Source: Pelagicoccus sp. SDUM812003 (GTDB lineage Bacteria; Verrucomicrobiota; Verrucomicrobiia; Opitutales; Opitutaceae). Taken from it: 64,000 nucleotides of DNA. A program made the translations under genes and the position numbers. Of the stretch, positions 1 through 64,000 are shown piece by piece (position 1 is the stretch's first letter; each line of letters opens with the position of its first letter). The notes under the pieces are model-generated. The model was not told where the DNA came from, did not search any database, and saw only the letters and a list, made by a program, of their open reading frames with translations. The stretch lies in assembly GCF_031127815.1 (NCBI RefSeq), contig NZ_JARXHY010000005.1, positions 1 to 64,000 of the forward strand, given 5' to 3'.

Positions 1-325
1 AGGGCGGGGCGTCGACCCGCCGCCCTGGCATGTCGCCTCAACGCGGCGACCTACAGCGGACGCGTGCGGAGGGGTATTGGATCAAAAACGAATAATGGTT
101 CGCGCCCATTCCACTCCTCGCAGGACAGTGTCGGTTCCGAGGCAGCGCTAACCCGACGATCGGTTCGAAACATCGCGAACCAATTCAAGACCACCGGTGA
201 AGGAGTTCGAAGGCTATTCTAATAAGGATTCCTAACCCTGACCTCCAGACGGATTAATAAGTTTTCCGCATCGCCGTCTCCGCGCAATTTTAGCGGGCAA
301 GCATGCGTAACGCCCCTTGCCTACC
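1..325. other. Non-coding start of window with two hairpins
   Basis: No convincing gene is seen before the cbb3 operon. Two GC-rich hairpins lie at the left edge: GGCGGG/CCCGCC at 3-8/16-21, and GTCGCC/GGCGAC at 32-37/45-50 with a 7-nt loop. They could be the terminator of a gene outside the window or a palindromic interspersed repeat. The remaining about 270 bases should hold the promoter of the cbb3 operon. I see no clean FNR-type box (TTGAT-N4-ATCAA). Confidence 0.4.
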
Positions 326-1969
326 ATGCTTCCAATTGCCGCCGTACTACTCGCCGTCGTATTCCTCGTATCCATTCTAGCCCTACTGGTGCTGATATGG
401 TCGATTTCCTCCGGACAGTTCTCCATGGGACCCGGAAACTCTTCCGTCATCTTCCACCGCGACGAAGCCGGAAAGGTGGAAGATCCGGCGTCCACGCACC
501 GAAAACGCGACCAGCTGCAGCAGCTCCTAGTCGGCTCATCGCGCTACACGACACCGCAACCTCCACCGGAGGAGGACGATCCCAATTCCCGTCGTCAGAG
601 CGACGAATCGACCGCTCGCGCCACCCGCTACCTTCTCGGCTCCGCCTGTTTCTGGCTAGTGCTCGGCTCATTCTTCGGACTCGCCGCCTCGCTGAAATTC
701 AATTTTCCGGACTGGCTGAACCAGGACTACGAATTCACTTTCGGAGTCTTCCGTTCCCTGCACCTGAACCTCGTCATCTACGGCTGGGTTTCCATGGCCG
801 GCATGGGCGTCTGCCTCTGGCTCATTCCACGGCTTCTGAAAACCACGCTTGGCAGCGACCGCTTCGCTCTCATGGGGGGACATCTTTGGAACGCCGGGCT
901 CGTGCTGGGCTCTCTAGGCCTGTTCGCAGGCAAGAGCGACGGGATCGAATGGCTGGAGTTTCCTTGGAAAACGGATCTTCTATTCGCGTTTGGCGGAGCC
1001 TTGATCGGACTTCCGATTCTGTCCGCGATCAAGCGGCGCAAGGTTAAACACTTGTACGTTTCGGTCTGGTACATCGGAGCGGCGTTCGTTTGGTTTCCTT
1101 TTCTTTTCATCGTCGCGAATCTTCCGATCTACGACGGAGTGCAGCATGCGATAGTGAATTGGTGGTACGCCCACAACGTACTTGGATTATGGATAACTCC
1201 TTTCGGCCTAGCAGCAGCGTACTACTTCATTCCAAAGGTGATTGGAAAACCGATACACTCCTATCAGCTTTCGTTGCTCGGCTTCTGGGCGCTCGCTTTG
1301 TTCTACAGCCAGGTGGGACTGCACCACCTCATCGGCGGGCCGGTACCGACCTGGCTGGTTAGCCTCTCTATCGTTAGCAGCGTCATGATGATCGTCCCCG
1401 TGGTCGCGGTCGCCATCAATCATCACAAAACCATGTGGGGACATTTTGCGGCTCTGCGGCTATCGCCGACCTTGCTCTTCGTCGTCTCCGGAGCCATCAT
1501 GTACACTCTGGTCTCGCTGCAAGGATCCCTGCAGTCGCTGCGGGCCGTCAACACCGTCACCCACTTCACGCATGCGACTGTGGCCCACGCCCACCTCGGC
1601 GTGTATGGCTTCGCCTCGTTCGTGCTATTCGGATCGATCTACTTCATCTTCCCGCGCCTTAGCGGCAGAAACTGGATCTCTCAGCGCCTTATCAGCCTTC
1701 ATTACGCTCTGTCTCTGATCGGCATACTGCTTTACGGCGGAGTCTTCTTCTACGGGGGCGTCATCCAAGGCATGCAAATGCAGGATGCCAGCGTCCCCTT
1801 TTCCCAAATCGTAGCGGACACCAAGCCCTACCTTTGGGTACGCACCGTGGCTGGCGCCCTGATGACCTTGGGGCATCTCGTCTTCGTGGGCCATATCTGG
1901 TGGGTTTGGTACGCTCCCAAGTCCAAGCGAAGCTTCGTTCCCATCGCGAAGGAGGAGGTGGCGCGATGA
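326..1969 (+). CDS. ccoN: cbb3 cytochrome c oxidase subunit I with a fused CcoS-like N-terminus
   Basis: Catalytic haem-copper subunit of a high-affinity cbb3 oxidase, reducing O2 in the inner membrane. Residues 1-47 form one membrane helix followed by WSISSGQF and a short acidic tail. This matches the small assembly protein CcoS, normally a separate gene. A hydrophilic linker (about 48-98) leads into the 12-helix CcoN core. Ligands are visible: His146 (low-spin haem), His283 in WWYAHN, His333-His334 in GLHHL (CuB), Tyr327 six residues before the HH pair (the cross-linked Tyr), and His421/His423 in VAHAHLG. ATG 326 is preferred to TTG 317; neither has a clear Shine-Dalgarno. The stop overlaps ccoO. 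Confidence 0.93.
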   Translation: MLPIAAVLLAVVFLVSILALLVLIWSISSGQFSMGPGNSSVIFHRDEAGKVEDPASTHRKRDQLQQLLVGSSRYTTPQPPPEEDDPNSRRQSDESTARATRYLLGSACFWLVLGSFFGLAASLKFNFPDWLNQDYEFTFGVFRSLHLNLVIYGWVSMAGMGVCLWLIPRLLKTTLGSDRFALMGGHLWNAGLVLGSLGLFAGKSDGIEWLEFPWKTDLLFAFGGALIGLPILSAIKRRKVKHLYVSVWYIGAAFVWFPFLFIVANLPIYDGVQHAIVNWWYAHNVLGLWITPFGLAAAYYFIPKVIGKPIHSYQLSLLGFWALALFYSQVGLHHLIGGPVPTWLVSLSIVSSVMMIVPVVAVAINHHKTMWGHFAALRLSPTLLFVVSGAIMYTLVSLQGSLQSLRAVNTVTHFTHATVAHAHLGVYGFASFVLFGSIYFIFPRLSGRNWISQRLISLHYALSLIGILLYGGVFFYGGVIQGMQMQDASVPFSQIVADTKPYLWVRTVAGALMTLGHLVFVGHIWWVWYAPKSKRSFVPIAKEEVAR

Positions 1970-2559
1970 GGAGAACTATCGGATTCATCGTGGCGGCGAT
2001 CGGCATTCTGGCCTATGCTACACTTCTCCTCGTAGGTGTTCCTTCACTACAGCTCGACGATTTGGAGCTACCGGTAGAACACCCCTCGAACGACGAACAG
2101 GTGAATCGTGGGCGAGAAATCTACATTCAGTCCGGTTGCATCTACTGCCACACGCAGCAGCCTAGAGACGTCAACTTCGGACCTGATCAGGAACGCAATT
2201 GGGGTCGATTCTCGATTCCAGCTGACTACGTGGGGGATCGTCCCCATTTGCTGGGCACGATGCGCACAGGTCCCGATCTGCACAACATCGCAGCGCGACA
2301 ACCGAGCGAGGACTGGCACCTGATTCACCTATACCAACCACGAGCGGTTCTCCCAAATTCAGTGATGCCGTCCTATCAATACCTTTTCACTCACGTGAAC
2401 GAGGTTCCTCTAGGCTCCAAGGAGGTCAACGTACCCAAGAACTGGCTACCTGAGGGAGCGAAGGTCATAGCGACGCAAGAAGCGCTCGACCTGGTAGCTT
2501 ATCTGAAGTCTCTCGATCACACCTACTCGGTCGAGCAGGACAGCTCGCAGATGCCATAG
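1966..2559 (+). CDS. ccoO: cbb3 oxidase mono-haem cytochrome c subunit II
   Basis: Membrane-anchored mono-haem cytochrome c of the cbb3 oxidase, passing electrons to CcoN. The 197-residue protein has one N-terminal helix (about 5-27), the haem c motif CIYCH at 58-62, and VMPSY as the probable axial Met segment. The start is fixed by a strong GGAGGAGG at 1951-1958 and by the 4-nt ATGA overlap with ccoN, which indicates translational coupling. An upstream extension of the same reading frame lies inside ccoN and is not used. The length is close to the family norm of about 200. Confidence 0.93.
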   Translation: MRRTIGFIVAAIGILAYATLLLVGVPSLQLDDLELPVEHPSNDEQVNRGREIYIQSGCIYCHTQQPRDVNFGPDQERNWGRFSIPADYVGDRPHLLGTMRTGPDLHNIAARQPSEDWHLIHLYQPRAVLPNSVMPSYQYLFTHVNEVPLGSKEVNVPKNWLPEGAKVIATQEALDLVAYLKSLDHTYSVEQDSSQMP

Positions 2560-2560
2560 A

Positions 2561-3175
2561 ATGTTCGAGGACAAAGAGGAAATCCTAAACCGCGAAAAAG
2601 CGGATCCTAACGAAGGAGATCGACCTTGGCCGCTCGCCATGTGGCTTTTCGTTCTGACGATGAGCTGTTTCGCGTTCGGCTACCTGCTTGTTTTCTCAGG
2701 CGATGGCAAGGTGGGAGCTGGCGACTTCAGGGCGAACCAGCTCGCGCCTTCGAACCAAGCGAGCGGCACCTCCCAGCCCATCGAAATCGATCCCGCCGTC
2801 GCCTTTTTCGAGCAGGGCCGCAAGACCTATCAGTCGCTTTGCGCCGCCTGCCATCAAAGCAACGGGGCCGGCATCCCAGGAGCGTTTCCCCCGCTAGACG
2901 CCTCCTCCTGGGTAACCGGCGACGCGTCTCTCCCCGCCCGCATCGTGCTGCACGGGCTCTCGGGACCGATCGAGGTCAAGGGCCAAACCTACAATGGAGT
3001 GATGCCCGCATTCGGATCCCAACTTTCAGATCAGGAGATAGCCGCGGTGATTTCCTACATCCGCGGTTCCTGGTCGAACGAAGCCAGCCCTGTGGATGAG
3101 GAAACCGTAGCCTCCCTTCGCGAGGCGTCGGGAAACCGCCCAGCATGGACCGCTGATGAACTCCTCGCCCCCTAG
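2561..3175 (+). CDS. ccoP: cbb3 oxidase cytochrome c subunit (single-haem CcoP-type)
   Basis: Occupies the CcoP position, one base after ccoO. Canonical CcoP is about 300 residues with two haem c domains; this protein has 204 residues and one. It has a cytoplasmic N-terminus (1-22), one helix (about 23-45), a linker and one class I cytochrome c domain with CAACH at 94-98 and GVMPAFG as the probable Met ligand region. It should accept electrons from soluble cytochrome c for CcoO/CcoN. No CcoQ is found. The 3' end overlaps ccoI by 20 bases. Whether it replaces CcoP fully is inferred from position. Confidence 0.85.
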   Translation: MFEDKEEILNREKADPNEGDRPWPLAMWLFVLTMSCFAFGYLLVFSGDGKVGAGDFRANQLAPSNQASGTSQPIEIDPAVAFFEQGRKTYQSLCAACHQSNGAGIPGAFPPLDASSWVTGDASLPARIVLHGLSGPIEVKGQTYNGVMPAFGSQLSDQEIAAVISYIRGSWSNEASPVDEETVASLREASGNRPAWTADELLAP

Positions 3176-5270
3176 CCAACTCTATCAGGTGACCGGGCTC
3201 TGGTGCACCTCCTGCGCCCACGCACTGCAACGAGCCGTGTCGCGACTACCTGGCATCTCCGACTGCTCCGTCGATTTCGCCACCCACACCTTGAAGGCGA
3301 CCGGCAGAGATTCCCGTTGCTTCGACAAATTGCAAAGCCTCACCCGTGGACTCGGCTACGAGCTCGCGCCCTATCGCGATGTTCGGGAAACGGTCGAGCG
3401 CAGCGCGACCCAGCTGAACGCTGAGTTCCAGCGCGCTTGCGTGCTCACATTTTTCGCGACTTGGACCATGGGACTCGCTTTGGTCGACTACACTGAAGCT
3501 GCAGGCCCGCTCGGCTTTCAGGAATTCCGATGGCTCGCCCTTGCGTCCGCTTTCTTCTCGGTCAGCGGCATTGTTTTCGGAGCAAAAAAGGTATACACCA
3601 TCGGCCTCATCGGCCTGGTTCGGGGCAAACCAAGCATCGATAGCCTACTGCTGATCACCTCTCTCGGGTGCCTTTCGCTGTCCTTCCTCAACCTACTTCA
3701 CGATCGGCGCGAGCTATATTTCGACTCGGCCATCATGGTGCTGACTGTCGTGGCGTGGATACGATTCGCCTCAAGTCGCCTAACACACCGACAGCTAAAC
3801 GTCATTTTCGAGTCGCTACACACCCCGGACGAACTGCTGCGTCTACTCGATGAAAACGGAGTCTACGAGAACAAGCCGATCAGTTCAGCTCGCGTCGGAT
3901 CTAAGATTCGTGTGGAGGCCGGAGAAACTGTTCCAATCGATGGATACGTCGAAGCGGGAAAAGGAAGGCTGCAGATCGCTCTCTTCACGGGTGAATCAGA
4001 TCCCTTGCCCATTTCAGCCGGGAACAACGTTGTCGCAGGCGAAACGCTCGTTTCCGGCTCGATCGATATTGTGGCCACGAAACCGTACGGAATGCGCTAC
4101 ATCGATCAACTGAGTCGCGAAACCATCGAGTCGTTTCACGATCAAAAAAGCGAAAGCAGACTCGAGAAAACGCTGGGTTACTCAGCGCCAGTCCTGCTCG
4201 TGAGCGCCGCGCTTTTCCTGCCGTTCTCTCTCGGCCTCACCGGCTCTCTTGAGGTGTCTCTTGTATCCACATTTTCTTTACTCGTCGTTGCCTGCCCTTG
4301 CGCATTGTTTTTCGCAGCCAACATACCGCTTATCCGATCACAGGAGTGGGCAAGGGAAAGCGGCATCATCGTCTACAAACCTCGGTCCCTAAGAAAACTC
4401 GACGAGATCGACACGGTAGGACTTGATAAAACCGGCACACTCAGCCATCGGGCGCCTTGCTTGAGCCTAGCGAAAAACGACACAGACATCCCCGAGCATC
4501 GGCTTTGGGCCGTACTGGGAGCGGCGGAGAGAAACTGCCACCACCCCATCGCCAACGCGGTGGCGCAGCGCTGCGCCGAAGTGGACGGACCGCCGGAGAA
4601 GGTTGAACGGGTGAAACTTGAAGCCCGCGCCATTCGCTTCGAATGGAGCGGTCAGCCATGGCGATTCGGGGAGTCGAACCAGCCGGATCGAAGAGACCAG
4701 CTTCAGTTGGTTTCTCTGCAGGACCCTTCACTGACCGCCTTCTTCACGATCGAAGAGGAGTCTCCCAAAACGGTGCATGACCTAATCGCGGCCTTCCGAC
4801 AAAGAGGCGAGCTCCACCTGCTTAGCGGCGATTCGGCATCTCGCGTTGACGCGTTCGCAAAGCGCCACTGCATCGGATCCGCCCGTTCGCGATTGAGTCC
4901 AGAAGACAAGGCCAACCATCTCTCAAGCCTTCACCGAAGAGGCCGTTCAATCTTGTATTTCGGTGACGGATACAACGACATCCCCGCTCTAAAAGCTAGC
5001 CAGTTCGGGCTCGTACCTCCGCATGCAGCGCCTGCGGTGAGATTGGCCGCAGATGCTCAACTGCTTAGAAACGACGCAGAGGCATTGAAGCGACTCTTCG
5101 CAATCGGGCGAACCCTCACCATTCGCGTACGGCAGAACGTCGTACTAGCAGCGGGCTACAACCTAATCGCAATCCCTGCCGCAATCTCAGGTCAACTAAC
5201 GCCAGGACTAGCTGCTGCCGCCATGGCAAGCGCCATCGGAGCTGTGGCATTGAACTCCATGCGAGCGTAG
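3156..5270 (+). CDS. ccoI: Copper-transporting P1B-type ATPase (CcoI/FixI-like)
   Basis: P1B ATPase that probably supplies copper for the CuB site of the oxidase. One N-terminal HMA domain carries the metal motif CTSC (17-20). Membrane helices surround the transport motif CPC (380-382). The TGESDP actuator loop, the phosphorylation motif DKTGT (D424), an HP dipeptide in NCHHP, and GDGYND (603-608) are all present, so the pump looks functional. The length of 704 residues is normal. The start lies inside the last 20 bases of ccoP. The usual partners ccoG and ccoH are not next to it. Confidence 0.92.
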   Translation: MNSSPPSQLYQVTGLWCTSCAHALQRAVSRLPGISDCSVDFATHTLKATGRDSRCFDKLQSLTRGLGYELAPYRDVRETVERSATQLNAEFQRACVLTFFATWTMGLALVDYTEAAGPLGFQEFRWLALASAFFSVSGIVFGAKKVYTIGLIGLVRGKPSIDSLLLITSLGCLSLSFLNLLHDRRELYFDSAIMVLTVVAWIRFASSRLTHRQLNVIFESLHTPDELLRLLDENGVYENKPISSARVGSKIRVEAGETVPIDGYVEAGKGRLQIALFTGESDPLPISAGNNVVAGETLVSGSIDIVATKPYGMRYIDQLSRETIESFHDQKSESRLEKTLGYSAPVLLVSAALFLPFSLGLTGSLEVSLVSTFSLLVVACPCALFFAANIPLIRSQEWARESGIIVYKPRSLRKLDEIDTVGLDKTGTLSHRAPCLSLAKNDTDIPEHRLWAVLGAAERNCHHPIANAVAQRCAEVDGPPEKVERVKLEARAIRFEWSGQPWRFGESNQPDRRDQLQLVSLQDPSLTAFFTIEEESPKTVHDLIAAFRQRGELHLLSGDSASRVDAFAKRHCIGSARSRLSPEDKANHLSSLHRRGRSILYFGDGYNDIPALKASQFGLVPPHAAPAVRLAADAQLLRNDAEALKRLFAIGRTLTIRVRQNVVLAAGYNLIAIPAAISGQLTPGLAAAAMASAIGAVALNSMRA

Positions 5271-5288
5271 GGCGAGCCGGGTGGACAT

Positions 5289-6722
5289 TCAGTCCGCTAG
5301 CTTTCCCGTCGCCCAGTCGATGAAGCTTTGCATGTTGCTTCGGTCTTCGTGACCACCCCGGTGCTGTCTCCAGGCGAGTTCGCCTTCCAGCAGTCCTACT
5401 GCTACCGGCGGCATCTGGGCTGATCTCCATGTATCCAACTCTCCCATACCTTCCGCGCCCAGCAATTCGAAAACCGGCTGAGCCGCTACCGTCGCCATGT
5501 AACTGCCTTGCTGATCCAACCAAAGAGCGTCGCCTTGCTCCGGGATGCCGTAGCTCACAAAGGTCAGCCGCGGAGCGCACAATGCGAGCAACTGATGCGA
5601 ATCGACGGGAAGATCGCTCGCATCCATACGGCCGTAGGCCCCCGTTTCCGCAGCGTATTTCAGATAGTTGCCCGCCATCCAGTGATAGCCGCCGCCACCT
5701 GTCAAATTGGAGACCTGCTCTCCAAAGCGCCTTCGATGCAGCGCGACGCCACCTTTTCCCGATGAGCCAATCAACCCCATGACAAAACGCGGCTCGAAGG
5801 CCAGGGAGACCAAGGCTGCCTTTCCATAACGAGATACTCCTTCGATGCCAGCTCGAGTGACGTCGACCAACGATTCATCCTCCAAGTAGTCCAATGCCCG
5901 AGAGGCTCCCCAACTCCAAGCCCGCAAAGCGCCCCATTGATCTGGCTGGCGCGGCTGGCCCCTGTTTACCAGTCCGATAATCCCCTTGGTCAACCCAGCT
6001 CCGTTGTCGGGCTGAACGCTGCTCGTATTCAAAAAAACATACGCCCATCCGTTACGAATCAGTGTGACAGGCGACGGTGGCACATCGGTCTCCGGCATCG
6101 GCCATGGCATCTCCGGGATGAGCAATCCTTGGGCGTTAGGCAAATCCCATTCGAAGGGAGTTAACATGATCAGCACCGGAGGCGCTTTCGAAAGCCCTTG
6201 GGGCACGACGAGACTCATTTCAATCGCCACATCGATCTCGTCGAACTCCGAGTTGTCGACGTGGCCACGTAGCCGTTTTCCAAACACAGGGATTCCATCC
6301 ACCACTCCCGAATCGCTGGTCTCGAGAACCTCCCACCTCACTTCCGGCACGTTTTCGGGGATTCTTCCGTACACTTCCCTTTCAAACAGTTCAACGATCT
6401 CCGGACGCCGCTGGATCCACCAGATGCTCGAATTGGTCACCGGCTTTCCACTCTCAAGCACGAGTGGATCTGGCAGTTCCGGAAACGGGTTCGCCAGTTC
6501 CGGATCATAGTTCGCCGCGCCCGGTTCTCCTTCCTGAGCCCATCCATCTGCGCCGGGACGCAGCTCGGTGATGCCAAGCTGCTGCATCATGTTTCGGTGA
6601 TCGTCCTCGGTCGTCCAGTTGGAGGTATCCGCCGCATGAAGAAAGGGCATCAGAGCTCCGGCGACGATCAGGCGTAAGAAGGAAAGGAACGAAATTGGTG
6701 CAAGCAGTCGGGCGTTTTTCAT
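5289..6722 (-). CDS. Secreted CE15-type glucuronoyl esterase
   Basis: Predicted to cleave ester bonds between lignin alcohols and 4-O-methyl-glucuronate on xylan. It is an alpha/beta hydrolase with the CE15 nucleophile motif GVSRYGKAAL (Ser297), the segment LPVDSHQLLALCAPR, and a late HRGGHE that probably supplies the catalytic His. Residues 1-30 form a signal peptide ending FLHA. ATG 6722 gives this signal a standard MKNAR start; a TTG at 6743 would add seven residues and is less likely. The gene is convergent with ccoI and stands alone. Related enzymes in this window (GH10, CE12) fit xylan degradation. Confidence 0.82.
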   Translation of the reverse strand: MKNARLLAPISFLSFLRLIVAGALMPFLHAADTSNWTTEDDHRNMMQQLGITELRPGADGWAQEGEPGAANYDPELANPFPELPDPLVLESGKPVTNSSIWWIQRRPEIVELFEREVYGRIPENVPEVRWEVLETSDSGVVDGIPVFGKRLRGHVDNSEFDEIDVAIEMSLVVPQGLSKAPPVLIMLTPFEWDLPNAQGLLIPEMPWPMPETDVPPSPVTLIRNGWAYVFLNTSSVQPDNGAGLTKGIIGLVNRGQPRQPDQWGALRAWSWGASRALDYLEDESLVDVTRAGIEGVSRYGKAALVSLAFEPRFVMGLIGSSGKGGVALHRRRFGEQVSNLTGGGGYHWMAGNYLKYAAETGAYGRMDASDLPVDSHQLLALCAPRLTFVSYGIPEQGDALWLDQQGSYMATVAAQPVFELLGAEGMGELDTWRSAQMPPVAVGLLEGELAWRQHRGGHEDRSNMQSFIDWATGKLAD

Positions 6723-6909
6723 CAGGGTAATTTTCAATGGCAATCGTATCCAGATCGAGGCTCCGGGCGCAAGGCGCCAATTAGCGCTAAACAGTCCTCA
6801 CTATAGCCAGCTGCGCCGCTTCCACTAGAGGAAATCCGTGAAACGGATACACCTCGACGCTGAAAGACTGGGAGAGCTCTTTCTGAAACCATCGCCACTG
6901 CAGGGTCTT

Positions 6910-6928
6910 GTTCAACGGGTGTTCAACG
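6910..6928. promoter_or_regulatory. Direct repeat GTTCAACG, possible activator site
   Basis: Within the 320-bp gap between the CE15 gene and the next gene, the octamer GTTCAACG occurs at 6910-6917 and 6921-6928. The copies are 11 bases apart, one helical turn. This geometry is typical of AraC-family sites, and an AraC-family gene lies 0.7 kb downstream. This is inference only. I see nothing else structured in the gap. Confidence 0.25.
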
Positions 6929-7042
6929 CGGTCTAAGAGGAAAAATCGCCCTGCTCGACACGTATTCTCTTTCTACTGACGGTCGTTGCGCCTAGTAGAT
7001 TTATCGATCCATCTCTGCGTCCCTTTTTCTCCCAGCCCATCC

Positions 7043-7552
7043 ATGAATCTGAAACCTGACATAGTGGTTCTGCCCCCGTCCTGGTACGTCGGTCTGCAAA
7101 CGCGTTTCATCGCCACGGGCACGGAGCAAGCGAACACCATGATCGTCCTGCCGGAGCTCTGGAACGAATTTTTCCGGAGGGCTAGCGAAATCTCCAGCAT
7201 AGCGGCCGACGGGGCGTTTTTTGGCCTGAGCGACACGCCGGAGTCTCGCCAGCTCGAAAGACGTCATCCGGACGAAGGGATCTATCTCGCCTCCGCTCAG
7301 ACCTCTCAGGGCGCCCACCTTCCGCCTGATATGAATCGATGGTCCATCCCCGGTGGCATGCACTTGAAGTTCGAACACCATGGACACGTCTCGAAACTCA
7401 GCGGCACCATCACCCGTATTTACGACGAATGGTTTCCCAACAACACCGCTGAGCGAGCCCAAGCTCCTACTATCGAGCGCTACGACCATCGATTCGATCC
7501 CTTCAGCGACAATAGCATGCTGGAGATACTGGTGCCCATTCGCATGGGCTGA
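7043..7552 (+). CDS. GyrI-like small-molecule-binding domain protein
   Basis: A 169-residue stand-alone effector-binding (GyrI/AraC-E_bind) domain without DNA-binding region. It shares a colinear pattern with the C-terminal half of the next protein: LPP-x5-GLQ-RFIA near the start, then LW, HPDE, FEHHG, EWFP, a YDHRFDP-like segment and an MEI/LEI ending. ATG 7043 is chosen; a TTG at 6986 would add 19 unsupported residues. Such domains bind amphipathic ligands or toxins. Here it may compete with, or modulate, the neighbouring regulator. The ligand is unknown. Confidence 0.75.
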   Translation: MNLKPDIVVLPPSWYVGLQTRFIATGTEQANTMIVLPELWNEFFRRASEISSIAADGAFFGLSDTPESRQLERRHPDEGIYLASAQTSQGAHLPPDMNRWSIPGGMHLKFEHHGHVSKLSGTITRIYDEWFPNNTAERAQAPTIERYDHRFDPFSDNSMLEILVPIRMG

Positions 7553-7641
7553 AACGCTTCGCGCGTCGAAGCGTGAGCGGATAGCCAAAAAGGCGCAAAT
7601 GATCAAGCGCGAGCCGCTTCGAATGGGTTAGTATTCGTTCC

Positions 7642-8562
7642 ATGCATACAGTTCGCTCCATCCAGAAATCTCTCGACTTGATCGAAGAAAGGCTCGCCGA
7701 GCCAGTTTCCCTGCCTGAACTTGCCCAAGTCGCCGCCATGTCGCTGCGACACTACCAGAGAACCTTCAGCGCCTTGGTGGGCGAACCGGTGGGTCGCTAC
7801 CTGCGGCGCCGACGCATCGCCGCGGCAGCGAAGCGTCTCTTCGACCATCAAGGGACGCTGCTGGATCTCGCGTTGGAGTTCCAATTCGAATCGCACGAAG
7901 CCTTCACGCGCGCGTTCAAGGCGGAACTTGGCGTCACGCCCAGCGACTGGCGAGAGGGGCGCGGGTCCATCCGGTTTCCCCGGACTCCGGAAGCGCTCAG
8001 CTCCGAAAGCCTCCACCAACGCTCCACCGCTATGACCTATCTGCCAGAAATCGTGCCGCTCCCACCGCGCGTCTTCATCGGCCTGCAGTCCCGTTTCATC
8101 GCTTCCGGAAGCGACGAAGGAAACCCCATGCAAGTCATTCCGCAGCTCTGGGACGACTTCGCCCAGCGCATCGGCGAACTCCCCAACGCCGAGGCGGGAG
8201 CGAACTACGGTCTGGGCGACGTCCCGGAGGCCCACGGGCTGGAAAGGACCCACCCAGACGAGCTTCTCTACCTGGCAGCGGCGCGGGTGGACAGCGACGT
8301 CGAGCCGCCGGAAGGGATGACTCGCTGGCGTTCCCCTGGCGGGTCCTTCGCTAAATTCGAGCACCATGGCACCTCCTCGACCATCGGCGACACCATGGCC
8401 TACATCTACGGCGAGTGGTTTCCCCAAAGCGATTACGATGGTTCGGAGGGACCGGACTTCGTACGCATCGACCATCGCTACGACCCAACGCGCGTGAATT
8501 GCATGATGGAAATCTACGTCAGTTTGCAGAAACGACCGCCCGAGCGGCGACTCGACAGTTGA
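7642..8562 (+). CDS. AraC-family regulator with C-terminal GyrI-like ligand domain
   Basis: Transcription factor of the Rob/SoxS-like architecture. Residues 5-105 hold two helix-turn-helix motifs (SLPELAQVAAMS and a second around ALEFQFESHEAFTRAF, ending GVTPSDWR). Residues about 135-295 form a GyrI-like effector-binding domain. It lies 89 bp downstream of a paralogous free effector domain, on the same strand, so a partial duplication is likely. Targets and ligand cannot be read from the sequence. ATG 7642 begins directly before the first DNA-binding helix and is well supported. Confidence 0.87.
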   Translation: MHTVRSIQKSLDLIEERLAEPVSLPELAQVAAMSLRHYQRTFSALVGEPVGRYLRRRRIAAAAKRLFDHQGTLLDLALEFQFESHEAFTRAFKAELGVTPSDWREGRGSIRFPRTPEALSSESLHQRSTAMTYLPEIVPLPPRVFIGLQSRFIASGSDEGNPMQVIPQLWDDFAQRIGELPNAEAGANYGLGDVPEAHGLERTHPDELLYLAAARVDSDVEPPEGMTRWRSPGGSFAKFEHHGTSSTIGDTMAYIYGEWFPQSDYDGSEGPDFVRIDHRYDPTRVNCMMEIYVSLQKRPPERRLDS

Positions 8563-8599
8563 TTCGCGGGAATCGGACGGCGAAACTCGTTTCCCTTTC

Positions 8600-9436
8600 A
8601 TGAGGAAAACGAAGCAACGCCATCCGACCCACTCCCAACAGACCAACGCAAGGCGATGGCTGTACCTGAGTCTCAGCGCGGCATTCCTGGGGATTGGGCT
8701 CGTCGCAGGGGCGGCGCTCTACCCGGGGCCTTACGATTGGCAGTACACCGTGGTGTCCGCCTTGGCATCTTCGAAACACAACCCGCAAGGCGGGGTGTGG
8801 TTCTCGAGCGCTCTGGCCGTGTCGTTCGGATTTCTTTGGCCATTCGTGAGCTCCATCCAAACCCAAGCAGGCTCCGCTCCTCGACTAGCCCGAATCGCTA
8901 AAATCTCCTTGCGGGTGGGCATCGTGTGCGGCGTCCTGATGGGCATCGAGTCGATCTCCACCTCGGTCCTCCCGGAGCGTTGGGAAAAGACTCACGAGGC
9001 CTTGGCGCTGTTCTCCTTTCTCAGTTTCTACCTCGGCTTGCTGGCGCTCTCCAGCTCGCTGGCCTCCAAAAGCAAACCCGCCTTGATCGCCGCCCTGGCC
9101 ATCGCTCTCCCGCTGCTCTGCATCGGAGCGAGCCAACTCGCCCTCTACCTCGACCAACGCGACCTGGGCTGGGTCGACCAAAGCTGGCGCGACCTGGGCG
9201 TGCCGCTCTGGAAGAGTTTCGCCTTTTGGCAGTGGATCGCCTTCCTGTCGCTCTGGCCGAGCTTAGCTGTCCTTGGAGCGAGTCGGTTCGCCGAGCCGCC
9301 AATGACGCCGCCACTCTGCCAAAGCTGCGGCGACCCGCTAGCGGAAGCTAATCGTCGCTTCGGCTTCTGCGATCGCTGCGCCACCGAATCCAGCTCCGCC
9401 TGCTGCTCCATCGATCGCTCGTTTGGCCCGGACTGA
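8600..9436 (+). CDS. Multi-pass membrane protein (DUF998-like) with C-terminal zinc ribbon
   Basis: A 278-residue protein with six or seven predicted membrane helices (about 20-41, 67-86, 102-122, 136-154, 160-182, 205-228), resembling DUF998 proteins. The tail carries CQSCGDPL...FCDRC (Cys240, 243, 257, 260), a probable zinc ribbon that should face the cytoplasm. It begins 37 bp after the AraC-type regulator on the same strand, so it may be co-transcribed. No biochemical function is evident; a target of the regulator is a reasonable guess. Confidence 0.6.
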   Translation: MRKTKQRHPTHSQQTNARRWLYLSLSAAFLGIGLVAGAALYPGPYDWQYTVVSALASSKHNPQGGVWFSSALAVSFGFLWPFVSSIQTQAGSAPRLARIAKISLRVGIVCGVLMGIESISTSVLPERWEKTHEALALFSFLSFYLGLLALSSSLASKSKPALIAALAIALPLLCIGASQLALYLDQRDLGWVDQSWRDLGVPLWKSFAFWQWIAFLSLWPSLAVLGASRFAEPPMTPPLCQSCGDPLAEANRRFGFCDRCATESSSACCSIDRSFGPD

Positions 9437-9463
9437 ACAACTCCGCTCGGGTACGGCCCCCGA

Positions 9464-9481
9464 TCGCTCTATCGTGAGAGC
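9464..9481 (+). terminator. Short hairpin after the membrane protein gene
   Basis: CGCTCT...AGAGCG with a 6-nt loop lies 27 bp after the stop codon. There is no U-tract, so it is a weak terminator candidate. The remaining bases to 9723 hold AT-rich sequence before the next gene and no ORF. Confidence 0.25.
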
Positions 9482-9723
9482 GCCTCCGGATCCGATTTCA
9501 AATTGACCTCTTGCCACCGTGGCGGGAGAAGAAAATCGAGCTGCGGCCTAGCCCGGGCCACCCCTAGCGGTATCCCTCTTACCTAGCGCAAAGCGCTCCC
9601 TACCCCAGAACCCCTTTCCCCTTCGCTCCCCTGAAAATTCCTAATCTTCGCGTTTTACAATCGACGAGTTTTGCGTTAAATCATCGAACTTTCCCTAATA
9701 CAGCCCCTTTCACGAAGACAATT

Positions 9724-11013
9724 ATGGACTCCCCAAACATAACACGGCTTAGCAGTCGTCGCGCGTTCCTGAAAAAAGGCGCCGCCGCAGCAGCGACCTT
9801 GTTCGCAGCTCCTATGATTCTTCCCGCTGCCACCTTGGGCCGCGGCCAGATCGGCCCGAACAGCCGGATCAACATCGCTTTGATCGGCAACGGCTTGATC
9901 ATGCAATACCACCGCGAGTACTACCGCAGCCGCCCCTATACCAACGTCGTGGCGGTGTGCGACGTTCGCCGCGAGCGAGTGATCGCGGGCGTCGAGGAGT
10001 GCAGCCAGGAGTTTCCCGACTGCAAGGGCTACGAGCACTACGAAGAGGTCCTGGCCCGTCCGGACGTCGACGCCGTGGTCATCGCCACTCCCGACCACTG
10101 GCACGCCGCCATCACCATCGCCGCCATGCGAGCGGGCAAAGACGTCTACGTGGAAAAGCCCATGACGCTGACCATCGAGGAAGGCAAGGCGGTGGTGGCC
10201 GCCCAGAAACGCTACGCCCGCATCGTTCAGGTCGGTTCGCAGCAACGCTCCGAGCACGCCTTCCGCAAAGCGGCCGAGATCGTACGAAATGGCTGGATCG
10301 GCAAGATCAAGGAGGTCTATTGCGGACTGGGCTCCTTCCCAGCGCCCTCCGTCTATCCAGAGCAGCCCATTCCGGAAGGCTTCAACTACGACAAGTGGCT
10401 CGGCCCAGCTCCATGGGAGCCCTACAACCACGCTCGCGTAGAGAGCAACTACAGCGGCGGCTGGAGAAATTTCTGGGAATATGGCTCCCGCAAAAACGGC
10501 GACTGGGGGGCCCACCACTACGACATCACCCAATGGGCCTTGGGCATGGACGACAGCGGCCCGGTCTTCTTCGCCCCCGTGGACTACGACCAGCCCTATC
10601 AGTATTTTGAATACGCGGATGGCGTGCGCGTCATTCGCGATTGGGGCGACCGCAAAGGTCACATGATTCGCTTCGTCGGCGAAGAAGGAGAAGTCATGGT
10701 TAGCCGCGAAGGCCTCATAGACACCACACCGGTGCCGCTCGCAGGGAAGCCTTTGGGACCAGGGGACATCCGACTATACAAGAACTTGGACCACCGAGGA
10801 AACTGGATCGAGGGCATCTACACCCGCAAGCAGACCATCTGTCCGACTTCCATCGGGCACCGCTCCGCGACCGTTTGCCAGCTCGCGGGCATTTCCGAAC
10901 GACTCGATCGCCCAATAAAATGGGATCCGAAAAAGGAGGAAATCGTCGGCGATCCGCTCGCCGCGCGTTGGCTGGACCGTCCGCGCCGAGCGGGATACGA
11001 ACTGCCTGCCTGA
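9724..11013 (+). CDS. Tat-exported Gfo/Idh/MocA-family oxidoreductase
   Basis: NAD(P)-dependent sugar or sugar-derivative oxidoreductase exported by the twin-arginine pathway. The N-terminus has SRRAFLK (11-17) followed by an Ala-rich hydrophobic stretch, a clear Tat signal. The Rossmann segment starts at about 49 (INIALIGNG), and the family motif EKP is at 144-146. A later DWGAHHYDI contributes the substrate-site His. Length of 429 residues is normal for the secreted subfamily common in Verrucomicrobiota and Planctomycetes. It is followed after 35 bp by a HEAT-repeat protein, probably in one operon. The substrate is unknown; a keto-sugar from polysaccharide breakdown is inferred. Confidence 0.87.
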
Positions 11014-11048
11014 TCCGTCACGAAAAAACGAATACAAGGATTCAGAAT

Positions 11049-12974
11049 ATGAAAGATTTCCTCAACAAGACAACGATGGCCTTAGCTTGCGGGCTCGCTC
11101 TAGCCGGAGCGCAACTCGCGAACGCCCAGATCCCCGAGCAAGCGCTCGAAATGATAATCGACACCTTGGAAGCCGAGGACTACTCGGCCCGGCACGCCGC
11201 CCGCATGGAGCTACAGGACTTCGTTTCGGAGGCCAGCGCGCCTGGAAACGAGGCCCAGCGTTCCGCGGTGCAAGCCCAGTTGCTCGACCTCCTCGACGAT
11301 GACCTGGCGGTGACCACTCGCTTGTGGCTGCTTCGCCAGATCGTGTCCATCGGCGATGAAACCGCCGCGCCCTCCGTCGCGGCCCTGCTTTCCCATCCAA
11401 ATCCGGAACTCGCGGACGCGGCTCGCATGACCCTTGGCGAGCTCCGCTCGAAAGAGGCGATCGACCTGCTCATCGAGAAACTGTCGAACGCGACGGACAG
11501 CGAGGCGCAGCGAGGTCTCATCGATTCGCTCACTCAGCTTGGCTCTGCGAAGGCGATTCCCGCAATTTCGAAGCTGCTAGCCAGCGACGACGAGGCCGTT
11601 GTTTCCGCGGCCGCGAAAGCCCTTGCCAAGATAGGAGGCTCCAAAGCGGAAAAGGCCCTTTACCAAGCGCTGGACTCGAAAGCGACCAGCATTCAACTCG
11701 CCCTCGTGGAACTTAGCGGAAAACACAAGCGGCTTAGCCAAGTGGCGCTGGAAGGCTCCAACCGAACCGTTCGATCCGCCGCCCTGCAGAAATGCGTGCA
11801 GCTGAACGCCAGAAAATCGGCCGCGTTGCTCGAAACCCTTCTGCAGGACGCCAACGCGGAGCTGAAACTCGACCTCTATCGCATCGCCCTCGAATCCGAG
11901 TCTCCGCTTCTGGCGAAGCCTCTTCTCGACGGGCTCGCGAGCGCAGATCCGGAACTGCAGGTGGTGATCCTGGGAACGCTCGACTCACCCGCCTTCCGCC
12001 CTCTCGAACCGACGGTCATCGCATTGGCAAGCAGCGAAAACGAGCAATTGAAAATCCAAGCCATCGACGCCTTGGGACGCATTGGCAGCATCGACTCTCT
12101 GCCAGTCCTGCTCGAAGGCATTCAAGCGAGAGGAAGAGACGTTGCGGACGCCGCGGCGGACGCGATCGCCAGCGCCCCGGATTCCGCCATCGACGATCAG
12201 CTTCTCGCCTCCGTCAAGGCTGGCGAAGAGGAGGCCCGCATCGTGGCCATGCAAGCCCTCGCCATCCGGGCCAGCGACGGAGCTCCGGAGCTCGTGACCG
12301 CCCTAGCCTCCGACCATACCGAATCGATCGCCATTCGCGATGCCGCCATCGAAGCCGTTGAAGAGATCGGCACTACCGACGCCCTGCCCGTGCTGGTTTC
12401 GCTTATCGTGGAAACGGACAACTCGAAGCTGCGTCGAACCGCCCAGAAAGCGATGAAGCGCATCAGCCTGCGACTCGAGGACAACGAAGCCACCTGGAAC
12501 GCTTTCGCCGACGGTTTCGAAGCCGCGCAGGGCGATGAGGAAGCCACGCTCGCCTTGGTGAGGATTCTCGACTCCGCCGCTACGCCTGAGTCCATCGCCT
12601 ACGCCAAAGAGCTTTGGAAAAATGGAGACGAAAAGCTCCAGAACACGGTTATCAAAGTGCTCTCTTCTTGGAGAAACTGGGACGGCGGGTTCGCCCTGCT
12701 CGAAATCGCGAAGGCTGAGTCCGACGATCCGAAAACGGTCGATCTCTGCTTCTCAGGCATTGGACGGCTCATCCTCGGCAGCGACTACAGCTACGACTTC
12801 CAGCAGAAATTCGATTTGACCGATGCCGCTCTGAAGCTCGCGACCACGCCGGAGCAACGAAACGACGTTATCAATGGTTTCCGTTACTCGACCTGGCGCG
12901 AGATGGTGCACGTGTCGGAAAACAAGGTGGATCCGCAACTGAAGGAGGCGGTGCTGAGATTCACCGGCAGCTGA
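11049..12974 (+). CDS. Secreted HEAT-repeat protein
   Basis: A 641-residue exported protein built of about 15 alpha-helical HEAT/PBS-lyase-like repeats from residue 30 on, with recurring patterns of the type AAxALGxIGxxxAxxxL. Residues 1-25 (MKDFLNK...ANA) are a signal peptide, which decides the ATG at 11049; the reading frame runs open into the upstream gene but that part is not used. HEAT solenoids are protein-binding scaffolds. The 35-bp gap from the oxidoreductase suggests joint expression and perhaps a periplasmic complex. No catalytic motif is seen. Confidence 0.82.
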   Translation: MKDFLNKTTMALACGLALAGAQLANAQIPEQALEMIIDTLEAEDYSARHAARMELQDFVSEASAPGNEAQRSAVQAQLLDLLDDDLAVTTRLWLLRQIVSIGDETAAPSVAALLSHPNPELADAARMTLGELRSKEAIDLLIEKLSNATDSEAQRGLIDSLTQLGSAKAIPAISKLLASDDEAVVSAAAKALAKIGGSKAEKALYQALDSKATSIQLALVELSGKHKRLSQVALEGSNRTVRSAALQKCVQLNARKSAALLETLLQDANAELKLDLYRIALESESPLLAKPLLDGLASADPELQVVILGTLDSPAFRPLEPTVIALASSENEQLKIQAIDALGRIGSIDSLPVLLEGIQARGRDVADAAADAIASAPDSAIDDQLLASVKAGEEEARIVAMQALAIRASDGAPELVTALASDHTESIAIRDAAIEAVEEIGTTDALPVLVSLIVETDNSKLRRTAQKAMKRISLRLEDNEATWNAFADGFEAAQGDEEATLALVRILDSAATPESIAYAKELWKNGDEKLQNTVIKVLSSWRNWDGGFALLEIAKAESDDPKTVDLCFSGIGRLILGSDYSYDFQQKFDLTDAALKLATTPEQRNDVINGFRYSTWREMVHVSENKVDPQLKEAVLRFTGS

Positions 12975-13000
12975 GCTGCAAACGCCTTTCGAACGAACCA

Positions 13001-13030
13001 GCCGCGGCCTTTGGCCGCGGCTTTCTCGTC
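13001..13030 (+). terminator. Rho-independent terminator
   Basis: A perfect 10-bp GC-rich stem (13001-13010 with 13014-13023), TTT loop and a T-rich tail (TTTCTC) follow the HEAT-repeat gene by 26 bp. It ends the oxidoreductase/HEAT operon. Confidence 0.8.
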
Positions 13031-13110
13031 GGGAGCCCCAGCGCTTCCTGCCTTCGCTCGTCGAACAAAAGGCTCGGCTAAAGTATCCTGTTTTTCCATA
13101 CTTCGACGAT

Positions 13111-14055
13111 ATGCTGCGCCTCTTCCATCGCTGCCTCGCCCTTTTGAGCTTCGCGACGGCCCTAGCCGGCGAGCAGACCGTCTTCACTCCCCCAACAGCC
13201 GCCGAACGCGTCGAGGCCATCGGCGAGCTCTCTGCACTGCCGGAGGAGATCTGGCCTGCCTTCCTGAACCTAGACGCTTTTCAGCCGCTTCCCCGCCCCG
13301 GCCCGATGGACTGGCTTTCAGTGCGCAAGGAAAGCGGCCAAAGCGTCTCGCAGTACCTGAACGACCCGAACGTCACCCTCCCGAGCGACGAATGCGGGCT
13401 CATCTATATCCAGCCCATCGGAAAAGAAGTCGAAAGCTCTATCGAACTCCCGCTTCTTTCGAGCTATTGCACCCAGTTTTTCAATACAGAAGCCAAGCTT
13501 CTTCCCATGATCAATTGGGAAGACCGCTCGATTTCTACGCGCACGGGGCCTTTTGGCGACGGGACGCAATTGAACGCCAGGGACATTCTCCAAGCGTTGA
13601 ACGCGGAAAGGCCGGCCGACGCCTACGCGGTGATCGGCATCACCATGATGGATCTCTATCCGGACGATAGCTGGAATTTCGTATTCGGACTCGCCAATAC
13701 GCGCAGCGGCGTCGGCGTCTTTAGTTTCGCCCGCTACGGAAGTCCTGCTGCGAACCAGACGCTCGTTCTGGAGCGAACGTTCAAGGTGATGACGCACGAA
13801 ATCGGCCATATGTACGGCATGAAGCATTGCATCTACTTCCATTGCTTGCTCAACGGATCAAACGGACTCTCCGAGACGGACGCCGCGCCGCTACACCTTT
13901 GTCCTGTATGCCTGAGAAAACTACACCTCGCGACCAGCTTCGACCCCCTCATACGCTACGCGACGCTGAACAGGTTTTACGTCGAGTCAGGACTGGAGTC
14001 GGCGGCAGACTTCACGAGCGAGCGGATGCGCTGCCTGCTTCGACCGGCGAAGTGA
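13111..14055 (+). CDS. Secreted archaemetzincin-like zinc protease
   Basis: Putative metalloprotease of family M54. The signature HExxHxxGxxHCx4C is present: His229, Glu230, His233, His239, Cys240, Cys245, followed by CPVC (264, 267) for the second zinc. Two points are odd. The methionine that follows Cys-x in family members is Leu here (HCIYFHCLLNG, Leu247). Also, residues 1-20 form a likely signal peptide, whereas archaemetzincins are usually cytosolic. Length (314) resembles the longer animal AMZ proteins rather than the about 180-residue prokaryotic forms. It is a single gene, convergent with recJ. The substrate is unknown. Confidence 0.78.
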   Translation: MLRLFHRCLALLSFATALAGEQTVFTPPTAAERVEAIGELSALPEEIWPAFLNLDAFQPLPRPGPMDWLSVRKESGQSVSQYLNDPNVTLPSDECGLIYIQPIGKEVESSIELPLLSSYCTQFFNTEAKLLPMINWEDRSISTRTGPFGDGTQLNARDILQALNAERPADAYAVIGITMMDLYPDDSWNFVFGLANTRSGVGVFSFARYGSPAANQTLVLERTFKVMTHEIGHMYGMKHCIYFHCLLNGSNGLSETDAAPLHLCPVCLRKLHLATSFDPLIRYATLNRFYVESGLESAADFTSERMRCLLRPAK

Positions 14056-14087
14056 AGCCATGACCACCATGGTCGAGGGCTTGTCGC

Positions 14088-15806
14088 CTATTTCGATTCT
14101 CGCCAATCGACCAGCTCGATCTGAAGGGCTTTTTTGCGACCGAAGGTGTTCCACACCAGCCTGTATGCGATATCTACATACCGATCTGTAGGGGGCATCC
14201 GATCCGCCATTTTCCAAGCGACGCCCGAGATGATCTGCCCGTACTTGTTGCTCAAGGTGAAGCGGAAATGGATATCTTTGAACACGGTGGTCTTTCCGGT
14301 GAATCGAACGCGCTTGGTGCCGAAAACTGGCTCCGGGTTCCCCTGTCCAAAGGGCTCCATCTTGCCCAACTCGGCCATCAGCTGGGCGTTGATTTCTTCG
14401 ATGGTCAGCCAGCTCGAAACCTCCAGAACCTTTTCGACGTCGTGCGTGGCGAGGTAGTCGCGCATGGCGTTTTCAAAGAATTCGGAAAACGCCTCCACCA
14501 GCTCGACCTTCATGGAGATGCCCACCGCCATCGGGTGGCCGCCCCAGCTTTCGAGCTTGTCGGAGAACGGGGCCAGCACCTCCACCAAGTTCACCCCCGG
14601 CACGCTGCGGCCGCTGCCTTTTGCGAGCTCTCCCTCGCGGCCGAGCACGATCGCGGGACGATTGAAGGCCTTGGAAACCCGACTCGCCACGATACCGACC
14701 ACGCCCGGATGCCAGTCGTCTCCGTAAACCACCAAGCCATGGGCCTCGCCGTGGCGCGAGCGAATCTGCTGCATGGCGCTTTCCGCCATCTCCCGTTCGA
14801 TATCCTGACGCTCCCGGTTGAAGGAATCCAACTGCAGCGAGGTTTCGATGGCGAAGGACTCGTCGTCGCTCAGCATCAGCTCCACCGCTACGGCGGCGTC
14901 AGCGAGACGTCCGCTGGCGTTGATGCGCGGACCGAGGCGGAAGGAAACGTCGATCGGATTCACGCCTTGCTGAGGCGACACGCCCGCGACCTTCATCAAG
15001 TTTTTCAGGCCGATGCGACGGGTCTTGGATAGGACCTGCAAGCCGATGCGGGCGAACGTTCGGTTTTCCTTCTTGAGCGGGACCATGTCCGCCACCGTGC
15101 CCATGGAGACCAGATCGAGGAAGCTGCGCAGCTTGATCTCGTAAGCCCTCGGATCCTTCTCCTCCCGGCGCACCTTGAGCAGACCATGGGCCAGCTTGAA
15201 CACCAGCCCAACCGTGCAGAGCTGGCAATGGCAGTCGTCCTCGCGGTCCTCCACATGGGGATTGACGAGTATGACCCCGTTCGCCTGCCGCTGCTTGGCT
15301 TGGTGGTGATCGACGATGATCACATCGCAGCCGCTATCGATGATGTGCTGGGCCTCTTCGACGGAATTGGTGCCGCAATCGAGAGCGATGAAGAGATCCG
15401 GCGAATTCGCCTTGTCCAAGGCCCGCTCCACCGCTTTCTGCGACAGACCGTAGCCCTCCTCCAGGCGTAGAGGCACGATGTACGCCGGGTACGTTTCGAA
15501 CTCCTGCAGAATCGCCACCAGCAAGGCGGTGCTCGTGACCCCGTCCACGTCGTAGTCGCCGCAGATGACGATGCGCTGGCGATTGCGGATGGCCTGAGAG
15601 ATGCGCTGAGCGGCATCCTTCAAGTTGGGGATCTCGAACGGGCATTCGATTTCCCCCAGACGCGGCTCCAGAAAGCGCTTGGCTTCGTCGATCGATTCGA
15701 AGCCAAGCCGAGCGAGCAATTCGGCGACAGTCGGACCTACTCCGAGTTCTTTTCGATAGTCCCTAGTAAGTTCGGCTGGGGGCGGATTGTATCGCCACTT
15801 CGTCAA
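14088..15806 (-). CDS. recJ: Single-stranded-DNA-specific exonuclease RecJ
   Basis: 5'-3' exonuclease of DHH family used in recombinational and mismatch repair. Motifs: GDYDVDG (83-89), ALDCG (141-145), VDHH (165-168), and a later GPRINASGRL of the DHHA1 region, so the metal centre is intact. Length of 572 is normal. It is the last gene of yajC-secDF-recJ; its start is 8 bp beyond the secDF stop, so translational coupling is likely. Linkage of recJ and secDF is frequent in several phyla. The archaemetzincin gene converges from the other side with a 32-bp gap. Confidence 0.95.
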   Translation of the reverse strand: MTKWRYNPPPAELTRDYRKELGVGPTVAELLARLGFESIDEAKRFLEPRLGEIECPFEIPNLKDAAQRISQAIRNRQRIVICGDYDVDGVTSTALLVAILQEFETYPAYIVPLRLEEGYGLSQKAVERALDKANSPDLFIALDCGTNSVEEAQHIIDSGCDVIIVDHHQAKQRQANGVILVNPHVEDREDDCHCQLCTVGLVFKLAHGLLKVRREEKDPRAYEIKLRSFLDLVSMGTVADMVPLKKENRTFARIGLQVLSKTRRIGLKNLMKVAGVSPQQGVNPIDVSFRLGPRINASGRLADAAVAVELMLSDDESFAIETSLQLDSFNRERQDIEREMAESAMQQIRSRHGEAHGLVVYGDDWHPGVVGIVASRVSKAFNRPAIVLGREGELAKGSGRSVPGVNLVEVLAPFSDKLESWGGHPMAVGISMKVELVEAFSEFFENAMRDYLATHDVEKVLEVSSWLTIEEINAQLMAELGKMEPFGQGNPEPVFGTKRVRFTGKTTVFKDIHFRFTLSNKYGQIISGVAWKMADRMPPTDRYVDIAYRLVWNTFGRKKALQIELVDWRESK

Positions 15807-15814
15807 AACCTTCC

Positions 15815-18379
15815 CTATTCCGCTGTTGAACTAGAGGAGGTGGACACTTTCGAAGACGCCTGCCAGTCGTACTCCGGAGCGGTATCGTGGCTGGACTCCA
15901 CGCTGCGACGGTCACCCTTGTGCCAGAAGAAGAAGACTGGGCTGGCGATGAAGATCGAAGAGAAGGTACCGGTGATGATACCGATGGTGAAGGTGAAGGC
16001 GATGTCGTTGATCACGCCCTTGCCGAAGATCATCAGCGATAGCGACGCCAGCAAAGTGGTGATACTGGTGAGCAAGGAGCGGGAGATCACCGCGTTGATT
16101 GCGATGTTGATCACCTCGCGCAGCTTGCTGGTCGGTCGCAGCGTCAGCTCCTCGCGGATACGGTCGAAAAGCACGATGGTATCGTTGAGCGAGTAACCGA
16201 CGATCAAGAGGATCGCTGCCACCATCGGAGCGGTAAACTGATGCCCGGGCACCAGGACGAATACGCCCAGGGTCAGCAAAATGTCGTGAATGGTCGCGAC
16301 CACGGCGCCCACTCCGTATCCGATCTCGAAGCGGAAGGCGATGTAGAGCAGAATGAGGCCCAAGGAAATGCCGATGGAGAGGAAGGCGTTTTTCTGGATT
16401 TCAGCTCCGACGGAAGGCCCGATCTCGTTTTTCCCGACCACTTCGAAACCGGCTTCGGGATGGGCCGACTGCAAGGCCGCAACCACCGCGTCTCCTTTGT
16501 TGAAGCCTGCCTGGATGCGCAGCACTTCATCCGCGCCGCCGAGCTGGGTCTGATAAAGCGGGATAGACTCGCCAATGTCCGCTGCCGCCAACGTGTCGCG
16601 CACTTCCGCTTCGTCCAAACGGTCCTGGAAACTGAGAATCACTTCGTCGCCACCAGTGAAATCGATGCCGTAGATGCTGTCTCCCTTGGTGGCAAGAACC
16701 ACCACGCCGATGATCACCAAGGTCCAGGAGGCGATGAAGGCCGGTTTGCGGAACTTCAGGAAATCGATCTTGGGATCGTTGAGAATGGATAGCGTGGTGA
16801 ACTTCTTCAGGGCCCCGCTTTCGAAGATCAGCTCCATGAGCACTCGGGTCACCACCAGAGCGCAGAACATGGTGCTCGCCACACCAATCGCCAGAGTCAA
16901 TCCGAAGCCCTTGACGGGTCCGGTACCGAAACCGAGCATCACGATCGAAACCAGCAAGGTGGTGACGTTCGCGTCGAAGATGGTGGAAAACACCTTGGAA
17001 AAGCCGCCTTCGACCGCGGTCTTGAGCGTCTTGCCATTTCGCAGCTCTTCGCGGACACGCTCGAAAATCAGGATGTTCGCATCCACCGCCATGCCGACGG
17101 TGAGGATGATACCGGCGATGCCCGGCAGGGTCAGCGTCGCGTTGAAGCTCGCCAGCACGCCCAGCACGATCAGAATGTTGAGGACGACCGAGACCAGAGC
17201 GACCAAGCCCCCGACGAAAAAGTAGATGATCATGAAGCTGGCCACGGCCACCACGCCGATCTTGGAGGCGGTGATCCCGGACTCGATGGAGTCCTGCGCC
17301 ATGGAGGGTCCGACTTCATACATCTCCACCACTTCGAGCGGAAGCTCCAGAGGGTTGTTGAGCGTGTTCGCCAGATCGATGGCCTCGCGTTGCGTGTAGC
17401 GACCAGTGATGCTGGCGCTGCCGCCGCGAATCTCCTCGCGCACCGTGGGAGCGGATTGTAGTTCCCCGTCCAATACGATAGCCAGACGGCCGGGCGCGCC
17501 GCCGCCGTCAGCCTGAGCGGCGAGTTCGCGAGTCACGTCTGCGAAAAGGTCCGCTCCTTCGTCGGTCAAGCGGAGGATCACTTCGATACCGCCCATTTCG
17601 GTAGAGCGAGGAAAAGCGTCGGCCACGTACTTTCCGGTCAAGGAAGGAATGCGCTTCACGTACAGTTCCACCTCGTACTCCTGTCCGCTGGATTCCTGGA
17701 TCATGGTCATCGCTTCGTAACCCACGGGACGTGGATCCACGCCGGGACGAGCGGTCGGGTGGACTTCGCGGAAGTCGAGGCGGGCTGGCTTCTTCACCGT
17801 ATCCAAAAGATCGGGATTGTCCTTGGTGTTCACCCCAGCGAGCTGCAGCTCGATACGATTTTCGCCGATGGGGCGAACGATCGGCTCGGTGACGCCATAG
17901 CTGTTGACGCGGCGCTCGATGATGTTGATGGCGTCGGCCAACTTCTCGTTTCGCTCCGCCTGCGGCACTTCCGCCAAGGCGGCGGGATCGACCTCGAAAG
18001 TGACCGAAATGCCTCCTTGGATATCGAGACCGCGCTTGAGGTTGGACTTGGATTCCTCCAGCAGCACCGGCAGCAGAATGTTGTTGCGCTTCTGCACGTT
18101 GGTCAGGTTCGCTTCCAAGCGCATATCGGGGAAGTACTGGCTCAAGTCGATGCGTTCCTCGTTGGCGATGCGCTTGAGCGCCATGTAGACGCTGAGCGGG
18201 GTCTCGCTCGTTTCCGAGGCTTCGACAGCTCGATCCAAGAGCGCGTGAAACTCGCTCGATTCGGTGCGTTCGCGCATGGCCTCCGCAAAGTCGGTGTCCT
18301 CCAGCGGGATCAGGTAGGAGAGGCAGAATGCGACGAGAATGCCAGTGATGGCCAATTTCCAGATATGCTTACCAGACAT
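15815..18379 (-). CDS. secDF: Fused protein translocase subunit SecDF
   Basis: Proton-driven accessory of the Sec translocon that completes export of periplasmic and outer-membrane proteins. One 854-residue chain carries SecD (about 1-520: first helix, large periplasmic region with the RLELQLAGV-like segment, five-helix RND half with AVDANILIFERVREEL) and SecF (about 530-840: IDFTGGDE, then NDTIVLFDRIREEL). Fusion is known in several bacteria. It sits between yajC and recJ on the minus strand. A hairpin in the 103-bp gap to yajC may tune expression. Confidence 0.95.
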   Translation of the reverse strand: MSGKHIWKLAITGILVAFCLSYLIPLEDTDFAEAMRERTESSEFHALLDRAVEASETSETPLSVYMALKRIANEERIDLSQYFPDMRLEANLTNVQKRNNILLPVLLEESKSNLKRGLDIQGGISVTFEVDPAALAEVPQAERNEKLADAINIIERRVNSYGVTEPIVRPIGENRIELQLAGVNTKDNPDLLDTVKKPARLDFREVHPTARPGVDPRPVGYEAMTMIQESSGQEYEVELYVKRIPSLTGKYVADAFPRSTEMGGIEVILRLTDEGADLFADVTRELAAQADGGGAPGRLAIVLDGELQSAPTVREEIRGGSASITGRYTQREAIDLANTLNNPLELPLEVVEMYEVGPSMAQDSIESGITASKIGVVAVASFMIIYFFVGGLVALVSVVLNILIVLGVLASFNATLTLPGIAGIILTVGMAVDANILIFERVREELRNGKTLKTAVEGGFSKVFSTIFDANVTTLLVSIVMLGFGTGPVKGFGLTLAIGVASTMFCALVVTRVLMELIFESGALKKFTTLSILNDPKIDFLKFRKPAFIASWTLVIIGVVVLATKGDSIYGIDFTGGDEVILSFQDRLDEAEVRDTLAAADIGESIPLYQTQLGGADEVLRIQAGFNKGDAVVAALQSAHPEAGFEVVGKNEIGPSVGAEIQKNAFLSIGISLGLILLYIAFRFEIGYGVGAVVATIHDILLTLGVFVLVPGHQFTAPMVAAILLIVGYSLNDTIVLFDRIREELTLRPTSKLREVINIAINAVISRSLLTSITTLLASLSLMIFGKGVINDIAFTFTIGIITGTFSSIFIASPVFFFWHKGDRRSVESSHDTAPEYDWQASSKVSTSSSSTAE

Positions 18380-18419
18380 CAGGATGAGGGGTTAAGAGAC
18401 GGTCTTTTATAATAGCGAT

Positions 18420-18441
18420 GCCACGCCCTCGCAGGCGTGGC
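18420..18441 (-). terminator. Hairpin between yajC and secDF
   Basis: A perfect 8-bp stem GCCACGCC/GGCGTGGC with a 6-nt loop lies between yajC and secDF. On the minus strand it is followed by ATCGCTATTATAAAAG, not a U-tract. It could be a partial terminator or a 3'-end-stabilising structure that sets different yajC and secDF levels. Confidence 0.4.
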
Positions 18442-18482
18442 TCAAATTCAGTGAAAACGCTTCTTTTCGGTCGACGAAGCTC

Positions 18483-18800
18483 CTAGGAATCGGAAGAACT
18501 CACTACGCTCGTCACGGCCGACTTGAGAATTTCGATTTTCGTATTGTCGGCGATCTTAAGAACGAAGCGATCGTCCTTCACGTTGGTGATGGTTCCGTAG
18601 ATCCCCCCCGAAGTGATGACCTCCGCTCCGCTCTTGAGCTCGGTGATCATTTTTTGATGCTGCTTTTGCTTCTTGCGCTGGGGGGCGATGATGAGAAACC
18701 ACATCGCGGCGAAGATCAGAATGAAAGGCAGGAATTGCTGCCAGCCAGGTTGGGCTTGGCCTTGAGCGGCCTGAGCGAGAACAGTCGTTACAAAATCCAT
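18483..18800 (-). CDS. yajC: Preprotein translocase accessory subunit YajC
   Basis: Small single-span inner-membrane protein that associates with SecDF and the Sec channel. It has 105 residues: one helix (about 24-42, LPFILIFAAMWFLII), the diagnostic PQRKKQKQHQKM after the helix, and a small soluble domain with GGIYGTITNV. ATG 18800 is preferred; a GTG three bases upstream adds one Met. First gene of yajC-secDF-recJ. The 107-bp gap to divergent speA should carry promoters for both. Confidence 0.93.
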   Translation of the reverse strand: MDFVTTVLAQAAQGQAQPGWQQFLPFILIFAAMWFLIIAPQRKKQKQHQKMITELKSGAEVITSGGIYGTITNVKDDRFVLKIADNTKIEILKSAVTSVVSSSDS

Positions 18801-18907
18801 CACAGAATCGAGAATATAGCTCCAAAAGGGTTCTTGAAATTAGAAGGGGCGTACTCAATCTAGCGGCTTTTCAAAAAGCAAGCCAGAACCTAAAGCCCCA
18901 TTTACCA

Positions 18908-20875
18908 TTGAGCAGCAACGCGAAATCCCGGTGGACCATCTCTGAAGCGGAACGACTTTACGGCTTCAACCGCTGGGGCAGCCCCTACTATTCCGTCGAC
19001 AAGGAAGGCTACGTCTGCGCCCATCCGGCAGCGGACGAGCGCACGGTCCGCATCGACGACGTCATCAAAGAAGCAGCCACCAAAGGCATCAAGGCCCCCA
19101 TGGTGATTCGGTTTCAGGATCTGCTGCGTCACCGCGTGGAACGCCTCAACGAGGCCTTCGCAAAGGCTATCGAGGAAGAGGAGTACGCCGGCAAGTACCG
19201 AGGCGTCTTCCCGATCAAGGTCAATCAGCTGCGCGAGGTCATCGAGGAAATCCAGGACGCGGGCAAGGACTATGGCTACGGCCTCGAGGCGGGCAGCAAA
19301 CCCGAGCTGCTGATCGCCATGGCCATGCATCAGTCCTCCACCGGATTGCTCATCTGCAACGGATACAAGGACGAGGACTACATCCGCCTCGCCCTGCACT
19401 ATCGCCGCATCGGCAAGGACATCATCATCGTGGTCGAGCAGCTCAGCGAGGTCGAAAAGGTGATCGAAATTTCGCAGGAGCTCGGGGTGGAGGCTCTGGT
19501 GGGCTTGCGGGCGAAACTGGGCACGCGCGGCGAGGGCAAATGGGCCATGTCCACCGGCGATAACGCGAAGTTCGGCTTGACGCCTACCGAGATGCTGGAG
19601 GCCTGCCGCTTGCTGGAACGAGCCAAGATGCAAAGCAGCCTGCGGCTGCTGCACTTCCACATCGGCTCCCAGGTCCCCAATATCATCACTTTGAAAAACG
19701 CGGTGGTGGAGGCGACGCGCTACTATTGCCAGCTGCAGAAGCTGGGCTTCCCCATGGGCTACCTGGACGTAGGCGGCGGACTCGGCATCGATTACGACGG
19801 CTCACGCTCCAACTACGAAAGCTCCGCAAACTACTCGCTGGAGGAATACGCCCGCGACGTGGTGTACAACGTCAAGCAGATCTGCTCCGCCATGGAGGTG
19901 GACAGCCCCGACATCGTTTCGGAAAGCGGACGAGCCATCGCGGCGCCGCACAGTATTCTCATCACCGAGGTCTTCGGACGCATCTCCAAACGGGAGTCGC
20001 TGCTGACCGTGAAGAAGGACGAGATCAAGGACCAGGTCGTCGCGGATCTTCACGAAATGCTGCATGGCCGAGTGCGCTACGGCCAGCTCGAGATGTACCA
20101 CGACGCCTTGCAGAAGAAGGAGGAAGCGGACTCGCTCTTCAACCACGGCTACCTCGACCTGCGCGGCCGAGCCCAGGCCGATTCCCTGTTCTGGCAGATC
20201 TGCAACCGGTTGGAGAAGAAAACGCAGACCACCCGCGGCTACCAGCCCGAGGAGCTGATCGGTCTCTCGGAGATCCTAGCCGACCAGTACGTCTGCAACT
20301 TCTCGGTCTTCCAGTCCTTGCTCGATCACTGGGCCCTCGACCAGCTGTTTCCCATCACCCCGCTCGCTCGTCTCAAGGAACGTCCTTCAGTGAACGCCAT
20401 CCTGGTGGACATCACCTGCGACAGCGACGGAAAGGTCTCCAAGTTCATCGATCTGGAGGACGAAAAGGAGTACTTGCCGCTGCACCCGCTCAAGAAGAAC
20501 GAGCCCTACTACCTCGGCATCTACCTGGTCGGAGCCTACCAGGATATCATGGGGGACAACCACAATCTGTTTGGCCGCGTGAACGAAGTTCACGTCTTTC
20601 TCGACGAGGACGAGGAGGACGGCTTCTACATCGAGGACACCATCCAGGGCTACCGGATGAAGGACGTGCTCGAAGGGGTGCAGTATCGAGCCGAAGGTCT
20701 GTGCCAGCAGATGAAAAAGCAGATCGACCGGGCGACCAAGAAGGATCTGGTGAAACCGCGCGACGGGGTGCACTTCATGGAAATCTACGAAGCCCAGATC
20801 CAACAGAAATCGTATTTGGCGATCGACTACAAGCGCAAGCGGCGGACCGCTGCCAAGCGGGCGAAAAAGCCCTAG
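18908..20875 (+). CDS. speA: Biosynthetic arginine decarboxylase
   Basis: PLP-dependent enzyme converting arginine to agmatine, the first step of putrescine/spermidine synthesis. Fold III decarboxylase of normal length (655). FPIKVNQ (101-107) supplies the PLP lysine Lys104; HFHIGSQ, a YLDVGGGLGIDYDG phosphate-binding region and a C-terminal barrel follow. The start codon is TTG; no in-frame ATG lies nearby and the conserved N-terminal WTISEAERLYG begins at residue 9, which supports this start. No obvious Shine-Dalgarno. It stands alone; no speB or spermidine synthase is adjacent. Confidence 0.94.
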   Translation: MSSNAKSRWTISEAERLYGFNRWGSPYYSVDKEGYVCAHPAADERTVRIDDVIKEAATKGIKAPMVIRFQDLLRHRVERLNEAFAKAIEEEEYAGKYRGVFPIKVNQLREVIEEIQDAGKDYGYGLEAGSKPELLIAMAMHQSSTGLLICNGYKDEDYIRLALHYRRIGKDIIIVVEQLSEVEKVIEISQELGVEALVGLRAKLGTRGEGKWAMSTGDNAKFGLTPTEMLEACRLLERAKMQSSLRLLHFHIGSQVPNIITLKNAVVEATRYYCQLQKLGFPMGYLDVGGGLGIDYDGSRSNYESSANYSLEEYARDVVYNVKQICSAMEVDSPDIVSESGRAIAAPHSILITEVFGRISKRESLLTVKKDEIKDQVVADLHEMLHGRVRYGQLEMYHDALQKKEEADSLFNHGYLDLRGRAQADSLFWQICNRLEKKTQTTRGYQPEELIGLSEILADQYVCNFSVFQSLLDHWALDQLFPITPLARLKERPSVNAILVDITCDSDGKVSKFIDLEDEKEYLPLHPLKKNEPYYLGIYLVGAYQDIMGDNHNLFGRVNEVHVFLDEDEEDGFYIEDTIQGYRMKDVLEGVQYRAEGLCQQMKKQIDRATKKDLVKPRDGVHFMEIYEAQIQQKSYLAIDYKRKRRTAAKRAKKP

Positions 20876-20899
20876 AAATACGAATCGGACCAGCGGCGC

Positions 20900-23314
20900 T
20901 CACCCCTCGTCGCGGACCCAACGCTCCTTGGGGAAGTGGAGGGAAAACGTCGAGCCCTGGCCCAACGCGGAGTCGATGGTCACGCTGCCCTCGTAGTGCT
21001 CCATGATCTTCTTTACGATCGCCAGGCCCACGCCTGTGCCCTCCTTCTTCGTATTCAACCGTTTGAACACCTGAAAGATTCGTTCCTGCTGTTCGATCTC
21101 GATTCCCTCGCCGAAGTCCCGCACGAAAAGCGTCACGCCGCGGACGTCGCTCGCAGATCCGATCTCGATTCGCCCTCCATTTCCGTTCTCGTTCGTTCCA
21201 TACTTCAAGGCGTTCGAAATCAGGTTTTGCAGCAGCTGCCAAAGCCGCTTGCGATCGACCCGCAGCACGGGAAGATCCTTGCCAACGACGACCTCCCAAT
21301 TCGAGTGACCGGTTTTCGTCAGGAGACCTTGTAGCACGTCTTCCACGACATCGGCGCTTCGCACGGACTCGATGTTTTCGGATGCGTGGCCCACTCTGCT
21401 CATCTCGAGCAGGTCCGTGATCAAGTCCCCCATGTGGCTGGCCAGTCGATCGATCCGTTGCACGAAATCCTGGTTGGGATCCCCGTCCGCGCCACCGCGG
21501 GCCTGAAGGATCTGGATGAGGCCTCGAATGGAAACCAGCGGAGACTTCAAGTCATGCGAGACCGCGTACATCATCTCCTCCATCTCACGATTCTTGGCCT
21601 CCACCGCTTCCTTGGCCGAGCGCACCTGGTCCTCCGCATCCTTGCGAAACTGGATGTCCTGCATCGAGCCGATCATCGAGGTCCTACCGGCCGCCTTGTC
21701 GTGGACCGCCACTCCCGCTCCGTAGAACCAGCGGTATCGCCCATCCTTGCGCTTGATGCGATAGTCGATCGCGAAGGCGTCCTCGCCAGCTACGCAGCGC
21801 GACACCAGGTCGAAGGTCCGCTCGCGGTCCTCAGGATGCAGCAGCTCGCGAAAGGTGTCCGCATGAGCTTCGATTTCCCCCACTTCGAAGCCGAGGACCT
21901 GATAGAACGAGTCCGACCACCATTGCTCAGGACTCTCCACGTCGATCCAATGCCAGATGCCGACCCGGCCTCCCTTCACCGCCTGCTGGAATCGCAGCTC
22001 GCTTTCCTCCAAGGCCCGGCGCGCGGCGATGCGTTCGCTGACGTCGAGCACGGAGGCGATCACGAATCGACCTTCCGGGGTCTCGAAAGGATTCAAGCCC
22101 ACTTCCACCGGAAACAGGCTGCCATCCTTGCGCCTGCCCTCCAGCTGGCGTTCCGGCCCCATTGCCCGCGTCTGAGGGTGGGCGTGGTAGTTTTCTCGCA
22201 AGCCCTGATGACCGGAGCGCACCTGTTCCGGCACGAGCATTTCCACGCTCCGACCGACCAGCTCGGACTCCGCGTAGCCGAAGATCAGCTGCAACTGGGT
22301 GTTGGCCTGCACCATCTTTCCCTGGCTGTCTACGATCAGCATCCCGTTCGCTGCGGCCGAAATGGCCGCTTGCGCCCGGGCCGCGTTGATGTCGCTGCGC
22401 ATCAAGGCCTCGCTCGCCTTCTCCTCGAGACTTCGCTTCAGAGCCGCCTCGGTCTGATAGATCTCCGTGCGGTCGAGGTAGAAAAGCACGAAAAGGCTCT
22501 CGGTGGGGGCCAGGCGAAAACTGAAAAACCGCTCTTTGCCCTCCTCATCGGCGAACAAACGGTCGCCTGCGATGGTCCTGCCGGTGCGCGAGGCCTCTTC
22601 GAGATCCGCCTTCAAGGCCAAGGATCTCGCGAGCGGCATGGCCAACTCGATGTCCATGCCGGAAGCTTGTTCTCGATCCACCGCCAGCTCTTGGGCCGCC
22701 ACTTCGTTGAACTCCGAAAGCAGGTAGCGCGCAGTGTCCCCTTCACCCCTCTTCTCGATGGTCAGAAACCCGTCCACGCCCGCCTTCAAAATGGTTTCGT
22801 AGAGCCGCTCGCGTTCTCCCAACCGATCCTGCACCGCCCTCATTTCCTTCGGGAGCGGGATACGCAGCAGCTGCGGCATGGCCCGGATCAGGTAGATCGC
22901 AGTCGCCACCGAAACCAATCCCGTGGCCAGCTTCATCATGCCCGTCAGCCGGTAGGCCCCTTGCCAGACGCTGTAGATTTCGAGCAAATGCGTGCAGCCG
23001 CAGAAAAAGATGAACAGGCTGAAGAGCCAGAACGCTCCGCGAAACCGAAGCCCCCTGCGACGCTTCACGAGAAAAACCAGACAGACCGGGATCGCGAAAT
23101 AGCTCAGCGTCACCAACGAGTCCGATATCACGTGCAGCCAAAGAATGTCCGGCCTCCACATATAGCAGTGCCCATGTGGCATGAAATCAGCATCGAACAG
23201 CTGCGAAAAAAACGAGCGGAATGCGTAGAGAACGATCAGGACCAGAGCGGTCGCCGACACGAACAGGCCGGCTAGAAGTACTCGTCTATCGTGGCGGGGA
23301 GTGTCTGCGTCCAT
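20900..23314 (-). CDS. Multi-PAS sensor histidine kinase with ethylene-receptor-like membrane sensor
   Basis: An 804-residue membrane kinase. Residues 55-148 form three helices resembling the ETR1 ethylene-binding domain: ISDSLVTLSYFAIP with Asp65, and FFCGCTHL with Cys105 and His109 at the positions that bind copper in ETR1. Preceding MPHGHCYMW is typical of bacterial homologues. About three PAS domains follow (170-290, 310-430, 440-560), then HisKA with SHDLKSPL (His587) and an HATPase ending GTGVGLAIVKKI. No receiver is attached. It is divergent from a receiver-kinase gene 293 bp away, so the two may share a pathway. Ligand (ethylene, copper or redox) is inferred. Confidence 0.88.
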   Translation of the reverse strand: MDADTPRHDRRVLLAGLFVSATALVLIVLYAFRSFFSQLFDADFMPHGHCYMWRPDILWLHVISDSLVTLSYFAIPVCLVFLVKRRRGLRFRGAFWLFSLFIFFCGCTHLLEIYSVWQGAYRLTGMMKLATGLVSVATAIYLIRAMPQLLRIPLPKEMRAVQDRLGERERLYETILKAGVDGFLTIEKRGEGDTARYLLSEFNEVAAQELAVDREQASGMDIELAMPLARSLALKADLEEASRTGRTIAGDRLFADEEGKERFFSFRLAPTESLFVLFYLDRTEIYQTEAALKRSLEEKASEALMRSDINAARAQAAISAAANGMLIVDSQGKMVQANTQLQLIFGYAESELVGRSVEMLVPEQVRSGHQGLRENYHAHPQTRAMGPERQLEGRRKDGSLFPVEVGLNPFETPEGRFVIASVLDVSERIAARRALEESELRFQQAVKGGRVGIWHWIDVESPEQWWSDSFYQVLGFEVGEIEAHADTFRELLHPEDRERTFDLVSRCVAGEDAFAIDYRIKRKDGRYRWFYGAGVAVHDKAAGRTSMIGSMQDIQFRKDAEDQVRSAKEAVEAKNREMEEMMYAVSHDLKSPLVSIRGLIQILQARGGADGDPNQDFVQRIDRLASHMGDLITDLLEMSRVGHASENIESVRSADVVEDVLQGLLTKTGHSNWEVVVGKDLPVLRVDRKRLWQLLQNLISNALKYGTNENGNGGRIEIGSASDVRGVTLFVRDFGEGIEIEQQERIFQVFKRLNTKKEGTGVGLAIVKKIMEHYEGSVTIDSALGQGSTFSLHFPKERWVRDEG

Positions 23315-23607
23315 TCGCGGGCAATCAAACGTATCCCCAGCTCGGGAGCAAGCGATGGATCCGATTTGCCGCCAGCTCGCTAAAATTTGTTGAAAAATGC
23401 AACCTTCGCAAACGCGTCACATTCTTCACGAAACCTTTTTCGTAACGAATTGGAAAAACTTCGCTATCTTCCGGCTTTCCGGAGTCGCCGCGAATTGCAT
23501 TGCTGGCGAGCTATGCTACCTTTCGCCTCCAAGTTCAACCGCGCAACATCAAGAAAAATAGCAGCCAAGCCTCGCCACCTTGCGTCTGATCGAACACCTC
23601 GCAGACT

Positions 23608-24723
23608 ATGCCATTCAATCCAAGCTTGGAACGGATTCTTCCCAAGTCCGATTCACGATCGGTCCTGCTCGTCGAGGACGACGACATACATTTCGAGCTG
23701 GTCAACCATGCCGCTCACGCCTCTCCCCATCTGAACGTACAAATCGAGCGCGCCGTTTCGCTGGGCGAAGCCTTCAGCGTTATCGAAAGCAGCCCGCCGG
23801 ACATCATCGTGCTCGATCTGGGCCTACCTGAATCGGAGGGACTGCAGACCTTGGAGACGTTTCTCAAACGCGGGATCCCCATCCCCGTCATCGTGCTCAC
23901 CGCCATGGCCAATCTGGAGCTGGGGGAACGGGCCATCCAGATGGGCGCCATGGATTTCCTCGGCAAGGACGAGATTTCCGACCGCTCGCTAGCCCGCTCC
24001 ATTCGCTACTCGATCGAACGCTGGAAGCAGAAGACCACTCTCGACGCCACCATCGCGGATCTGGAGCGGTTTGGGAACGCCGCCGCCCACGATCTGGTCT
24101 CCCCCTTGAACGCCATCCAGGGCTTCACTCGCCTCATCGAAATCGGCTTGGAGAATACCGAAGTGAGCAAGGACATCCACGAGTGCCTCCATCTGCTGGA
24201 AGTGAGCTCGCAGAGAGCGGCAGACCTGGTGACCGATCTGCATAAATTCGCCAAGCTGGGGCGACACTCCATTTCGCGGGAGGAGACCGACCTGAGCGAG
24301 TTGATCGAGGAAGTGGAATCGTCTCTGCAACCCATGATCGGCGAGCACGAAGGTTCGCTGGTGGTAGGCAGTCTGCCGAAACTGAACCTGGACCGCGGCC
24401 TGTTCGTGCACGTTTTCCAGAACCTCATCAGCAACGGCTTGAAATACCACCGCAAAGGCACCCCGCCCATCGTGGCCATCGACAGCTGCACCGTTGACGG
24501 CCGACACGTCATCAACGTGCGAGACAACGGCATCGGCATCTCGCCCTCGGACCGACAGCGCATCTTCGCGCCCTTCGAACGCGTGAAGATCGACAAAGCG
24601 GTCGACGGCACCGGCATCGGCTTGTCCATCTGCAAGCGCATCATAGAAGCCCACGACGGCGTCATCTGGGTGGAGTCCGAAGTGGGACGCGGATCGGCCT
24701 TCAATTTCTATATCAACGAATAG
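23608..24723 (+). CDS. Receiver-histidine kinase hybrid (REC-HisKA-HATPase)
   Basis: A 371-residue soluble protein with an N-terminal receiver (18-135; acidic EDDD, phospho-acceptor Asp70 in LDLGLPES, Lys120 in LGKDE) directly joined to a HisKA domain (AAAHDLVSPLNAI, His161) and an HATPase with NLISNG, DNGIGI and GTGIGLSICKRI. Architecture with the receiver first suggests an intermediate in a phosphorelay. There is no DNA-binding domain. It lies divergently beside the ethylene-receptor-like kinase, its probable partner. ATG 23608 precedes the receiver closely and is well supported. Confidence 0.87.
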   Translation: MPFNPSLERILPKSDSRSVLLVEDDDIHFELVNHAAHASPHLNVQIERAVSLGEAFSVIESSPPDIIVLDLGLPESEGLQTLETFLKRGIPIPVIVLTAMANLELGERAIQMGAMDFLGKDEISDRSLARSIRYSIERWKQKTTLDATIADLERFGNAAAHDLVSPLNAIQGFTRLIEIGLENTEVSKDIHECLHLLEVSSQRAADLVTDLHKFAKLGRHSISREETDLSELIEEVESSLQPMIGEHEGSLVVGSLPKLNLDRGLFVHVFQNLISNGLKYHRKGTPPIVAIDSCTVDGRHVINVRDNGIGISPSDRQRIFAPFERVKIDKAVDGTGIGLSICKRIIEAHDGVIWVESEVGRGSAFNFYINE

Positions 24724-24742
24724 GGATCGCCACTCCGCGCCA

Positions 24743-24880
24743 CTAGCGCTGGATCAGGTATCGGTCTTTCATCAGACGAGGCATCCCCTTGCGCATACGA
24801 ATTTCGGCGAAGGCTCTACCGAGCCAGTCGCCTCGTCGAGCGAAAGCGCTTTGGATCCCGGAGCTAGACCCGGGCGAAGC
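24743..24880 (-). pseudogene. Possible remnant of a solute-binding protein C-terminus
   Basis: The 402-bp gap between the kinase gene and the next gene shows no convincing intact gene. On the minus strand one frame ends with a piece starting GIQSAFARRGDWLGRAFAEI and closing MKDRYLIQR. This resembles the final helix-strand pattern of periplasmic substrate-binding proteins of family 3 (a hydrophobic strand, R/KGD, a helix, then a basic segment ending KYL/RYL). The upstream part of the frame does not look like that family and no start is convincing. I read it as a decayed fragment. It could also be a chance open frame. Confidence 0.22.
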
Positions 24881-25125
24881 AAAACAGCTGCCACCGCCCG
24901 TTCGAGAGCCTATTCCCATTCTCGCGGAGCTGCGACCTCTAGTCTTCGAAGACCTCCGAGCGATCGGAGAAGCAGATAAGCCGAAAGTCTCCCGCGATGC
25001 GTGATGCCCGCCTGACATGCGTTTTGCACGACTCTGTAGCCGAATCTCTTCCTAGGATGCGTAAACCTGGCCGGCATCGGAAGCTGGCGCAACCTAAGCA
25101 GTGTCCGGGGCGGAGGAAAGTGATT

Positions 25126-25653
25126 ATGAATTTTAGACGAATGCTTCTCATCGTTTCGCTGTCCGCGCTCTGCGGGCTTTACCAAACCGCCATCAGGGCC
25201 GCCGAATCGACCCAGGACAGCGACAAGTCCGACTCGGTGATCGGGGCCGAAGTCGTAGGAGAGGAAGGCTATTCTCGGATCGGAACGGTTGTCGGCATCG
25301 CCCGCGGCGGCGAGGGCGGCCCGGCTAAGCTGTACGTGGTGAAGTCCAACGCGCTTTTCGGCGGGCACGGCCTGATCCCGCTTTCCCACGTCATGGACGA
25401 GTTCAAGGTCCCGAACAAAGACGGGAGCCAATCCTATCGCATCAAGGTAGCGATCAACAAGGCGACCTTTCGAAACATCGCGAACTGGGACCACAGGAAC
25501 GAACCCATCTCCGTCTACCTGAATCGAATGGAATCGATCTTCAGCACCCTCTTTGGCCTCGAGTCCTCCACCATCGAATCCTTCGCTCGCAACCTCGTGG
25601 TGGACCACGGCTCCGGAGCAACATCAGACGAAGCGGAAGTGGCGAAGCTTTAG
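25126..25653 (+). CDS. Small secreted protein with PRC-barrel-like segment
   Basis: A 175-residue protein with a signal peptide (1-25, MNFRRMLLIVSL...RAA). The segment VIGAEVVGEEGYSRIGTVVG followed by a strand, then GGHGLIPLSHVM, follows the PRC-barrel pattern of two G-rich strands and a closing conserved position. The start ATG 25126 is decided by GGAGGAAAG at 25112-25120 and by the signal peptide; the open frame upstream is not used. No catalytic residues are evident. It stands alone between two kinases and the tRNA repeat array. Function is not known; the barrel assignment is tentative. Confidence 0.6.
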   Translation: MNFRRMLLIVSLSALCGLYQTAIRAAESTQDSDKSDSVIGAEVVGEEGYSRIGTVVGIARGGEGGPAKLYVVKSNALFGGHGLIPLSHVMDEFKVPNKDGSQSYRIKVAINKATFRNIANWDHRNEPISVYLNRMESIFSTLFGLESSTIESFARNLVVDHGSGATSDEAEVAKL

Positions 25654-25697
25654 CCTGCCCTGCGACTCTTGGCCAGCCTTTACGTAACTAGCGTGCT

Positions 25698-26225
25698 GTC
25701 AAGGACCGCCATTCGCCACTCCTTCGCCACGCGAACGTTCCACACGTTCTCCAGAAGTGGCAGCCTCGCAGGGATGGGCGCCTGCGGCTTTGTCGTCGCT
25801 GCGCTCTTCGGAACGAACCCCTTCGGGTCTTCTCGTCCCTGCTCTAAGTCAAGGACCGCCGTTCGCCACTCCTTCGCTGCGCGAACGTTCCACACATTCT
25901 CCAGAAGTGGCAGCCTCGCAGGGATGGGCGCCTGTGGCTTTGTCGTCGCTGCGCTCCTCGGTACGAACCCCTTCAGGTCTTCTCGCCCCTGCTCCTAGGT
26001 CAAGGACCGCCGTTCGCCACTCCTTCGCTGCGCGAACGTTCCACACGTTCTCCAGAAGTGGCAGCCTCGCAGGGATGGGCGCCTGCGGCTCTGTCGTCGC
26101 TGCGCTCCTCGGTACGAACCCCTTCGGGTCTTCTCGTCCCTGCTCTAAGTCAAGGACCGCCGTTCGCCACTCCTTCGCTGCGCGAACGTTCCTCACGTTC
26201 TCCAGAAGTGGCAGCCTCGCAGGGA
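25698..26225. repeat. Tandem array of about 150-bp repeats carrying the 3' end of tRNA-Gln
   Basis: Three full units start at 25701, 25851 and 26002 (150, 151, 150 bp), plus a 74-bp partial fourth unit at 26152-26225 that runs into the tRNA gene. Units differ by only a few bases each. Every unit contains the 17-mer TGGCAGCCTCGCAGGGA (25758-25774, 25908-25924, 26059-26075, 26209-26225), identical to the last 17 nt of the tRNA read on the minus strand, including CCA. In tRNA orientation the array is the 3' flank of the tRNA, repeated. Each unit can form small hairpins (TTCGC/GCGAA, ACCC/GGGT). The lengths allow open frames on both strands with 50-codon repeats, which I do not call as genes. Confidence 0.92.
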
Positions 26226-26282
26226 CTCGAACCCCGACAGATGGAACCAGAATCCATAGTGCTACCATTACACCACGAGGCT
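26209..26282 (-). tRNA. tRNA-Gln (CUG anticodon)
   Basis: A complete 74-nt cloverleaf on the minus strand. The acceptor stem AGCCTCG/CGAGGCT is perfect, with discriminator G and encoded CCA. The D arm is GTGT/GCAC with GG in the loop. The anticodon stem ATGGA/TCCAT encloses TTCTGGT, giving anticodon CTG (Gln, CAG codons). The T arm CGGGG/CCCTG holds TTCGAGT. The last 17 nt recur in the repeats at 25758-26075. Fold and identity were determined by hand. Confidence 0.93.
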
Positions 26283-26295
26283 GTCAGAAAGCGGC

Positions 26296-26323
26296 ACGTT
26301 ACGATGTCGTTTCCGGAAATCAA
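26296..26323 (-). promoter_or_regulatory. Candidate sigma-70 promoter of tRNA-Gln
   Basis: On the minus strand TTGATT (26323-26318) and TAACGT (26301-26296) are separated by 16 bp and end 13 bp before the tRNA. Spacing is right for a housekeeping promoter; the -10 match is moderate. Confidence 0.35.
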
Positions 26324-26497
26324 TGATAATTCCACGCTTTTTTCGGTTTGAGACGCCAGCTGCCTGACCGGAGGTTTTCGCAGCTCGAAACTAACGCTTC
26401 AACCCCAGAACGACGGCCTCGCGCAGCGCTGCAATCATGGAGCCGAGTCGATCGGACGGTGCTTAAAATCCGGCTTGCGCAAGCGCTGGCGCCTGAA

Positions 26498-27049
26498 ATG
26501 GTCACCTACGTGAGCGATCGTATCATCCCAGAACACTTCCAGTACTGCCCGAGTTGCGGTACCGACCAGATTTCCATTTCGGCCCAGCAGGAAAACAAGG
26601 TGGAATGCGCCGCCTGCGACTTCACGCTCTACTTCAACCCGTCCTGCTCCGCTGGAGCTCTGATCTTCGACGGTCAGGGACGGCTTCTGGTCGTCGAGCG
26701 GGCCCGTGAGCCGTCTAAGGGAAAGTTTGGCATTCCGGGCGGCTTCACCGATTTCGGCGAGCGCCTCGAGCACGTGGTGGTTCGCGAGGCGAAGGAGGAA
26801 ACCAATCTGGACTTGGAAAACGTGCGCTTCTTCGCCTCCTTTCCCAACCCCTATCACTACAAATCCGTGATCTATCCGGTCACCGATACCTACTTTCTCG
26901 CTTCTGTCGATTCCTTCGATCGGATGGAAGCGGAGAAGAGCGAAGTATCCGGTATCCATTTCGTGGATCCGAAGGAAGTTCCTGAGGAGCAGTGGGCTTT
27001 TCCGTCGCTGCGAAACGTGATCAAGCTCTACCTCTCGACCAAGGCCTGA
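26498..27049 (+). CDS. Nudix hydrolase with N-terminal zinc ribbon
   Basis: Predicted nucleoside-diphosphate-x pyrophosphohydrolase. Residues 14-45 form a zinc ribbon (Cys17, Cys20, Cys37, Cys40). The Nudix box runs 82-104: Gly82, Glu88, then REAKEE (96-101), with Asn instead of the usual Gly near the end (EETNLDL). Zinc ribbon plus Nudix resembles NADH pyrophosphatases, but the protein is shorter (183 residues) and the family SQPWPFPxS motif is absent. ATG 26498 is preferred because longer options run into the tRNA promoter region. Confidence 0.82.
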   Translation: MVTYVSDRIIPEHFQYCPSCGTDQISISAQQENKVECAACDFTLYFNPSCSAGALIFDGQGRLLVVERAREPSKGKFGIPGGFTDFGERLEHVVVREAKEETNLDLENVRFFASFPNPYHYKSVIYPVTDTYFLASVDSFDRMEAEKSEVSGIHFVDPKEVPEEQWAFPSLRNVIKLYLSTKA

Positions 27050-27053
27050 GGCC

Positions 27054-27989
27054 CTACTTCGGAAAACGGATGTCCATCCAGACCGGGCGATGGTCGCTGC
27101 CGCGGAAGAAGTCCTCATGCCAGTACACGCCTCCGTTCAAGACGGCGACCGCCTCTAACCCCGGAGAAACGAGGAGGTAGTCGATTCGCGAATACTCCGC
27201 CCCCTTCTCGTAGAAGTGAGTCCAAATCTGCTTCTGGTGGTCGCTATGATCCTGCAAGCGACTGATCTGCACCTCGCCCTTGCTGAGAAAGCGCCTCACT
27301 GCGGAGGAGTGAGGACCATCATTCAGATCCCCCGCGATGACAAACATGTTTCGCGACGGTTCAGAGCATCGACGCAATATCCGATCTCGAGCCGCTTGCG
27401 CCTCGCCCGCTCGTCTGAGCGAGGACTGCGGGTCGCGCTCGTCGTCGGTGTATTTGCTTTTCAAATGCAGAGCGAACAAAGCCAACTCCTGATCGGTCGA
27501 CGCTATCCGCACGCGCAGTTCGAGCATGCCCCGCTTCACTCGGCTCGCTTCGCCGAAAATCGTGAAATCGAGATCGACATGCTCCAGCGACTCCACCGAA
27601 AAGCCTCGGTCCTCGCGCCAAAGAGCTCCCACCATGCGGGATTGGTCTTCGCCCCGAACAAGGGCCATTCCGTGATAGACCAACCCGTCACGAGCCAAAT
27701 CCTCGCGCAGCTCTCGTAGAAAGTCTTGGGATCCGACTTCCTGCACCGCGAGCACATCGGCTTCCAGCGCCAGGATCGTCTCCCGCACCACCGCCTTTTC
27801 AATCTCCCGTTTCGGATAATCGAGCCGATATCGGCCCTCCACCAGACGATCCATGCTAAGGTAGTTGCGGAGATTGTAGGTCGCCACCCGCAATCCCTCC
27901 TTTGGGGGCGGTTCAGGCAGCTCCTCCGGGCGCAGAACAGCGACGAGAGAGAGGCAGAAAAGCCAAGTCAGCCTACGGAACCGTTTCAT
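27054..27989 (-). CDS. Secreted endonuclease/exonuclease/phosphatase-family protein
   Basis: Metal-dependent phosphodiesterase fold (EEP). Motifs in order: VATYNLRNY, LAVQEV (metal Glu), ALHLKS, AGDLND (catalytic Asp-x-Asn), RIDYLLVS and GSDHRPV (catalytic His). All catalytic residues are present, so it should cut nucleic acid, a phospholipid head group or another phosphodiester. Residues 1-20 are a signal peptide or anchor, making an external or periplasmic nuclease or phosphatase likely. It converges on the Nudix gene with a 4-bp gap. Length 311. Confidence 0.82.
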   Translation of the reverse strand: MKRFRRLTWLFCLSLVAVLRPEELPEPPPKEGLRVATYNLRNYLSMDRLVEGRYRLDYPKREIEKAVVRETILALEADVLAVQEVGSQDFLRELREDLARDGLVYHGMALVRGEDQSRMVGALWREDRGFSVESLEHVDLDFTIFGEASRVKRGMLELRVRIASTDQELALFALHLKSKYTDDERDPQSSLRRAGEAQAARDRILRRCSEPSRNMFVIAGDLNDGPHSSAVRRFLSKGEVQISRLQDHSDHQKQIWTHFYEKGAEYSRIDYLLVSPGLEAVAVLNGGVYWHEDFFRGSDHRPVWMDIRFPK

Positions 27990-28015
27990 CGCCCACGCGC
28001 CAGGATCTCGTTCGC

Positions 28016-29263
28016 TCAGTCCCCTCTCATCGAATGCTCGCGCTCCAACAAGGTCGGATGGCTGTAGTGGAAACCGCTGTACGCAGGGTGTGGCTGCAGA
28101 TTGCTCAGGTTCTTTTCGCTCAACTGGCGCAAGGCCCGGCTGAGAGGTTTCCAGGACCCCACGATGTCGCGAGCGAAGGCGTCGGCCTCGTATTCATGTT
28201 TTCGAGACATGACATTGAAGATCGGGGTCAGCCAAAACGTGAACAGTCCGCCGATAAGCCCGAAGAGGAGGAAGGCGATGCCGATGTCGGCGCTTTGCGG
28301 ATCGAATCCGAAATCGGAGAAGAACCGTTCGCTGCGAGCGAGGTAGCCGACGATCCAGAACCCGGCGAGCATCATCAGCCCCGAGGTGATCAGCATTTTC
28401 GGGATATGCCCCTTTTTGTAATGTCCGATTTCGTGAGCCAGCACAGCTTCGATCTCCTCCTCCCCGAGCTGTTCGATCAACGTATCGTAAAGCACGATAC
28501 GGCGGAATTTTCCGAAGCCTGTGAAGTAGGCGTTTGAGTGGGCCGAACGCTTGCTGCCATCGATGACCTGGATGGCGTTGCACTTGAAGCCAGCCTTGTC
28601 CGACATGGCCATCAACCGCGTTTTCAGCGGCCCGTCCTCCAGGGGCGTCAGCTTGTTGAAGAGAGGGATGATGAGCATGGGATAGAGCACCATCATGACG
28701 AGTTGGAAGACGAACATCACGCCGAAGCCGACCGCCCACCAGAGCGGACCGATCCAGTCCACAAGGCTGATGAGCACCCATAGTAGCGGAAATCCTATGA
28801 TCAGACCCACCAAGGTCCCCTTCAGCTTGTCAGCGAGCCAAAGCCCCACGCTGCTGCGATTGAAGCCAAACCGCGCCTCGATCTTGAACTGAGACCAGTA
28901 GTCGAATGGAAGACTGGGTAGCCCAGCGACCACCATCGCCACTACCAGAAAAAGGGCCGAGCTCCAGGCCGCGTTTCCAAAGGTCGCCGACCACGTCTCG
29001 AAGGCCGCAGGCAGCACGCCGGAAAGCACGATCGCCGCCACCACCAGGGCGTCGAAAAGAAGCTCCCAGGATCCGAAACGGCTTTTCGCGAGGGTGTAGC
29101 GGTTGGACTTGTTGAAATTTTCCTCGCTCATCACGCCCTCCAGCTCGGCAGGCAGCTTGCTGGAACGCTTCGCCACGTGGGCGCGGTTCAGGGCTTCGAG
29201 GACCAGTTCCGCCCCGAGTTTCGCTAGGAGGGCGACTAGAAAGACCACTTCAAGGGGTGTCAT
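28016..29263 (-). CDS. M48-family integral membrane zinc protease (Ste24/CAAX protease 1-like)
   Basis: A 415-residue membrane protein with several helices and the M48 motif HEIGH (277-281) in VLAHEIGHYKKG. A conserved downstream EYEADAFA gives the third zinc ligand. The N-terminal part, including NFNKSNRYTLAKSRFG and a later WSQFKIEARFGFNRSS, matches the Ste24 group rather than the shorter HtpX. In bacteria these proteases act in membrane-protein quality control; prenylated substrates are unlikely. The gene ends 26 bp before the EEP gene and is divergent from xseB. Confidence 0.88.
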   Translation of the reverse strand: MTPLEVVFLVALLAKLGAELVLEALNRAHVAKRSSKLPAELEGVMSEENFNKSNRYTLAKSRFGSWELLFDALVVAAIVLSGVLPAAFETWSATFGNAAWSSALFLVVAMVVAGLPSLPFDYWSQFKIEARFGFNRSSVGLWLADKLKGTLVGLIIGFPLLWVLISLVDWIGPLWWAVGFGVMFVFQLVMMVLYPMLIIPLFNKLTPLEDGPLKTRLMAMSDKAGFKCNAIQVIDGSKRSAHSNAYFTGFGKFRRIVLYDTLIEQLGEEEIEAVLAHEIGHYKKGHIPKMLITSGLMMLAGFWIVGYLARSERFFSDFGFDPQSADIGIAFLLFGLIGGLFTFWLTPIFNVMSRKHEYEADAFARDIVGSWKPLSRALRQLSEKNLSNLQPHPAYSGFHYSHPTLLEREHSMRGD

Positions 29264-29426
29264 ATCCCCAAGCCATCTCTAAGATCCGAGGGCCTGTCCA
29301 GCGCGGAGTTCCCTGAGGGTGGATCGGGGCGATGCTGAAGCTCGGTCCACCTGAGTGCCCCGGTCTGCGTCGCGCGCCGATTTCGTGCCTTGAACTCCAA
29401 GCCGAGCCTCGCATAGTGCACCCTTC

Positions 29427-29672
29427 GTGAGCGCCAAGAAAAAGGAAACGATCGCCAGTTTCGAAGAGGGACTGGAAAAGCTGGAAGCCATCGTGCAGGA
29501 GATGGAGGAAGGAAAACTGCCGCTGGAAAAGCTGATCACCCACTACGAATCCGGTTCGAAGCTGCTCGCCGAATGCGATCTCAAGCTCAAGGAAGCGGAA
29601 AAGAAGATAGAAATCCTGCGCTCGAAAAACGCGGAAAACCCGGTCTTCGAGGATTTCGATCCCGATCAGTAG
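29427..29672 (+). CDS. xseB: Exodeoxyribonuclease VII small subunit
   Basis: Small helical subunit that binds XseA to degrade single-stranded DNA. The 81-residue coiled-coil protein shows the family pattern FEEGLEKLEAIVQEMEEGKL followed by LPLEKLITHYESGSKLLAECDL. The start is GTG 29427; no ATG fits. It precedes dxs by 20 bp, a frequent xseB-(ispA)-dxs arrangement in bacteria. The large subunit xseA is not in the window. Confidence 0.9.
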   Translation: MSAKKKETIASFEEGLEKLEAIVQEMEEGKLPLEKLITHYESGSKLLAECDLKLKEAEKKIEILRSKNAENPVFEDFDPDQ

Positions 29673-29692
29673 CCGTTTATAGACTCAAAACG

Positions 29693-31678
29693 ATGGACAA
29701 GAGCGAGGCTTTGCCCTCAGCTACGCGCCTCTCATTTTACGCCTTGAAAGACCAGTCACAGAAATCCTCCTCGCCCGCCGGCAGCGCCTATCCTCTCCTC
29801 AGCCAGATCAAAGGGGCTTCCGACCTAAGAAAGCTAAGCAGCGTCCAGCTCGAATCGTTGGCCGAAGAAATCCGACAGCGCTTGATAAACGTCACCTCGG
29901 TCAACGGTGGCCATCTGGGGCCGAATCTCGGCGTGGTGGAGCTGAGCATCGCCCTGCACCTGGTGTTCGACACTCCCGCGGATCAGTTCGTCTTCGACAC
30001 CTCCCACCAGGGCTACGTGCACAAGCTGCTCACTGGTCGCAACGGTCCCGACTTCGAAGGCATCCGCTCCTCCAAGGGTCTGAGCGGATTTCTCGCTCGC
30101 GACGAGAGCGAGCATGACGCGTTCGGGGCGGGTCACGCCGGCACGGCGCTTTCCGCAGCTCTCGGCATGGCGACGGCCCGCGACGTCCTCAAGTCCAAGG
30201 ATCATGTGGTGGCGGTCTGCGGCGACGCTTCCTTCACCTGCGGCATCACCATGGAGGCGCTCAACAACGTGGCCGCCTCCACCCAGCGCCTGATCATCGT
30301 GCTCAACGACAACGAGTGGTCCATCGCCAAAAACGTCGGCGCCATATCGAAGTACCTCAATGAGCTCATCACCAACCCGATCTACAACCGCTTGCATCAC
30401 GACGTGGGCACTCTGCTGAAGAGCGTGCCGGGCGGCGACCAGCTGGTGAAGCTGGGCAAGACCGCGGAAAAGGGCTGGAAGAGCATGGTGCTGCCCTCCT
30501 CGCTTTTCGAAAAATACGGCGTGCGCTACCTGGGGCCGATCGACGGCCACGACCTTCCGCTGGTGAGGCGCTACCTGGAGTTCGCCAAGGAATCCGACGA
30601 GCCGGTCATCGTGCACGTGGTCACCAAGAAGGGCAAGGGCTACAAGCCCGCCATCGACCATCCGGAGCGTTTTCACGGCACAAGCCCATTCGCCATCCCT
30701 TCCGGGCTTCCTTCAAAGAAGACGAAAACCCCGCCACCCGCCTATCAGGACGTCTTCGGCAAAGCCATGGTTCGCTTCGCCAAAGCCAATCCCAAGATCG
30801 TCGGCATCACCGGGGCCATGCCTTCCGGCACCGGCCTGATCCACTTGAGCGACGAAGTTCCTGAGCAGTTCTACGACGTGGGCATCGCGGAGGAGCATGC
30901 CGTCCTATTCGCCGCGGGCATGGCCACACGCGGTCTGCGGCCAGTCTGCGGCATCTACAGCACCTTTCTACAACGGGCCTTCGACCAGATCATACACGAC
31001 GTCTGCTTGCAGAAGCTCCCGGTGGTCTTCTGCATGGACCGAGCCGGCTTGTCGCCAAACGACGGCCCGACGCACCACGGCCTTTTCGACATCGCCTACC
31101 TGCGCATGGTGCCCAACCTCATCTTCATGCAGCCCAGCAATGAGGACGAGCTGGTCGACATGATGCAAACCGCGTTCAGCCAAAACCTGCCGGCGTTCAT
31201 CCGCTACCCGCGCGGCTCGGGCGTCGGGGTTGAAATGAAGACCGATCCGCAGGCCTTGCCGATCGGCAAAGCGGAAGTCGTGAAAAACGGCAGCGAATTG
31301 GTTATCTGGGCCTTGGGACCGATGGTTCAGGACGCTTTGCAGCTCGCGCAGACGCTGGAAGCGGAAGATGGCGTCAAGGTCGGCGTGGTCAACGCCCGCT
31401 TCATCAAACCGCTCGATCGGAGCCTCTTGCTAGAACAGGCCGACACGGCCACGCTGCTTGTGACCATGGAGGATGGCGTGCTTTCCGGCGGTTTCGGCAG
31501 CCTGGTGGCGGAGACCCTGGTCGACAACGGTCTCGCTACGCCCTTGCACCGCATCGGCTGGCCGGATGAGTTCGTCAGTCACGGCGACAGCGTGGCGGAG
31601 CTCCGAAGCCGCCACGGCCTCTCTCCCGACGATATGCTGCGAGGTATCCGCTCAAAGCTGAAGACGCTACACGCCTAG
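29693..31678 (+). CDS. dxs: 1-deoxy-D-xylulose-5-phosphate synthase
   Basis: Thiamine-diphosphate enzyme that condenses pyruvate and glyceraldehyde 3-phosphate, the first step of the MEP isoprenoid pathway. Normal length (661). NGGHLGPNLG (71-80, His74), the ThDP region GDASFTCG...EALNN (177-192), VLNDNEWSI, and GIAEEHAVLFAAG of the second domain are present. Compared with the usual GDG the third residue is Ala179. The ATG at 29693 is used; the open frame upstream overlaps xseB. It sits in an xseB-dxs operon and overlaps the convergent EVE gene by 12 bases. Confidence 0.94.
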   Translation: MDKSEALPSATRLSFYALKDQSQKSSSPAGSAYPLLSQIKGASDLRKLSSVQLESLAEEIRQRLINVTSVNGGHLGPNLGVVELSIALHLVFDTPADQFVFDTSHQGYVHKLLTGRNGPDFEGIRSSKGLSGFLARDESEHDAFGAGHAGTALSAALGMATARDVLKSKDHVVAVCGDASFTCGITMEALNNVAASTQRLIIVLNDNEWSIAKNVGAISKYLNELITNPIYNRLHHDVGTLLKSVPGGDQLVKLGKTAEKGWKSMVLPSSLFEKYGVRYLGPIDGHDLPLVRRYLEFAKESDEPVIVHVVTKKGKGYKPAIDHPERFHGTSPFAIPSGLPSKKTKTPPPAYQDVFGKAMVRFAKANPKIVGITGAMPSGTGLIHLSDEVPEQFYDVGIAEEHAVLFAAGMATRGLRPVCGIYSTFLQRAFDQIIHDVCLQKLPVVFCMDRAGLSPNDGPTHHGLFDIAYLRMVPNLIFMQPSNEDELVDMMQTAFSQNLPAFIRYPRGSGVGVEMKTDPQALPIGKAEVVKNGSELVIWALGPMVQDALQLAQTLEAEDGVKVGVVNARFIKPLDRSLLLEQADTATLLVTMEDGVLSGGFGSLVAETLVDNGLATPLHRIGWPDEFVSHGDSVAELRSRHGLSPDDMLRGIRSKLKTLHA

Positions 31679-32173
31679 CGTTTTCAGATCCTTGACGAGA
31701 AGCCCGCCCATTTTGCAGACCGCCTTGAAATGCTGAAGCTCGACCGGCTGGATCGAGAGTCTTTGCCCACGCTTCACCACCAGCATTTCCTCGAGCTCGG
31801 GCGTTTCCTTCATCTCCTTGAGCGAGACCAGACGCTTGAAGGGCAGCGCATACTTGAAGTCCACCATCAGCCAGCGTGGCTCCTCTGGCTTGGACTTCGC
31901 ATCGTAATAGTCCGACTTCGGGTCGAACTGCGTGTGGTCCGGATAGGCTGACTCGCTGACGACCTCCGCCAAGCCGACAGCTCCGCTTTGCGGACCGGCG
32001 TTGGAGTGGTAGAACAACGCGATGTCCCCCTTCTTCATGCTGTCACGCATGAAGTTTCGGGCCTGATAGTTCCGAATCCCATCCCAGTGCTCGGTCTGTT
32101 TCGGACAGGCCTTCAGGTCGTCGAAGGAGAACACATCCGGTTCACTCTTAATCAGCCAAAGATTCTTCGCCAT
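31667..32173 (-). CDS. EVE-domain protein (PUA-like)
   Basis: A 168-residue single-domain protein of the EVE/thymocyte-nuclear-protein type. It has the start [16 protein letters not shown], then [21 protein letters not shown] and [19 protein letters not shown], all family hallmarks. EVE domains bind modified bases in DNA or RNA. ATG 32173 directly precedes the conserved core; a longer upstream frame has no support. The gene overlaps the 3' end of dxs by 12 bases in convergent orientation. Its substrate is unknown. Confidence 0.88.
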
Positions 32174-32390
32174 GACCTCACCAAGGGTACAAGCTGGACC
32201 CTCCTCAAGCAAAAACCGAAGGCTACTCCCAGCCCTCAAGCCCCAGGCCGAAGCCGGGCCATGCGCGCGTTCAAATACAATTTTTCGTCAAACGCCTCAC
32301 CCCGCATCAAGAATCTCTGAGAGTCGTCGAATATCGAGTCGGAGGGCTTTCGATCTCCTTCCGCCCACGAACAATCGCCCACGACACCCC

Positions 32391-33944
32391 ATGCTCAATC
32401 GACTAAGCCTCAATCTGCGTATCACTTTTCTGGGCACTGCCGTCATCCTGGCATTCTCGCTGGTTTCCGCCGCATTGTATCCGAAACTGAAAACCCAGTT
32501 CTTCGGAGAGAAAAAGGCCAAAACCCAAAACCTGGTGGAAAGCGCCGCGGGTATCATCGACTTCTACGTCAACGAAAGCCAAAGCGGCCGCATGGGAAAA
32601 GAGGCCGCCCAGGAAGCCGCCAAGGCGATGCTGGCCACCCTCCGCTACGACAACAGCAACTATTTCTGGGTGAACGACCTGCATCCGAACATGATCATGC
32701 ACCCGATGAAGCCTCAGCTCAACGGGCAGGACCTCAGCGAGCTCGCAGACCCCAATGGCAAGCGGCTTTTCGTGGAAATGGTCAAGACGGTGCAAAAAAA
32801 CGGCAGCGGATTCGTGGACTACGACTGGCCCAAGCCAGGCAAGGAAAAGCCTGAGCCCAAGATCTCCTTCGTCACCCTCGAACCGACTTGGGGTTGGGTC
32901 ATCGGCTCGGGCATCTACGTGGACGATGTCTACGCGCAGCTCCGTTCGCTGTTCCTCTTCCTCTATGGAGCGATCGGCATCCTCGCCATCCTCTCCACCA
33001 TCGCCTTCCACTACCTCGCTCGCAGCATATCGACGCCAATCGACCGCACCATACATTTGATCGAAAAGGGCTCGCGCCAGATCAACGGAGCCACTGGACT
33101 CGTATCCAACAATTCGACACACCTCGCGGAAAAGTCGACCGAGCAAGCGAGCTCCTTGAACATGACAACCGCCGCGATCGAGCGGATGCGCGATTCCACT
33201 CAATGCAACGCCGACAACAGCGTGCGAGCCAACGAGCTGATGACTACGAGCAACCAAATCCTCGTCGAAGCGGAGCGCTCCATGCAGCGGCTCACCGCTT
33301 CCATGAAGGATATCACGCAGTCCAGCCAGGAGACCTCCAACATCGTGAAAACCATCGACGAAATCGCCTTCCAGACCAACATCCTAGCCCTGAACGCCGC
33401 AGTCGAAGCAGCCCGGGCCGGCGAGGCTGGAGCTGGTTTCGCAGTGGTGGCTGACGAGGTCCGCAGCCTCGCCCAACGCGCCGCAAAAGCCGCCCACGAC
33501 ACCGGAGTGCGTATCGACGATACCGTGGCCAAGATCAACGAAGGCGCGGCGCTCGTCTCCCACACCTCCAGCTCCTTCAATCTGGCTACGGAAAAGAGCA
33601 ACGAGCTGAAGGAATTGCTCTCGGAGATCAAGGACGCCTCTCAAAGCCAAGCCGATGGTATTCGCGATATCGATACATCGATAAGCAGCCTCGACCGAAT
33701 CACGCAAGAGAACGCGGCCAACGCGGAGGAATCCGCTGCCGCAGCCCAGGAGCTTGGCGCCGAAGCGCAGCACCTGCTTTCACTCGTCGACGACCTCACC
33801 GCCATCGTGGACGGCGCGAAGGCGATCGCGAGCCAGCCAGTCCCCCAGCCCTTTCGTGCATCGGCTCGTGGCGATTTCGATTCCATCTCACGAAAGGGAA
33901 AAAGCGTCTCCACCTCGCCGCAGGACTGGAACAGCTTCAACTAG
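32391..33944 (+). CDS. Methyl-accepting chemotaxis protein with single-Cache sensor
   Basis: Membrane chemoreceptor. A first helix (about 13-30) leads to a periplasmic sCache_2 domain (about 35-180, with [14 protein letters not shown] and [14 protein letters not shown]), a second helix (about 183-205), a short linker and a signalling coiled coil. The kinase-contact hairpin tip has the conserved [20 protein letters not shown]. The 517-residue length is normal. sCache domains usually bind small carboxylates. Start ATG 32391 precedes the first helix. No other chemotaxis genes are adjacent. Confidence 0.92.
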
Positions 33945-33963
33945 CCGGCTCCCGAAGCAGCCG

Positions 33964-34383
33964 TCAGCGCTGCGAACCGACGCTGTCTGGCAAAGAAGCC
34001 ATGGCGACCACGCCGAGCCCGGAACCCTGGCAGGCATCGAGCACCGCGACCGTTAGGCTCATCGGCACCGCATCGCTCACCTTCAGCCGCGTCGAGGACA
34101 CCCCGCGAGCTGCCGCCTTCTCGATCGCCAGAGTCAGTTGAGCAAGATCCGTCGCCTACCCATTGACCGTCACCATGCGTCGCGAGTCGATGACTAGCTC
34201 CAGGGCCTCAGGCCTGGCATCGACCTCCCCGGAGCTTGCGGTGGCCGCTTCCAATCCAGTCTCCTCCACGAAGATGGTGGTCACCACGAAAAAGACCAAC
34301 AGGATGAAAACCATGTCGATCAGAGGCGAGATATCGATGCGGGCCTCCGCCATGCACCGCTTGTATTTTTCGGAACTCTTCAT
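33964..34383 (-). pseudogene. exbD: ExbD/TolR-like protein interrupted by an in-frame amber codon
   Basis: The first 75 codons encode an ExbD: short cytoplasmic N-terminus, [20 protein letters not shown] (helix with the proton-pathway Asp), then VEETG. A TAG at 34158-34156 stops the frame after MVTVNG. The same frame stays open for 63 further codons and reads ATDLAQLTLAIEKAAARG and later SLTVAVLDACQGSGLGVVAMA, the normal ExbD C-terminal pattern, ending at TGA 33966. Total would be about 139 residues, the usual ExbD length. So this is a single-point nonsense mutation, a sequencing error or read-through. No exbB or tonB lies next to it. Confidence 0.75.
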
Positions 34384-34572
34384 GTCCTACACTTGTAGTA
34401 CTTTTATCGAATAGTCAAACGCGGGCGCCCTTTCTGCTGTCAGCCAACGCTTTCAGGCGGAGCAGTGGAAACATAGTCTTGATTCGCCGGTCATTCGACG
34501 GTGTCCTGCAGCCTTTCCCGCCAGCGTTTGCCTGGCTCCGTTTGCCAAATCCCACAACGATAACAACCATTT

Positions 34573-35541
34573 ATGAGCAGCTGGTCTGAACGCGTCAGAA
34601 ACGAAGTCGGAAAAGCCATCCTCGGACAGGAGGAGATCGTGGAACGCATGCTGGTCGCCCTTCTGGCGGACGGTCACGTGCTTCTTGAAGGAATGCCGGG
34701 TCTGGCCAAGACCCTCTTGATCAAGAGCCTCGGCACCGCCCTCGGACTCGAATTCGAACGCGTGCAGTTCACCCCTGACCTTCTGCCCAGCGACGTCATC
34801 GGCACCATGGTCTACCAGGCTCAGTCGGGACAGTTCGAACCGCACAAGGGTCCGATCTTCGCCAATCTGGTGCTTGCGGACGAAATCAACCGCGCCCCGG
34901 CCAAGGTGCAAAGCGCCTTGCTGGAAGCCATGCAGGAGAAGCAGGTCACTCTCGGCCCCACCTCGCACAAGCTTCCCAAGCCCTTTTTCGTCATGGCGAC
35001 GCAGAACCCGGTGGAGCAGGAAGGCACCTACCCGCTGCCCGAAGCGCAACGGGACCGCTTTCTCTTCAAGCTGCTGGTCGACTATCCGAGCCACGAAGAC
35101 GAATTCGAAATGATGCGACGCTGGGGACAAGTCACCGAAAAGCCGGAGCTACGACCCGTGGCCTCTGGCGAGGAGCTGCTGCAGCTGCGCAGCGAGGTGG
35201 ACGCAGTTCACGTGGCCGAGGAGATACAGGTCTACATTCTGGAACTGGTCCGCGCCACCCGAGAGATGGCTCAGTCGGGCCGACCCGAGGATCGCCTGCT
35301 TTCCTACGGCGCCTCGCCTCGCGCTTCCATCAGCCTCTATCAAGCCAGTCGAGCCCTCGCTTGGCTGCGCGGCATGGATCACGTTTCTCCCAGCATCGTG
35401 AAGGACATTTTCCTCGACGCGATGCGACATCGCGTCGGTCTCAGCTACGAAGCGGAAGCTGAAGAGATTTCCGCAGACGAAGTGCTGAAACGCATATTAG
35501 ACTCCACACCCATGCCATCAGGCCGCGTCGCCCACCGCTAG
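34573..35541 (+). CDS. moxR: MoxR-family AAA+ ATPase
   Basis: Chaperone-like ATPase that usually works with von Willebrand factor A proteins. Walker A GMPGLAKT (40-47), Walker B LVLADEINRAP, sensor 1 ATQNP and a C-terminal lid with SYGASPRASISL are all canonical. Length 322. It heads a same-strand run of six genes: moxR, DUF58, batA, batB, batC, batD. ATG 34573 follows a weak ribosome binding region. In Bacteroidetes and other phyla this cluster affects stress tolerance and envelope functions; the exact role here is inferred. Confidence 0.93.
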   Translation: MSSWSERVRNEVGKAILGQEEIVERMLVALLADGHVLLEGMPGLAKTLLIKSLGTALGLEFERVQFTPDLLPSDVIGTMVYQAQSGQFEPHKGPIFANLVLADEINRAPAKVQSALLEAMQEKQVTLGPTSHKLPKPFFVMATQNPVEQEGTYPLPEAQRDRFLFKLLVDYPSHEDEFEMMRRWGQVTEKPELRPVASGEELLQLRSEVDAVHVAEEIQVYILELVRATREMAQSGRPEDRLLSYGASPRASISLYQASRALAWLRGMDHVSPSIVKDIFLDAMRHRVGLSYEAEAEEISADEVLKRILDSTPMPSGRVAHR

Positions 35542-35615
35542 AGCGGTCTTCCGGCGATCGAGCGTCCAGCTTCGCCGCGAGGCCGCCATCGTTCGCCTTC
35601 AGGCTACCGTTTCCC

Positions 35616-36536
35616 ATGTCACCTTCATCGGACAACTCCAACCACCTTTCCAACCTTTCGGCGACCGTCGCATTGCTTCGGCGACTCGAATGGCGGGCTC
35701 GACTGGTGGTGCAGAGCGCCCTCGGAGGCGAGTACAAATCGAGCTTCCGCGGCAAGGGCATGGAATTCGACCAGGTGGTGAAATACGAGTTCGGCGACGA
35801 CGTGCGCGACATCGACTGGAACGTCACCGCCCGCCTTGGCGAAGCCTATAGGAAAAAGTTCGTCGAGGAGCGCGAGATCACCCTTTTCCTGCTTTTCGAG
35901 GATACCCCGTCCCTCCAGTTCGGCTCCGGAGAAACGAGCAAACGCGACGCCCTGCTGGAGCTTGCGAGCTTGCTGATGCTGCTCAGCGCCGTCAACGGCG
36001 ACCGCATTTCCCTGCTGCATGCCACGCCACAAGGCTATACGCTGAGCAAGTCCGCCACCGGTCGTGGGCGCATCATGAATACAGCGGCAAACCTCATGGG
36101 ACATCCCGCCCCGCCAGCCCTCGGCGAGCAGCAGGCCCAGATACCCTGGCGCTACCTTACCAAAGCCGCCCCGCGTCACAGCATTTTCATTTGGCTAGGA
36201 GACTTTCCCGCCCGTCCCGCTCCGGAGGCCTGGCCGGTTCTGCGGCGACGCTATCAACCGGTGGGCTTCCGCATCTCGGATCCATGGGAAATGCAGCTTC
36301 CGAAAACGGGCCGTCAGCCAGTCTACGATCCGGTCAGCGGCGAGCTGTTCACCCTAAATGGCGGCTCCGCCTCCCAAAGAGCGGCGCATGCCGATTGGAA
36401 GGAAGCCCGCGATCAGGGATTTCAAGCGCTCTTCCCGCAAAAGAGCGATCGCCTCACCCTCGTCGCTGGACACGACGCCATCGAGGCCGTCACCGAATTC
36501 TTTCACCAACGCATGAAACGGTTCGCTAGGCTATGA
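35616..36536 (+). CDS. DUF58 protein of the MoxR/Bat operon
   Basis: A 306-residue soluble protein with the DUF58 hallmark YKSSFRGKGMEFDQVVKYEFGDDVRDIDWNVTAR-type segment (about 40-75; only the central part is conserved strictly) and a degenerate VWA fold downstream. The protein has no clear MIDAS motif. It follows moxR by 74 bp and its stop overlaps batA by 4 bases, indicating translational coupling. In similar clusters DUF58 proteins link MoxR to the membrane VWA proteins; the biochemical role is unknown. Confidence 0.88.
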   Translation: MSPSSDNSNHLSNLSATVALLRRLEWRARLVVQSALGGEYKSSFRGKGMEFDQVVKYEFGDDVRDIDWNVTARLGEAYRKKFVEEREITLFLLFEDTPSLQFGSGETSKRDALLELASLLMLLSAVNGDRISLLHATPQGYTLSKSATGRGRIMNTAANLMGHPAPPALGEQQAQIPWRYLTKAAPRHSIFIWLGDFPARPAPEAWPVLRRRYQPVGFRISDPWEMQLPKTGRQPVYDPVSGELFTLNGGSASQRAAHADWKEARDQGFQALFPQKSDRLTLVAGHDAIEAVTEFFHQRMKRFARL

Positions 36537-37561
36537 TCGAGATTTTGAATACGCTCAGATTCGAGTCTCCCTATTGGTTTCTGGCCCTGCTGCTGCTGCC
36601 CTTGGTGGCTTGGCTCAGAGGTCGACGTTCCGTGGCCGCTCTCATCCTTCCTTTCGCCGGTTCCTGGAAACGACAGACCTTCGTCGGCAGTTCCAAACTT
36701 CCCACGCTTTTCGCCTTCCTCACTGCCCTGGGAATCATCGTCGCTCTGGCCCGTCCCCAAAGCGTGGCTACGGAAAAGCACTCCAAGAGCCTTGGCTACG
36801 ACATCATTCTGGCCATCGACCTATCCGGTTCCATGGAGGCTGAGGACTACGTGGTGGACCGCCAGAGGGTCAACCGGCTGCAAGCGGTCAAACCAGTGCT
36901 CAGCGCCTTCATCAACAAGCGGGAAAACGATCGCATCGGCATCATCGCTTTCGCAGGACGGGCCTACACCGTCGCCCCCTTGACCTTCAATCACGAGTGG
37001 CTGGGAAAGCAAACCGAGCGTTTACAGATCGGCTTGATCGAGGATGGCACCGCCATCGGCGACGCCATCGCCGTGGCCTCCTCCCGCTTGCTTGAAGGAG
37101 CAAAGGAGCGAGCGGGCGAGCGCGAAGGCGCTTTCATCGTCTTGCTAACCGACGGCGAGAACACCGCCGGTATGATGGAGCCGATGGAGGGAGCGAAGCT
37201 GGCCAAAGATGCCAACATTCGCGTCTACACCATAGCCGCTGGAAGAAATGGATACGTGCCCTTCCCGCGTCGCAACCAGGCAGGAGAACGCATCGGAACC
37301 ACCCGCCAGCTGATGCGTGTCGATATCGAAACCCTGCAAAAAATCGCCGGTGAGACAAATGGCGAGTTCTTCCGTGCCGAAGATTCGGATACCATCGAGA
37401 GCGCCTTCAGCAAGATCGACGAATCCAGCAAGATCGAGTTCGAGGTGCAGCAGTATTCCGTCGTGACGGAGCTCTTCCCATTCGTGCTGATGTTTTCAGG
37501 AGCATGCGCGGTACTTTCAGTGGCGACGAGCGTTCGCGAGTCGAAGGAGGCCCTAGCATGA
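36533..37561 (+). CDS. batA: BatA-like membrane protein with VWA domain
   Basis: Two N-terminal helices (about 14-29 and 57-74), a VWA domain (about 88-290), and a C-terminal helix near 322-338. The MIDAS metal motif is intact: DLSGS (Asp96, Ser98, Ser100) and a later LLTDGENT. Such proteins bind partner proteins through the metal site. Overlaps with DUF58 before and batB after are 4 bases each, so the three are tightly coupled. Length 342 is typical. Confidence 0.9.
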   Translation: MIEILNTLRFESPYWFLALLLLPLVAWLRGRRSVAALILPFAGSWKRQTFVGSSKLPTLFAFLTALGIIVALARPQSVATEKHSKSLGYDIILAIDLSGSMEAEDYVVDRQRVNRLQAVKPVLSAFINKRENDRIGIIAFAGRAYTVAPLTFNHEWLGKQTERLQIGLIEDGTAIGDAIAVASSRLLEGAKERAGEREGAFIVLLTDGENTAGMMEPMEGAKLAKDANIRVYTIAAGRNGYVPFPRRNQAGERIGTTRQLMRVDIETLQKIAGETNGEFFRAEDSDTIESAFSKIDESSKIEFEVQQYSVVTELFPFVLMFSGACAVLSVATSVRESKEALA

Positions 37562-38586
37562 GTTGGGGCAGCGAACATTGGCTCTGGGGGCTCGCGCTGC
37601 CACCCCTGGTTTTGCTGTGGGACCTCTTTCGTCACAGCCGCTCCGCCTCGAAATCCAAACACGGGAAAGCGCTTTACGCGAATACCGCCTTCGGGGGACT
37701 GCAACTGAGCAAACGTCGACACAGCCGTCCGCGCAAGGTCCTGCTCTGTCTCGCCCTTTCGCTCCTCGTCGTATCCATGGCTCAACCACGCTGGGGCAGC
37801 GAAAAACGAACCACCTTCGAGCGAAGCCGCGAAGTCATCATCGCCATGGATCTCTCAAAAAGCATGCTCGCCGAGGATCTGAAGCCGAACCGCTTGGAAC
37901 GAGCCAAACTTGTTGTATCCAGCATGCTCGATACGCTCAATGGCGAAAGCGTTGGACTGCTGGTTTTCGCCGGCACCTCCTTCCTGCAAAGTCCGATGAG
38001 CCCTGACTACCAGATTCTGCGCAGTTTTCTAAAGGACTTGAACCCTGACTTCATCCCCCAAGGTGGCACCGACTACGCCGCAATGCTAGAGACGGCTCTC
38101 GAATCCTTCGAGCAATCCGATGGTAGAGCAGATCGCTTTCTCATCGTGATCAGCGATGGCGAGAGCCTGGAGTCGAATTGGCAGGCCGCAGCCGAAAAGC
38201 TGCGGGAAGAAAACGTGCAGGCGATCTGCCTCGGATTCGGCACCCAGGAAGGCGGCTTCATCCCAGATGGTTCCGGCGGATTCCACAAGGACCCGCAAGG
38301 CGCCGTGGTTCTCAGCAAGCTCGAACGTTCCACCTTGGTCGAGCTGGCCCGCATCACCGGAGGAGTCTATCGAGAGGCAAACGTGTGGATCGACCTCGCT
38401 CAACTGGTCGAAGATACGGTGAAGAAAGGACAAGCCCGCCTCAAGGAGCGTGAACGCGAGGAAAGCGAGATCGAACGCTACCATTATTTTCTCGCTCCCG
38501 GCCTGGCCCTGCTCCTGCTCTCGATCTATTACGAATTCCCCACCATGCCAAGAGCGAGGAATCTCAAAGGAAAGGCTGCAGCATGA
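37558..38586 (+). CDS. batB: BatB-like membrane protein with VWA domain
   Basis: Second VWA protein of the operon: helices near 8-22 and 60-75, VWA domain about 92-290 with MIDAS DLSKS (Asp98, Ser100, Ser102) and a later VISDGESLES, and a C-terminal helix near 315-331. The ATG at 37558 overlaps the batA stop (ATGA); an upstream in-frame start inside batA is not used. batA and batB are paralogues of equal length (342) and may form a complex in the membrane. Confidence 0.9.
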   Translation: MSWGSEHWLWGLALPPLVLLWDLFRHSRSASKSKHGKALYANTAFGGLQLSKRRHSRPRKVLLCLALSLLVVSMAQPRWGSEKRTTFERSREVIIAMDLSKSMLAEDLKPNRLERAKLVVSSMLDTLNGESVGLLVFAGTSFLQSPMSPDYQILRSFLKDLNPDFIPQGGTDYAAMLETALESFEQSDGRADRFLIVISDGESLESNWQAAAEKLREENVQAICLGFGTQEGGFIPDGSGGFHKDPQGAVVLSKLERSTLVELARITGGVYREANVWIDLAQLVEDTVKKGQARLKEREREESEIERYHYFLAPGLALLLLSIYYEFPTMPRARNLKGKAAA

Positions 38587-39497
38587 ATCGTATCCATCTT
38601 TTCACTTCGATCGCTTTGGTGTCATTCGTTTCGCTTCTGCCCGCTCAGGATCAAGTCTCCACGGAGTCGCCCAAAGCCAAGGAAGAGGGACAAAGCTATC
38701 AGGATATCGTATCCGAAATCGCGAACAAGGACGACCGCGACGCTCGCGACTATGCCATCTTCGCTGCTTCGACTTGGGAGCTGGGACGCAGAGCCAAGCA
38801 AAGCGGCGAGGCCATTCCCGACTCCTCGATCCACGACGCAATCGACGCTGTCGAGGAGGGACGCCAGCTCGATGCCGCGGAGACGGACTGGGACAAGCTC
38901 CGCGAGGAACTCGAAGCTTTGCTGGTAAAGCCAGAGCAGCAATCTCAACAGCAGCAGGACGCCCAAAACCAACAGCAGCAGCAAAACCAGGACGGCCAGT
39001 CCCAAGAAGGACAGCAAGGACAAGGAGAGCAACAGCAGTCCCAAGATCAAAACGGAAATCAGCAGCAACAGCCCAACTCTGACAAGCAACAGCAATCTTC
39101 GCAAAACGCCGACCAGCAGTCAGACCAGGAACAGCAAGCAGGCGAAAAAAGCCAGGAGGCTCAATCCGATCCACAGCAAGGCAGTGACGGCGACGCGTCC
39201 GAGCAACGTCAAGATGGGGCGCAGATGGGCGATCTTTCCGAACAGATCGATCCGCAGAACCTGAACTTCGCGGATGGTGGCGAAGCCTCCGCCGACATGG
39301 ATCAACCGCAAAACGAAATGCAAACACTAGGCGGTCAACAAGGCGAAAAGCAGAAGGTCGACGCCGACAAGGCTGCCGTGATGCAAATGCTCGATCAGCT
39401 GCGCCAGCAAGACGATCCAGGGAAACTCTTTATGATCCTCCAGGAAGCCCAATCGGGCGAAAAGAAACAACAGCAACCCAACGCCAAGGATTGGTAA
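38583..39497 (+). CDS. batC: BatC-like exported protein with Gln-rich low-complexity region
   Basis: A 304-residue exported protein with a signal peptide (1-21) and a short helical part (about 30-115) containing a pattern like the TPR-like start of BatC. It then has a long stretch (about 118-215) dominated by Gln, with Asp, Glu, Ser, Gly and Asn, and a conserved-looking C-terminus. The Gln-rich part is probably disordered. The 4-base overlap with batB and the short 2-bp separation from batD place it firmly in the operon. BatC identity is by position and composition rather than a strong motif. Confidence 0.7.
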   Translation: MNRIHLFTSIALVSFVSLLPAQDQVSTESPKAKEEGQSYQDIVSEIANKDDRDARDYAIFAASTWELGRRAKQSGEAIPDSSIHDAIDAVEEGRQLDAAETDWDKLREELEALLVKPEQQSQQQQDAQNQQQQQNQDGQSQEGQQGQGEQQQSQDQNGNQQQQPNSDKQQQSSQNADQQSDQEQQAGEKSQEAQSDPQQGSDGDASEQRQDGAQMGDLSEQIDPQNLNFADGGEASADMDQPQNEMQTLGGQQGEKQKVDADKAAVMQMLDQLRQQDDPGKLFMILQEAQSGEKKQQQPNAKDW

Positions 39498-39499
39498 TC

Positions 39500-42082
39500 A
39501 TGCGTTCGACTTGCCGGCTCCTCAGCTTCATCACCGTAATCCTTTCTATCTGCGTATCCACGACTTGGGCGCAGAACGTATTCTGGAGCCCTAGCGGCGG
39601 GACCTTCCAGGAGGGCAAGGGAAATTCGCTCGATTTGGTCTTCGACGGATGCGAGCCCGCTGGCGAGCTTGCGCCACCCGATGTGGACGGGCTCAGTCTC
39701 ACCTTTCGCGGCACCTCCTCATCTACCAACATCGTAAACGGCAGGGTCACACGAAAGGTTATCTATTCCTACCAAGCGGTGCCAAACCGCCGCGGCAGCA
39801 TCGAAATCCCAAGCTTCACCGTCGATACGGACAAGGGCGACGTTCAGGTCCCGCAAGCTCGCTACACCGTCGTGGAAGCCACCGTAGGATCTTCAGGAGC
39901 CAAACCGGAAGACGTATTCCTATCCAGATTTCAACTACGCGATGGCGAGATCTACGCAGGCGAAGTTTTCGAGCTCGACTACTACGCAGGAGCGAAACAG
40001 GACTACCAGCTAGTCGATCTTTCTCCCCCCGAGTGGGAGACCAAAGGCCTGGTCACGAACGGCCTAAAGGAAGTGCAGGCGGGCAGCCTGGACCTCGAAG
40101 GTCAGCGCTACACCGCGAAAGCCTACAAAGCTCGAGCCATGGCTACCGAAAGCGGCATCCTCGAATTGCCGGGCACCAAGCAGGAAGCGACAATCGTGGT
40201 CGGACGAAGGCGCGATTTTCTCTTTCAGGAACCAGTCTACGATTCCTTCGCTATCGAGTCGGAGCCATTTTCCCTGGAGATCTTGCCGCTGCCTGACAAC
40301 GCCCCGCCGAATTTCTCTGGCGCAGTGGGAGACTTCGAACTGGAATCCCGCGTAGTGCCCGATCAAGTACAAGTCGGCGAACCAGTCACCTGGACGCTGA
40401 AGCTGAGTGGCGAAGGCAACTGGCCGGAGGGCATCAGCGTTCCTCAGCGAACGGTTTCCAACAAGTTTCGAGCCATTCAGCCGGAGATCAAAACGGAGTT
40501 CGAGCAAGGCGACCTCTTCAAGGGCAGTCAAAGCGAAGATATCGTGCTCATCCCGACCGAAGAAGGCGTATTCAATTTCGGCCCGCTGAGCTTTTCCTAT
40601 TTCGACCCAAAGCAGGGAGAGTATAAAACCATCGAGATCCCGTCCCAGCGCATCACCGTTTCGCCCGCGGCCGGCAGCCCCGCTCAACCAAGCGCGCCCT
40701 CTCCAGCTGGTGACGCCGCATCCACCTTCGCCCCACCCAGCGGAGCCGAAACCTACGACTTCAATCTGGCTGGCGAAAACACCGCTAAGCGCGCTCCCGA
40801 GCTGCCCCAGGAACCGCTCGCGAGCAAAACGACGCTCCCCGCTCCGAGAGCTCACTTGTCACTCCTTCCCTACACTTTGGCCGCAATACTAGCCCCGCTC
40901 GGAGTCTGGTTCATTTTGGCCATGATCCGCAGTGTAGTCGACGATCCACTACGCCCACGACGCCAAGCGCTCCGAAGATGGAGGAAGCTGACCGATGAGG
41001 CGACCGCGAAAGGTGGCGACGCTCTGATCGAGCTGCAGCGGCCGTGGCGACAGGCCCTCGCTGGCTACCTCGGTCTGCAAAACACCGAACCGTCCGCAGA
41101 AGAAGTGCGCCTTGCCGCTCTCCAAGCCGGGAACGACGAATTCGCCCGCGAATTTCAATCCCTTTGGACGCTCTCGGACCAGCTTCTGTACGGGGCGAAA
41201 AAAACCTCCAGCAGCGATTGGGCTGCCTTGGCGAAGCGATTGGCCAACGCCGCGAAATGCCCGCGCTATCGCCTCGGGCAACTGTTCACTCGCCAGGCTT
41301 GGATGGGGGCCGCGGCCGCGCTTTGCCTGCTGCTGGCGCCAGCGACGGAGCTGAGAGCGGACCAGGGAGCTGACGCCTATGAGAGCGGCGATTTCGCGAC
41401 GGCTGAACAGGCTTGGGTTTCCAGCATCAACGCCGAACCCTATGTATTCGAGCACCGTTACAACGCGGGATTGGCTGCGGCCCAACAACAGGATTGGGGA
41501 AGGGCATGGGCCTATTGGGTGGGAGCGTTCTGCCTGAATCCTCACGAACCGCGACTGGAGTGGAACCTGAAGCTCGCCCACGGACATACCGACGCGTACG
41601 ATCCTGTGCTGCAATCGCTTCTCGAAAAGGATGGCATCCACCGGGTCATCCGCATGCTCTCTCCGGCCGGTTGGCAGCGCCTCGCGATCGGTTCGCTCTG
41701 GTTCGCCGGCGGCTTTCTGACGCTGGCAATCCTGACGCTTCACCTCACGCCGTCTCGCCGGTCCTCTTTCCTGCTGTTTCTCGCCTTCGCCCTGTCCGGC
41801 ACAAATGCCTACTTCAGCAAATGGGCGAGCTCCGAGTACGGCTCCCTATCGGATACGGATGCCCTGCTGGTGACCGCTAGCGTGCCGCTCAATTCCATTC
41901 CATCCGAGCTCGACGCCGAACAGATCAGCTCCGCGATCAGCGCCGGAACCATCCTGCGTCCCACCAGAGATTTCTTGGGTTGGCTTAAGGTTACCCTCCC
42001 CAATGGCGATATCGGATGGATAAGGCGGGAAAACGTCATGCCTCTCTACGGTCCTATCGATTCCGCTCCCTCCGAGCAGTAG
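39500..42082 (+). CDS. batD: BatD-BatE-like fusion: Ig-like exported domains, TPR and SH3-like domain
   Basis: An 860-residue membrane protein. It has a signal peptide (1-25), an extracytoplasmic beta-rich BatD region (about 28-400), a helix near 455-475, a cytoplasmic helical part, a second hydrophobic segment near 600-615, a TPR-like region (about 625-710: YESGDFATAEQAWVSSI, then YNAGLAAAQQQDWGRAWAYW), two more helices (about 735-785), and a C-terminal SH3-like segment ending GWLKVTLPNGDIGWIRREN. In many genomes the TPR part is a separate BatE. ATG 39500 is chosen; a TTG nine bases earlier overlaps batC. It ends the operon. Confidence 0.82.
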   Translation: MRSTCRLLSFITVILSICVSTTWAQNVFWSPSGGTFQEGKGNSLDLVFDGCEPAGELAPPDVDGLSLTFRGTSSSTNIVNGRVTRKVIYSYQAVPNRRGSIEIPSFTVDTDKGDVQVPQARYTVVEATVGSSGAKPEDVFLSRFQLRDGEIYAGEVFELDYYAGAKQDYQLVDLSPPEWETKGLVTNGLKEVQAGSLDLEGQRYTAKAYKARAMATESGILELPGTKQEATIVVGRRRDFLFQEPVYDSFAIESEPFSLEILPLPDNAPPNFSGAVGDFELESRVVPDQVQVGEPVTWTLKLSGEGNWPEGISVPQRTVSNKFRAIQPEIKTEFEQGDLFKGSQSEDIVLIPTEEGVFNFGPLSFSYFDPKQGEYKTIEIPSQRITVSPAAGSPAQPSAPSPAGDAASTFAPPSGAETYDFNLAGENTAKRAPELPQEPLASKTTLPAPRAHLSLLPYTLAAILAPLGVWFILAMIRSVVDDPLRPRRQALRRWRKLTDEATAKGGDALIELQRPWRQALAGYLGLQNTEPSAEEVRLAALQAGNDEFAREFQSLWTLSDQLLYGAKKTSSSDWAALAKRLANAAKCPRYRLGQLFTRQAWMGAAAALCLLLAPATELRADQGADAYESGDFATAEQAWVSSINAEPYVFEHRYNAGLAAAQQQDWGRAWAYWVGAFCLNPHEPRLEWNLKLAHGHTDAYDPVLQSLLEKDGIHRVIRMLSPAGWQRLAIGSLWFAGGFLTLAILTLHLTPSRRSSFLLFLAFALSGTNAYFSKWASSEYGSLSDTDALLVTASVPLNSIPSELDAEQISSAISAGTILRPTRDFLGWLKVTLPNGDIGWIRRENVMPLYGPIDSAPSEQ

Positions 42083-42121
42083 ACGGACCAAGGGGACTTT
42101 TAGCGCATTGAAGCGCTTTAG

Positions 42122-42133
42122 GCGTAATTACGC
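42122..42133. promoter_or_regulatory. 12-bp palindrome upstream of the thioredoxin-like gene
   Basis: GCGTAATTACGC is a perfect 12-bp palindrome 51 bp before the next start codon. A small inverted repeat AGCGC/GCGCT lies just upstream (about 42103-42118) and might be the end of the Bat operon. Either could be an operator; no regulator is assigned. Confidence 0.25.
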
Positions 42134-42184
42134 GAAATCACCTCCGTAACAGAGCCGTTTCTCAGGCATACCCAAACGAAACGT

Positions 42185-42793
42185 ATGGAATTTCTAAAGC
42201 GACATTGGTCTACTCTCATCCTCATTGTCATATTGGCAGGCTGGCTGGGCATTCGCATGGGCACCGACCGCTGCCCGAGCTGCGTGGTGACTGACATCGC
42301 CCAGGACGCGGTCGGAGACGAGGGAAGCCCTGCCGCAAAGTCGGAAGTCTCTCGCCTGCCGAAGCTTGCGGACTGGACCGCGATCGATACCGATGGCGAA
42401 GTGGTTGGCAGCGAGTCTCTCAAAGGCAAGGTCGGCGTGCTGGTCTACTGGGCGACCTGGTGCGGCGGGTGCAAAAAGGAGATCCCTGATCTGGTCGCTC
42501 TTCGCGAAGAGTTTCCAGAATCAAAAGTGGAGATTATCGGTCTCTCCGTGGACGAGGCCCACAAGGATCTGGAGGCATTTGCCAAGGCTGCGGGCATAAA
42601 CTACCGAATCGCCCGCGTAACTGAATCAGTCGACAAGGCGATCGGCCCCGTCGATTCGATCCCCACGATCATCCTGATCGATCAGGACGGTCGCGTGCAG
42701 TTCCGCCACTCCGGTCTCGTGGAAAAGGAAGCTCTGGCCGAGCGCGTCAGGAGCCTGCTGGTGGAAAAGCCGAGCAACTACGCAGGAATCTAA
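42185..42793 (+). CDS. Membrane-anchored TlpA-like thioredoxin
   Basis: A 202-residue thiol-disulfide oxidoreductase of the TlpA/ResA type. One N-terminal helix (8-24) anchors it, followed by a CPSC pair (Cys30, Cys33), a linker, and a thioredoxin domain with the active site WCGGC (Cys93, Cys96) and the cis-Pro segment SIPTIILID. It should act in the periplasm, reducing cysteines for cytochrome c maturation or a similar task. The extra CPSC near the membrane is unusual and could pass electrons. It is a single gene between the Bat operon and a convergent DUF748 gene. Confidence 0.83.
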   Translation: MEFLKRHWSTLILIVILAGWLGIRMGTDRCPSCVVTDIAQDAVGDEGSPAAKSEVSRLPKLADWTAIDTDGEVVGSESLKGKVGVLVYWATWCGGCKKEIPDLVALREEFPESKVEIIGLSVDEAHKDLEAFAKAAGINYRIARVTESVDKAIGPVDSIPTIILIDQDGRVQFRHSGLVEKEALAERVRSLLVEKPSNYAGI

Positions 42794-42815
42794 GCGACCG
42801 ACGCAAGAGCCACCT

Positions 42816-42875
42816 CCTTCGATTCACGCCTCGCGGCGAGGCGCCGCACCTATTCCGTCGATAGCGAATCGAAGG
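42816..42875. terminator. Long bidirectional stem-loop between convergent genes
   Basis: A perfect 10-bp outer stem, CCTTCGATTC (42816-42825) with GAATCGAAGG (42866-42875), encloses a second hairpin GCCTCG-CGG-CGAGGC (42828-42842). It sits in the 88-bp gap between two convergent genes, so a two-way terminator is the likely reading. No U-tract is seen on either strand. Confidence 0.5.
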
Positions 42876-42881
42876 CCATCC

Positions 42882-45800
42882 TTAGTCCGTCAACTTGAGC
42901 ACGAGGTCCGCCGACTTGCTCATGGCCCCGTCGCCTGCCGCTGTATCAGCGATGAAGATACGGCTAGACTCGATCTCACCGTCGTCGGTGAGAGCTTTCT
43001 TAACTGCCAACATGCGCTCGTGACCGAGCTGCCTGATCCACTCCGGATCGAGTTCCAATCGATCTAGACGCTCCAGTACGTAAGCGAATTTTTCCTCAGC
43101 GGTGGGTTCCGGCTCCTCTGTCGGCTCCGGAGCTTCGCTGGTTGGCTCGGCCTTGGCGGAAACGGCCTCGCTCGCTTGGGCTACGCCACTATCGGCTTGA
43201 TCGCTTTTCTGCGAATCATCGCCTCGTTTCAGGCCGATCAAGCGGGCCAAGCGTGTGAGTAGGTTCACCTTTTCCCTCGTTTTCAACGCTTCGTCTGCAT
43301 CCGCCTTGCTCTTGGGATTCACCTCCGGCTGCTCCGTCTCGATCTCGCTACGCGAATCAGCGATCTGCTGTTGCGCCTCCTGCTCCTTCAGCTGGTCGTA
43401 GGAAAGCTCCAAGCCCGCTTGAAAAGCGCTTTGATCGTAATCCGCCAACAAGTCCACCACGCTATTCGGCTCGAAATCCGGATTCGCCAGCACATGTCGG
43501 GCGTAGCGCTTTTTTAGATACGCCGACTCCTCATCCATTTTCGTATTTTCAATCAGCTCCAGCCGTAGAGCTGGTCGCTGATTGAGGATTTTCACCAACG
43601 AATCCACCTTGCTCCGAGTCTCCCCAGAAATAGCAATGGAACCCGGGTCGAAATGAATCGTGTCCAAATCCTCGCTTCCGCCAACCATGCCAGCGAGGAA
43701 TTTGAAAGGTGAGGTGGCCGCTTTGAGGACCAAGTTTCCAAACGTCTGCAGAATCAGACCGCCGATGCTCACGTTGGGACTGGAGAGATCCCCGCTGACC
43801 CTAAGCCCGTCATAGGAAATCATACCGCTAGGATCCTTGAGGAGACTGATAGCGAAGCCCACAGGCAGATTGATCGCTTCCGAGCTTTCCACGCGATCGC
43901 CCAAGGTAAGCTGATCGATTCGAAAGCTATTGGTTCCTTCAAGTTGGCTGTTTCGTATCTTATAGGTGGATACGATTTCAAACTGGCCTTTAGCAAGCTT
44001 GCGACCAAGGTAGGTCTCCCAGTACGGACTGATCGCGGTCATGTCGAATCCGTTGACGGTGAGCGACAGATCGCTCTGAGCTTCGGGATCCGCCAACTGG
44101 AAGGCACCCTCACCTTTCATCCGGCCTCCTTCGTCGACCTCCGTTGAAATGGAAAAGTTAGCCACTTGAAGCGGATCGGTCGAAAGGTTCTCCACCAGCA
44201 ACTCGAAATCCGTCAACCGCGTGCGCAGCGTAGAAACCAGTGTACTGTCGGAAAAGTTCAAACCGCCCCCTCTTACAAGAAAGCGATCGAGGCGAACGCT
44301 CAGATCTTCTTCTCCAGTGGTCTCGCGAGCGACTTCCACCTGTTTTTCGAAATCCTCCTGTATCCGTTTTTCAATTCTATACAGGTTCAAATCCTCCTCG
44401 TCCTGCCAGACGCTGAGACCTGGATCAACCACCTCGACTTCCGCGACCGCCAACTCCTTGCCATCGAAGCGGGCAGATTTTATCGAAAGGCTGGCAAGAT
44501 TGAAGAACTGCCTTTCCTCATCGAGATGGGCAACCTGGAGATCGGTCAAATCCGCATTGCTCGTCACCGTGATCGATCCCTTCAGGTCGAAGCTCCCGGT
44601 AGCGTCGAAGCGAATACGGCCCTTTTCCAGCAAGGCGTTCGCGGCTTCGCTGACATAGGGCTGAAACTGGGAAACATCCAACCCGTTCGCGGAAACGCTG
44701 AAATCCCCCCCTTCTTCGAGAGACGCGAGGGCGCCGGAGAGCGACAAAGAACCGTCGAAGGCGCTCAGGTCCACCTGGGCCAAAGCGGAGGCCGAGAGCT
44801 CTTCTCCGCGCATCATCGCCGATATTTCTCGTATCGAAATTTCAATGTCACGAAACTCAGTCGAAAAACTGCTCTCCAACGAGCGGTCTTCGAAACGCGC
44901 CGCTCCCCCTTCGGCGTTGAATTCCGCCAGCTTGAGGCTGAGGTTGCCCGCTTGGCCTCCGGCTCCGCTTGAGCTAGCCGTCGCGGCGGTAGATGTCTTC
45001 ATCTGAGGCAAAACCGGAGTCCCTTCTTCGCTCAACGTCAGATCGAGAAACGGATCGAGCAAACCGATGCGGGCGATTTCGATCTCCATCGAGCTGAGTC
45101 GCGCCATCAGTCCGCTGAGCGAAAGCGATTGGAATCTAAGGTGTTCCTTGCTCTCGTCGCGCAGCGAAAACCTCCCCAGCCGCGCTTCGCCAGTGACGAC
45201 GATCTCCGGCGCGGTCTCCCCTTCCGCGGCCATAGTGACATCTACGGCCAGATCGAAACCGGCTTCTCCAGCAAGCTCCGCTAGCATGGTCTCCGAAACG
45301 TACGGCTGCAGGCTGCTTAGCTGGACGCCTTGCAGCGAGCTGGAAACCGATAGCGACCAAGGCTCCAAAGACAGGGCTCCGCCCTCCATTTGAAGGCTTC
45401 CTCCCGAAGCGATTCTCAGCAAAGCGTCGAAGGTCCAATGATACGCTGAACCATCGCCTCCTACGCCCTCGGTCTCAAGCTCCTTCATTGGCACCGTGCC
45501 GAGATTCGCGCCGGTGAGCGACTCGAGCACAAGCGTCTCCTCGTAGGGCGCTTCCAAGCTAAGGTCGCGAAAGTGGATCGTCACGTTTCTGATGTCCGTA
45601 TCGGAAATTCTTATACGCATCGGTTCACCGCTTGGCTCCGTTTGCTCCTCCTCACCGGACATCTCAGACAGCGAAGCCAGCACATCGTCGAAGCTCATGC
45701 TTCCGCCTTCCGTGATCGCGACTCGGGCAGTCACGTCGGAAAGCTCCACTGACTTGATTTCGATTTGTCCGAACACGCTGACGATTTGCGGATTGACTGA

Positions 45801-46064
45801 AGCGCGTCCGACTTCCAGCAGGGGCTCACCATCTCCCGACACCTGCAGACCATAGAGTCGGGTTTCCAGCGTTAGCGGATTGAAGCTCGCCTTCTCCACG
45901 GCGACCTCTCGCCCCAGCATTGCAGGTCCGCGCCTTTCCAGCTGCGATTTCAAGATAGCGGGAACTCCCCAAATGCCAAAGCACAGGTAGAGCGAAAACA
46001 GGACCAGCGCGGTCACGATCACGCGTTTCAGCCAAGGACGTTTTACAAGAAAGGAAGCACTCAT
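42882..46064 (-). CDS. Large AsmA/DUF748-like envelope protein
   Basis: A 1060-residue protein with one N-terminal helix (about 13-33) and a long periplasmic part of repeated beta-rich segments, typical of AsmA/DUF748 proteins that form lipid-conducting or outer-membrane-linked grooves. The tail (about 925-1020) has a charged low-complexity stretch rich in Glu, Pro and Ala. A segment near 800-845 with FDPGSIAISGETRSKVDSL resembles the DUF748/OmpA-like end. Role in envelope lipid or outer-membrane homeostasis is inferred. It is a single gene, divergent from the HAD gene with an 85-bp gap. Confidence 0.75.
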   Translation of the reverse strand: MSASFLVKRPWLKRVIVTALVLFSLYLCFGIWGVPAILKSQLERRGPAMLGREVAVEKASFNPLTLETRLYGLQVSGDGEPLLEVGRASVNPQIVSVFGQIEIKSVELSDVTARVAITEGGSMSFDDVLASLSEMSGEEEQTEPSGEPMRIRISDTDIRNVTIHFRDLSLEAPYEETLVLESLTGANLGTVPMKELETEGVGGDGSAYHWTFDALLRIASGGSLQMEGGALSLEPWSLSVSSSLQGVQLSSLQPYVSETMLAELAGEAGFDLAVDVTMAAEGETAPEIVVTGEARLGRFSLRDESKEHLRFQSLSLSGLMARLSSMEIEIARIGLLDPFLDLTLSEEGTPVLPQMKTSTAATASSSGAGGQAGNLSLKLAEFNAEGGAARFEDRSLESSFSTEFRDIEISIREISAMMRGEELSASALAQVDLSAFDGSLSLSGALASLEEGGDFSVSANGLDVSQFQPYVSEAANALLEKGRIRFDATGSFDLKGSITVTSNADLTDLQVAHLDEERQFFNLASLSIKSARFDGKELAVAEVEVVDPGLSVWQDEEDLNLYRIEKRIQEDFEKQVEVARETTGEEDLSVRLDRFLVRGGGLNFSDSTLVSTLRTRLTDFELLVENLSTDPLQVANFSISTEVDEGGRMKGEGAFQLADPEAQSDLSLTVNGFDMTAISPYWETYLGRKLAKGQFEIVSTYKIRNSQLEGTNSFRIDQLTLGDRVESSEAINLPVGFAISLLKDPSGMISYDGLRVSGDLSSPNVSIGGLILQTFGNLVLKAATSPFKFLAGMVGGSEDLDTIHFDPGSIAISGETRSKVDSLVKILNQRPALRLELIENTKMDEESAYLKKRYARHVLANPDFEPNSVVDLLADYDQSAFQAGLELSYDQLKEQEAQQQIADSRSEIETEQPEVNPKSKADADEALKTREKVNLLTRLARLIGLKRGDDSQKSDQADSGVAQASEAVSAKAEPTSEAPEPTEEPEPTAEEKFAYVLERLDRLELDPEWIRQLGHERMLAVKKALTDDGEIESSRIFIADTAAGDGAMSKSADLVLKLTD

Positions 46065-46149
46065 GTCTCGGGAACAACCTGTTCCAAAGCCCGAATTTTG
46101 GCAAGGATTGGGGTTGAGATAAGCTCGCTTTTCCGTCTCAACCCAAAGC

Positions 46150-46821
46150 GTGATTTCAAATCAGACCTTCGACGCGGTTGTCTGGGACATGGACGGCCTT
46201 ATCTTTGACACGGAGCGACTGTCCTTTCTGGCGTGGCAGCACGGGGCCAAAGCGCTTGGGCAGACCATCGACGAACCGATGTTCATCCGCCTCATCGGCA
46301 TGAATGCGGCGCGCATCAAAGCGTGCTTGAAGGAATGGCTTGGATCCTCGGTGGACGTCGAGGAGCTCACCCTCGAAGCCAGTCGGCGCTACGACGAGCT
46401 CATCGCCAATGGACCACCCTTGAAGCAAGGCGCCATCGACTGCCTCAGGTTTCTTAAGTCGCAATCCGTACCGCAGGCACTGGCCACCTCCTCCTCGCGG
46501 CGCTACGCGGAGCGAAAGCTCGGACACCATCAGCTTCTGGATCTATTCGACACTCTCGTCACCGGCGACCAGGTCGCCCACGGCAAGCCCGATCCAGAGC
46601 CTTACCTGACCGCGGCCCAGCGTCTTGGCGTCGATCCCGAGCGCTGCATCGCCTTCGAGGATTCGGTCAACGGAATCCACTCCGCTCACACTGCCGGCAT
46701 GTTCACCATTCTCGTGCCGGACATGGCGCCGCACGACCAAAGCTCGCTCTCAAAGGTGAAAAAGCAGTTCAGCTCGCTGAGCCACGCCTTGCCCTTTCTG
46801 CAGGAGCTGTTCACGCCCTGA
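46150..46821 (+). CDS. HAD-superfamily phosphatase/phosphoglucomutase-like
   Basis: A 223-residue class I HAD hydrolase of the beta-phosphoglucomutase-like group. Motif I DMDGLIFDTE, motif II in LATSSSRR, motif III in GKPDPEPYL, and motif IV in FEDSVNGIHSA are all intact. It may dephosphorylate a sugar phosphate or act as a mutase; the cap domain (about 25-95) cannot be matched to one substrate by eye. The start is GTG 46150; no in-frame ATG lies near it. It is followed by a convergent CE12 gene with a 23-bp gap. Confidence 0.86.
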   Translation: MISNQTFDAVVWDMDGLIFDTERLSFLAWQHGAKALGQTIDEPMFIRLIGMNAARIKACLKEWLGSSVDVEELTLEASRRYDELIANGPPLKQGAIDCLRFLKSQSVPQALATSSSRRYAERKLGHHQLLDLFDTLVTGDQVAHGKPDPEPYLTAAQRLGVDPERCIAFEDSVNGIHSAHTAGMFTILVPDMAPHDQSSLSKVKKQFSSLSHALPFLQELFTP

Positions 46822-46844
46822 ACGACACGGCCGGCGAAGAACGG

Positions 46845-47606
46845 CTAGCGCAGGCGATCCGCTAGCGGGTGCCCCATCTCGCGCAAGGCTCCTGCAAACA
46901 GCTCCGCATGAGCCCTAGCCCCCGCCTCGTTTAGGTGGGTGTCATCGCTCTTGCCGTCCGGATAGTTCTCATGCTCTCCCGGCTCCAGATGTAGAAACAG
47001 CTTTCGGGATTTCTCCGGTCCGAGTTCGAGCAGCATGTCTCGCGTCAGCGCCTCCATATCGATGTAAGCCGCCTCTACATCCCTAGCCACAGCCTGAGCC
47101 GCGTCCGGATATTCCCCATGCGTATCCTGAAGCGTGCCGTCCTCGTTGAACTTGCGGCGGCAAATCGAGCTCAGAATGATCACTTCGGCCCCTTTGGCTT
47201 GGGCTTCTTGAGCGAAACGGCGTAGATTGCTCGCATAGCCGTCCCAAGGAGCGGCGTAGCGCGAGGGATCGTGGCTCTTCTGGTCGTTGTGGCCAAATTC
47301 CACTATCAGAACGTCGCCTGCTTCAAGCTCCCCCAACGCCTCCTGCCAACGACCTTCGTCGATGAAGCTCTTGCTGCTGCGACCGTTGAGGGCTCGATTC
47401 GAAACGGAAACTCCGTCTTCGAAAAACGACTGCAACGCTTCGGCCCAACCGGTTTCGGGACGCCGATCGGCCTCTTTCTGGGCAGCGGTGGAATCACCGA
47501 TCACCACAATGGAAATCGGATCGGCCTGCGGCTTGGCCTGAAGACCTTGGACGCCCATCAAGCACAATGACGCAGCGAGGAGAAAAACGAACCTGAGCAA
47601 TGGCAT
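46845..47606 (-). CDS. Secreted CE12-type rhamnogalacturonan/xylan acetylesterase
   Basis: SGNH-fold esterase that removes acetyl groups from pectin or xylan. Block I is VVIGDSTAA with nucleophile Ser, then an NRALNGRSSKSF block, FGHNDQK (Asn), and the catalytic Asp-x-x-His in SDDTHLNEAG. Signal peptide from MPLLRFVFLL to about residue 24. ATG 47606 is preferred; a start at 47648 would precede this signal by 14 residues. Length 253. It is followed on the minus strand by the HAD gene in convergent orientation, and preceded by the xylA terminator. CE12 assignment is by motif; specificity (pectin versus xylan) is open. Confidence 0.84.
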   Translation of the reverse strand: MPLLRFVFLLAASLCLMGVQGLQAKPQADPISIVVIGDSTAAQKEADRRPETGWAEALQSFFEDGVSVSNRALNGRSSKSFIDEGRWQEALGELEAGDVLIVEFGHNDQKSHDPSRYAAPWDGYASNLRRFAQEAQAKGAEVIILSSICRRKFNEDGTLQDTHGEYPDAAQAVARDVEAAYIDMEALTRDMLLELGPEKSRKLFLHLEPGEHENYPDGKSDDTHLNEAGARAHAELFAGALREMGHPLADRLR

Positions 47607-47661
47607 GAGCGATAGCTTGGCAGGCTTTTCCCCAACGCGCCAGCACATCGTTAGAAAACGA

Positions 47662-47689
47662 AACAGGCGCGGCTGACGCCGCGCCTGTT
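47662..47689 (-). terminator. Rho-independent terminator of xylBA
   Basis: A 12-bp perfect stem (47662-47673 with 47678-47689) and a TGAC loop. On the minus strand it is followed by TTTCGTTTTC, a good U-tract. It lies 33 bp after the xylA stop. Confidence 0.85.
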
Positions 47690-47722
47690 CACTACGAATG
47701 AATAGAATCTATAAAAGACCTA

Positions 47723-49054
47723 CTAGAACAAAAAGTCGTTGATGATCTGTTCGTAGCGTTCCTGCTTGCCGCTGATGAGCTTTGGCTCGCCACCGTTTTT
47801 GCCGATCTCGTAAACGTCTTCCAAGGTGAGCTCGCCCTTTTCGAAAGCGGCGCCCTTGCCGGAGTCGAAGCTCGCGTAGCGTTCCTTGCGCATGCCCGGA
47901 AGCTTGGAATCGTTGAGCACCTTCTCCGCGATCAGGGCAGCGCGAGCGAACGCGTCCATGCCTGCGACGTGAGCGATGAAGATATCTTCGAGATCCGTGC
48001 TGTTGCGACGGGTCTTGGCGTCGAAGTTCACGCCACCGCCTTGCAGACCGCCAGCGCGGAGGAATACCAACATCGCTTCGGTGAGCTCGTTGATGTTCAT
48101 GGCGAACTGGTCAGTGTCCCAACCGTTCTGGTAGTCGCCGCGATTGGCGTCGATGCTGCCGAGCAATCCAGCGTCCGCAGCTACCTGCAGCTCGTGCTCG
48201 AAGGTGTGGCCAGCGAGGGTCGCGTGGTTCACTTCGATGTTGATCTTGAAGTCGTCGAGCAAGTCGTACTGACGCAGGAAGCCGATCACGGTTTCGCAGT
48301 CGAAGTCGTACTGGTGCTTGGAAGGCTCTGCTGGCTTCGGCTCGATGAAGAAGGTTCCCTTGAAGCCGTTCTTGCGAGCGTAGTCGCGAGCGAGCGTCAG
48401 CATGCGAGCAAGGTGCTCCTTCTCGCGCTTCATGTCGGTGTTGAGCAAGGACATGTAGCCTTCGCGGCCGCCCCAGAAAACGTAGTTTTCACCACCGAGA
48501 GCGATGGTCGCGTCGATCGCGTTCTTCAGCTGAGCGCCTGCGTAGGCGACCGTGGCGAAGTCCGGATTGGTGGAGGCGCCGTTCATGTAGCGCGGGTTGC
48601 TGAAGAGGTTGGCGGTACCCCAGAGCAGTTTCACGCCAGAAGCGGACATCTTCTCTTTCACGTACTCGACGGCAGCCTTCAGATTGGCTTCCGACTCGGA
48701 GAAGGTCGCGCCCTCTTCCACCATGTCGACATCGTGGAAACAGAAGTAGGGAGCTCCAATCTTCGTGATGAACTCGAACGCGGCGTCGGCCTTGTTCTTG
48801 GCGCGCTCCACGGCGTTTGCGCCTTCAGACCATGGGAAAACCTTGGTGCCAGGGCCGAAGGGGTCTCCACCCACTCCGCAGAAGGTATGCCAGTAGGCGA
48901 TGGAGAACTTGAACAGGTCCTTCATCTTCTTGCCGCAAACTTCCTGATCCGGGTTGTACCACTTAAAAGCGAGCGGATTGTCGCTGTCGCGACCTTCGAA
49001 CTTAATCTCCCCAATGCCTGGGAAGTACTCTTTGTCTCCTGTGATGATGCTCAT
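47723..49054 (-). CDS. xylA: Xylose isomerase
   Basis: Metal-dependent isomerase turning D-xylose to D-xylulose. The 443-residue protein has the class II length and hallmark segments: [13 protein letters not shown] (catalytic His region), [33 protein letters not shown], and [16 protein letters not shown], together supplying the metal ligands. It follows xylB by 48 bp on the minus strand and is followed by a strong terminator, so xylBA is an operon. Control by the divergent AraC-type gene is inferred. Confidence 0.96.
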
Positions 49055-49102
49055 ATGCGATGATGATTTGTTAAATCGATGGGGGTTTGAAGGTTAGGTT
49101 TC

Positions 49103-50578
49103 TTAAGAGAGTTTTGCGTGCAGCGCCGACTTCCAGCGCTCGTAGGCTTCGGAGTAAGCTCCGCTTTTCGGCTCGATCGTTCCGACCTGCTTCAAGGAGG
49201 AGAACGCTTCCTCCAGCGATCCGTAGACGCCTGCTCCCACGCCCGCTCCGCGAGCAGCTCCCAGGGAGCCATCCGTCTCGTAAAGCTCGATCCCAGCTCC
49301 GCTCACGCCGGCCAGGGTTTCGCAAAATAGCGGACTGAGGAACATGTTGGCCTTGCCGGCCCGAATTTTGGTGATGTCCAGCCCAAGCGGCTTCATCAGC
49401 TCGATGCCGTACTGGAAGGAGAACACGATGCCCTCCTGCAAGGCCCGGCAAAGGTGACCGCGTCCGTGGCGATTGAAATCGAGTCCGGCCATGCTGGCGC
49501 CTGGATTGCGGTTGCAAAGCACGCGCTCGGCTCCGTTGCCGAACGGCAAGGCGGTGAGGCCTTCGGATCCCACCGGCACCGCTTCCGCGAGCTTATTCAT
49601 CTCGGGATAGGAAAGCCCGCCAAGCATGCGGCGTGTCCACGAATTGAAAATGCCAGTGCCATTGATGCACAGCAGAACGCCCAAGCGCGGCGCCTCTGCG
49701 GTGTGATTGACGTGGAGAAAGGTGTTCACGCGGGACTGCGGATCGTATTTCACCTGGTCGGTGACGCCGTAAACGACACCGGAAGTGCCTGCGGTCGCGG
49801 CGATTTCGCCAGGTTGCAGCACGTTGAGCGACAGAGCGTTGTTAGGCTGATCGCCCGCTCGATAAGCGACTGGAGTGCCTGCATGTAGACCGAAGTCGTC
49901 CGCCGCCTTCTTCGTAAGCTTCGCTTGTACCGAAAATGTGGGTACGACCTCGGGAATGAGATCAGGGGAAAACCCGGACTGCTCCAACAGAAAATCGCAG
50001 ATCTGATTGTTCTTGAAATCCCAGAAAATTCCTTCCGAGAGGCCCGACGCGGTGGTCTGCGCCTCGCCCGTCAGCTTCATGGCCAGCCAATCGCCCGGGA
50101 GCATGACCTTGTCGATCTTAGCGTAGATCTCCGGCTGGTTCTCCTTAACCCAAGCCAGCTTCATCGCAGTGAAATTGCCGGGAGAGTTCAGCAAATGCGC
50201 TAGGCACTTTTCGCCTCCGATGGCATCGAACGCGGCTTGTCCATAGCTGACGGCGCGACTGTCGCACCAGATAATAGCGGGCCGAAGCACTTCCTTCGCC
50301 TTGTCGACGCAAACCAGGCCATGCATCTGATAGGAGATACCGATGCCTTCCACGGACTCGCCAGTGATGCGGGCAGCGGTCATCGCCTCGCGAACCGCGA
50401 TGCGGGCGTTGTCATACCAGGTCTGCGGATCCTGCTCGGCGAAACCCGCTTGCGGGGATTCGATGACCAGCTCCTCCTTGGGAGCGAACGCGTCACCTAC
50501 GCAAGCGCCAGTCTCTATGTCTAGCACAGCGGCCTTCACGGAAGAGCTGCCAACGTCGATACCAATCAAATAAGCCAT
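49103..50578 (-). CDS. xylB: Xylulokinase
   Basis: FGGY kinase that phosphorylates D-xylulose to xylulose 5-phosphate for the pentose phosphate pathway. The 491-residue protein begins MAYLIGIDVGSSSVKAAV, has the MHGL substrate contact (IGISYQMHGLV), DWLAMKLTG of the first domain, the ATP-site GTSGVVY, and the central GNGAERVLCN region of the second domain. The start at ATG 50578 is at the conserved N-terminus. First gene of xylBA; the 233-bp region to the divergent AraC-type gene carries inverted repeats. Confidence 0.95.
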   Translation of the reverse strand: MAYLIGIDVGSSSVKAAVLDIETGACVGDAFAPKEELVIESPQAGFAEQDPQTWYDNARIAVREAMTAARITGESVEGIGISYQMHGLVCVDKAKEVLRPAIIWCDSRAVSYGQAAFDAIGGEKCLAHLLNSPGNFTAMKLAWVKENQPEIYAKIDKVMLPGDWLAMKLTGEAQTTASGLSEGIFWDFKNNQICDFLLEQSGFSPDLIPEVVPTFSVQAKLTKKAADDFGLHAGTPVAYRAGDQPNNALSLNVLQPGEIAATAGTSGVVYGVTDQVKYDPQSRVNTFLHVNHTAEAPRLGVLLCINGTGIFNSWTRRMLGGLSYPEMNKLAEAVPVGSEGLTALPFGNGAERVLCNRNPGASMAGLDFNRHGRGHLCRALQEGIVFSFQYGIELMKPLGLDITKIRAGKANMFLSPLFCETLAGVSGAGIELYETDGSLGAARGAGVGAGVYGSLEEAFSSLKQVGTIEPKSGAYSEAYERWKSALHAKLS

Positions 50579-50715
50579 GTCGGGAAGTGAATCTGGGTTA
50601 ACTCGTAAAATGGGGAGGGTCGGGAGTATCGCATGATTCTCGAAATTTCGCCTTTAAAATCCGCTCAAATACTAGCATTATTTTCTCACTCTTTCTTCTG
50701 ACGCAAAAATCGAGC

Positions 50716-50749
50716 CGCTACGTTTTGTCTTTCAACATCTTACGTAGCG
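50716..50749. promoter_or_regulatory. Inverted repeat between xylB and the AraC-type gene, candidate operator
   Basis: CGCTACGT (50716-50723) and ACGTAGCG (50742-50749) form a perfect 8-bp inverted repeat with 18 bp between arms. In addition AACTCGTA occurs twice on the plus strand (50603-50610, 50755-50762), and ACGCAAAAA- and GCGCAAAAAA-type blocks flank the arms. The location between divergent sugar genes suggests the AraC-type regulator or another factor binds here. No footprint evidence is available. Confidence 0.4.
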
Positions 50750-50811
50750 CAAAAAACTCGTAAGTTCGCGTACTAAAGGAAAGACCGCAGCGTAAATGGA
50801 GGAACAGAAGC

Positions 50812-51729
50812 ATTAAGAACCCATCAACCGAGTTAATTCAAGGTATTGTCGCGGAGGGAATTAACTACTTCGACGATCCGCAGTACCCCCTCACCGCGCG
50901 CCGCGTGAAATCTGGGCAGGAGCACAAGATCACCCACGAGCACGACCTCACGGAGGTCCGGCATACGCACGACTTTTGCGAACTCGCTCTCATCACCAAG
51001 GGAAGCGCCATGCATTGGCTCGAAGGGGCGGAGTTCCCCATTTCGGCTGGCGACGTCTTCGTGCTCCAAGGCAAGCAGGCCCACTACTACTACGACCTGC
51101 AAGGGCTGGAGATGATCAACATCATGTACGATCCCAGCCAACTGAACCTCCCTGAGAATCGTCTCAGAAAGATCCCCGGCTATCGAGCCCTCTTCTTGCT
51201 CGAACCGCTTTTTCGCAAGCAGCACAAGTTCACCAGCCACCTCCACCTCCGCCGCTCCTCGCTGGCCCATTGCGAGCGCATCGCCAGCGAGCTGGAAACG
51301 GAAATCCACGAGCAGCAGGAAGGCTACGAAGTAGCGATGTTCAGCAAGTTCGTCGAGCTGGTCGTCTATCTGTCGCGCTTGTACCACAAGTCGGAATCCA
51401 CCAACGCGGAAGCCCTTCTGCGCGTGGCGAAGGTGATCGGATCCATCGAAGACGAGTTTGCGAGGCCTTGGAAAATCGAGGACTTCGCCGCCATGGCCCA
51501 CATGTCGCGCAGCAACTTCATGCGCGTCTTTCGCACCGCCACCGGACAGACGCCGATCGACTACTTGCTCAATCTGCGCATCCAAAAATCAACTACGCTG
51601 CTCACTCGCACGAACCGACCCGTTTCCGAAATCGCGTTCGAGGTCGGCTTCAATGACAGCAACTACTTCTCGCGTCAGTTCAAACGAGCGCATGGCACCT
51701 CGCCTTTGAGCTACCGCAGAGCTCACTAA
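50812..51729 (+). CDS. AraC-family regulator, likely xylose-responsive, with probable ATT start
   Basis: Transcription factor of 305 residues: a Cupin-like sensor domain (about 20-140, with EHDLTEVRHTHDF) and a C-terminal AraC DNA-binding domain (about 200-300, DFAAMAHMSRSNFMRVF, then GFNDSNYFSRQFKR). The first ATG/GTG in frame is GTG 50905, but coding sequence continues upstream without a stop, reading KNPSTELIQGIVAEGINYF and then YPLTARR, before an ATT at 50812. GGAGG at 50798-50802 is 9 bases before it, whereas no such site precedes the GTG. I therefore choose ATT. It probably controls the divergent xylBA. Confidence 0.8.
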   Translation: MKNPSTELIQGIVAEGINYFDDPQYPLTARRVKSGQEHKITHEHDLTEVRHTHDFCELALITKGSAMHWLEGAEFPISAGDVFVLQGKQAHYYYDLQGLEMINIMYDPSQLNLPENRLRKIPGYRALFLLEPLFRKQHKFTSHLHLRRSSLAHCERIASELETEIHEQQEGYEVAMFSKFVELVVYLSRLYHKSESTNAEALLRVAKVIGSIEDEFARPWKIEDFAAMAHMSRSNFMRVFRTATGQTPIDYLLNLRIQKSTTLLTRTNRPVSEIAFEVGFNDSNYFSRQFKRAHGTSPLSYRRAH

Positions 51730-51784
51730 AAAGGCGCTCCCTAAAAAGGGCGCCCGATGGGATCGAAGAGCTACGCGACGCAAA

Positions 51785-52384
51785 CTAGGCGTTGCTGTCC
51801 TGCTCGATCCTTTTGCGCAAGCTGGACGGCACGAAACTATCCGCGAGAAATCCAAGAGCTCCCTTAGCGTCCGAAAGAACGTACTCGATCTCCTGATCCA
51901 GCGGATTCTTCCAACCGGCGCCCATCTCCAGCAGGTTGTCGCCTAAGTCCTCCACCGTCTCGACCGACGCGTCGTCCGGCAACGCTTGCACGATCTGGGT
52001 GGCGGTCTCCACGTCTTGACGATGGCTCATCCAGTTCTGCACGGCATAAATGGCGATGGCGCAGGCGATGGCTCCGGACCCGATGGATCGAACCCACGGA
52101 ACCCAAGCGGAGGAAGCTGGGGCGTCCTCTTCCTTGCGAGCGAGTTCCGCAGCATAGTCCTCCCGCGTGATTTGCGTCATCACGCGATTCGCCATGCCTT
52201 CGCATTCCCACGCCGTATTCGACGTTTCGCTACGCTTTCGCAAGCAGCGAGTCAGCTCGTCACCGCGGCGAAGCTCCTCCTCGAGCGCATTATCCTTAGA
52301 GCAAGCGGCTCGCAGCCACTTCGGCAGCGGCTTGTCGCTCGCCTGATACCAGTTGATTAGAAATCTGTTGATCGCTTGTTTCAT
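51785..52384 (-). CDS. Anti-sigma-factor-like membrane protein
   Basis: A 199-residue protein with a cytoplasmic N-terminal part rich in charged helices (1-97), one membrane helix (about 99-118), and a periplasmic C-terminal part (119-199). This topology and its place directly after an ECF sigma gene (4-base overlap) suggest an anti-sigma factor. It has no ZAS zinc motif (HxxxCxxC). The assignment rests on context and topology, not on a motif. It is the last gene of the three-gene operon. Confidence 0.55.
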   Translation of the reverse strand: MKQAINRFLINWYQASDKPLPKWLRAACSKDNALEEELRRGDELTRCLRKRSETSNTAWECEGMANRVMTQITREDYAAELARKEEDAPASSAWVPWVRSIGSGAIACAIAIYAVQNWMSHRQDVETATQIVQALPDDASVETVEDLGDNLLEMGAGWKNPLDQEIEYVLSDAKGALGFLADSFVPSSLRKRIEQDSNA

Positions 52385-52980
52385 ACCTGTTCCTCCCTTC
52401 CGGCGGACTTTCTCATCTTCTTGAGCTGGTTTCGGGCTCTGAAGAGGATGATCTTAACATTGGTCTGGGACTTTCCCAGAATGCGCGAAATCTCCTCGAT
52501 CGAAAGGTCGTCGACGTATTTCAGGGTCAAGGCCTCTCGAAAAACCGGTTTCAGCGAAGTCGCCGCCTCCCAGACCCAGGAAAGTTCGTCCTCCTGCGAG
52601 GCCTCCTCGTCTGGCGTCTGCGACGTTTCGACTAGATCGTACTCCAGCGACTCGGTCGGCTTGGTATCGCGGAAATGGTTGTAGGCGGTGCGGCGGGCGA
52701 TGGTGTAAAGCCAGGTGGAAAAGCTGTAACGATTGTCGTAGCGGTGCAGGTTCCGGTAAGCCTTCACAAACGTATCCTGCACCAGATCCTCCGCATCCTG
52801 GCGGTTCCGAGTGTAGCGATAGAGGAAGTTGCACAGCCGCGCCTGATGCTCGCTCACCAGAGCGGCGAAATCGGAACGCGTCATCACGTCTCCGTTGGGA
52901 GTCGTGCTTCGTTCGCTTACGTTTTGAGCAGCGCTGGCCACTGGTTCGATTCCTGTCAAAAAGCTGGCTACGTCGTTCAT
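52381..52980 (-). CDS. ECF-family RNA polymerase sigma factor
   Basis: A 199-residue ECF sigma factor. Region 2 holds YRYTRNRQDAEDLVQDTFVK and FSTWLYTIARR (core binding and -10 recognition). Region 4 has LTLKYVDDLSIEEISRILG and TNVKIILFRARNQLKK, the -35-binding helix-turn-helix. ATG 52980 overlaps the upstream secreted-protein gene by 4 bases. An N-terminal extension of about 30 residues precedes region 2. It is followed by an anti-sigma-like gene. An unusual secreted gene precedes it, so the signal may be sensed outside the cytoplasm. Confidence 0.93.
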   Translation of the reverse strand: MNDVASFLTGIEPVASAAQNVSERSTTPNGDVMTRSDFAALVSEHQARLCNFLYRYTRNRQDAEDLVQDTFVKAYRNLHRYDNRYSFSTWLYTIARRTAYNHFRDTKPTESLEYDLVETSQTPDEEASQEDELSWVWEAATSLKPVFREALTLKYVDDLSIEEISRILGKSQTNVKIILFRARNQLKKMRKSAGREEQV

Positions 52981-54110
52981 GATCCGCGGGCGCTGCACTC
53001 CTGGCAACACTCGATCGCGGATCGCGCGAGTTCTTGCGTAGGTGCGATACGCGTTTCCTGGTTTGACTTTGCGGGCGCGGAGCTGGAGCGCGGCTGGGCC
53101 TTCTCCTGAGGCGCCGCTTGCTGATGGCCTTCCTGAGCTTCCGTAGGCCGTCCGGCTCCATGGGCCTTGCCACCCTTTTCCTGGATGATGTCCGAAAGCA
53201 AATCCCTCACCTTCTCCACTGGATACCTAAAATCGATCGATACCCAGCTCCTACCCTGCTCCACCTGCACGCGATTCACCACATCCATCAGCCCTTCGTT
53301 CTCTACTTGAGCGAATGAAGCCAAAGCCAGCATGCCTTGCACGATTCGGTAGAGCTGCGTCGAGACCTCTGGTCCGGAGGTGGATAGCACGAGATTGGCT
53401 CGAAAATCCTCCTTGTCCTCGCCGATGGAGAGCTGGCCGCCCTTGGTCTTCTGCAAAATGCGAGCCTGCGGCGGCATGTTTTTCAGTCCATCGAGCCCGG
53501 TTGCCGTGGCGATGAGAAAGAAGCCCTCCTCCTCGTTCAACAGCAGGCCGCTCGGATCGTTCTCCAGACTGGCCGATTTTCCTTGCACCACCTGATAGGC
53601 CGCTTCGATCTGCTCGTACTGCTTGCTCGCGATGAGCAGCTTCTTGTTCGGAAAGGCGAAATAGAGTTCCTCGTCGAGCACGTAGGAGGCGAACGGGCGG
53701 TCTTCCACCCGCTTGAAATTGATCTCGGAATCCTCCTGCAGCTCTTGGTGCGCGATGAATCCATCGAAAATAGTCTGCAGGCGCTCGCCGGTCTCCACCA
53801 GCAGCACCCCATCAATCTCCCCGCTCTCCACTCCCAAGGTTTCGCCGTAGGCGGTGACGGAATGGATCTCAGCGAGCAGTTGGTCGATATCCACCGTCAC
53901 CGATCCCTGATTGTTCCGGGCGATCTCCTCCTTGAGATGACCGATCGCCATCCCGCTGAGCGATGCCTTCATCACTTGCTCCATGTCTATGTGGGCGAGC
54001 CACTTAGCATCCTTGGCAACGTTAGATTTCTCGAGTGGCGCCGCGATGATTGCTTGAGCCGCAATACAGGCTCCCGCGAAAAGTCGTCCTACTAATTTGA
54101 TGCTAGTCAT
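52977..54110 (-). CDS. Exported protein of unknown function, first gene of sigma operon
   Basis: A 377-residue protein with a signal peptide (1-24, MTSIKLV...IIAA). The mature part resembles an alpha/beta secreted domain with WLAHIDMEQVMKASL at the start and no catalytic motif I can name. The last 60 residues are low-complexity (Gln, Ala, Pro, Lys, Arg) and end with CCQECSARGS. The stop overlaps the sigma gene by 4 bases. A secreted protein co-translated with a sigma factor could be the sensor or target of the regulatory circuit. I do not recognise the family. Confidence 0.6.
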   Translation of the reverse strand: MTSIKLVGRLFAGACIAAQAIIAAPLEKSNVAKDAKWLAHIDMEQVMKASLSGMAIGHLKEEIARNNQGSVTVDIDQLLAEIHSVTAYGETLGVESGEIDGVLLVETGERLQTIFDGFIAHQELQEDSEINFKRVEDRPFASYVLDEELYFAFPNKKLLIASKQYEQIEAAYQVVQGKSASLENDPSGLLLNEEEGFFLIATATGLDGLKNMPPQARILQKTKGGQLSIGEDKEDFRANLVLSTSGPEVSTQLYRIVQGMLALASFAQVENEGLMDVVNRVQVEQGRSWVSIDFRYPVEKVRDLLSDIIQEKGGKAHGAGRPTEAQEGHQQAAPQEKAQPRSSSAPAKSNQETRIAPTQELARSAIECCQECSARGS

Positions 54111-54137
54111 ATTCGTTTGGTGTTATGTCCGTTTATT

Positions 54138-54161
54138 CACGAACACGTAGCATTCGGTTAC
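54138..54161 (-). promoter_or_regulatory. Candidate ECF-type promoter of the sigma operon
   Basis: On the minus strand GTAACC (54161-54156) and CGTG (54141-54138) are 14 bp apart, giving AAC-N15-CGT, close to ECF consensus -35 AAC and -10 CGT spaced by 15-17. It ends about 28 bp before the ATG at 54110. It would allow autoregulation by the encoded sigma factor. The match is short, so confidence is low. Confidence 0.28.
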
Positions 54162-54184
54162 GCCCTTTTTGAGAAAGCGGCTGC

Positions 54185-54958
54185 TCATCCTTCCTTGTCT
54201 CCGCCTACCGAATAAACCGAGCGCAAAAAGACGAAGGCTCCCAGCAGCAGGGCGACAGCTGAAATGATCGCCATGGCCAGCAAACTCCCTCCCAGCGCCC
54301 CGAAGGCGGCCGAAAGCTCGCTATAGCTTACCGGAGTGAGCACGTCCTTCACGTGGGCGGATACCGCAAGGCCGCGGGCGCCGGTGGGCAAGGCTCCCAG
54401 TCCAAGCTCCACGAAGGAAAAATAGAAAAGTCCGAATACCACATACTTGGCGGAAAACGCGCCGACTCCGATTGCGATGGCGGTGAAAGCGAAAGCCGCT
54501 CCCAGACCGCAGACCCAAAGAAGCGAAAGATCCAGAAAATCGACCGCTACCCCGCGGGCGAACGCCACCAAGGAAAGAGCGAGCAGAAAGCCCGCGACCT
54601 GCACCATGACCTGCAGCAAGCTGCTGGCGTAGAACGCTAAATACAAGCTCCCCTTGCTGGCCTGACGAGTCCAGAGGTATTCGATGGTACCCTCCTTCAA
54701 CTCGGACCGCAGCGTCTCGCCACCCTTGGTCAGGCAGTAGACCGGAAGGAACTTCAAGGCGAACACCGAAATCGCGACCCACCAGAAGCGCTCCGTATCG
54801 CCAGGCCTGATCACCATCCAAAGAATCGCGAGGGCGATGGCGAAGGAAACGGCCAGACGCGTCAGCGAAGCCCCCGTGGAGAGCTCCCTGATTCGCATCA
54901 GCAGCAGCGCCCGCATGGCTTCCGCCAATCCTGCAGATCCAAGGGTTTGCCGCGTCAT
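54185..54958 (-). CDS. ABC-2-type transporter permease
   Basis: A 257-residue membrane protein with six predicted helices (about 34-50, 57-76, 104-124, 140-160, 165-190, 225-247). Its first 15-30 residues are soluble. It is the permease partner of the preceding ATPase (4-base overlap). An ATG at 54958 is chosen for that overlap; the longer open frame upstream lies inside the ATPase gene. Substrate is unknown. It ends the four-gene operon; a 74-bp gap separates it from the sigma operon on the same strand. Confidence 0.83.
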   Translation of the reverse strand: MTRQTLGSAGLAEAMRALLLMRIRELSTGASLTRLAVSFAIALAILWMVIRPGDTERFWWVAISVFALKFLPVYCLTKGGETLRSELKEGTIEYLWTRQASKGSLYLAFYASSLLQVMVQVAGFLLALSLVAFARGVAVDFLDLSLLWVCGLGAAFAFTAIAIGVGAFSAKYVVFGLFYFSFVELGLGALPTGARGLAVSAHVKDVLTPVSYSELSAAFGALGGSLLAMAIISAVALLLGAFVFLRSVYSVGGDKEG

Positions 54959-55878
54959 CGTGTCATCCTTTCGAAAATGCTGCTCAATGAGCGGTTCTTG
55001 TTGCGCAGAGAATAGATTTCGATCGTCGAGCATTCCGCCAGCAAGCGCGGCCAGTCCTCGAAAAACGACTCCGGACGCTTCACCCATACCGTCAGTTCGT
55101 CCTGCTCGCTGAGATAGCCACGGATCGCCCCGCTTTCCTGCAGGTGGGAGGCGAGTCGAATCGGATCGCTGCATCGGATGGAAATCTCGTCCGACCATTG
55201 CGTCATCGCTTCGCGTATCTCCAACTGACTCCCAGAGGCCAGCACGCGCCCCCAGTTCAGAATCAGAAAGCCTCCGCAGAGAAACTCCAGCTCGTGCAGG
55301 ATGTGGCTGGAGATCAAAATGCTCGCCCCAGACAGAGAGAGCTCTTTGAGGATCTCCCCAAACTCCGCACGTCCCATGGGATCAAGACCGTTCATCGGTT
55401 CGTCCAGTATGACCAGCTCCGGATCATGCATGATGGCTTGAGCCAGCTTCACCCTCTGCTTCATGCCCTTCGAATAGGCTCCGATGGGCTTGCTCCAATG
55501 CGACGAGTCCAGTCGCGCTCGCTCCAGAGCCGCTTCCGCAGCATTCTTCGTATCCTTCCAACGGATACCGGAGAGCGACGCCAACGACCTCAGCCAGTCG
55601 ACAGGTTTTAGATCCTTTGGAACCTGCTCGCGCTCAGGGCAGTAGCCGATGCGTTTCAACAGAGCTGCATTGTTGCGCGGCGACTCGCCAAAGACCGACA
55701 GTTCTCCTGACGATGGCGCGAGCTGTCCCGTCACCAGCTTGATCAACGTGCTCTTACCCGCTCCGTTCGGCCCCACCAATCCGGTAATGCCGCTAGAAAC
55801 GTCGAAGGTGACGTTGTTCAATCCGAGAACCACGCCGTAGAAGCAGCTCAGTTCCTTCGCCTCGATGATCGCGCTCAT
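54955..55878 (-). CDS. ABC-2-type transporter ATP-binding protein
   Basis: A 307-residue ATPase. Walker A GPNGAGKST, signature YSKGMKQR (in place of LSGGQ, a variant typical of ABC-2 exporters), Walker B LVILDEPMNGLDP and H-loop SSHIL are present. The C-terminal about 80 residues form an extra domain. It pairs with the downstream permease and overlaps both neighbours by 4 bases. It could drive export of a lipid, polysaccharide or antibiotic. Confidence 0.92.
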   Translation of the reverse strand: MSAIIEAKELSCFYGVVLGLNNVTFDVSSGITGLVGPNGAGKSTLIKLVTGQLAPSSGELSVFGESPRNNAALLKRIGYCPEREQVPKDLKPVDWLRSLASLSGIRWKDTKNAAEAALERARLDSSHWSKPIGAYSKGMKQRVKLAQAIMHDPELVILDEPMNGLDPMGRAEFGEILKELSLSGASILISSHILHELEFLCGGFLILNWGRVLASGSQLEIREAMTQWSDEISIRCSDPIRLASHLQESGAIRGYLSEQDELTVWVKRPESFFEDWPRLLAECSTIEIYSLRNKNRSLSSIFERMTR

Positions 55879-56888
55879 GACTGACGTATCCTCTTGTTGA
55901 CGACCACGATGCTGGCGACGCTCAAAAGCGAGAGAACGATGATCGGCACCAGAAATTCGCCGTTGGTTAGCGGCAATTCCTCCAGCTCCATGTTGTCGGT
56001 CGCCCCGGCAAACAATCCTGGAAAAAACGGGAGCATTCCCTGAGCATCGCTGATTAGATCTGGGATGCGATAAAGCGAATTGGACAGGCTCTCCAAGGCG
56101 TCGAAAGGATCGATATAACCTAAAACTGGCGAGACCAAGCCGACCGCGTCCGAAATGATGTCGAGCACGAGCAGCCCCAAAATCCAGTAGACCACAGCGG
56201 TTCCCGTCTTTTTCGCTAAGGAGGAGACCATTAGGGTGAAGCAGCTCAGCGTGACCACCGCCACCAGCCCCAAAGCGAGCCCACGGAGCAGCGAAGGAAA
56301 CGAATGGTAGAAAAAGCTCCAGTCAGGAGCAAGGGCGTTGCCCACGACCCAGGAAACCGTCACCGGCAACAACCAGATGACCGAAAGAATGCACGCGACT
56401 ACCCCGAACTTGCCAATGATGTAGTCCCAGCGGGTTAGGGCCTTGCTGCTGTAGATCACGATAGCCTGACTCGCTAGATCGTTGGCGATGAGCTTGTGAG
56501 CGAAAAGAGCCACCACCACCACCGAAATGAACGGACAGCTGTAGCTGAGCAAGAAGAACATGACTCGGTACAAGCCGTCGACACAGATTTCCGGATACAG
56601 CAAAGCCCAGGAGGTGATCCCGTTTAGAAACCTAGTCACCTGCGTTCCACCTACCGATTCCAGCCAAGCGATCAGTGAACTATCGGGAGCCACCAGTTGT
56701 CCGAAGAAAAAGAATACGCCGATCAAAATCAACGACTGCGCAAGAGATAGAATGAGAAAAGCCCGCATGATTCGACCGCTCAACGCCAGGCGCAAGCCAT
56801 AGCGAGTGATCGAAAGGCGACGTTGCCAGACACTGACCGAACGCCCCTTCCATCGCCTGTATTCGGCATTCCACGACGCGTCCTTCAC
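55875..56888 (-). CDS. ABC-2-type transporter permease
   Basis: A 337-residue membrane protein: soluble N-terminus (1-40), about six helices (40-62, 92-112, 115-135, 160-185, 195-222, 225-245) and a last helix near 310-332. It forms a separate pair with the ATPase before it. It overlaps both neighbours by 4 bases. The long loop before the last helix contains an acidic stretch. Family assignment rests on topology and operon position. Confidence 0.82.
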   Translation of the reverse strand: MKDASWNAEYRRWKGRSVSVWQRRLSITRYGLRLALSGRIMRAFLILSLAQSLILIGVFFFFGQLVAPDSSLIAWLESVGGTQVTRFLNGITSWALLYPEICVDGLYRVMFFLLSYSCPFISVVVVALFAHKLIANDLASQAIVIYSSKALTRWDYIIGKFGVVACILSVIWLLPVTVSWVVGNALAPDWSFFYHSFPSLLRGLALGLVAVVTLSCFTLMVSSLAKKTGTAVVYWILGLLVLDIISDAVGLVSPVLGYIDPFDALESLSNSLYRIPDLISDAQGMLPFFPGLFAGATDNMELEELPLTNGEFLVPIIVLSLLSVASIVVVNKRIRQS

Positions 56889-57820
56889 TTTGATCCTCCT
56901 TCCTCCAACGCCTGTACGAAGAGCTCGCTTAGCGCGTTAGGGCTCTCCCGAACCTCCTGCGGAGCGATGCCATTCTCATGCAGAACGCGAATCAACGGGT
57001 TGAGCGACGGCTCGCCATGAGCCACCTTGATGTTGCCATTGCTGAGCTTGCTGCAACTCCAGCCGAGCGATTCGAAGACAGCCATTGCGGTTTCGTGTTC
57101 GCGCGACAGCACCACTTCCGCCTCCGCCTTGCGCCGTTTCTTGAGCGAGTCCAAGGTATCATGAGCCACGATGCGTCCTTGAGCGATGATCACGATGCGA
57201 TCGCAAATCCGGTCCACATCATGGAGCAAATGCGAGGAGAGCACCACGCTGATCCCACACTCCTGCCAAATGCGTTGGATGAGCTCCAAGATCATGCTCT
57301 GGCCCTTGGGATCCAATCCATTAGTCGGCTCATCCAAAAACACCAAATCCGGATCATGCACCAAAGCCTGGGCGATCTTGATCCTCTGCTTCATCCCAGT
57401 GGAATACGTATCCACTTTTCGGTAGCGCTCCTGCCCCATTCCCACGAAATCCAGCATTTCGTGAGCGCGCTGACGAGCCGCCTCGAACGGCATGCCGGAC
57501 AACTCGCCGCAATAGGTGACGTATTCGCACCCGATCATGCCAGGGATGTGGCAGTCTTGCTCGGGAGCGTATCCGATTCGCCGCCGCGTCTCCCGACCGT
57601 GCTCGTCGATATCCTTGCCCAGTAGCGAAACCGTCCCACCGTCCTTGCTCTGTAGTTGGAGCAAACATTTGATGAAGGTCGACTTGCCTGCTCCGTTCGG
57701 TCCGAGTAACCCGATCGATCCTGCAGGAAGCGACAGGTCCACGGCGTCCAGCACCACTTGGGCGCCAAAGAGCTTACGCAACCCGCGGGTTTCGATAACA
57801 ATTGATTGAGCGACAGGCAT
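56885..57820 (-). CDS. ABC-2-type transporter ATP-binding protein
   Basis: A 311-residue ATPase with Walker A GPNGAGKST, Q-loop, signature YSTGMKQR, Walker B LVFLDEPTNGLDP and H-loop SSHLL, plus a C-terminal extension. First gene of the four-gene ATPase-permease-ATPase-permease operon. The 275 bp upstream, to the divergent GH10 gene, should carry its promoter; no operator is obvious. The two ATPases are paralogous, so the operon probably arose by duplication of one exporter module. Confidence 0.92.
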   Translation of the reverse strand: MPVAQSIVIETRGLRKLFGAQVVLDAVDLSLPAGSIGLLGPNGAGKSTFIKCLLQLQSKDGGTVSLLGKDIDEHGRETRRRIGYAPEQDCHIPGMIGCEYVTYCGELSGMPFEAARQRAHEMLDFVGMGQERYRKVDTYSTGMKQRIKIAQALVHDPDLVFLDEPTNGLDPKGQSMILELIQRIWQECGISVVLSSHLLHDVDRICDRIVIIAQGRIVAHDTLDSLKKRRKAEAEVVLSREHETAMAVFESLGWSCSKLSNGNIKVAHGEPSLNPLIRVLHENGIAPQEVRESPNALSELFVQALEEGGSK

Positions 57821-58095
57821 AAAGGAGGAGTTACCCGGGCAACTACACTATCCATCATAGGGAAGTTACAGCTTTTTTCGTTTTTCCCGAGCGGCGCCAC
57901 CCGGCGCGAGCCGGTGACGAGGAGCCGAAACGCATCGCTTGTCACCTCTCTGTAAAAACGTTCGTTCAACGTTTCCCTCGGTTTCCCGATGCCGAATTAG
58001 CAATAGTTGCCCCCGCACGACCGTCACCCCATCGGAGCAAGACCGCTGCAAAACCACACTCACCAACCCCCTGCGCGAACACAGTTCAACTATCC

Positions 58096-59259
58096 ATGAT
58101 TCGACTAAAACAAGCCATCACCACCCTCTCTCTTTCAGCAAGCCTAGCCATCGCCTCCGGATCGCTAGCCGAACAAAGGTCGGAACCGACCCTCAAGGAA
58201 GCCCTCGAAGGAAAGTTCCTTGTGGGAGCGACGCTCAACGGATGGATGCTAAGCGACAGCGATCATCCCGCCTACGACCTGATCGAAACGCACTTTTCCA
58301 GCATCTCGCCCGCCAACTCCATGAAATGGGGACCAATGAATCCTCAACCGGGCGAATACAAGCTCGAGCAGGCCGACGCCTTCGCCGCCTATGGGGCGCA
58401 GCAGGGCCTCGACATGATCGGTCACACCTTGTTCTGGCATAGTCAAACTCCCAACTGGGTCTTCGAGGACTCCGAGGGAAATCCCCTCACGCGAGAGGCT
58501 TTGCTCGCTCGCATGCGCGAACGGGCCCGCATGATGGCAGAACGCTACGGCGATCGCATCAAAACCTGGGACGTGGTCAACGAATCCATCGAAGGCGACG
58601 GCTCGTGGCGCAAATCCAAGTTTCAGCAGATCATCGGCGACGACTTCACCGAGCAAGCCTTCAGAATTGCCATGGAGGAACTCCCGGCAGACGCAAAACT
58701 GCTCTACAACGACTACAGCATGACCGATGAAGGACGCCGCAAAGCCGTGGTGGCCATGGTTAAGGACTTTCAAGAGAAAGGCGTACGCATCGACGGCATC
58801 GGCATGCAAGGACACTGGGGGATGAGCTATCCCAGCGCCCAAGAAATCGAAAAATCCATTCTCATGTTCGCTGAAACCGGGGTGCCGGTGCACATCACGG
58901 AGCTGGATATCGACTTGCTGGGCCGCGACCACTTTTTCGGAGCCAACGTCGATATTGGAAGAATCCAGGCCAACGAAGAGAACAATCCCTACGCCGACGG
59001 CAAGCTTCCGGCGGAAGAGGAGGAACGATTCGCCGATCGCTACGCCGAAGTCTTCGCCGTCCTGCTCAAACACTCGGATAAGATCGAACGGGTGACCTTC
59101 TGGGGCGTGACCGACGAGGATTCATGGCTCAACTTCTGGCCAGTGCGCGGCAGAACAAACTTCGCTCTGCTCTTCGATCGCGACTACCAGCCCAAACCCG
59201 CATTCTATCGCATCGTGGAGCTGGCTGCCAAAACGAACTCGGAGCCGACCGCCGAGTAG
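58096..59259 (+). CDS. Secreted GH10 endo-beta-1,4-xylanase
   Basis: Glycoside hydrolase family 10 enzyme cleaving the xylan backbone. The 387-residue protein has a signal peptide (1-25), and a TIM-barrel: SPANSMKWGPM (substrate loop), the HTLFWHSQTPNW segment, WDVVNES (acid/base Glu163), HITELDI (nucleophile Glu269) and WGVTDEDSW. No carbohydrate-binding module is attached. ATG 58096 starts the signal peptide. It is a single gene, divergent from the ABC operon. Its products fit the XylA/XylB pathway nearby. Confidence 0.95.
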   Translation: MIRLKQAITTLSLSASLAIASGSLAEQRSEPTLKEALEGKFLVGATLNGWMLSDSDHPAYDLIETHFSSISPANSMKWGPMNPQPGEYKLEQADAFAAYGAQQGLDMIGHTLFWHSQTPNWVFEDSEGNPLTREALLARMRERARMMAERYGDRIKTWDVVNESIEGDGSWRKSKFQQIIGDDFTEQAFRIAMEELPADAKLLYNDYSMTDEGRRKAVVAMVKDFQEKGVRIDGIGMQGHWGMSYPSAQEIEKSILMFAETGVPVHITELDIDLLGRDHFFGANVDIGRIQANEENNPYADGKLPAEEEERFADRYAEVFAVLLKHSDKIERVTFWGVTDEDSWLNFWPVRGRTNFALLFDRDYQPKPAFYRIVELAAKTNSEPTAE

Positions 59260-59292
59260 CGAAAGGCGCTACGTCACCCGCATAGCATCGTA

Positions 59293-59332
59293 TTCAGAAA
59301 AACACGCGGCGTTCTCCTGGGGTGTTTCTGAA
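59293..59332 (+). terminator. Imperfect stem-loop after the xylanase gene
   Basis: TTCAGAAAAACAC (59293-59305) and GTGTTTCTGAA (59322-59332) pair with a 2-base bulge around a 16-nt loop, 34 bp after the GH10 stop. The base-pairing is good but no U-tract follows on the plus strand. Confidence 0.35.
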
Positions 59333-59450
59333 AAAGTTGGCTTTGCCAGCCCAAATTCCGCGAGAATGCCGCGAATCAGGTAAAGCGCAGCCTCCTACGT
59401 CCGTAGGCATCTACGCAGTCCGCTCACTCTGGCGCGACTGGAACAAAAAG

Positions 59451-59987
59451 ATGTCTAAAATGAAAACCGTAATTCGTATTACGATAGCGGCCGCATGCTT
59501 GCTGCTATCCAACCCTATCGCAAACGCCGAGACCTTCGCCCTCGCATCCGGCGAACGTATCGAAGGAGTGGTGACAACGGTCCGTAGAGGACAAGTCACC
59601 TTTCAAACCGATTCCGATCAATCGGCCACCCACGCTCTCTCCGCTCTCGATGACGCGTCCAAGGAGCAGGTCGAACGCTGGATGGAAAACAATCCCGACA
59701 AAGTCGATGTCTACGAGGCATGGGACGTGAAGCCGGTGGTGCTTCGAAGCAAGGCCGCCGTGACGCCTCCCAACCTCTGCACCCCGGGCTTCAAGGGAAT
59801 CGTCAGCATGGAAGTCACGCTCGACGAACAGGGGCGCGTCATCCATTCGAACGTATCCAAATCCACGCATTCCGACCTCGATGAAGCGGCCCAGGACGCC
59901 ATCAAGGATTGGCAGTTCAAGCCAGCGAAAATAGCGGGCGAACACGTCAAGGCCAAGATCGCCATCAGCTTTCAGTTCAAAGCTTAA
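59451..59987 (+). CDS. Exported TonB C-terminal-domain protein
   Basis: A 178-residue exported protein with a signal peptide (about 1-26). The mature N-terminal half is short and contains LASGERIEGVVTTVRRGQVTF. The C-terminal half has the TonB fold: PNLCTPGFKGIVSMEVTLDEQGRVIHSNV and a final DAIKDWQFKPAKI. No membrane anchor beyond the signal peptide is apparent, so it is not a classical TonB. It could bind a TonB-dependent receptor or act as a stand-alone periplasmic domain. ATG 59451 is chosen (ATG 59460 is the alternative). Confidence 0.68.
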   Translation: MSKMKTVIRITIAAACLLLSNPIANAETFALASGERIEGVVTTVRRGQVTFQTDSDQSATHALSALDDASKEQVERWMENNPDKVDVYEAWDVKPVVLRSKAAVTPPNLCTPGFKGIVSMEVTLDEQGRVIHSNVSKSTHSDLDEAAQDAIKDWQFKPAKIAGEHVKAKIAISFQFKA

Positions 59988-60970
59988 TCTCCCGTACGGG
60001 CGGCTGGTGTCCTGCTCGGTTGCCAGTCGCCCAACACCGCTTCTTTCGCAAATCGATCGAGATCCTTTTCGTCCAGACGAATGGACCATTGCACGCGTTC
60101 CTTCAACGCCTTCGGGTCGTCCACGTATTCAGCGTAGAACACAGTGCTGCCAGGATCGTCGAGTCCCCAATCTCCCCATCCAAAGGAAGCGATGGGCGCA
60201 GTGTAGTTGCAGCTTAAATACACTGTCTTCGCGTGCGGCCGCCAAGGCCGACCGAGCACCACTTCGGTCAGACCGTGACTTGCGGTTAGTCGGCATTCCT
60301 TAAATACGAGCCCGTGCTCAGCTCCAGCGGGCGTCGATGCGGCAGTGATGAAGGAATCCGCCTTGCTCATGAGCTCGCACGATTGGAAGAACGCCGTAGC
60401 CGCTCCGAAGACGTAGTCGGTCGTGCCTTCGATGTAGCAGTTTTCAAAATACTGGCGAGAACCTGAGCCGGCCACGTAGAGCGTGTCCTGGTTTCCCAAA
60501 ATGCGACAATCGAAAAAGGCGCAACGATCGCCCTCCACCCGCAAGGCGATGGCTTGACCCACTGGCCCGGCGCCGTTCTCGATGGTCAGATTGCGGGCCG
60601 TGAAATCGTCGGCCAACACTTCGAGCGTAGCGGTGAAAAACGTGCTGTTGCGCCCCCGGTCGACCTGATCGAAAAACGAGTCGTTGCTGATCACGACCTT
60701 GCCCTCTCCCACCAAATTGATCTTAGGATTCCACGGATGGACCGTGACCTTCTCCGCATAGCGCCCTTGCTTGATCGTGATGGTGATTGGCAGATCCGGG
60801 AAGGACTTGCAGTCGTCGATAGCATCCTGGATCCGCTCGAAGTCACCCGAGCCGTCCGCCGCCACCACCAGCGAGGTCCGGTAGGCGGCGTGACTGGAGC
60901 TTGCCACGAAAAACACGAGGAGCAGGAGGGCGACGCGAAAACCAAGCATAGGAGGCATAGATCGGCTCAT
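59984..60970 (-). CDS. Secreted CE8-type pectin methylesterase
   Basis: Demethylates homogalacturonan. The 328-residue protein has a signal peptide (about 1-28) and a right-handed beta-helix with the family motifs: GQAIALRV, GNQDTLY (catalytic Asp162), GTTDYVFG (Asp185) and LGRPW (Arg241). All catalytic residues are present. The C-terminus overlaps the TonB-domain gene by 4 bases in convergent orientation. Length is normal. Presence beside the PQQ-type dehydrogenase gene is likely coincidental. Confidence 0.9.
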   Translation of the reverse strand: MSRSMPPMLGFRVALLLLVFFVASSSHAAYRTSLVVAADGSGDFERIQDAIDDCKSFPDLPITITIKQGRYAEKVTVHPWNPKINLVGEGKVVISNDSFFDQVDRGRNSTFFTATLEVLADDFTARNLTIENGAGPVGQAIALRVEGDRCAFFDCRILGNQDTLYVAGSGSRQYFENCYIEGTTDYVFGAATAFFQSCELMSKADSFITAASTPAGAEHGLVFKECRLTASHGLTEVVLGRPWRPHAKTVYLSCNYTAPIASFGWGDWGLDDPGSTVFYAEYVDDPKALKERVQWSIRLDEKDLDRFAKEAVLGDWQPSRTPAARTGD

Positions 60971-61092
60971 AATTCGGCTAGCAGTCTCCCTTCTTCGCCC
61001 GAAAGATCAAGTCCCGGATGGCTTCCGCTCAGCCTCGCGAACCGCATCGCGCCGAAGGGCCGCAGCGGTTTCGGTGATCCTTTTCGCGGATC

Positions 61093-62322
61093 CTAGTAGG
61101 AGACCTTCCAGACTCGGCCACCTTGATCGGAGCCGATGTACAGCGCCCCGTCCGGTCCCACCGCGACTCCCATCGGCCGATAGTCAGCTTGGCCCGGGCT
61201 GACGATACGTTCCTTGCCTATGAATCCATCCGCGAAGACCTCGTAGTCTCCGGTGGGCAGGCCTTGATCGTCAACCGGTATGAAGCATACATTGTAGCCC
61301 TTCTGCACTGGGGCCCGGTTCCAGGAGCCATGAAACGCCACGAACATGCCTCCGTGATACTTTTGCGGAAAGGAAGTCCCTCCGTAATAGGCCATCTGCA
61401 TGGGCGCCCAATGGGCGGGAAACGCCACCGACGGCTCCTGAAAGCGGCCCGCCTCAGGCTGTTTCTCGCCATCGCCTCCGTACTCCGGCGAGAAGAGACG
61501 CACCTTGTCGATCGGGTCATAGTAGGTGTAGGGCCAGCCGAGGTTCGATCCCTGGCGCAGCACATGCATCTCTTCGGCGACGCGTTCTGCGTTGTATTCG
61601 ACGCTGAAGGTCGGATCGACTACGTTGATCACATCGCGCCCGTTCTGCACCACGAACAATGCATCCGCCTTAGGCTGCCAGTCCAAGGTGAGCACGTGGC
61701 GATGCCCTGTCGAATAGTGGTATCCATCTTCCTGAGACTGATTCAAAGTGTTGGGATCAAAACGCCAGATTCCACCAAATTGAGAAAGAGCCTCCCGCAC
61801 TGCTTCATCGCTCAATCCTTCGGCTCCGGGAGCCCGATCCGGCTCGCCGAGCGAGTTCGAGGGCGCGCCGACTTCGACATACAGGTTGCCAGCGGGATCG
61901 AAGGTGAACATCTTGGATGCGTGCTGCTGCCGGTCAACCAGTCCGCTGACCACAGTCTCGGCCTTCCCCGAAGGCATCAGTTGCCCTTTGGGCAGCTTCA
62001 TGCGGTGGACGGAGCTGTCGGTCGAATAGTAGAGAAAGCCATCGTGAAAACCGATGCCGCTGCCCTGCTCAGGCGTACCGGGTACCGTTTTCACCACATC
62101 GGCATTCCCGTCGCCATCCTTGTCCTGCATTGCGACGACTCCCCGACCTCGGACCTTGCCATACACGTTCCCATCCGGGGAAACCGCGAGACCTCGAATG
62201 CCATCCAGGCCATCTGCGAATACCGACACCGAAAAGCCTTCGGGAACAACGATTTGGGCTGAGGCTCCGGCGGCGAAAGCTCCGGAGATTGCGATTGCGA
62301 CGAAAGTGGGTCGAAGGGTCAT
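61093..62322 (-). CDS. Secreted PQQ-type sugar/sorbosone dehydrogenase-like protein
   Basis: Beta-propeller protein of the glucose/sorbosone dehydrogenase family (soluble PQQ type) or a related non-enzymatic propeller. The 409-residue protein has a signal peptide (about 1-22) and repeated propeller strands: GIRGLAVSPDGNVY, QQHASKMFTFDPAGNLYVEVGAPSN, STGHRHVLTLDW, and a final PMGVAVGPDGALYIGSD. A YYGGTSFPQKYHGGMFVAFHGSWN segment is typical. Which sugar, if any, is oxidised cannot be decided; key PQQ ligands are not obvious. It lies 122 bp after the CE8 gene on the same strand. Confidence 0.8.
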   Translation of the reverse strand: MTLRPTFVAIAISGAFAAGASAQIVVPEGFSVSVFADGLDGIRGLAVSPDGNVYGKVRGRGVVAMQDKDGDGNADVVKTVPGTPEQGSGIGFHDGFLYYSTDSSVHRMKLPKGQLMPSGKAETVVSGLVDRQQHASKMFTFDPAGNLYVEVGAPSNSLGEPDRAPGAEGLSDEAVREALSQFGGIWRFDPNTLNQSQEDGYHYSTGHRHVLTLDWQPKADALFVVQNGRDVINVVDPTFSVEYNAERVAEEMHVLRQGSNLGWPYTYYDPIDKVRLFSPEYGGDGEKQPEAGRFQEPSVAFPAHWAPMQMAYYGGTSFPQKYHGGMFVAFHGSWNRAPVQKGYNVCFIPVDDQGLPTGDYEVFADGFIGKERIVSPGQADYRPMGVAVGPDGALYIGSDQGGRVWKVSY

Positions 62323-62427
62323 AGAGCGAACACGGGTTGGAGTTGTAGGTTTGAGGCGCTTCCGGTACCGAAGCTTAGGGAAAGACGCATTCTAGGCTCG
62401 CTTGATCGCCCTGTCCACCCTGGAAGC

Positions 62428-62450
62428 GAACTCCTCTTATGGAGGAGTTC
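62428..62450. promoter_or_regulatory. Hairpin upstream of the double-thioredoxin gene
   Basis: A perfect 9-bp stem GAACTCCTC/GAGGAGTTC with a TTATG loop sits 70 bp before the ATG at 62520, in the 197-bp gap shared with the divergent dehydrogenase gene. It could be an operator, attenuator or RNA structure. Confidence 0.3.
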
Positions 62451-62519
62451 CTCGAGGAGACTGACAAACGGCTTGCGACTTGCGAGTTGACGAAATCCAA
62501 ACCATACTAAGTTCGCACC

Positions 62520-63641
62520 ATGAGACTTACCACCCTACCCCTCGCAGTCGGCGCCTTCATCGCAGCGAACCTGTTTGCCGCCGACGACCATCCGCAGCCT
62601 TTGGCGCTCGGCGCCCAAGCCCCCAGCTTCACGCTTCCAGGCGTCGATGGAAAAGACTGGTCCCTCTCCGACTTCGATCAGTCCGAGCTCCTAGCGGTCA
62701 TATTCACCTGCAACCACTGCCCCACCGCTCAGTACTACGAGGAACGCATCAAAGCTCTGGTGACAGACTATCAAAACCGCGGCGTGGCGGTTGTCGCCAT
62801 CAGTCCAAACGATCCTGATTCCGTAAGGCTCGACGAGCTCGGCTGGGCCGTGCGCGGCGACACCTTCGAGGAGATGAAGGAACACGCGGAGGAGCGCGGC
62901 TTCAACTTCCCGTATTTGTATGATGGAGACACTGAGGCGGTTTCTCGCCAGTACGGACCACTGGTAACGCCGCACGTCTTCCTTTTCGATCAAGAACGCA
63001 AGCTGCGCTACGCGGGAGCGATCGACGATAGCGAGCGTCCCCAACATGTGGAGACGCGCTACCTCAGGGACGCGATAGACGCCTTGCTCGCAGGGGAAGA
63101 ACCGAACCTCGCTCAAACCAAGGTGGTCGGCTGCTCCGTCAAGTGGGCCGGAAAGGCCCATCTGGTCGAGGACTACATGAAAAAGCTCTCCCAGGAAGAG
63201 GTCGCGCTCGAGATGGCAGATCAAGAAACCCTTGCGGCCTTGCGAGCGAACGATGGCACCGGGACGTTCCGCCTGGTCAACTTTTGGGCCACTTGGTGCG
63301 CCCCTTGCGTAGCGGAGTTCGACGAGTTCGTGACCATCAATCGCATGTACCGCCACCGGGATTTCGAGTTCGTCTCCGTTTCGATGAACCGACCCGACGA
63401 AAGCGACCGCGTGCTGGCATTTCTGAAAAAGAAACAAGCCTCCAATGCGAACTACCTTTTCGCCCAGAGCAAGCGCGACCCGTTGATCGACGCCTTCGAC
63501 CCCGATTGGCAGGGCGTCGCCCCGTACACCGTGCTGATCAACCCCGAGGGCGAAATCGTCTACCGCGAGATCGGCAGCATCGATCCAAGAGCCCTCAAGA
63601 GAATCATTCTGCGAGAGTTGAACGCTCGCAACCCATGGTGA
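62520..63641 (+). CDS. Exported protein with two thioredoxin-fold domains
   Basis: A 373-residue protein with a signal peptide (1-21) and two redox domains. The first (about 27-195) is AhpC/TSA-like with CNHCPTA (Cys64, Cys67), in a fold with FTLPGVDGKDWSLSDF at the start and TPHVFLFDQ as the cis-Pro region. The second (about 225-373) is a TlpA-like thioredoxin with WCAPC (Cys260, Cys263) and APYTVLINPEG. A short linker contains Cys205. The joined pair may pass electrons between two periplasmic targets. Tandem domains of this order are not the usual ResA/TlpA layout. A terminator follows. Confidence 0.82.
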   Translation: MRLTTLPLAVGAFIAANLFAADDHPQPLALGAQAPSFTLPGVDGKDWSLSDFDQSELLAVIFTCNHCPTAQYYEERIKALVTDYQNRGVAVVAISPNDPDSVRLDELGWAVRGDTFEEMKEHAEERGFNFPYLYDGDTEAVSRQYGPLVTPHVFLFDQERKLRYAGAIDDSERPQHVETRYLRDAIDALLAGEEPNLAQTKVVGCSVKWAGKAHLVEDYMKKLSQEEVALEMADQETLAALRANDGTGTFRLVNFWATWCAPCVAEFDEFVTINRMYRHRDFEFVSVSMNRPDESDRVLAFLKKKQASNANYLFAQSKRDPLIDAFDPDWQGVAPYTVLINPEGEIVYREIGSIDPRALKRIILRELNARNPW

Positions 63642-63670
63642 GCAGCCTCCCGAATCGCGCCTGAGAAAGG

Positions 63671-63698
63671 GAAAGGCGGGAGTCTCCTCCCGCCTTTC
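63671..63698 (+). terminator. Rho-independent terminator
   Basis: A 12-bp perfect stem (63671-63682 with 63687-63698) and a TCTC loop lie 29 bp after the stop codon of the double-thioredoxin gene. The tail is only partly T-rich (GTCTGCTTC). Confidence 0.7.
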
Positions 63699-63808
63699 GT
63701 CTGCTTCAACCAACCCAACCTACCACAGTCGGGCTGGACTCCGGAGCTCAAAGGCGACCTGGCAGGCCGACACGGGATCCGAGGTCCAGCGCTATTGGCA
63801 AGACCACC

Positions 63809-64000
63809 CTAGAAATCGAAGTTGTTGGGATCGCCTCCCCAGCGCATTCCGCGCTCCAGGTCAGCGATGCGTCGCATGTCGGAGTCCGAGAGCTCGAAAT
63901 CGAAGACGTCGGAGTTCTCCACCATGCGAGAGGCCGTTTGAGTTTTGGGAATGGTGGCAACTCCCGTCTGTAGAATCCACCTCACGATGACCTGGGCAAC
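63809..64000 (-). CDS. C-terminus of an aldo/keto reductase (partial, runs off the window)
   Basis: The last 63 codons of a gene that begins beyond the right edge. The visible part reads AQVIVRWILQTGVATIPKTQ, then TASRMVENSDVFDFELSDSD, and ends RGMRWGGDPNNFDF. This is the standard C-terminal pattern of the aldo/keto reductase family (QVxLRWxxQxGVxxIPKS and the final D-rich helix), often annotated as 2,5-diketo-D-gluconate reductase. NADPH-dependent reduction of a small carbonyl compound is inferred. The full motif set, including the catalytic Tyr, lies outside the window. Confidence 0.85.
   Translation of the reverse strand, partial: VAQVIVRWILQTGVATIPKTQTASRMVENSDVFDFELSDSDMRRIADLERGMRWGGDPNNFDF

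Follow-up and report, generated by a model that had tools for sequence, protein, structure and literature searches.

Structure of the tRNA-Gln locus

The window, that is, the whole stretch of 64,000 nt that was analysed, contains a single tRNA according to ARAGORN, a tRNA-Gln(ctg) encoded on the minus strand, so that the tandem array on its 3' side extends toward lower coordinates. The features of the locus are as follows, with bit scores for the two models, R1 and R2, that are described below.

26209-26282, minus strand: tRNA-Gln(CUG) gene with encoded CCA (ARAGORN; Rfam tRNA 59 bits for 26212-26282)
26209-26225, minus strand: last 17 nt of the tRNA-Gln gene itself, the stretch copied in the units (exact matches)
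26059-26208, minus strand: unit 1, 150 nt (TRF, exact copy; R1 19.1 bits, R2 38.7 bits), with spacer 26144-26208, arm, T-stem 5' strand and TTCG 26115-26143, core of type B 26076-26114 and tRNA 3'-end copy 26059-26075
25908-26058, minus strand: unit 2, 151 nt (TRF, exact copy; R1 14.8 bits, R2 40.1 bits), with arm 25964-25992, core of type B 25925-25963 and tRNA 3'-end copy 25908-25924
25758-25907, minus strand: unit 3, 150 nt (TRF, exact copy; R1 17.7 bits, R2 34.5 bits), with arm 25814-25842, core of type B 25775-25813 and tRNA 3'-end copy 25758-25774
25698-25757, minus strand: partial fourth unit, 60 nt, spacer part only (TRF array end; sequence)

The tandem array occupies 25698-26225 with a period of 150, 3.5 copies and 94% matches (TRF). 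The original prediction, a tRNA-Gln gene followed by tandem repeats across 25698-26282, is thus confirmed by ARAGORN, TRF and exact matching, as is the presence of three full units and one partial unit of about 150 bp, which measure 150, 151 and 150 nt with a partial unit of 60 nt. The last 17 nt of the tRNA, comprising the last base of the T-loop, the 3' strand of the T-stem, the 3' strand of the acceptor, a G and CCA, recur as exact copies at 26059-26075, 25908-25924 and 25758-25774; they had been predicted for every unit and are present in every full one, the partial unit being made up of the spacer part only. The near identity of the units is compatible with the recent amplification or conversion that had been proposed. 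With a draft assembly in 88 contigs, the number of units at this locus could still shift. Comparable arrays were found within a 5.5-Mb contig of a congener and in a one-contig genome of another genus of the family.

Read along the minus strand, unit 1 begins with a 65-nt spacer, which is followed by GCAGGGACGAGAAGACCCGAAGGGGTTCG, the 39-nt core TACCGAGGAGCGCAGCGACGACAGAGCCGCAGGCGCCCA and finally TCCCTGCGAGGCTGCCA. The GCAGGGA of the unit arm is the complement of the TCCCTGC in the tRNA 3'-end copy, and the series GCAGGGACGAGAA..GGGGTTCG..TCCCTGC of the window units corresponds to an RtT-like arm GGAYGAGAA with GGTTCG, closed by the 3' strand of the T-stem. In each unit the arm complements the T-stem, together with the first bases of the acceptor, of the tRNA 3' end by which that unit is closed; one strand of each unit is therefore predicted to be able to form a closed helix, with the remainder of the acceptor 3' strand and CCA after it. 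The folding energy of the window units was no better than that of shuffled sequences (z -1.82, +0.69 and -1.56). Neither an integrase gene inside the 150-151-nt units nor a GIY-YIG frame at the tRNA-Gln locus was found, the one PF01541 match of the genome lying elsewhere, in a 499-aa frame on contig C10.

Copies behind other tRNA genes

Copies of the last 14 nt of each tRNA, with at most one mismatch and within 800 nt downstream, were sought in the genome of the window (G000), two congeners (G002 and G006), another genus of the same family (G010) and another family (G055). Such copies lay downstream of 11 of 40 tRNA genes in G000 (Asn, Asp, Gln, Glu, Gly, His, Leu, Phe, Ser twice and Thr), 8 of 39 in G002, where two tandem Glu genes were credited with a single element, 5 of 36 in G006 and 4 of 35 in G010, two of the last being 34-nt copies around a GIY-YIG frame. 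None was found downstream of the 36 tRNA genes tested in G055. The tested tRNAs form part of 42 (G002), 43 (G006), 64 (G010) and 45 (G055) tRNA matches. At every locus of this test the copy measured 14-21 nt, save for the two of 34 nt.

Controls were near zero. The own 3' end was present in none of 186 upstream flanks over the five genomes (0/40 in G000), and the 3' ends of other tRNAs were found downstream in 1/1484 (G000), 1/1420 (G002), 0/1208 (G006), 3/1128 (G010) and 0/1204 (G055); the 5' end of the tRNA occurred downstream in 5/186. The array therefore exceeds what would be expected by chance. Contig ends in G000 fall less than 200 nt from the 3' side of 6 of the 40 tRNA genes, against 0.12 expected (contigs C3, C5, C6, C16, C29 and C30), and two of these genes are among the 11 with copies. 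This excess suggests that more arrays may hide in the draft assembly.

Common frame and core types

The units share a frame composed of an arm complementary to the T-stem of the host tRNA (GGGAYGAGAA), the T-stem 5' strand with TTCG, a core and a tRNA 3' end. The commoner core, type A, has the form RGGGATGAGAACCC - n - GGGTTCGACGGAGCGAAGCGGAGATGGGC - hairpin - GGGGCGAAGCCCTGAGCGCAGCGAAYCA - ATCCC...CCA (16 sequences). Type B, to which the window units belong, has the arm and GGTTCG as in type A with the core GTACCGAGGAGC..GCGACGACA, and type C (Thr, Arg and Phe) resembles a reversed B core by eye. R1 is a covariance model of type A, built from 16 sequences of Verrucomicrobiota alone; R2 is a sequence-only model built from 20 type B sequences.

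Run on ten genomes of the family, R1 yielded 79 matches, 3-15 in each genome, and a tRNA was present at 24 of the 25 loci scanned out of 30. Applied to 73 loci it gave 103 matches, from which 74 type A matches were kept (one per locus, two for L409) and 29 further copies or weaker matches dropped. A full tRNA gene lay on the same strand and no more than 450 nt upstream in 62 of the 74, representing 17 anticodons; the R1 source sequences are among the 74, location being no part of the model. The median distance from tRNA to element at the 62 loci was 58.5 nt, and the corresponding distance at E. coli tyrV is 63 nt. The idea that the array is special to tRNA-Gln was not borne out, given the 17 anticodons and the 11 of 40 tRNAs of the same genome with copies. 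By the 450-nt same-strand rule the remaining 12 loci are without a full tRNA gene. Among 20 regions inspected, 15 hold a full tRNA gene, from which the extra elements in L384 and L392 lie approximately 1.9 and 4.9 kb away, four have an orphan tRNA 3' end before the type A element (L383, L393, L395 and L399) and in one the element, preceded by a 3' copy of tRNA-Glu, lies close to where the contig ends. The second tRNA copy differed at no more than 2 of 18 positions in 44 of the 62 loci and at more than 2 in the other 18, showing that the copy is not strictly kept.

As a negative control, R1 was run on 28 tRNA loci of G055, where the best match reached 12.7 bits (E 0.44). In the window the three units stood out, the next match scoring 4.5 bits, with the core skipped in the alignment. 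Other type B units (L017, L079, L032 and L008) scored 16.6-28.0 bits and three His units 17.0-19.2 bits. Among 17 sources that contain copies or remnants, seven were without an R1 match at E 1, namely the type B Asn loci L066 and L085 together with L143, L096, L095, L097 and L099.

The fit of the arms to their hosts was assessed over the 62 type A loci, where the left arm had a mean local score of 7.26 against its own T-stem and 4.54 against those of other tRNAs; the own T-stem outscored at least 95% of the others in 33. Standard pairs filled 91.7% of pair cells over 98 distinct rows, as opposed to 71.4% when shuffled and at most 56.0% for slid structures, and both-side changes were seen in 17 of 18 pairs, figures that lean toward the model since the alignment was fitted to it. 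An earlier scan for inverted T-arms, with a swap control, had placed only 7 of 40 tRNAs at the 99th percentile, and the stronger case came from R1.

Probable kinship with RtT of E. coli

The tyrT repeats of E. coli have for decades been a curiosity of one tRNA operon, giving an RNA of unclear use. The tyrT/tyrV units of E. coli K-12 take the form GGGGAAGGATGAGAAGC...AAGGTTCGAC...hairpins...TAATCCTTCCCCCACCACCA. Like the window array, RtT (RF00391) is a tandem series on the 3' side of a tRNA gene in which every unit includes the 3' end of the tRNA; it likewise possesses an arm with GGATGAGAA complementary to T-stem and acceptor, GGTTCG, and a spacing close to 60 nt (63 nt at E. coli tyrV; type A median as above).

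The models match reciprocally. R1, whose sources include no E. coli sequence, finds all four E. coli RtT copies at 31.1, 30.7, 27.9 and 25.2 bits, with the next match at 6.3. Conversely, the Rfam RtT model scored 43.1 and 43.0 bits on a Pelagicoccus Tyr array, below its cut-off of 45, and 39.0 bits on Pro, 27.9 on the Gln array of G006 and 26.6 on Ser. It gave no match to the type B Asn locus L066, nor to the window units up to E 10. Since the type A and RtT models match across phyla, the parallel with tyrT that had been drawn as an analogy probably reflects real kinship, the units of the window itself being linked through the frame alone. The window array differs from that of E. coli in its tRNA-Gln and type B core, as opposed to tRNA-Tyr, and in units that miss the gathering cut-off of 45 bits and are without an Rfam RtT match. 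As to the inner core hairpins, R1 passes over the cores of the window units, and the type B core is unlike that of type A. As judged from sequence, the array is tied to RtT by its frame, through type A, and by Rfam's rule is not a member.

Release of rtT in E. coli by tRNA-processing enzymes is cited in PMC4986893. The same paper describes Arrc20 and Arrc21 of Pasteurellaceae, assigned to the RtT family by Rfam and expressed as judged by Northern blot, which also adjoin tRNA genes other than Tyr (Asn and Lys). These RNAs belong to another phylum, however, and are placed upstream of the tRNA genes; the passages concerned mention no array made up of tRNA 3' ends. No description of RtT-like arrays in Verrucomicrobiota was found in the open-licence papers searched.

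Range and dispersed cores

The taxon survey covered the phylum of the window. R1 matched 27 of 288 Verrucomicrobiota genomes at E 1e-4 under strict filters, 20 of them in the order of the window. RF00391 matched 5 of the 288 at E 0.001 and none above its cut-off, and among 14 control genomes it matched E. coli alone. R2 matched 24 of 223 genomes of the order at E 1e-4. In six genomes R2 gave 24 matches, seven of which were in the genome of the window. Plasmid collections yielded one match, inside a tRNA body, and phage collections none.

A tRNA gene was present at 12 of 28 R2 loci scanned (of 30), a proportion in which tRNA-linked matches are favoured as R2 was built partly from tRNA-linked copies; at several loci the element lay upstream of the gene. 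A scan of named genomes for the core pattern gave 20 stretches, including Pelagicoccus and other Opitutia or Puniceicoccales. Of 22 pattern matches, 12 had an ARAGORN tRNA no more than 700 nt away, a further two were at pieces of tRNA recognised by eye and eight were at neither. The B core is biased to tRNA genes and not bound to them. With regard to occurrence of the unit across the genome away from tRNA-Gln, which the original prediction had put forward as an argument against itself, other tRNAs carry their own versions and the 39-nt core is found at tRNA-less places; dispersal of the whole unit was not seen.

B cores upstream of a tRNA gene were observed at L287 (tRNA-Ser(gga)) and L289 (tRNA-Met, two copies), each preceded by the 5' part of the tRNA up to the D-loop in a mirror image of the 3' arrays. 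The tRNA-less B cores of L358, L370 and L284 lie in recurring similar flanks (GACGCCCGCG..GGCCGT.CCACC), as do those of L375 and L293 (ACTTCTCC..GGAGAAGCC), as if inserted in other repeats. Positions 763-900 of L294 hold a B core and, approximately 100 nt on, an inverted similar core (GTACCGAGG ... CCTCGGTAC), resembling a small element with inverted ends. Insertion of the B core into hairpin loops was considered and dropped, as flanking complementarity was no better than random at all eight non-tRNA places; for the best of the eight, 47 of 257 random places were as good.

Descent and candidate movers

Across 35 Pelagicoccus type A loci, core identity averaged 0.748 for the same tRNA in different species (46 pairs), compared with 0.686 for different tRNAs of the same species (70 pairs) and 0.681 for different tRNAs over 479 pairs. 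In G004 the core at Val(tac) shares 94% identity with a Leu(caa) core of G006, yet has an arm that fits Val. In the stretches shown, tRNA-Gln of G002 is element-free, as are tRNA-Asp and tRNA-Gly(tcc) of both G002 and G006. The comparison of the locus in relatives that had been proposed returned a divided answer: in eight relatives (G001-G007 and G019) a second 3' copy at tRNA-Gln(CUG) was present in three, G004, G006 and G019, and by the rule absent from the other five, one of which, G005, has an element with a decayed copy.

An origin from RAYT/REP systems was examined and rejected, none of 24 Y1_Tnp loci in six genomes having the motifs. REP/BIME sequences with RAYT are similarly short, repeated intergenic DNA, and the B core is partly dispersed; they differ in that type A lies behind tRNA genes and the Y1_Tnp loci are without the motifs. 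In PMC2965389, rtT is described as similar to members of a BIME cluster.

Small GIY-YIG frames were also considered as a mover. They stand directly behind tRNA genes in G010 (tRNA-Arg, L276; tRNA-Met, L185; tRNA-Asn, L234) and in G006 (tRNA-Leu(cag), L231), and by eye behind orphan tRNA 3' ends in L230 (G010) and L237 (G006); in G007 a GIY-YIG-like stretch with an in-frame stop follows the type A element at tRNA-Leu(cag) (L245, by eye). At tRNA-Arg(cct) of G010 there are three tandem units of approximately 318 nt, each with a GIY-YIG frame and 34 nt of the tRNA 3' part. These resemble the window array in their tandem arrangement behind a tRNA gene and in ending with a tRNA 3'-end copy, and differ in the 85-aa GIY-YIG frame, the longer tRNA part and the lack, by eye, of a type A or B core. 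The candidate was rejected for the window's genome, whose only match, in the 499-aa frame, does not qualify as a mover there today.

G007 has two type A elements 22.8 kb apart, one at an orphan 3' end of tRNA-Val and the other at the tRNA-Val gene (L258 and L264, contig C6, approximately 210.8 and 233.6 kb). The intervening stretch encodes a GroEL-like protein and other genes, with no integrase by eye among ORFs of at least 100 aa, which leaves the suggestion that the units serve as integrase substrates unsupported.

Alternative explanations

The chief rival is a purely selfish reading. It holds that a DNA element associated with tRNA genes is inserted within or beside T-loops and keeps an intact tRNA copy, RNA playing no part, with some B cores at D-loops and acceptors and the T-stem arms arising as a by-product of target copying. 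In its favour, congeners differ in whether a given tRNA has an element, and B cores also turn up in ordinary intergenic DNA and, accompanied by copies of the tRNA 5' part, on the upstream side of tRNA genes (L287 and L289). The cores of Pelagicoccus type A cut both ways: 18 of 35 are nearest to a core at another tRNA, as movement would predict, whereas 17 are nearest to that at the same tRNA of another species, which argues that much is inherited in place. No mover was found to set beside this reading, given the Y1_Tnp loci without motifs and the lone GIY-YIG match described above, and it is regarded as somewhat unlikely.

Sites of T-loop att type start in the T-loop or T-stem and reach CCA, and the copies found here also run from T-loop or T-stem to CCA. 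Remnants of integrative elements that target tRNA T-loops would moreover account for the type A elements that follow orphan 3' ends of tRNAs (L383, L393, L395 and L399). Such an origin is nonetheless improbable, for the interior has a conserved structure with covariation and does not consist of the remains of an element, and no integrase was seen by eye between the two elements 22.8 kb apart. Near-identical units with a partial end unit do look like plain tandem duplication, begun by chance inside a tRNA gene and neutral, and in a draft of 88 contigs they might also be an assembly artefact. For the class this is refuted by a frame that E. coli and other genera share and that recurs behind further tRNAs, by copies confined to 14-21 nt at all loci but the two of 34 nt and by arrays in a one-contig genome; the number of units at the tRNA-Gln locus is left to it, and as an account of the array it is very improbable indeed.

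A bolder proposal makes RtT one visible branch of an ancient class of mobile elements that spans phyla and is tied to tRNA genes. Such elements would arrive with arms cut to the T-stem of the new host and a fresh copy of its 3' end. By such means the tRNA would stay intact and each copy would end in a tRNA-like helix with CCA. To our knowledge a self-tailoring insertion mechanism of this kind is known nowhere else, and the proposal is put forward as an unlikely one.

Transcription and proposed mechanism

A scan for terminator-like sites on the minus strand found none from tRNA-Gln to the array, between the units or beyond the array down to 25400; its only minus-strand hit falls within the tRNA gene. 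Transcription from tRNA-Gln into the array is possible on the evidence of these sequences. At the 62 type A loci, a stem with a T-run occurs between tRNA and element in 13, which speaks against co-transcription there, and a run of five T in 19.

On balance, the window appears to hold tandem, RtT-like hairpin elements that are bound to a tRNA gene, probably co-transcribed with the tRNA, multiplied by recombination and sometimes moved between tRNA genes. The units would be transcribed together with the tRNA, no terminator-like site intervening, and then cut by tRNA-processing enzymes, as the tRNA-like helix and CCA at the end of each unit and the analogy with E. coli rtT suggest. Their number would change through recombination between identical stretches, to which the near-identical units and the partial end unit point. 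Now and then a core would reach another tRNA gene, with arms there that fit the T-stem of that gene.

Implications

The array is of a kind common in its genus and is probably kin to a known, little understood element. With the same frame behind many Verrucomicrobiota tRNA genes, and arms that track the T-stem of the host, what was a curiosity of one operon becomes a comparable class. Such a class allows comparison of the parts that are kept, the parts that depend on the tRNA and the generality of transcription and processing. In genomes of this kind, RtT-like elements may also account for contig breaks and spurious ORFs behind tRNA genes.
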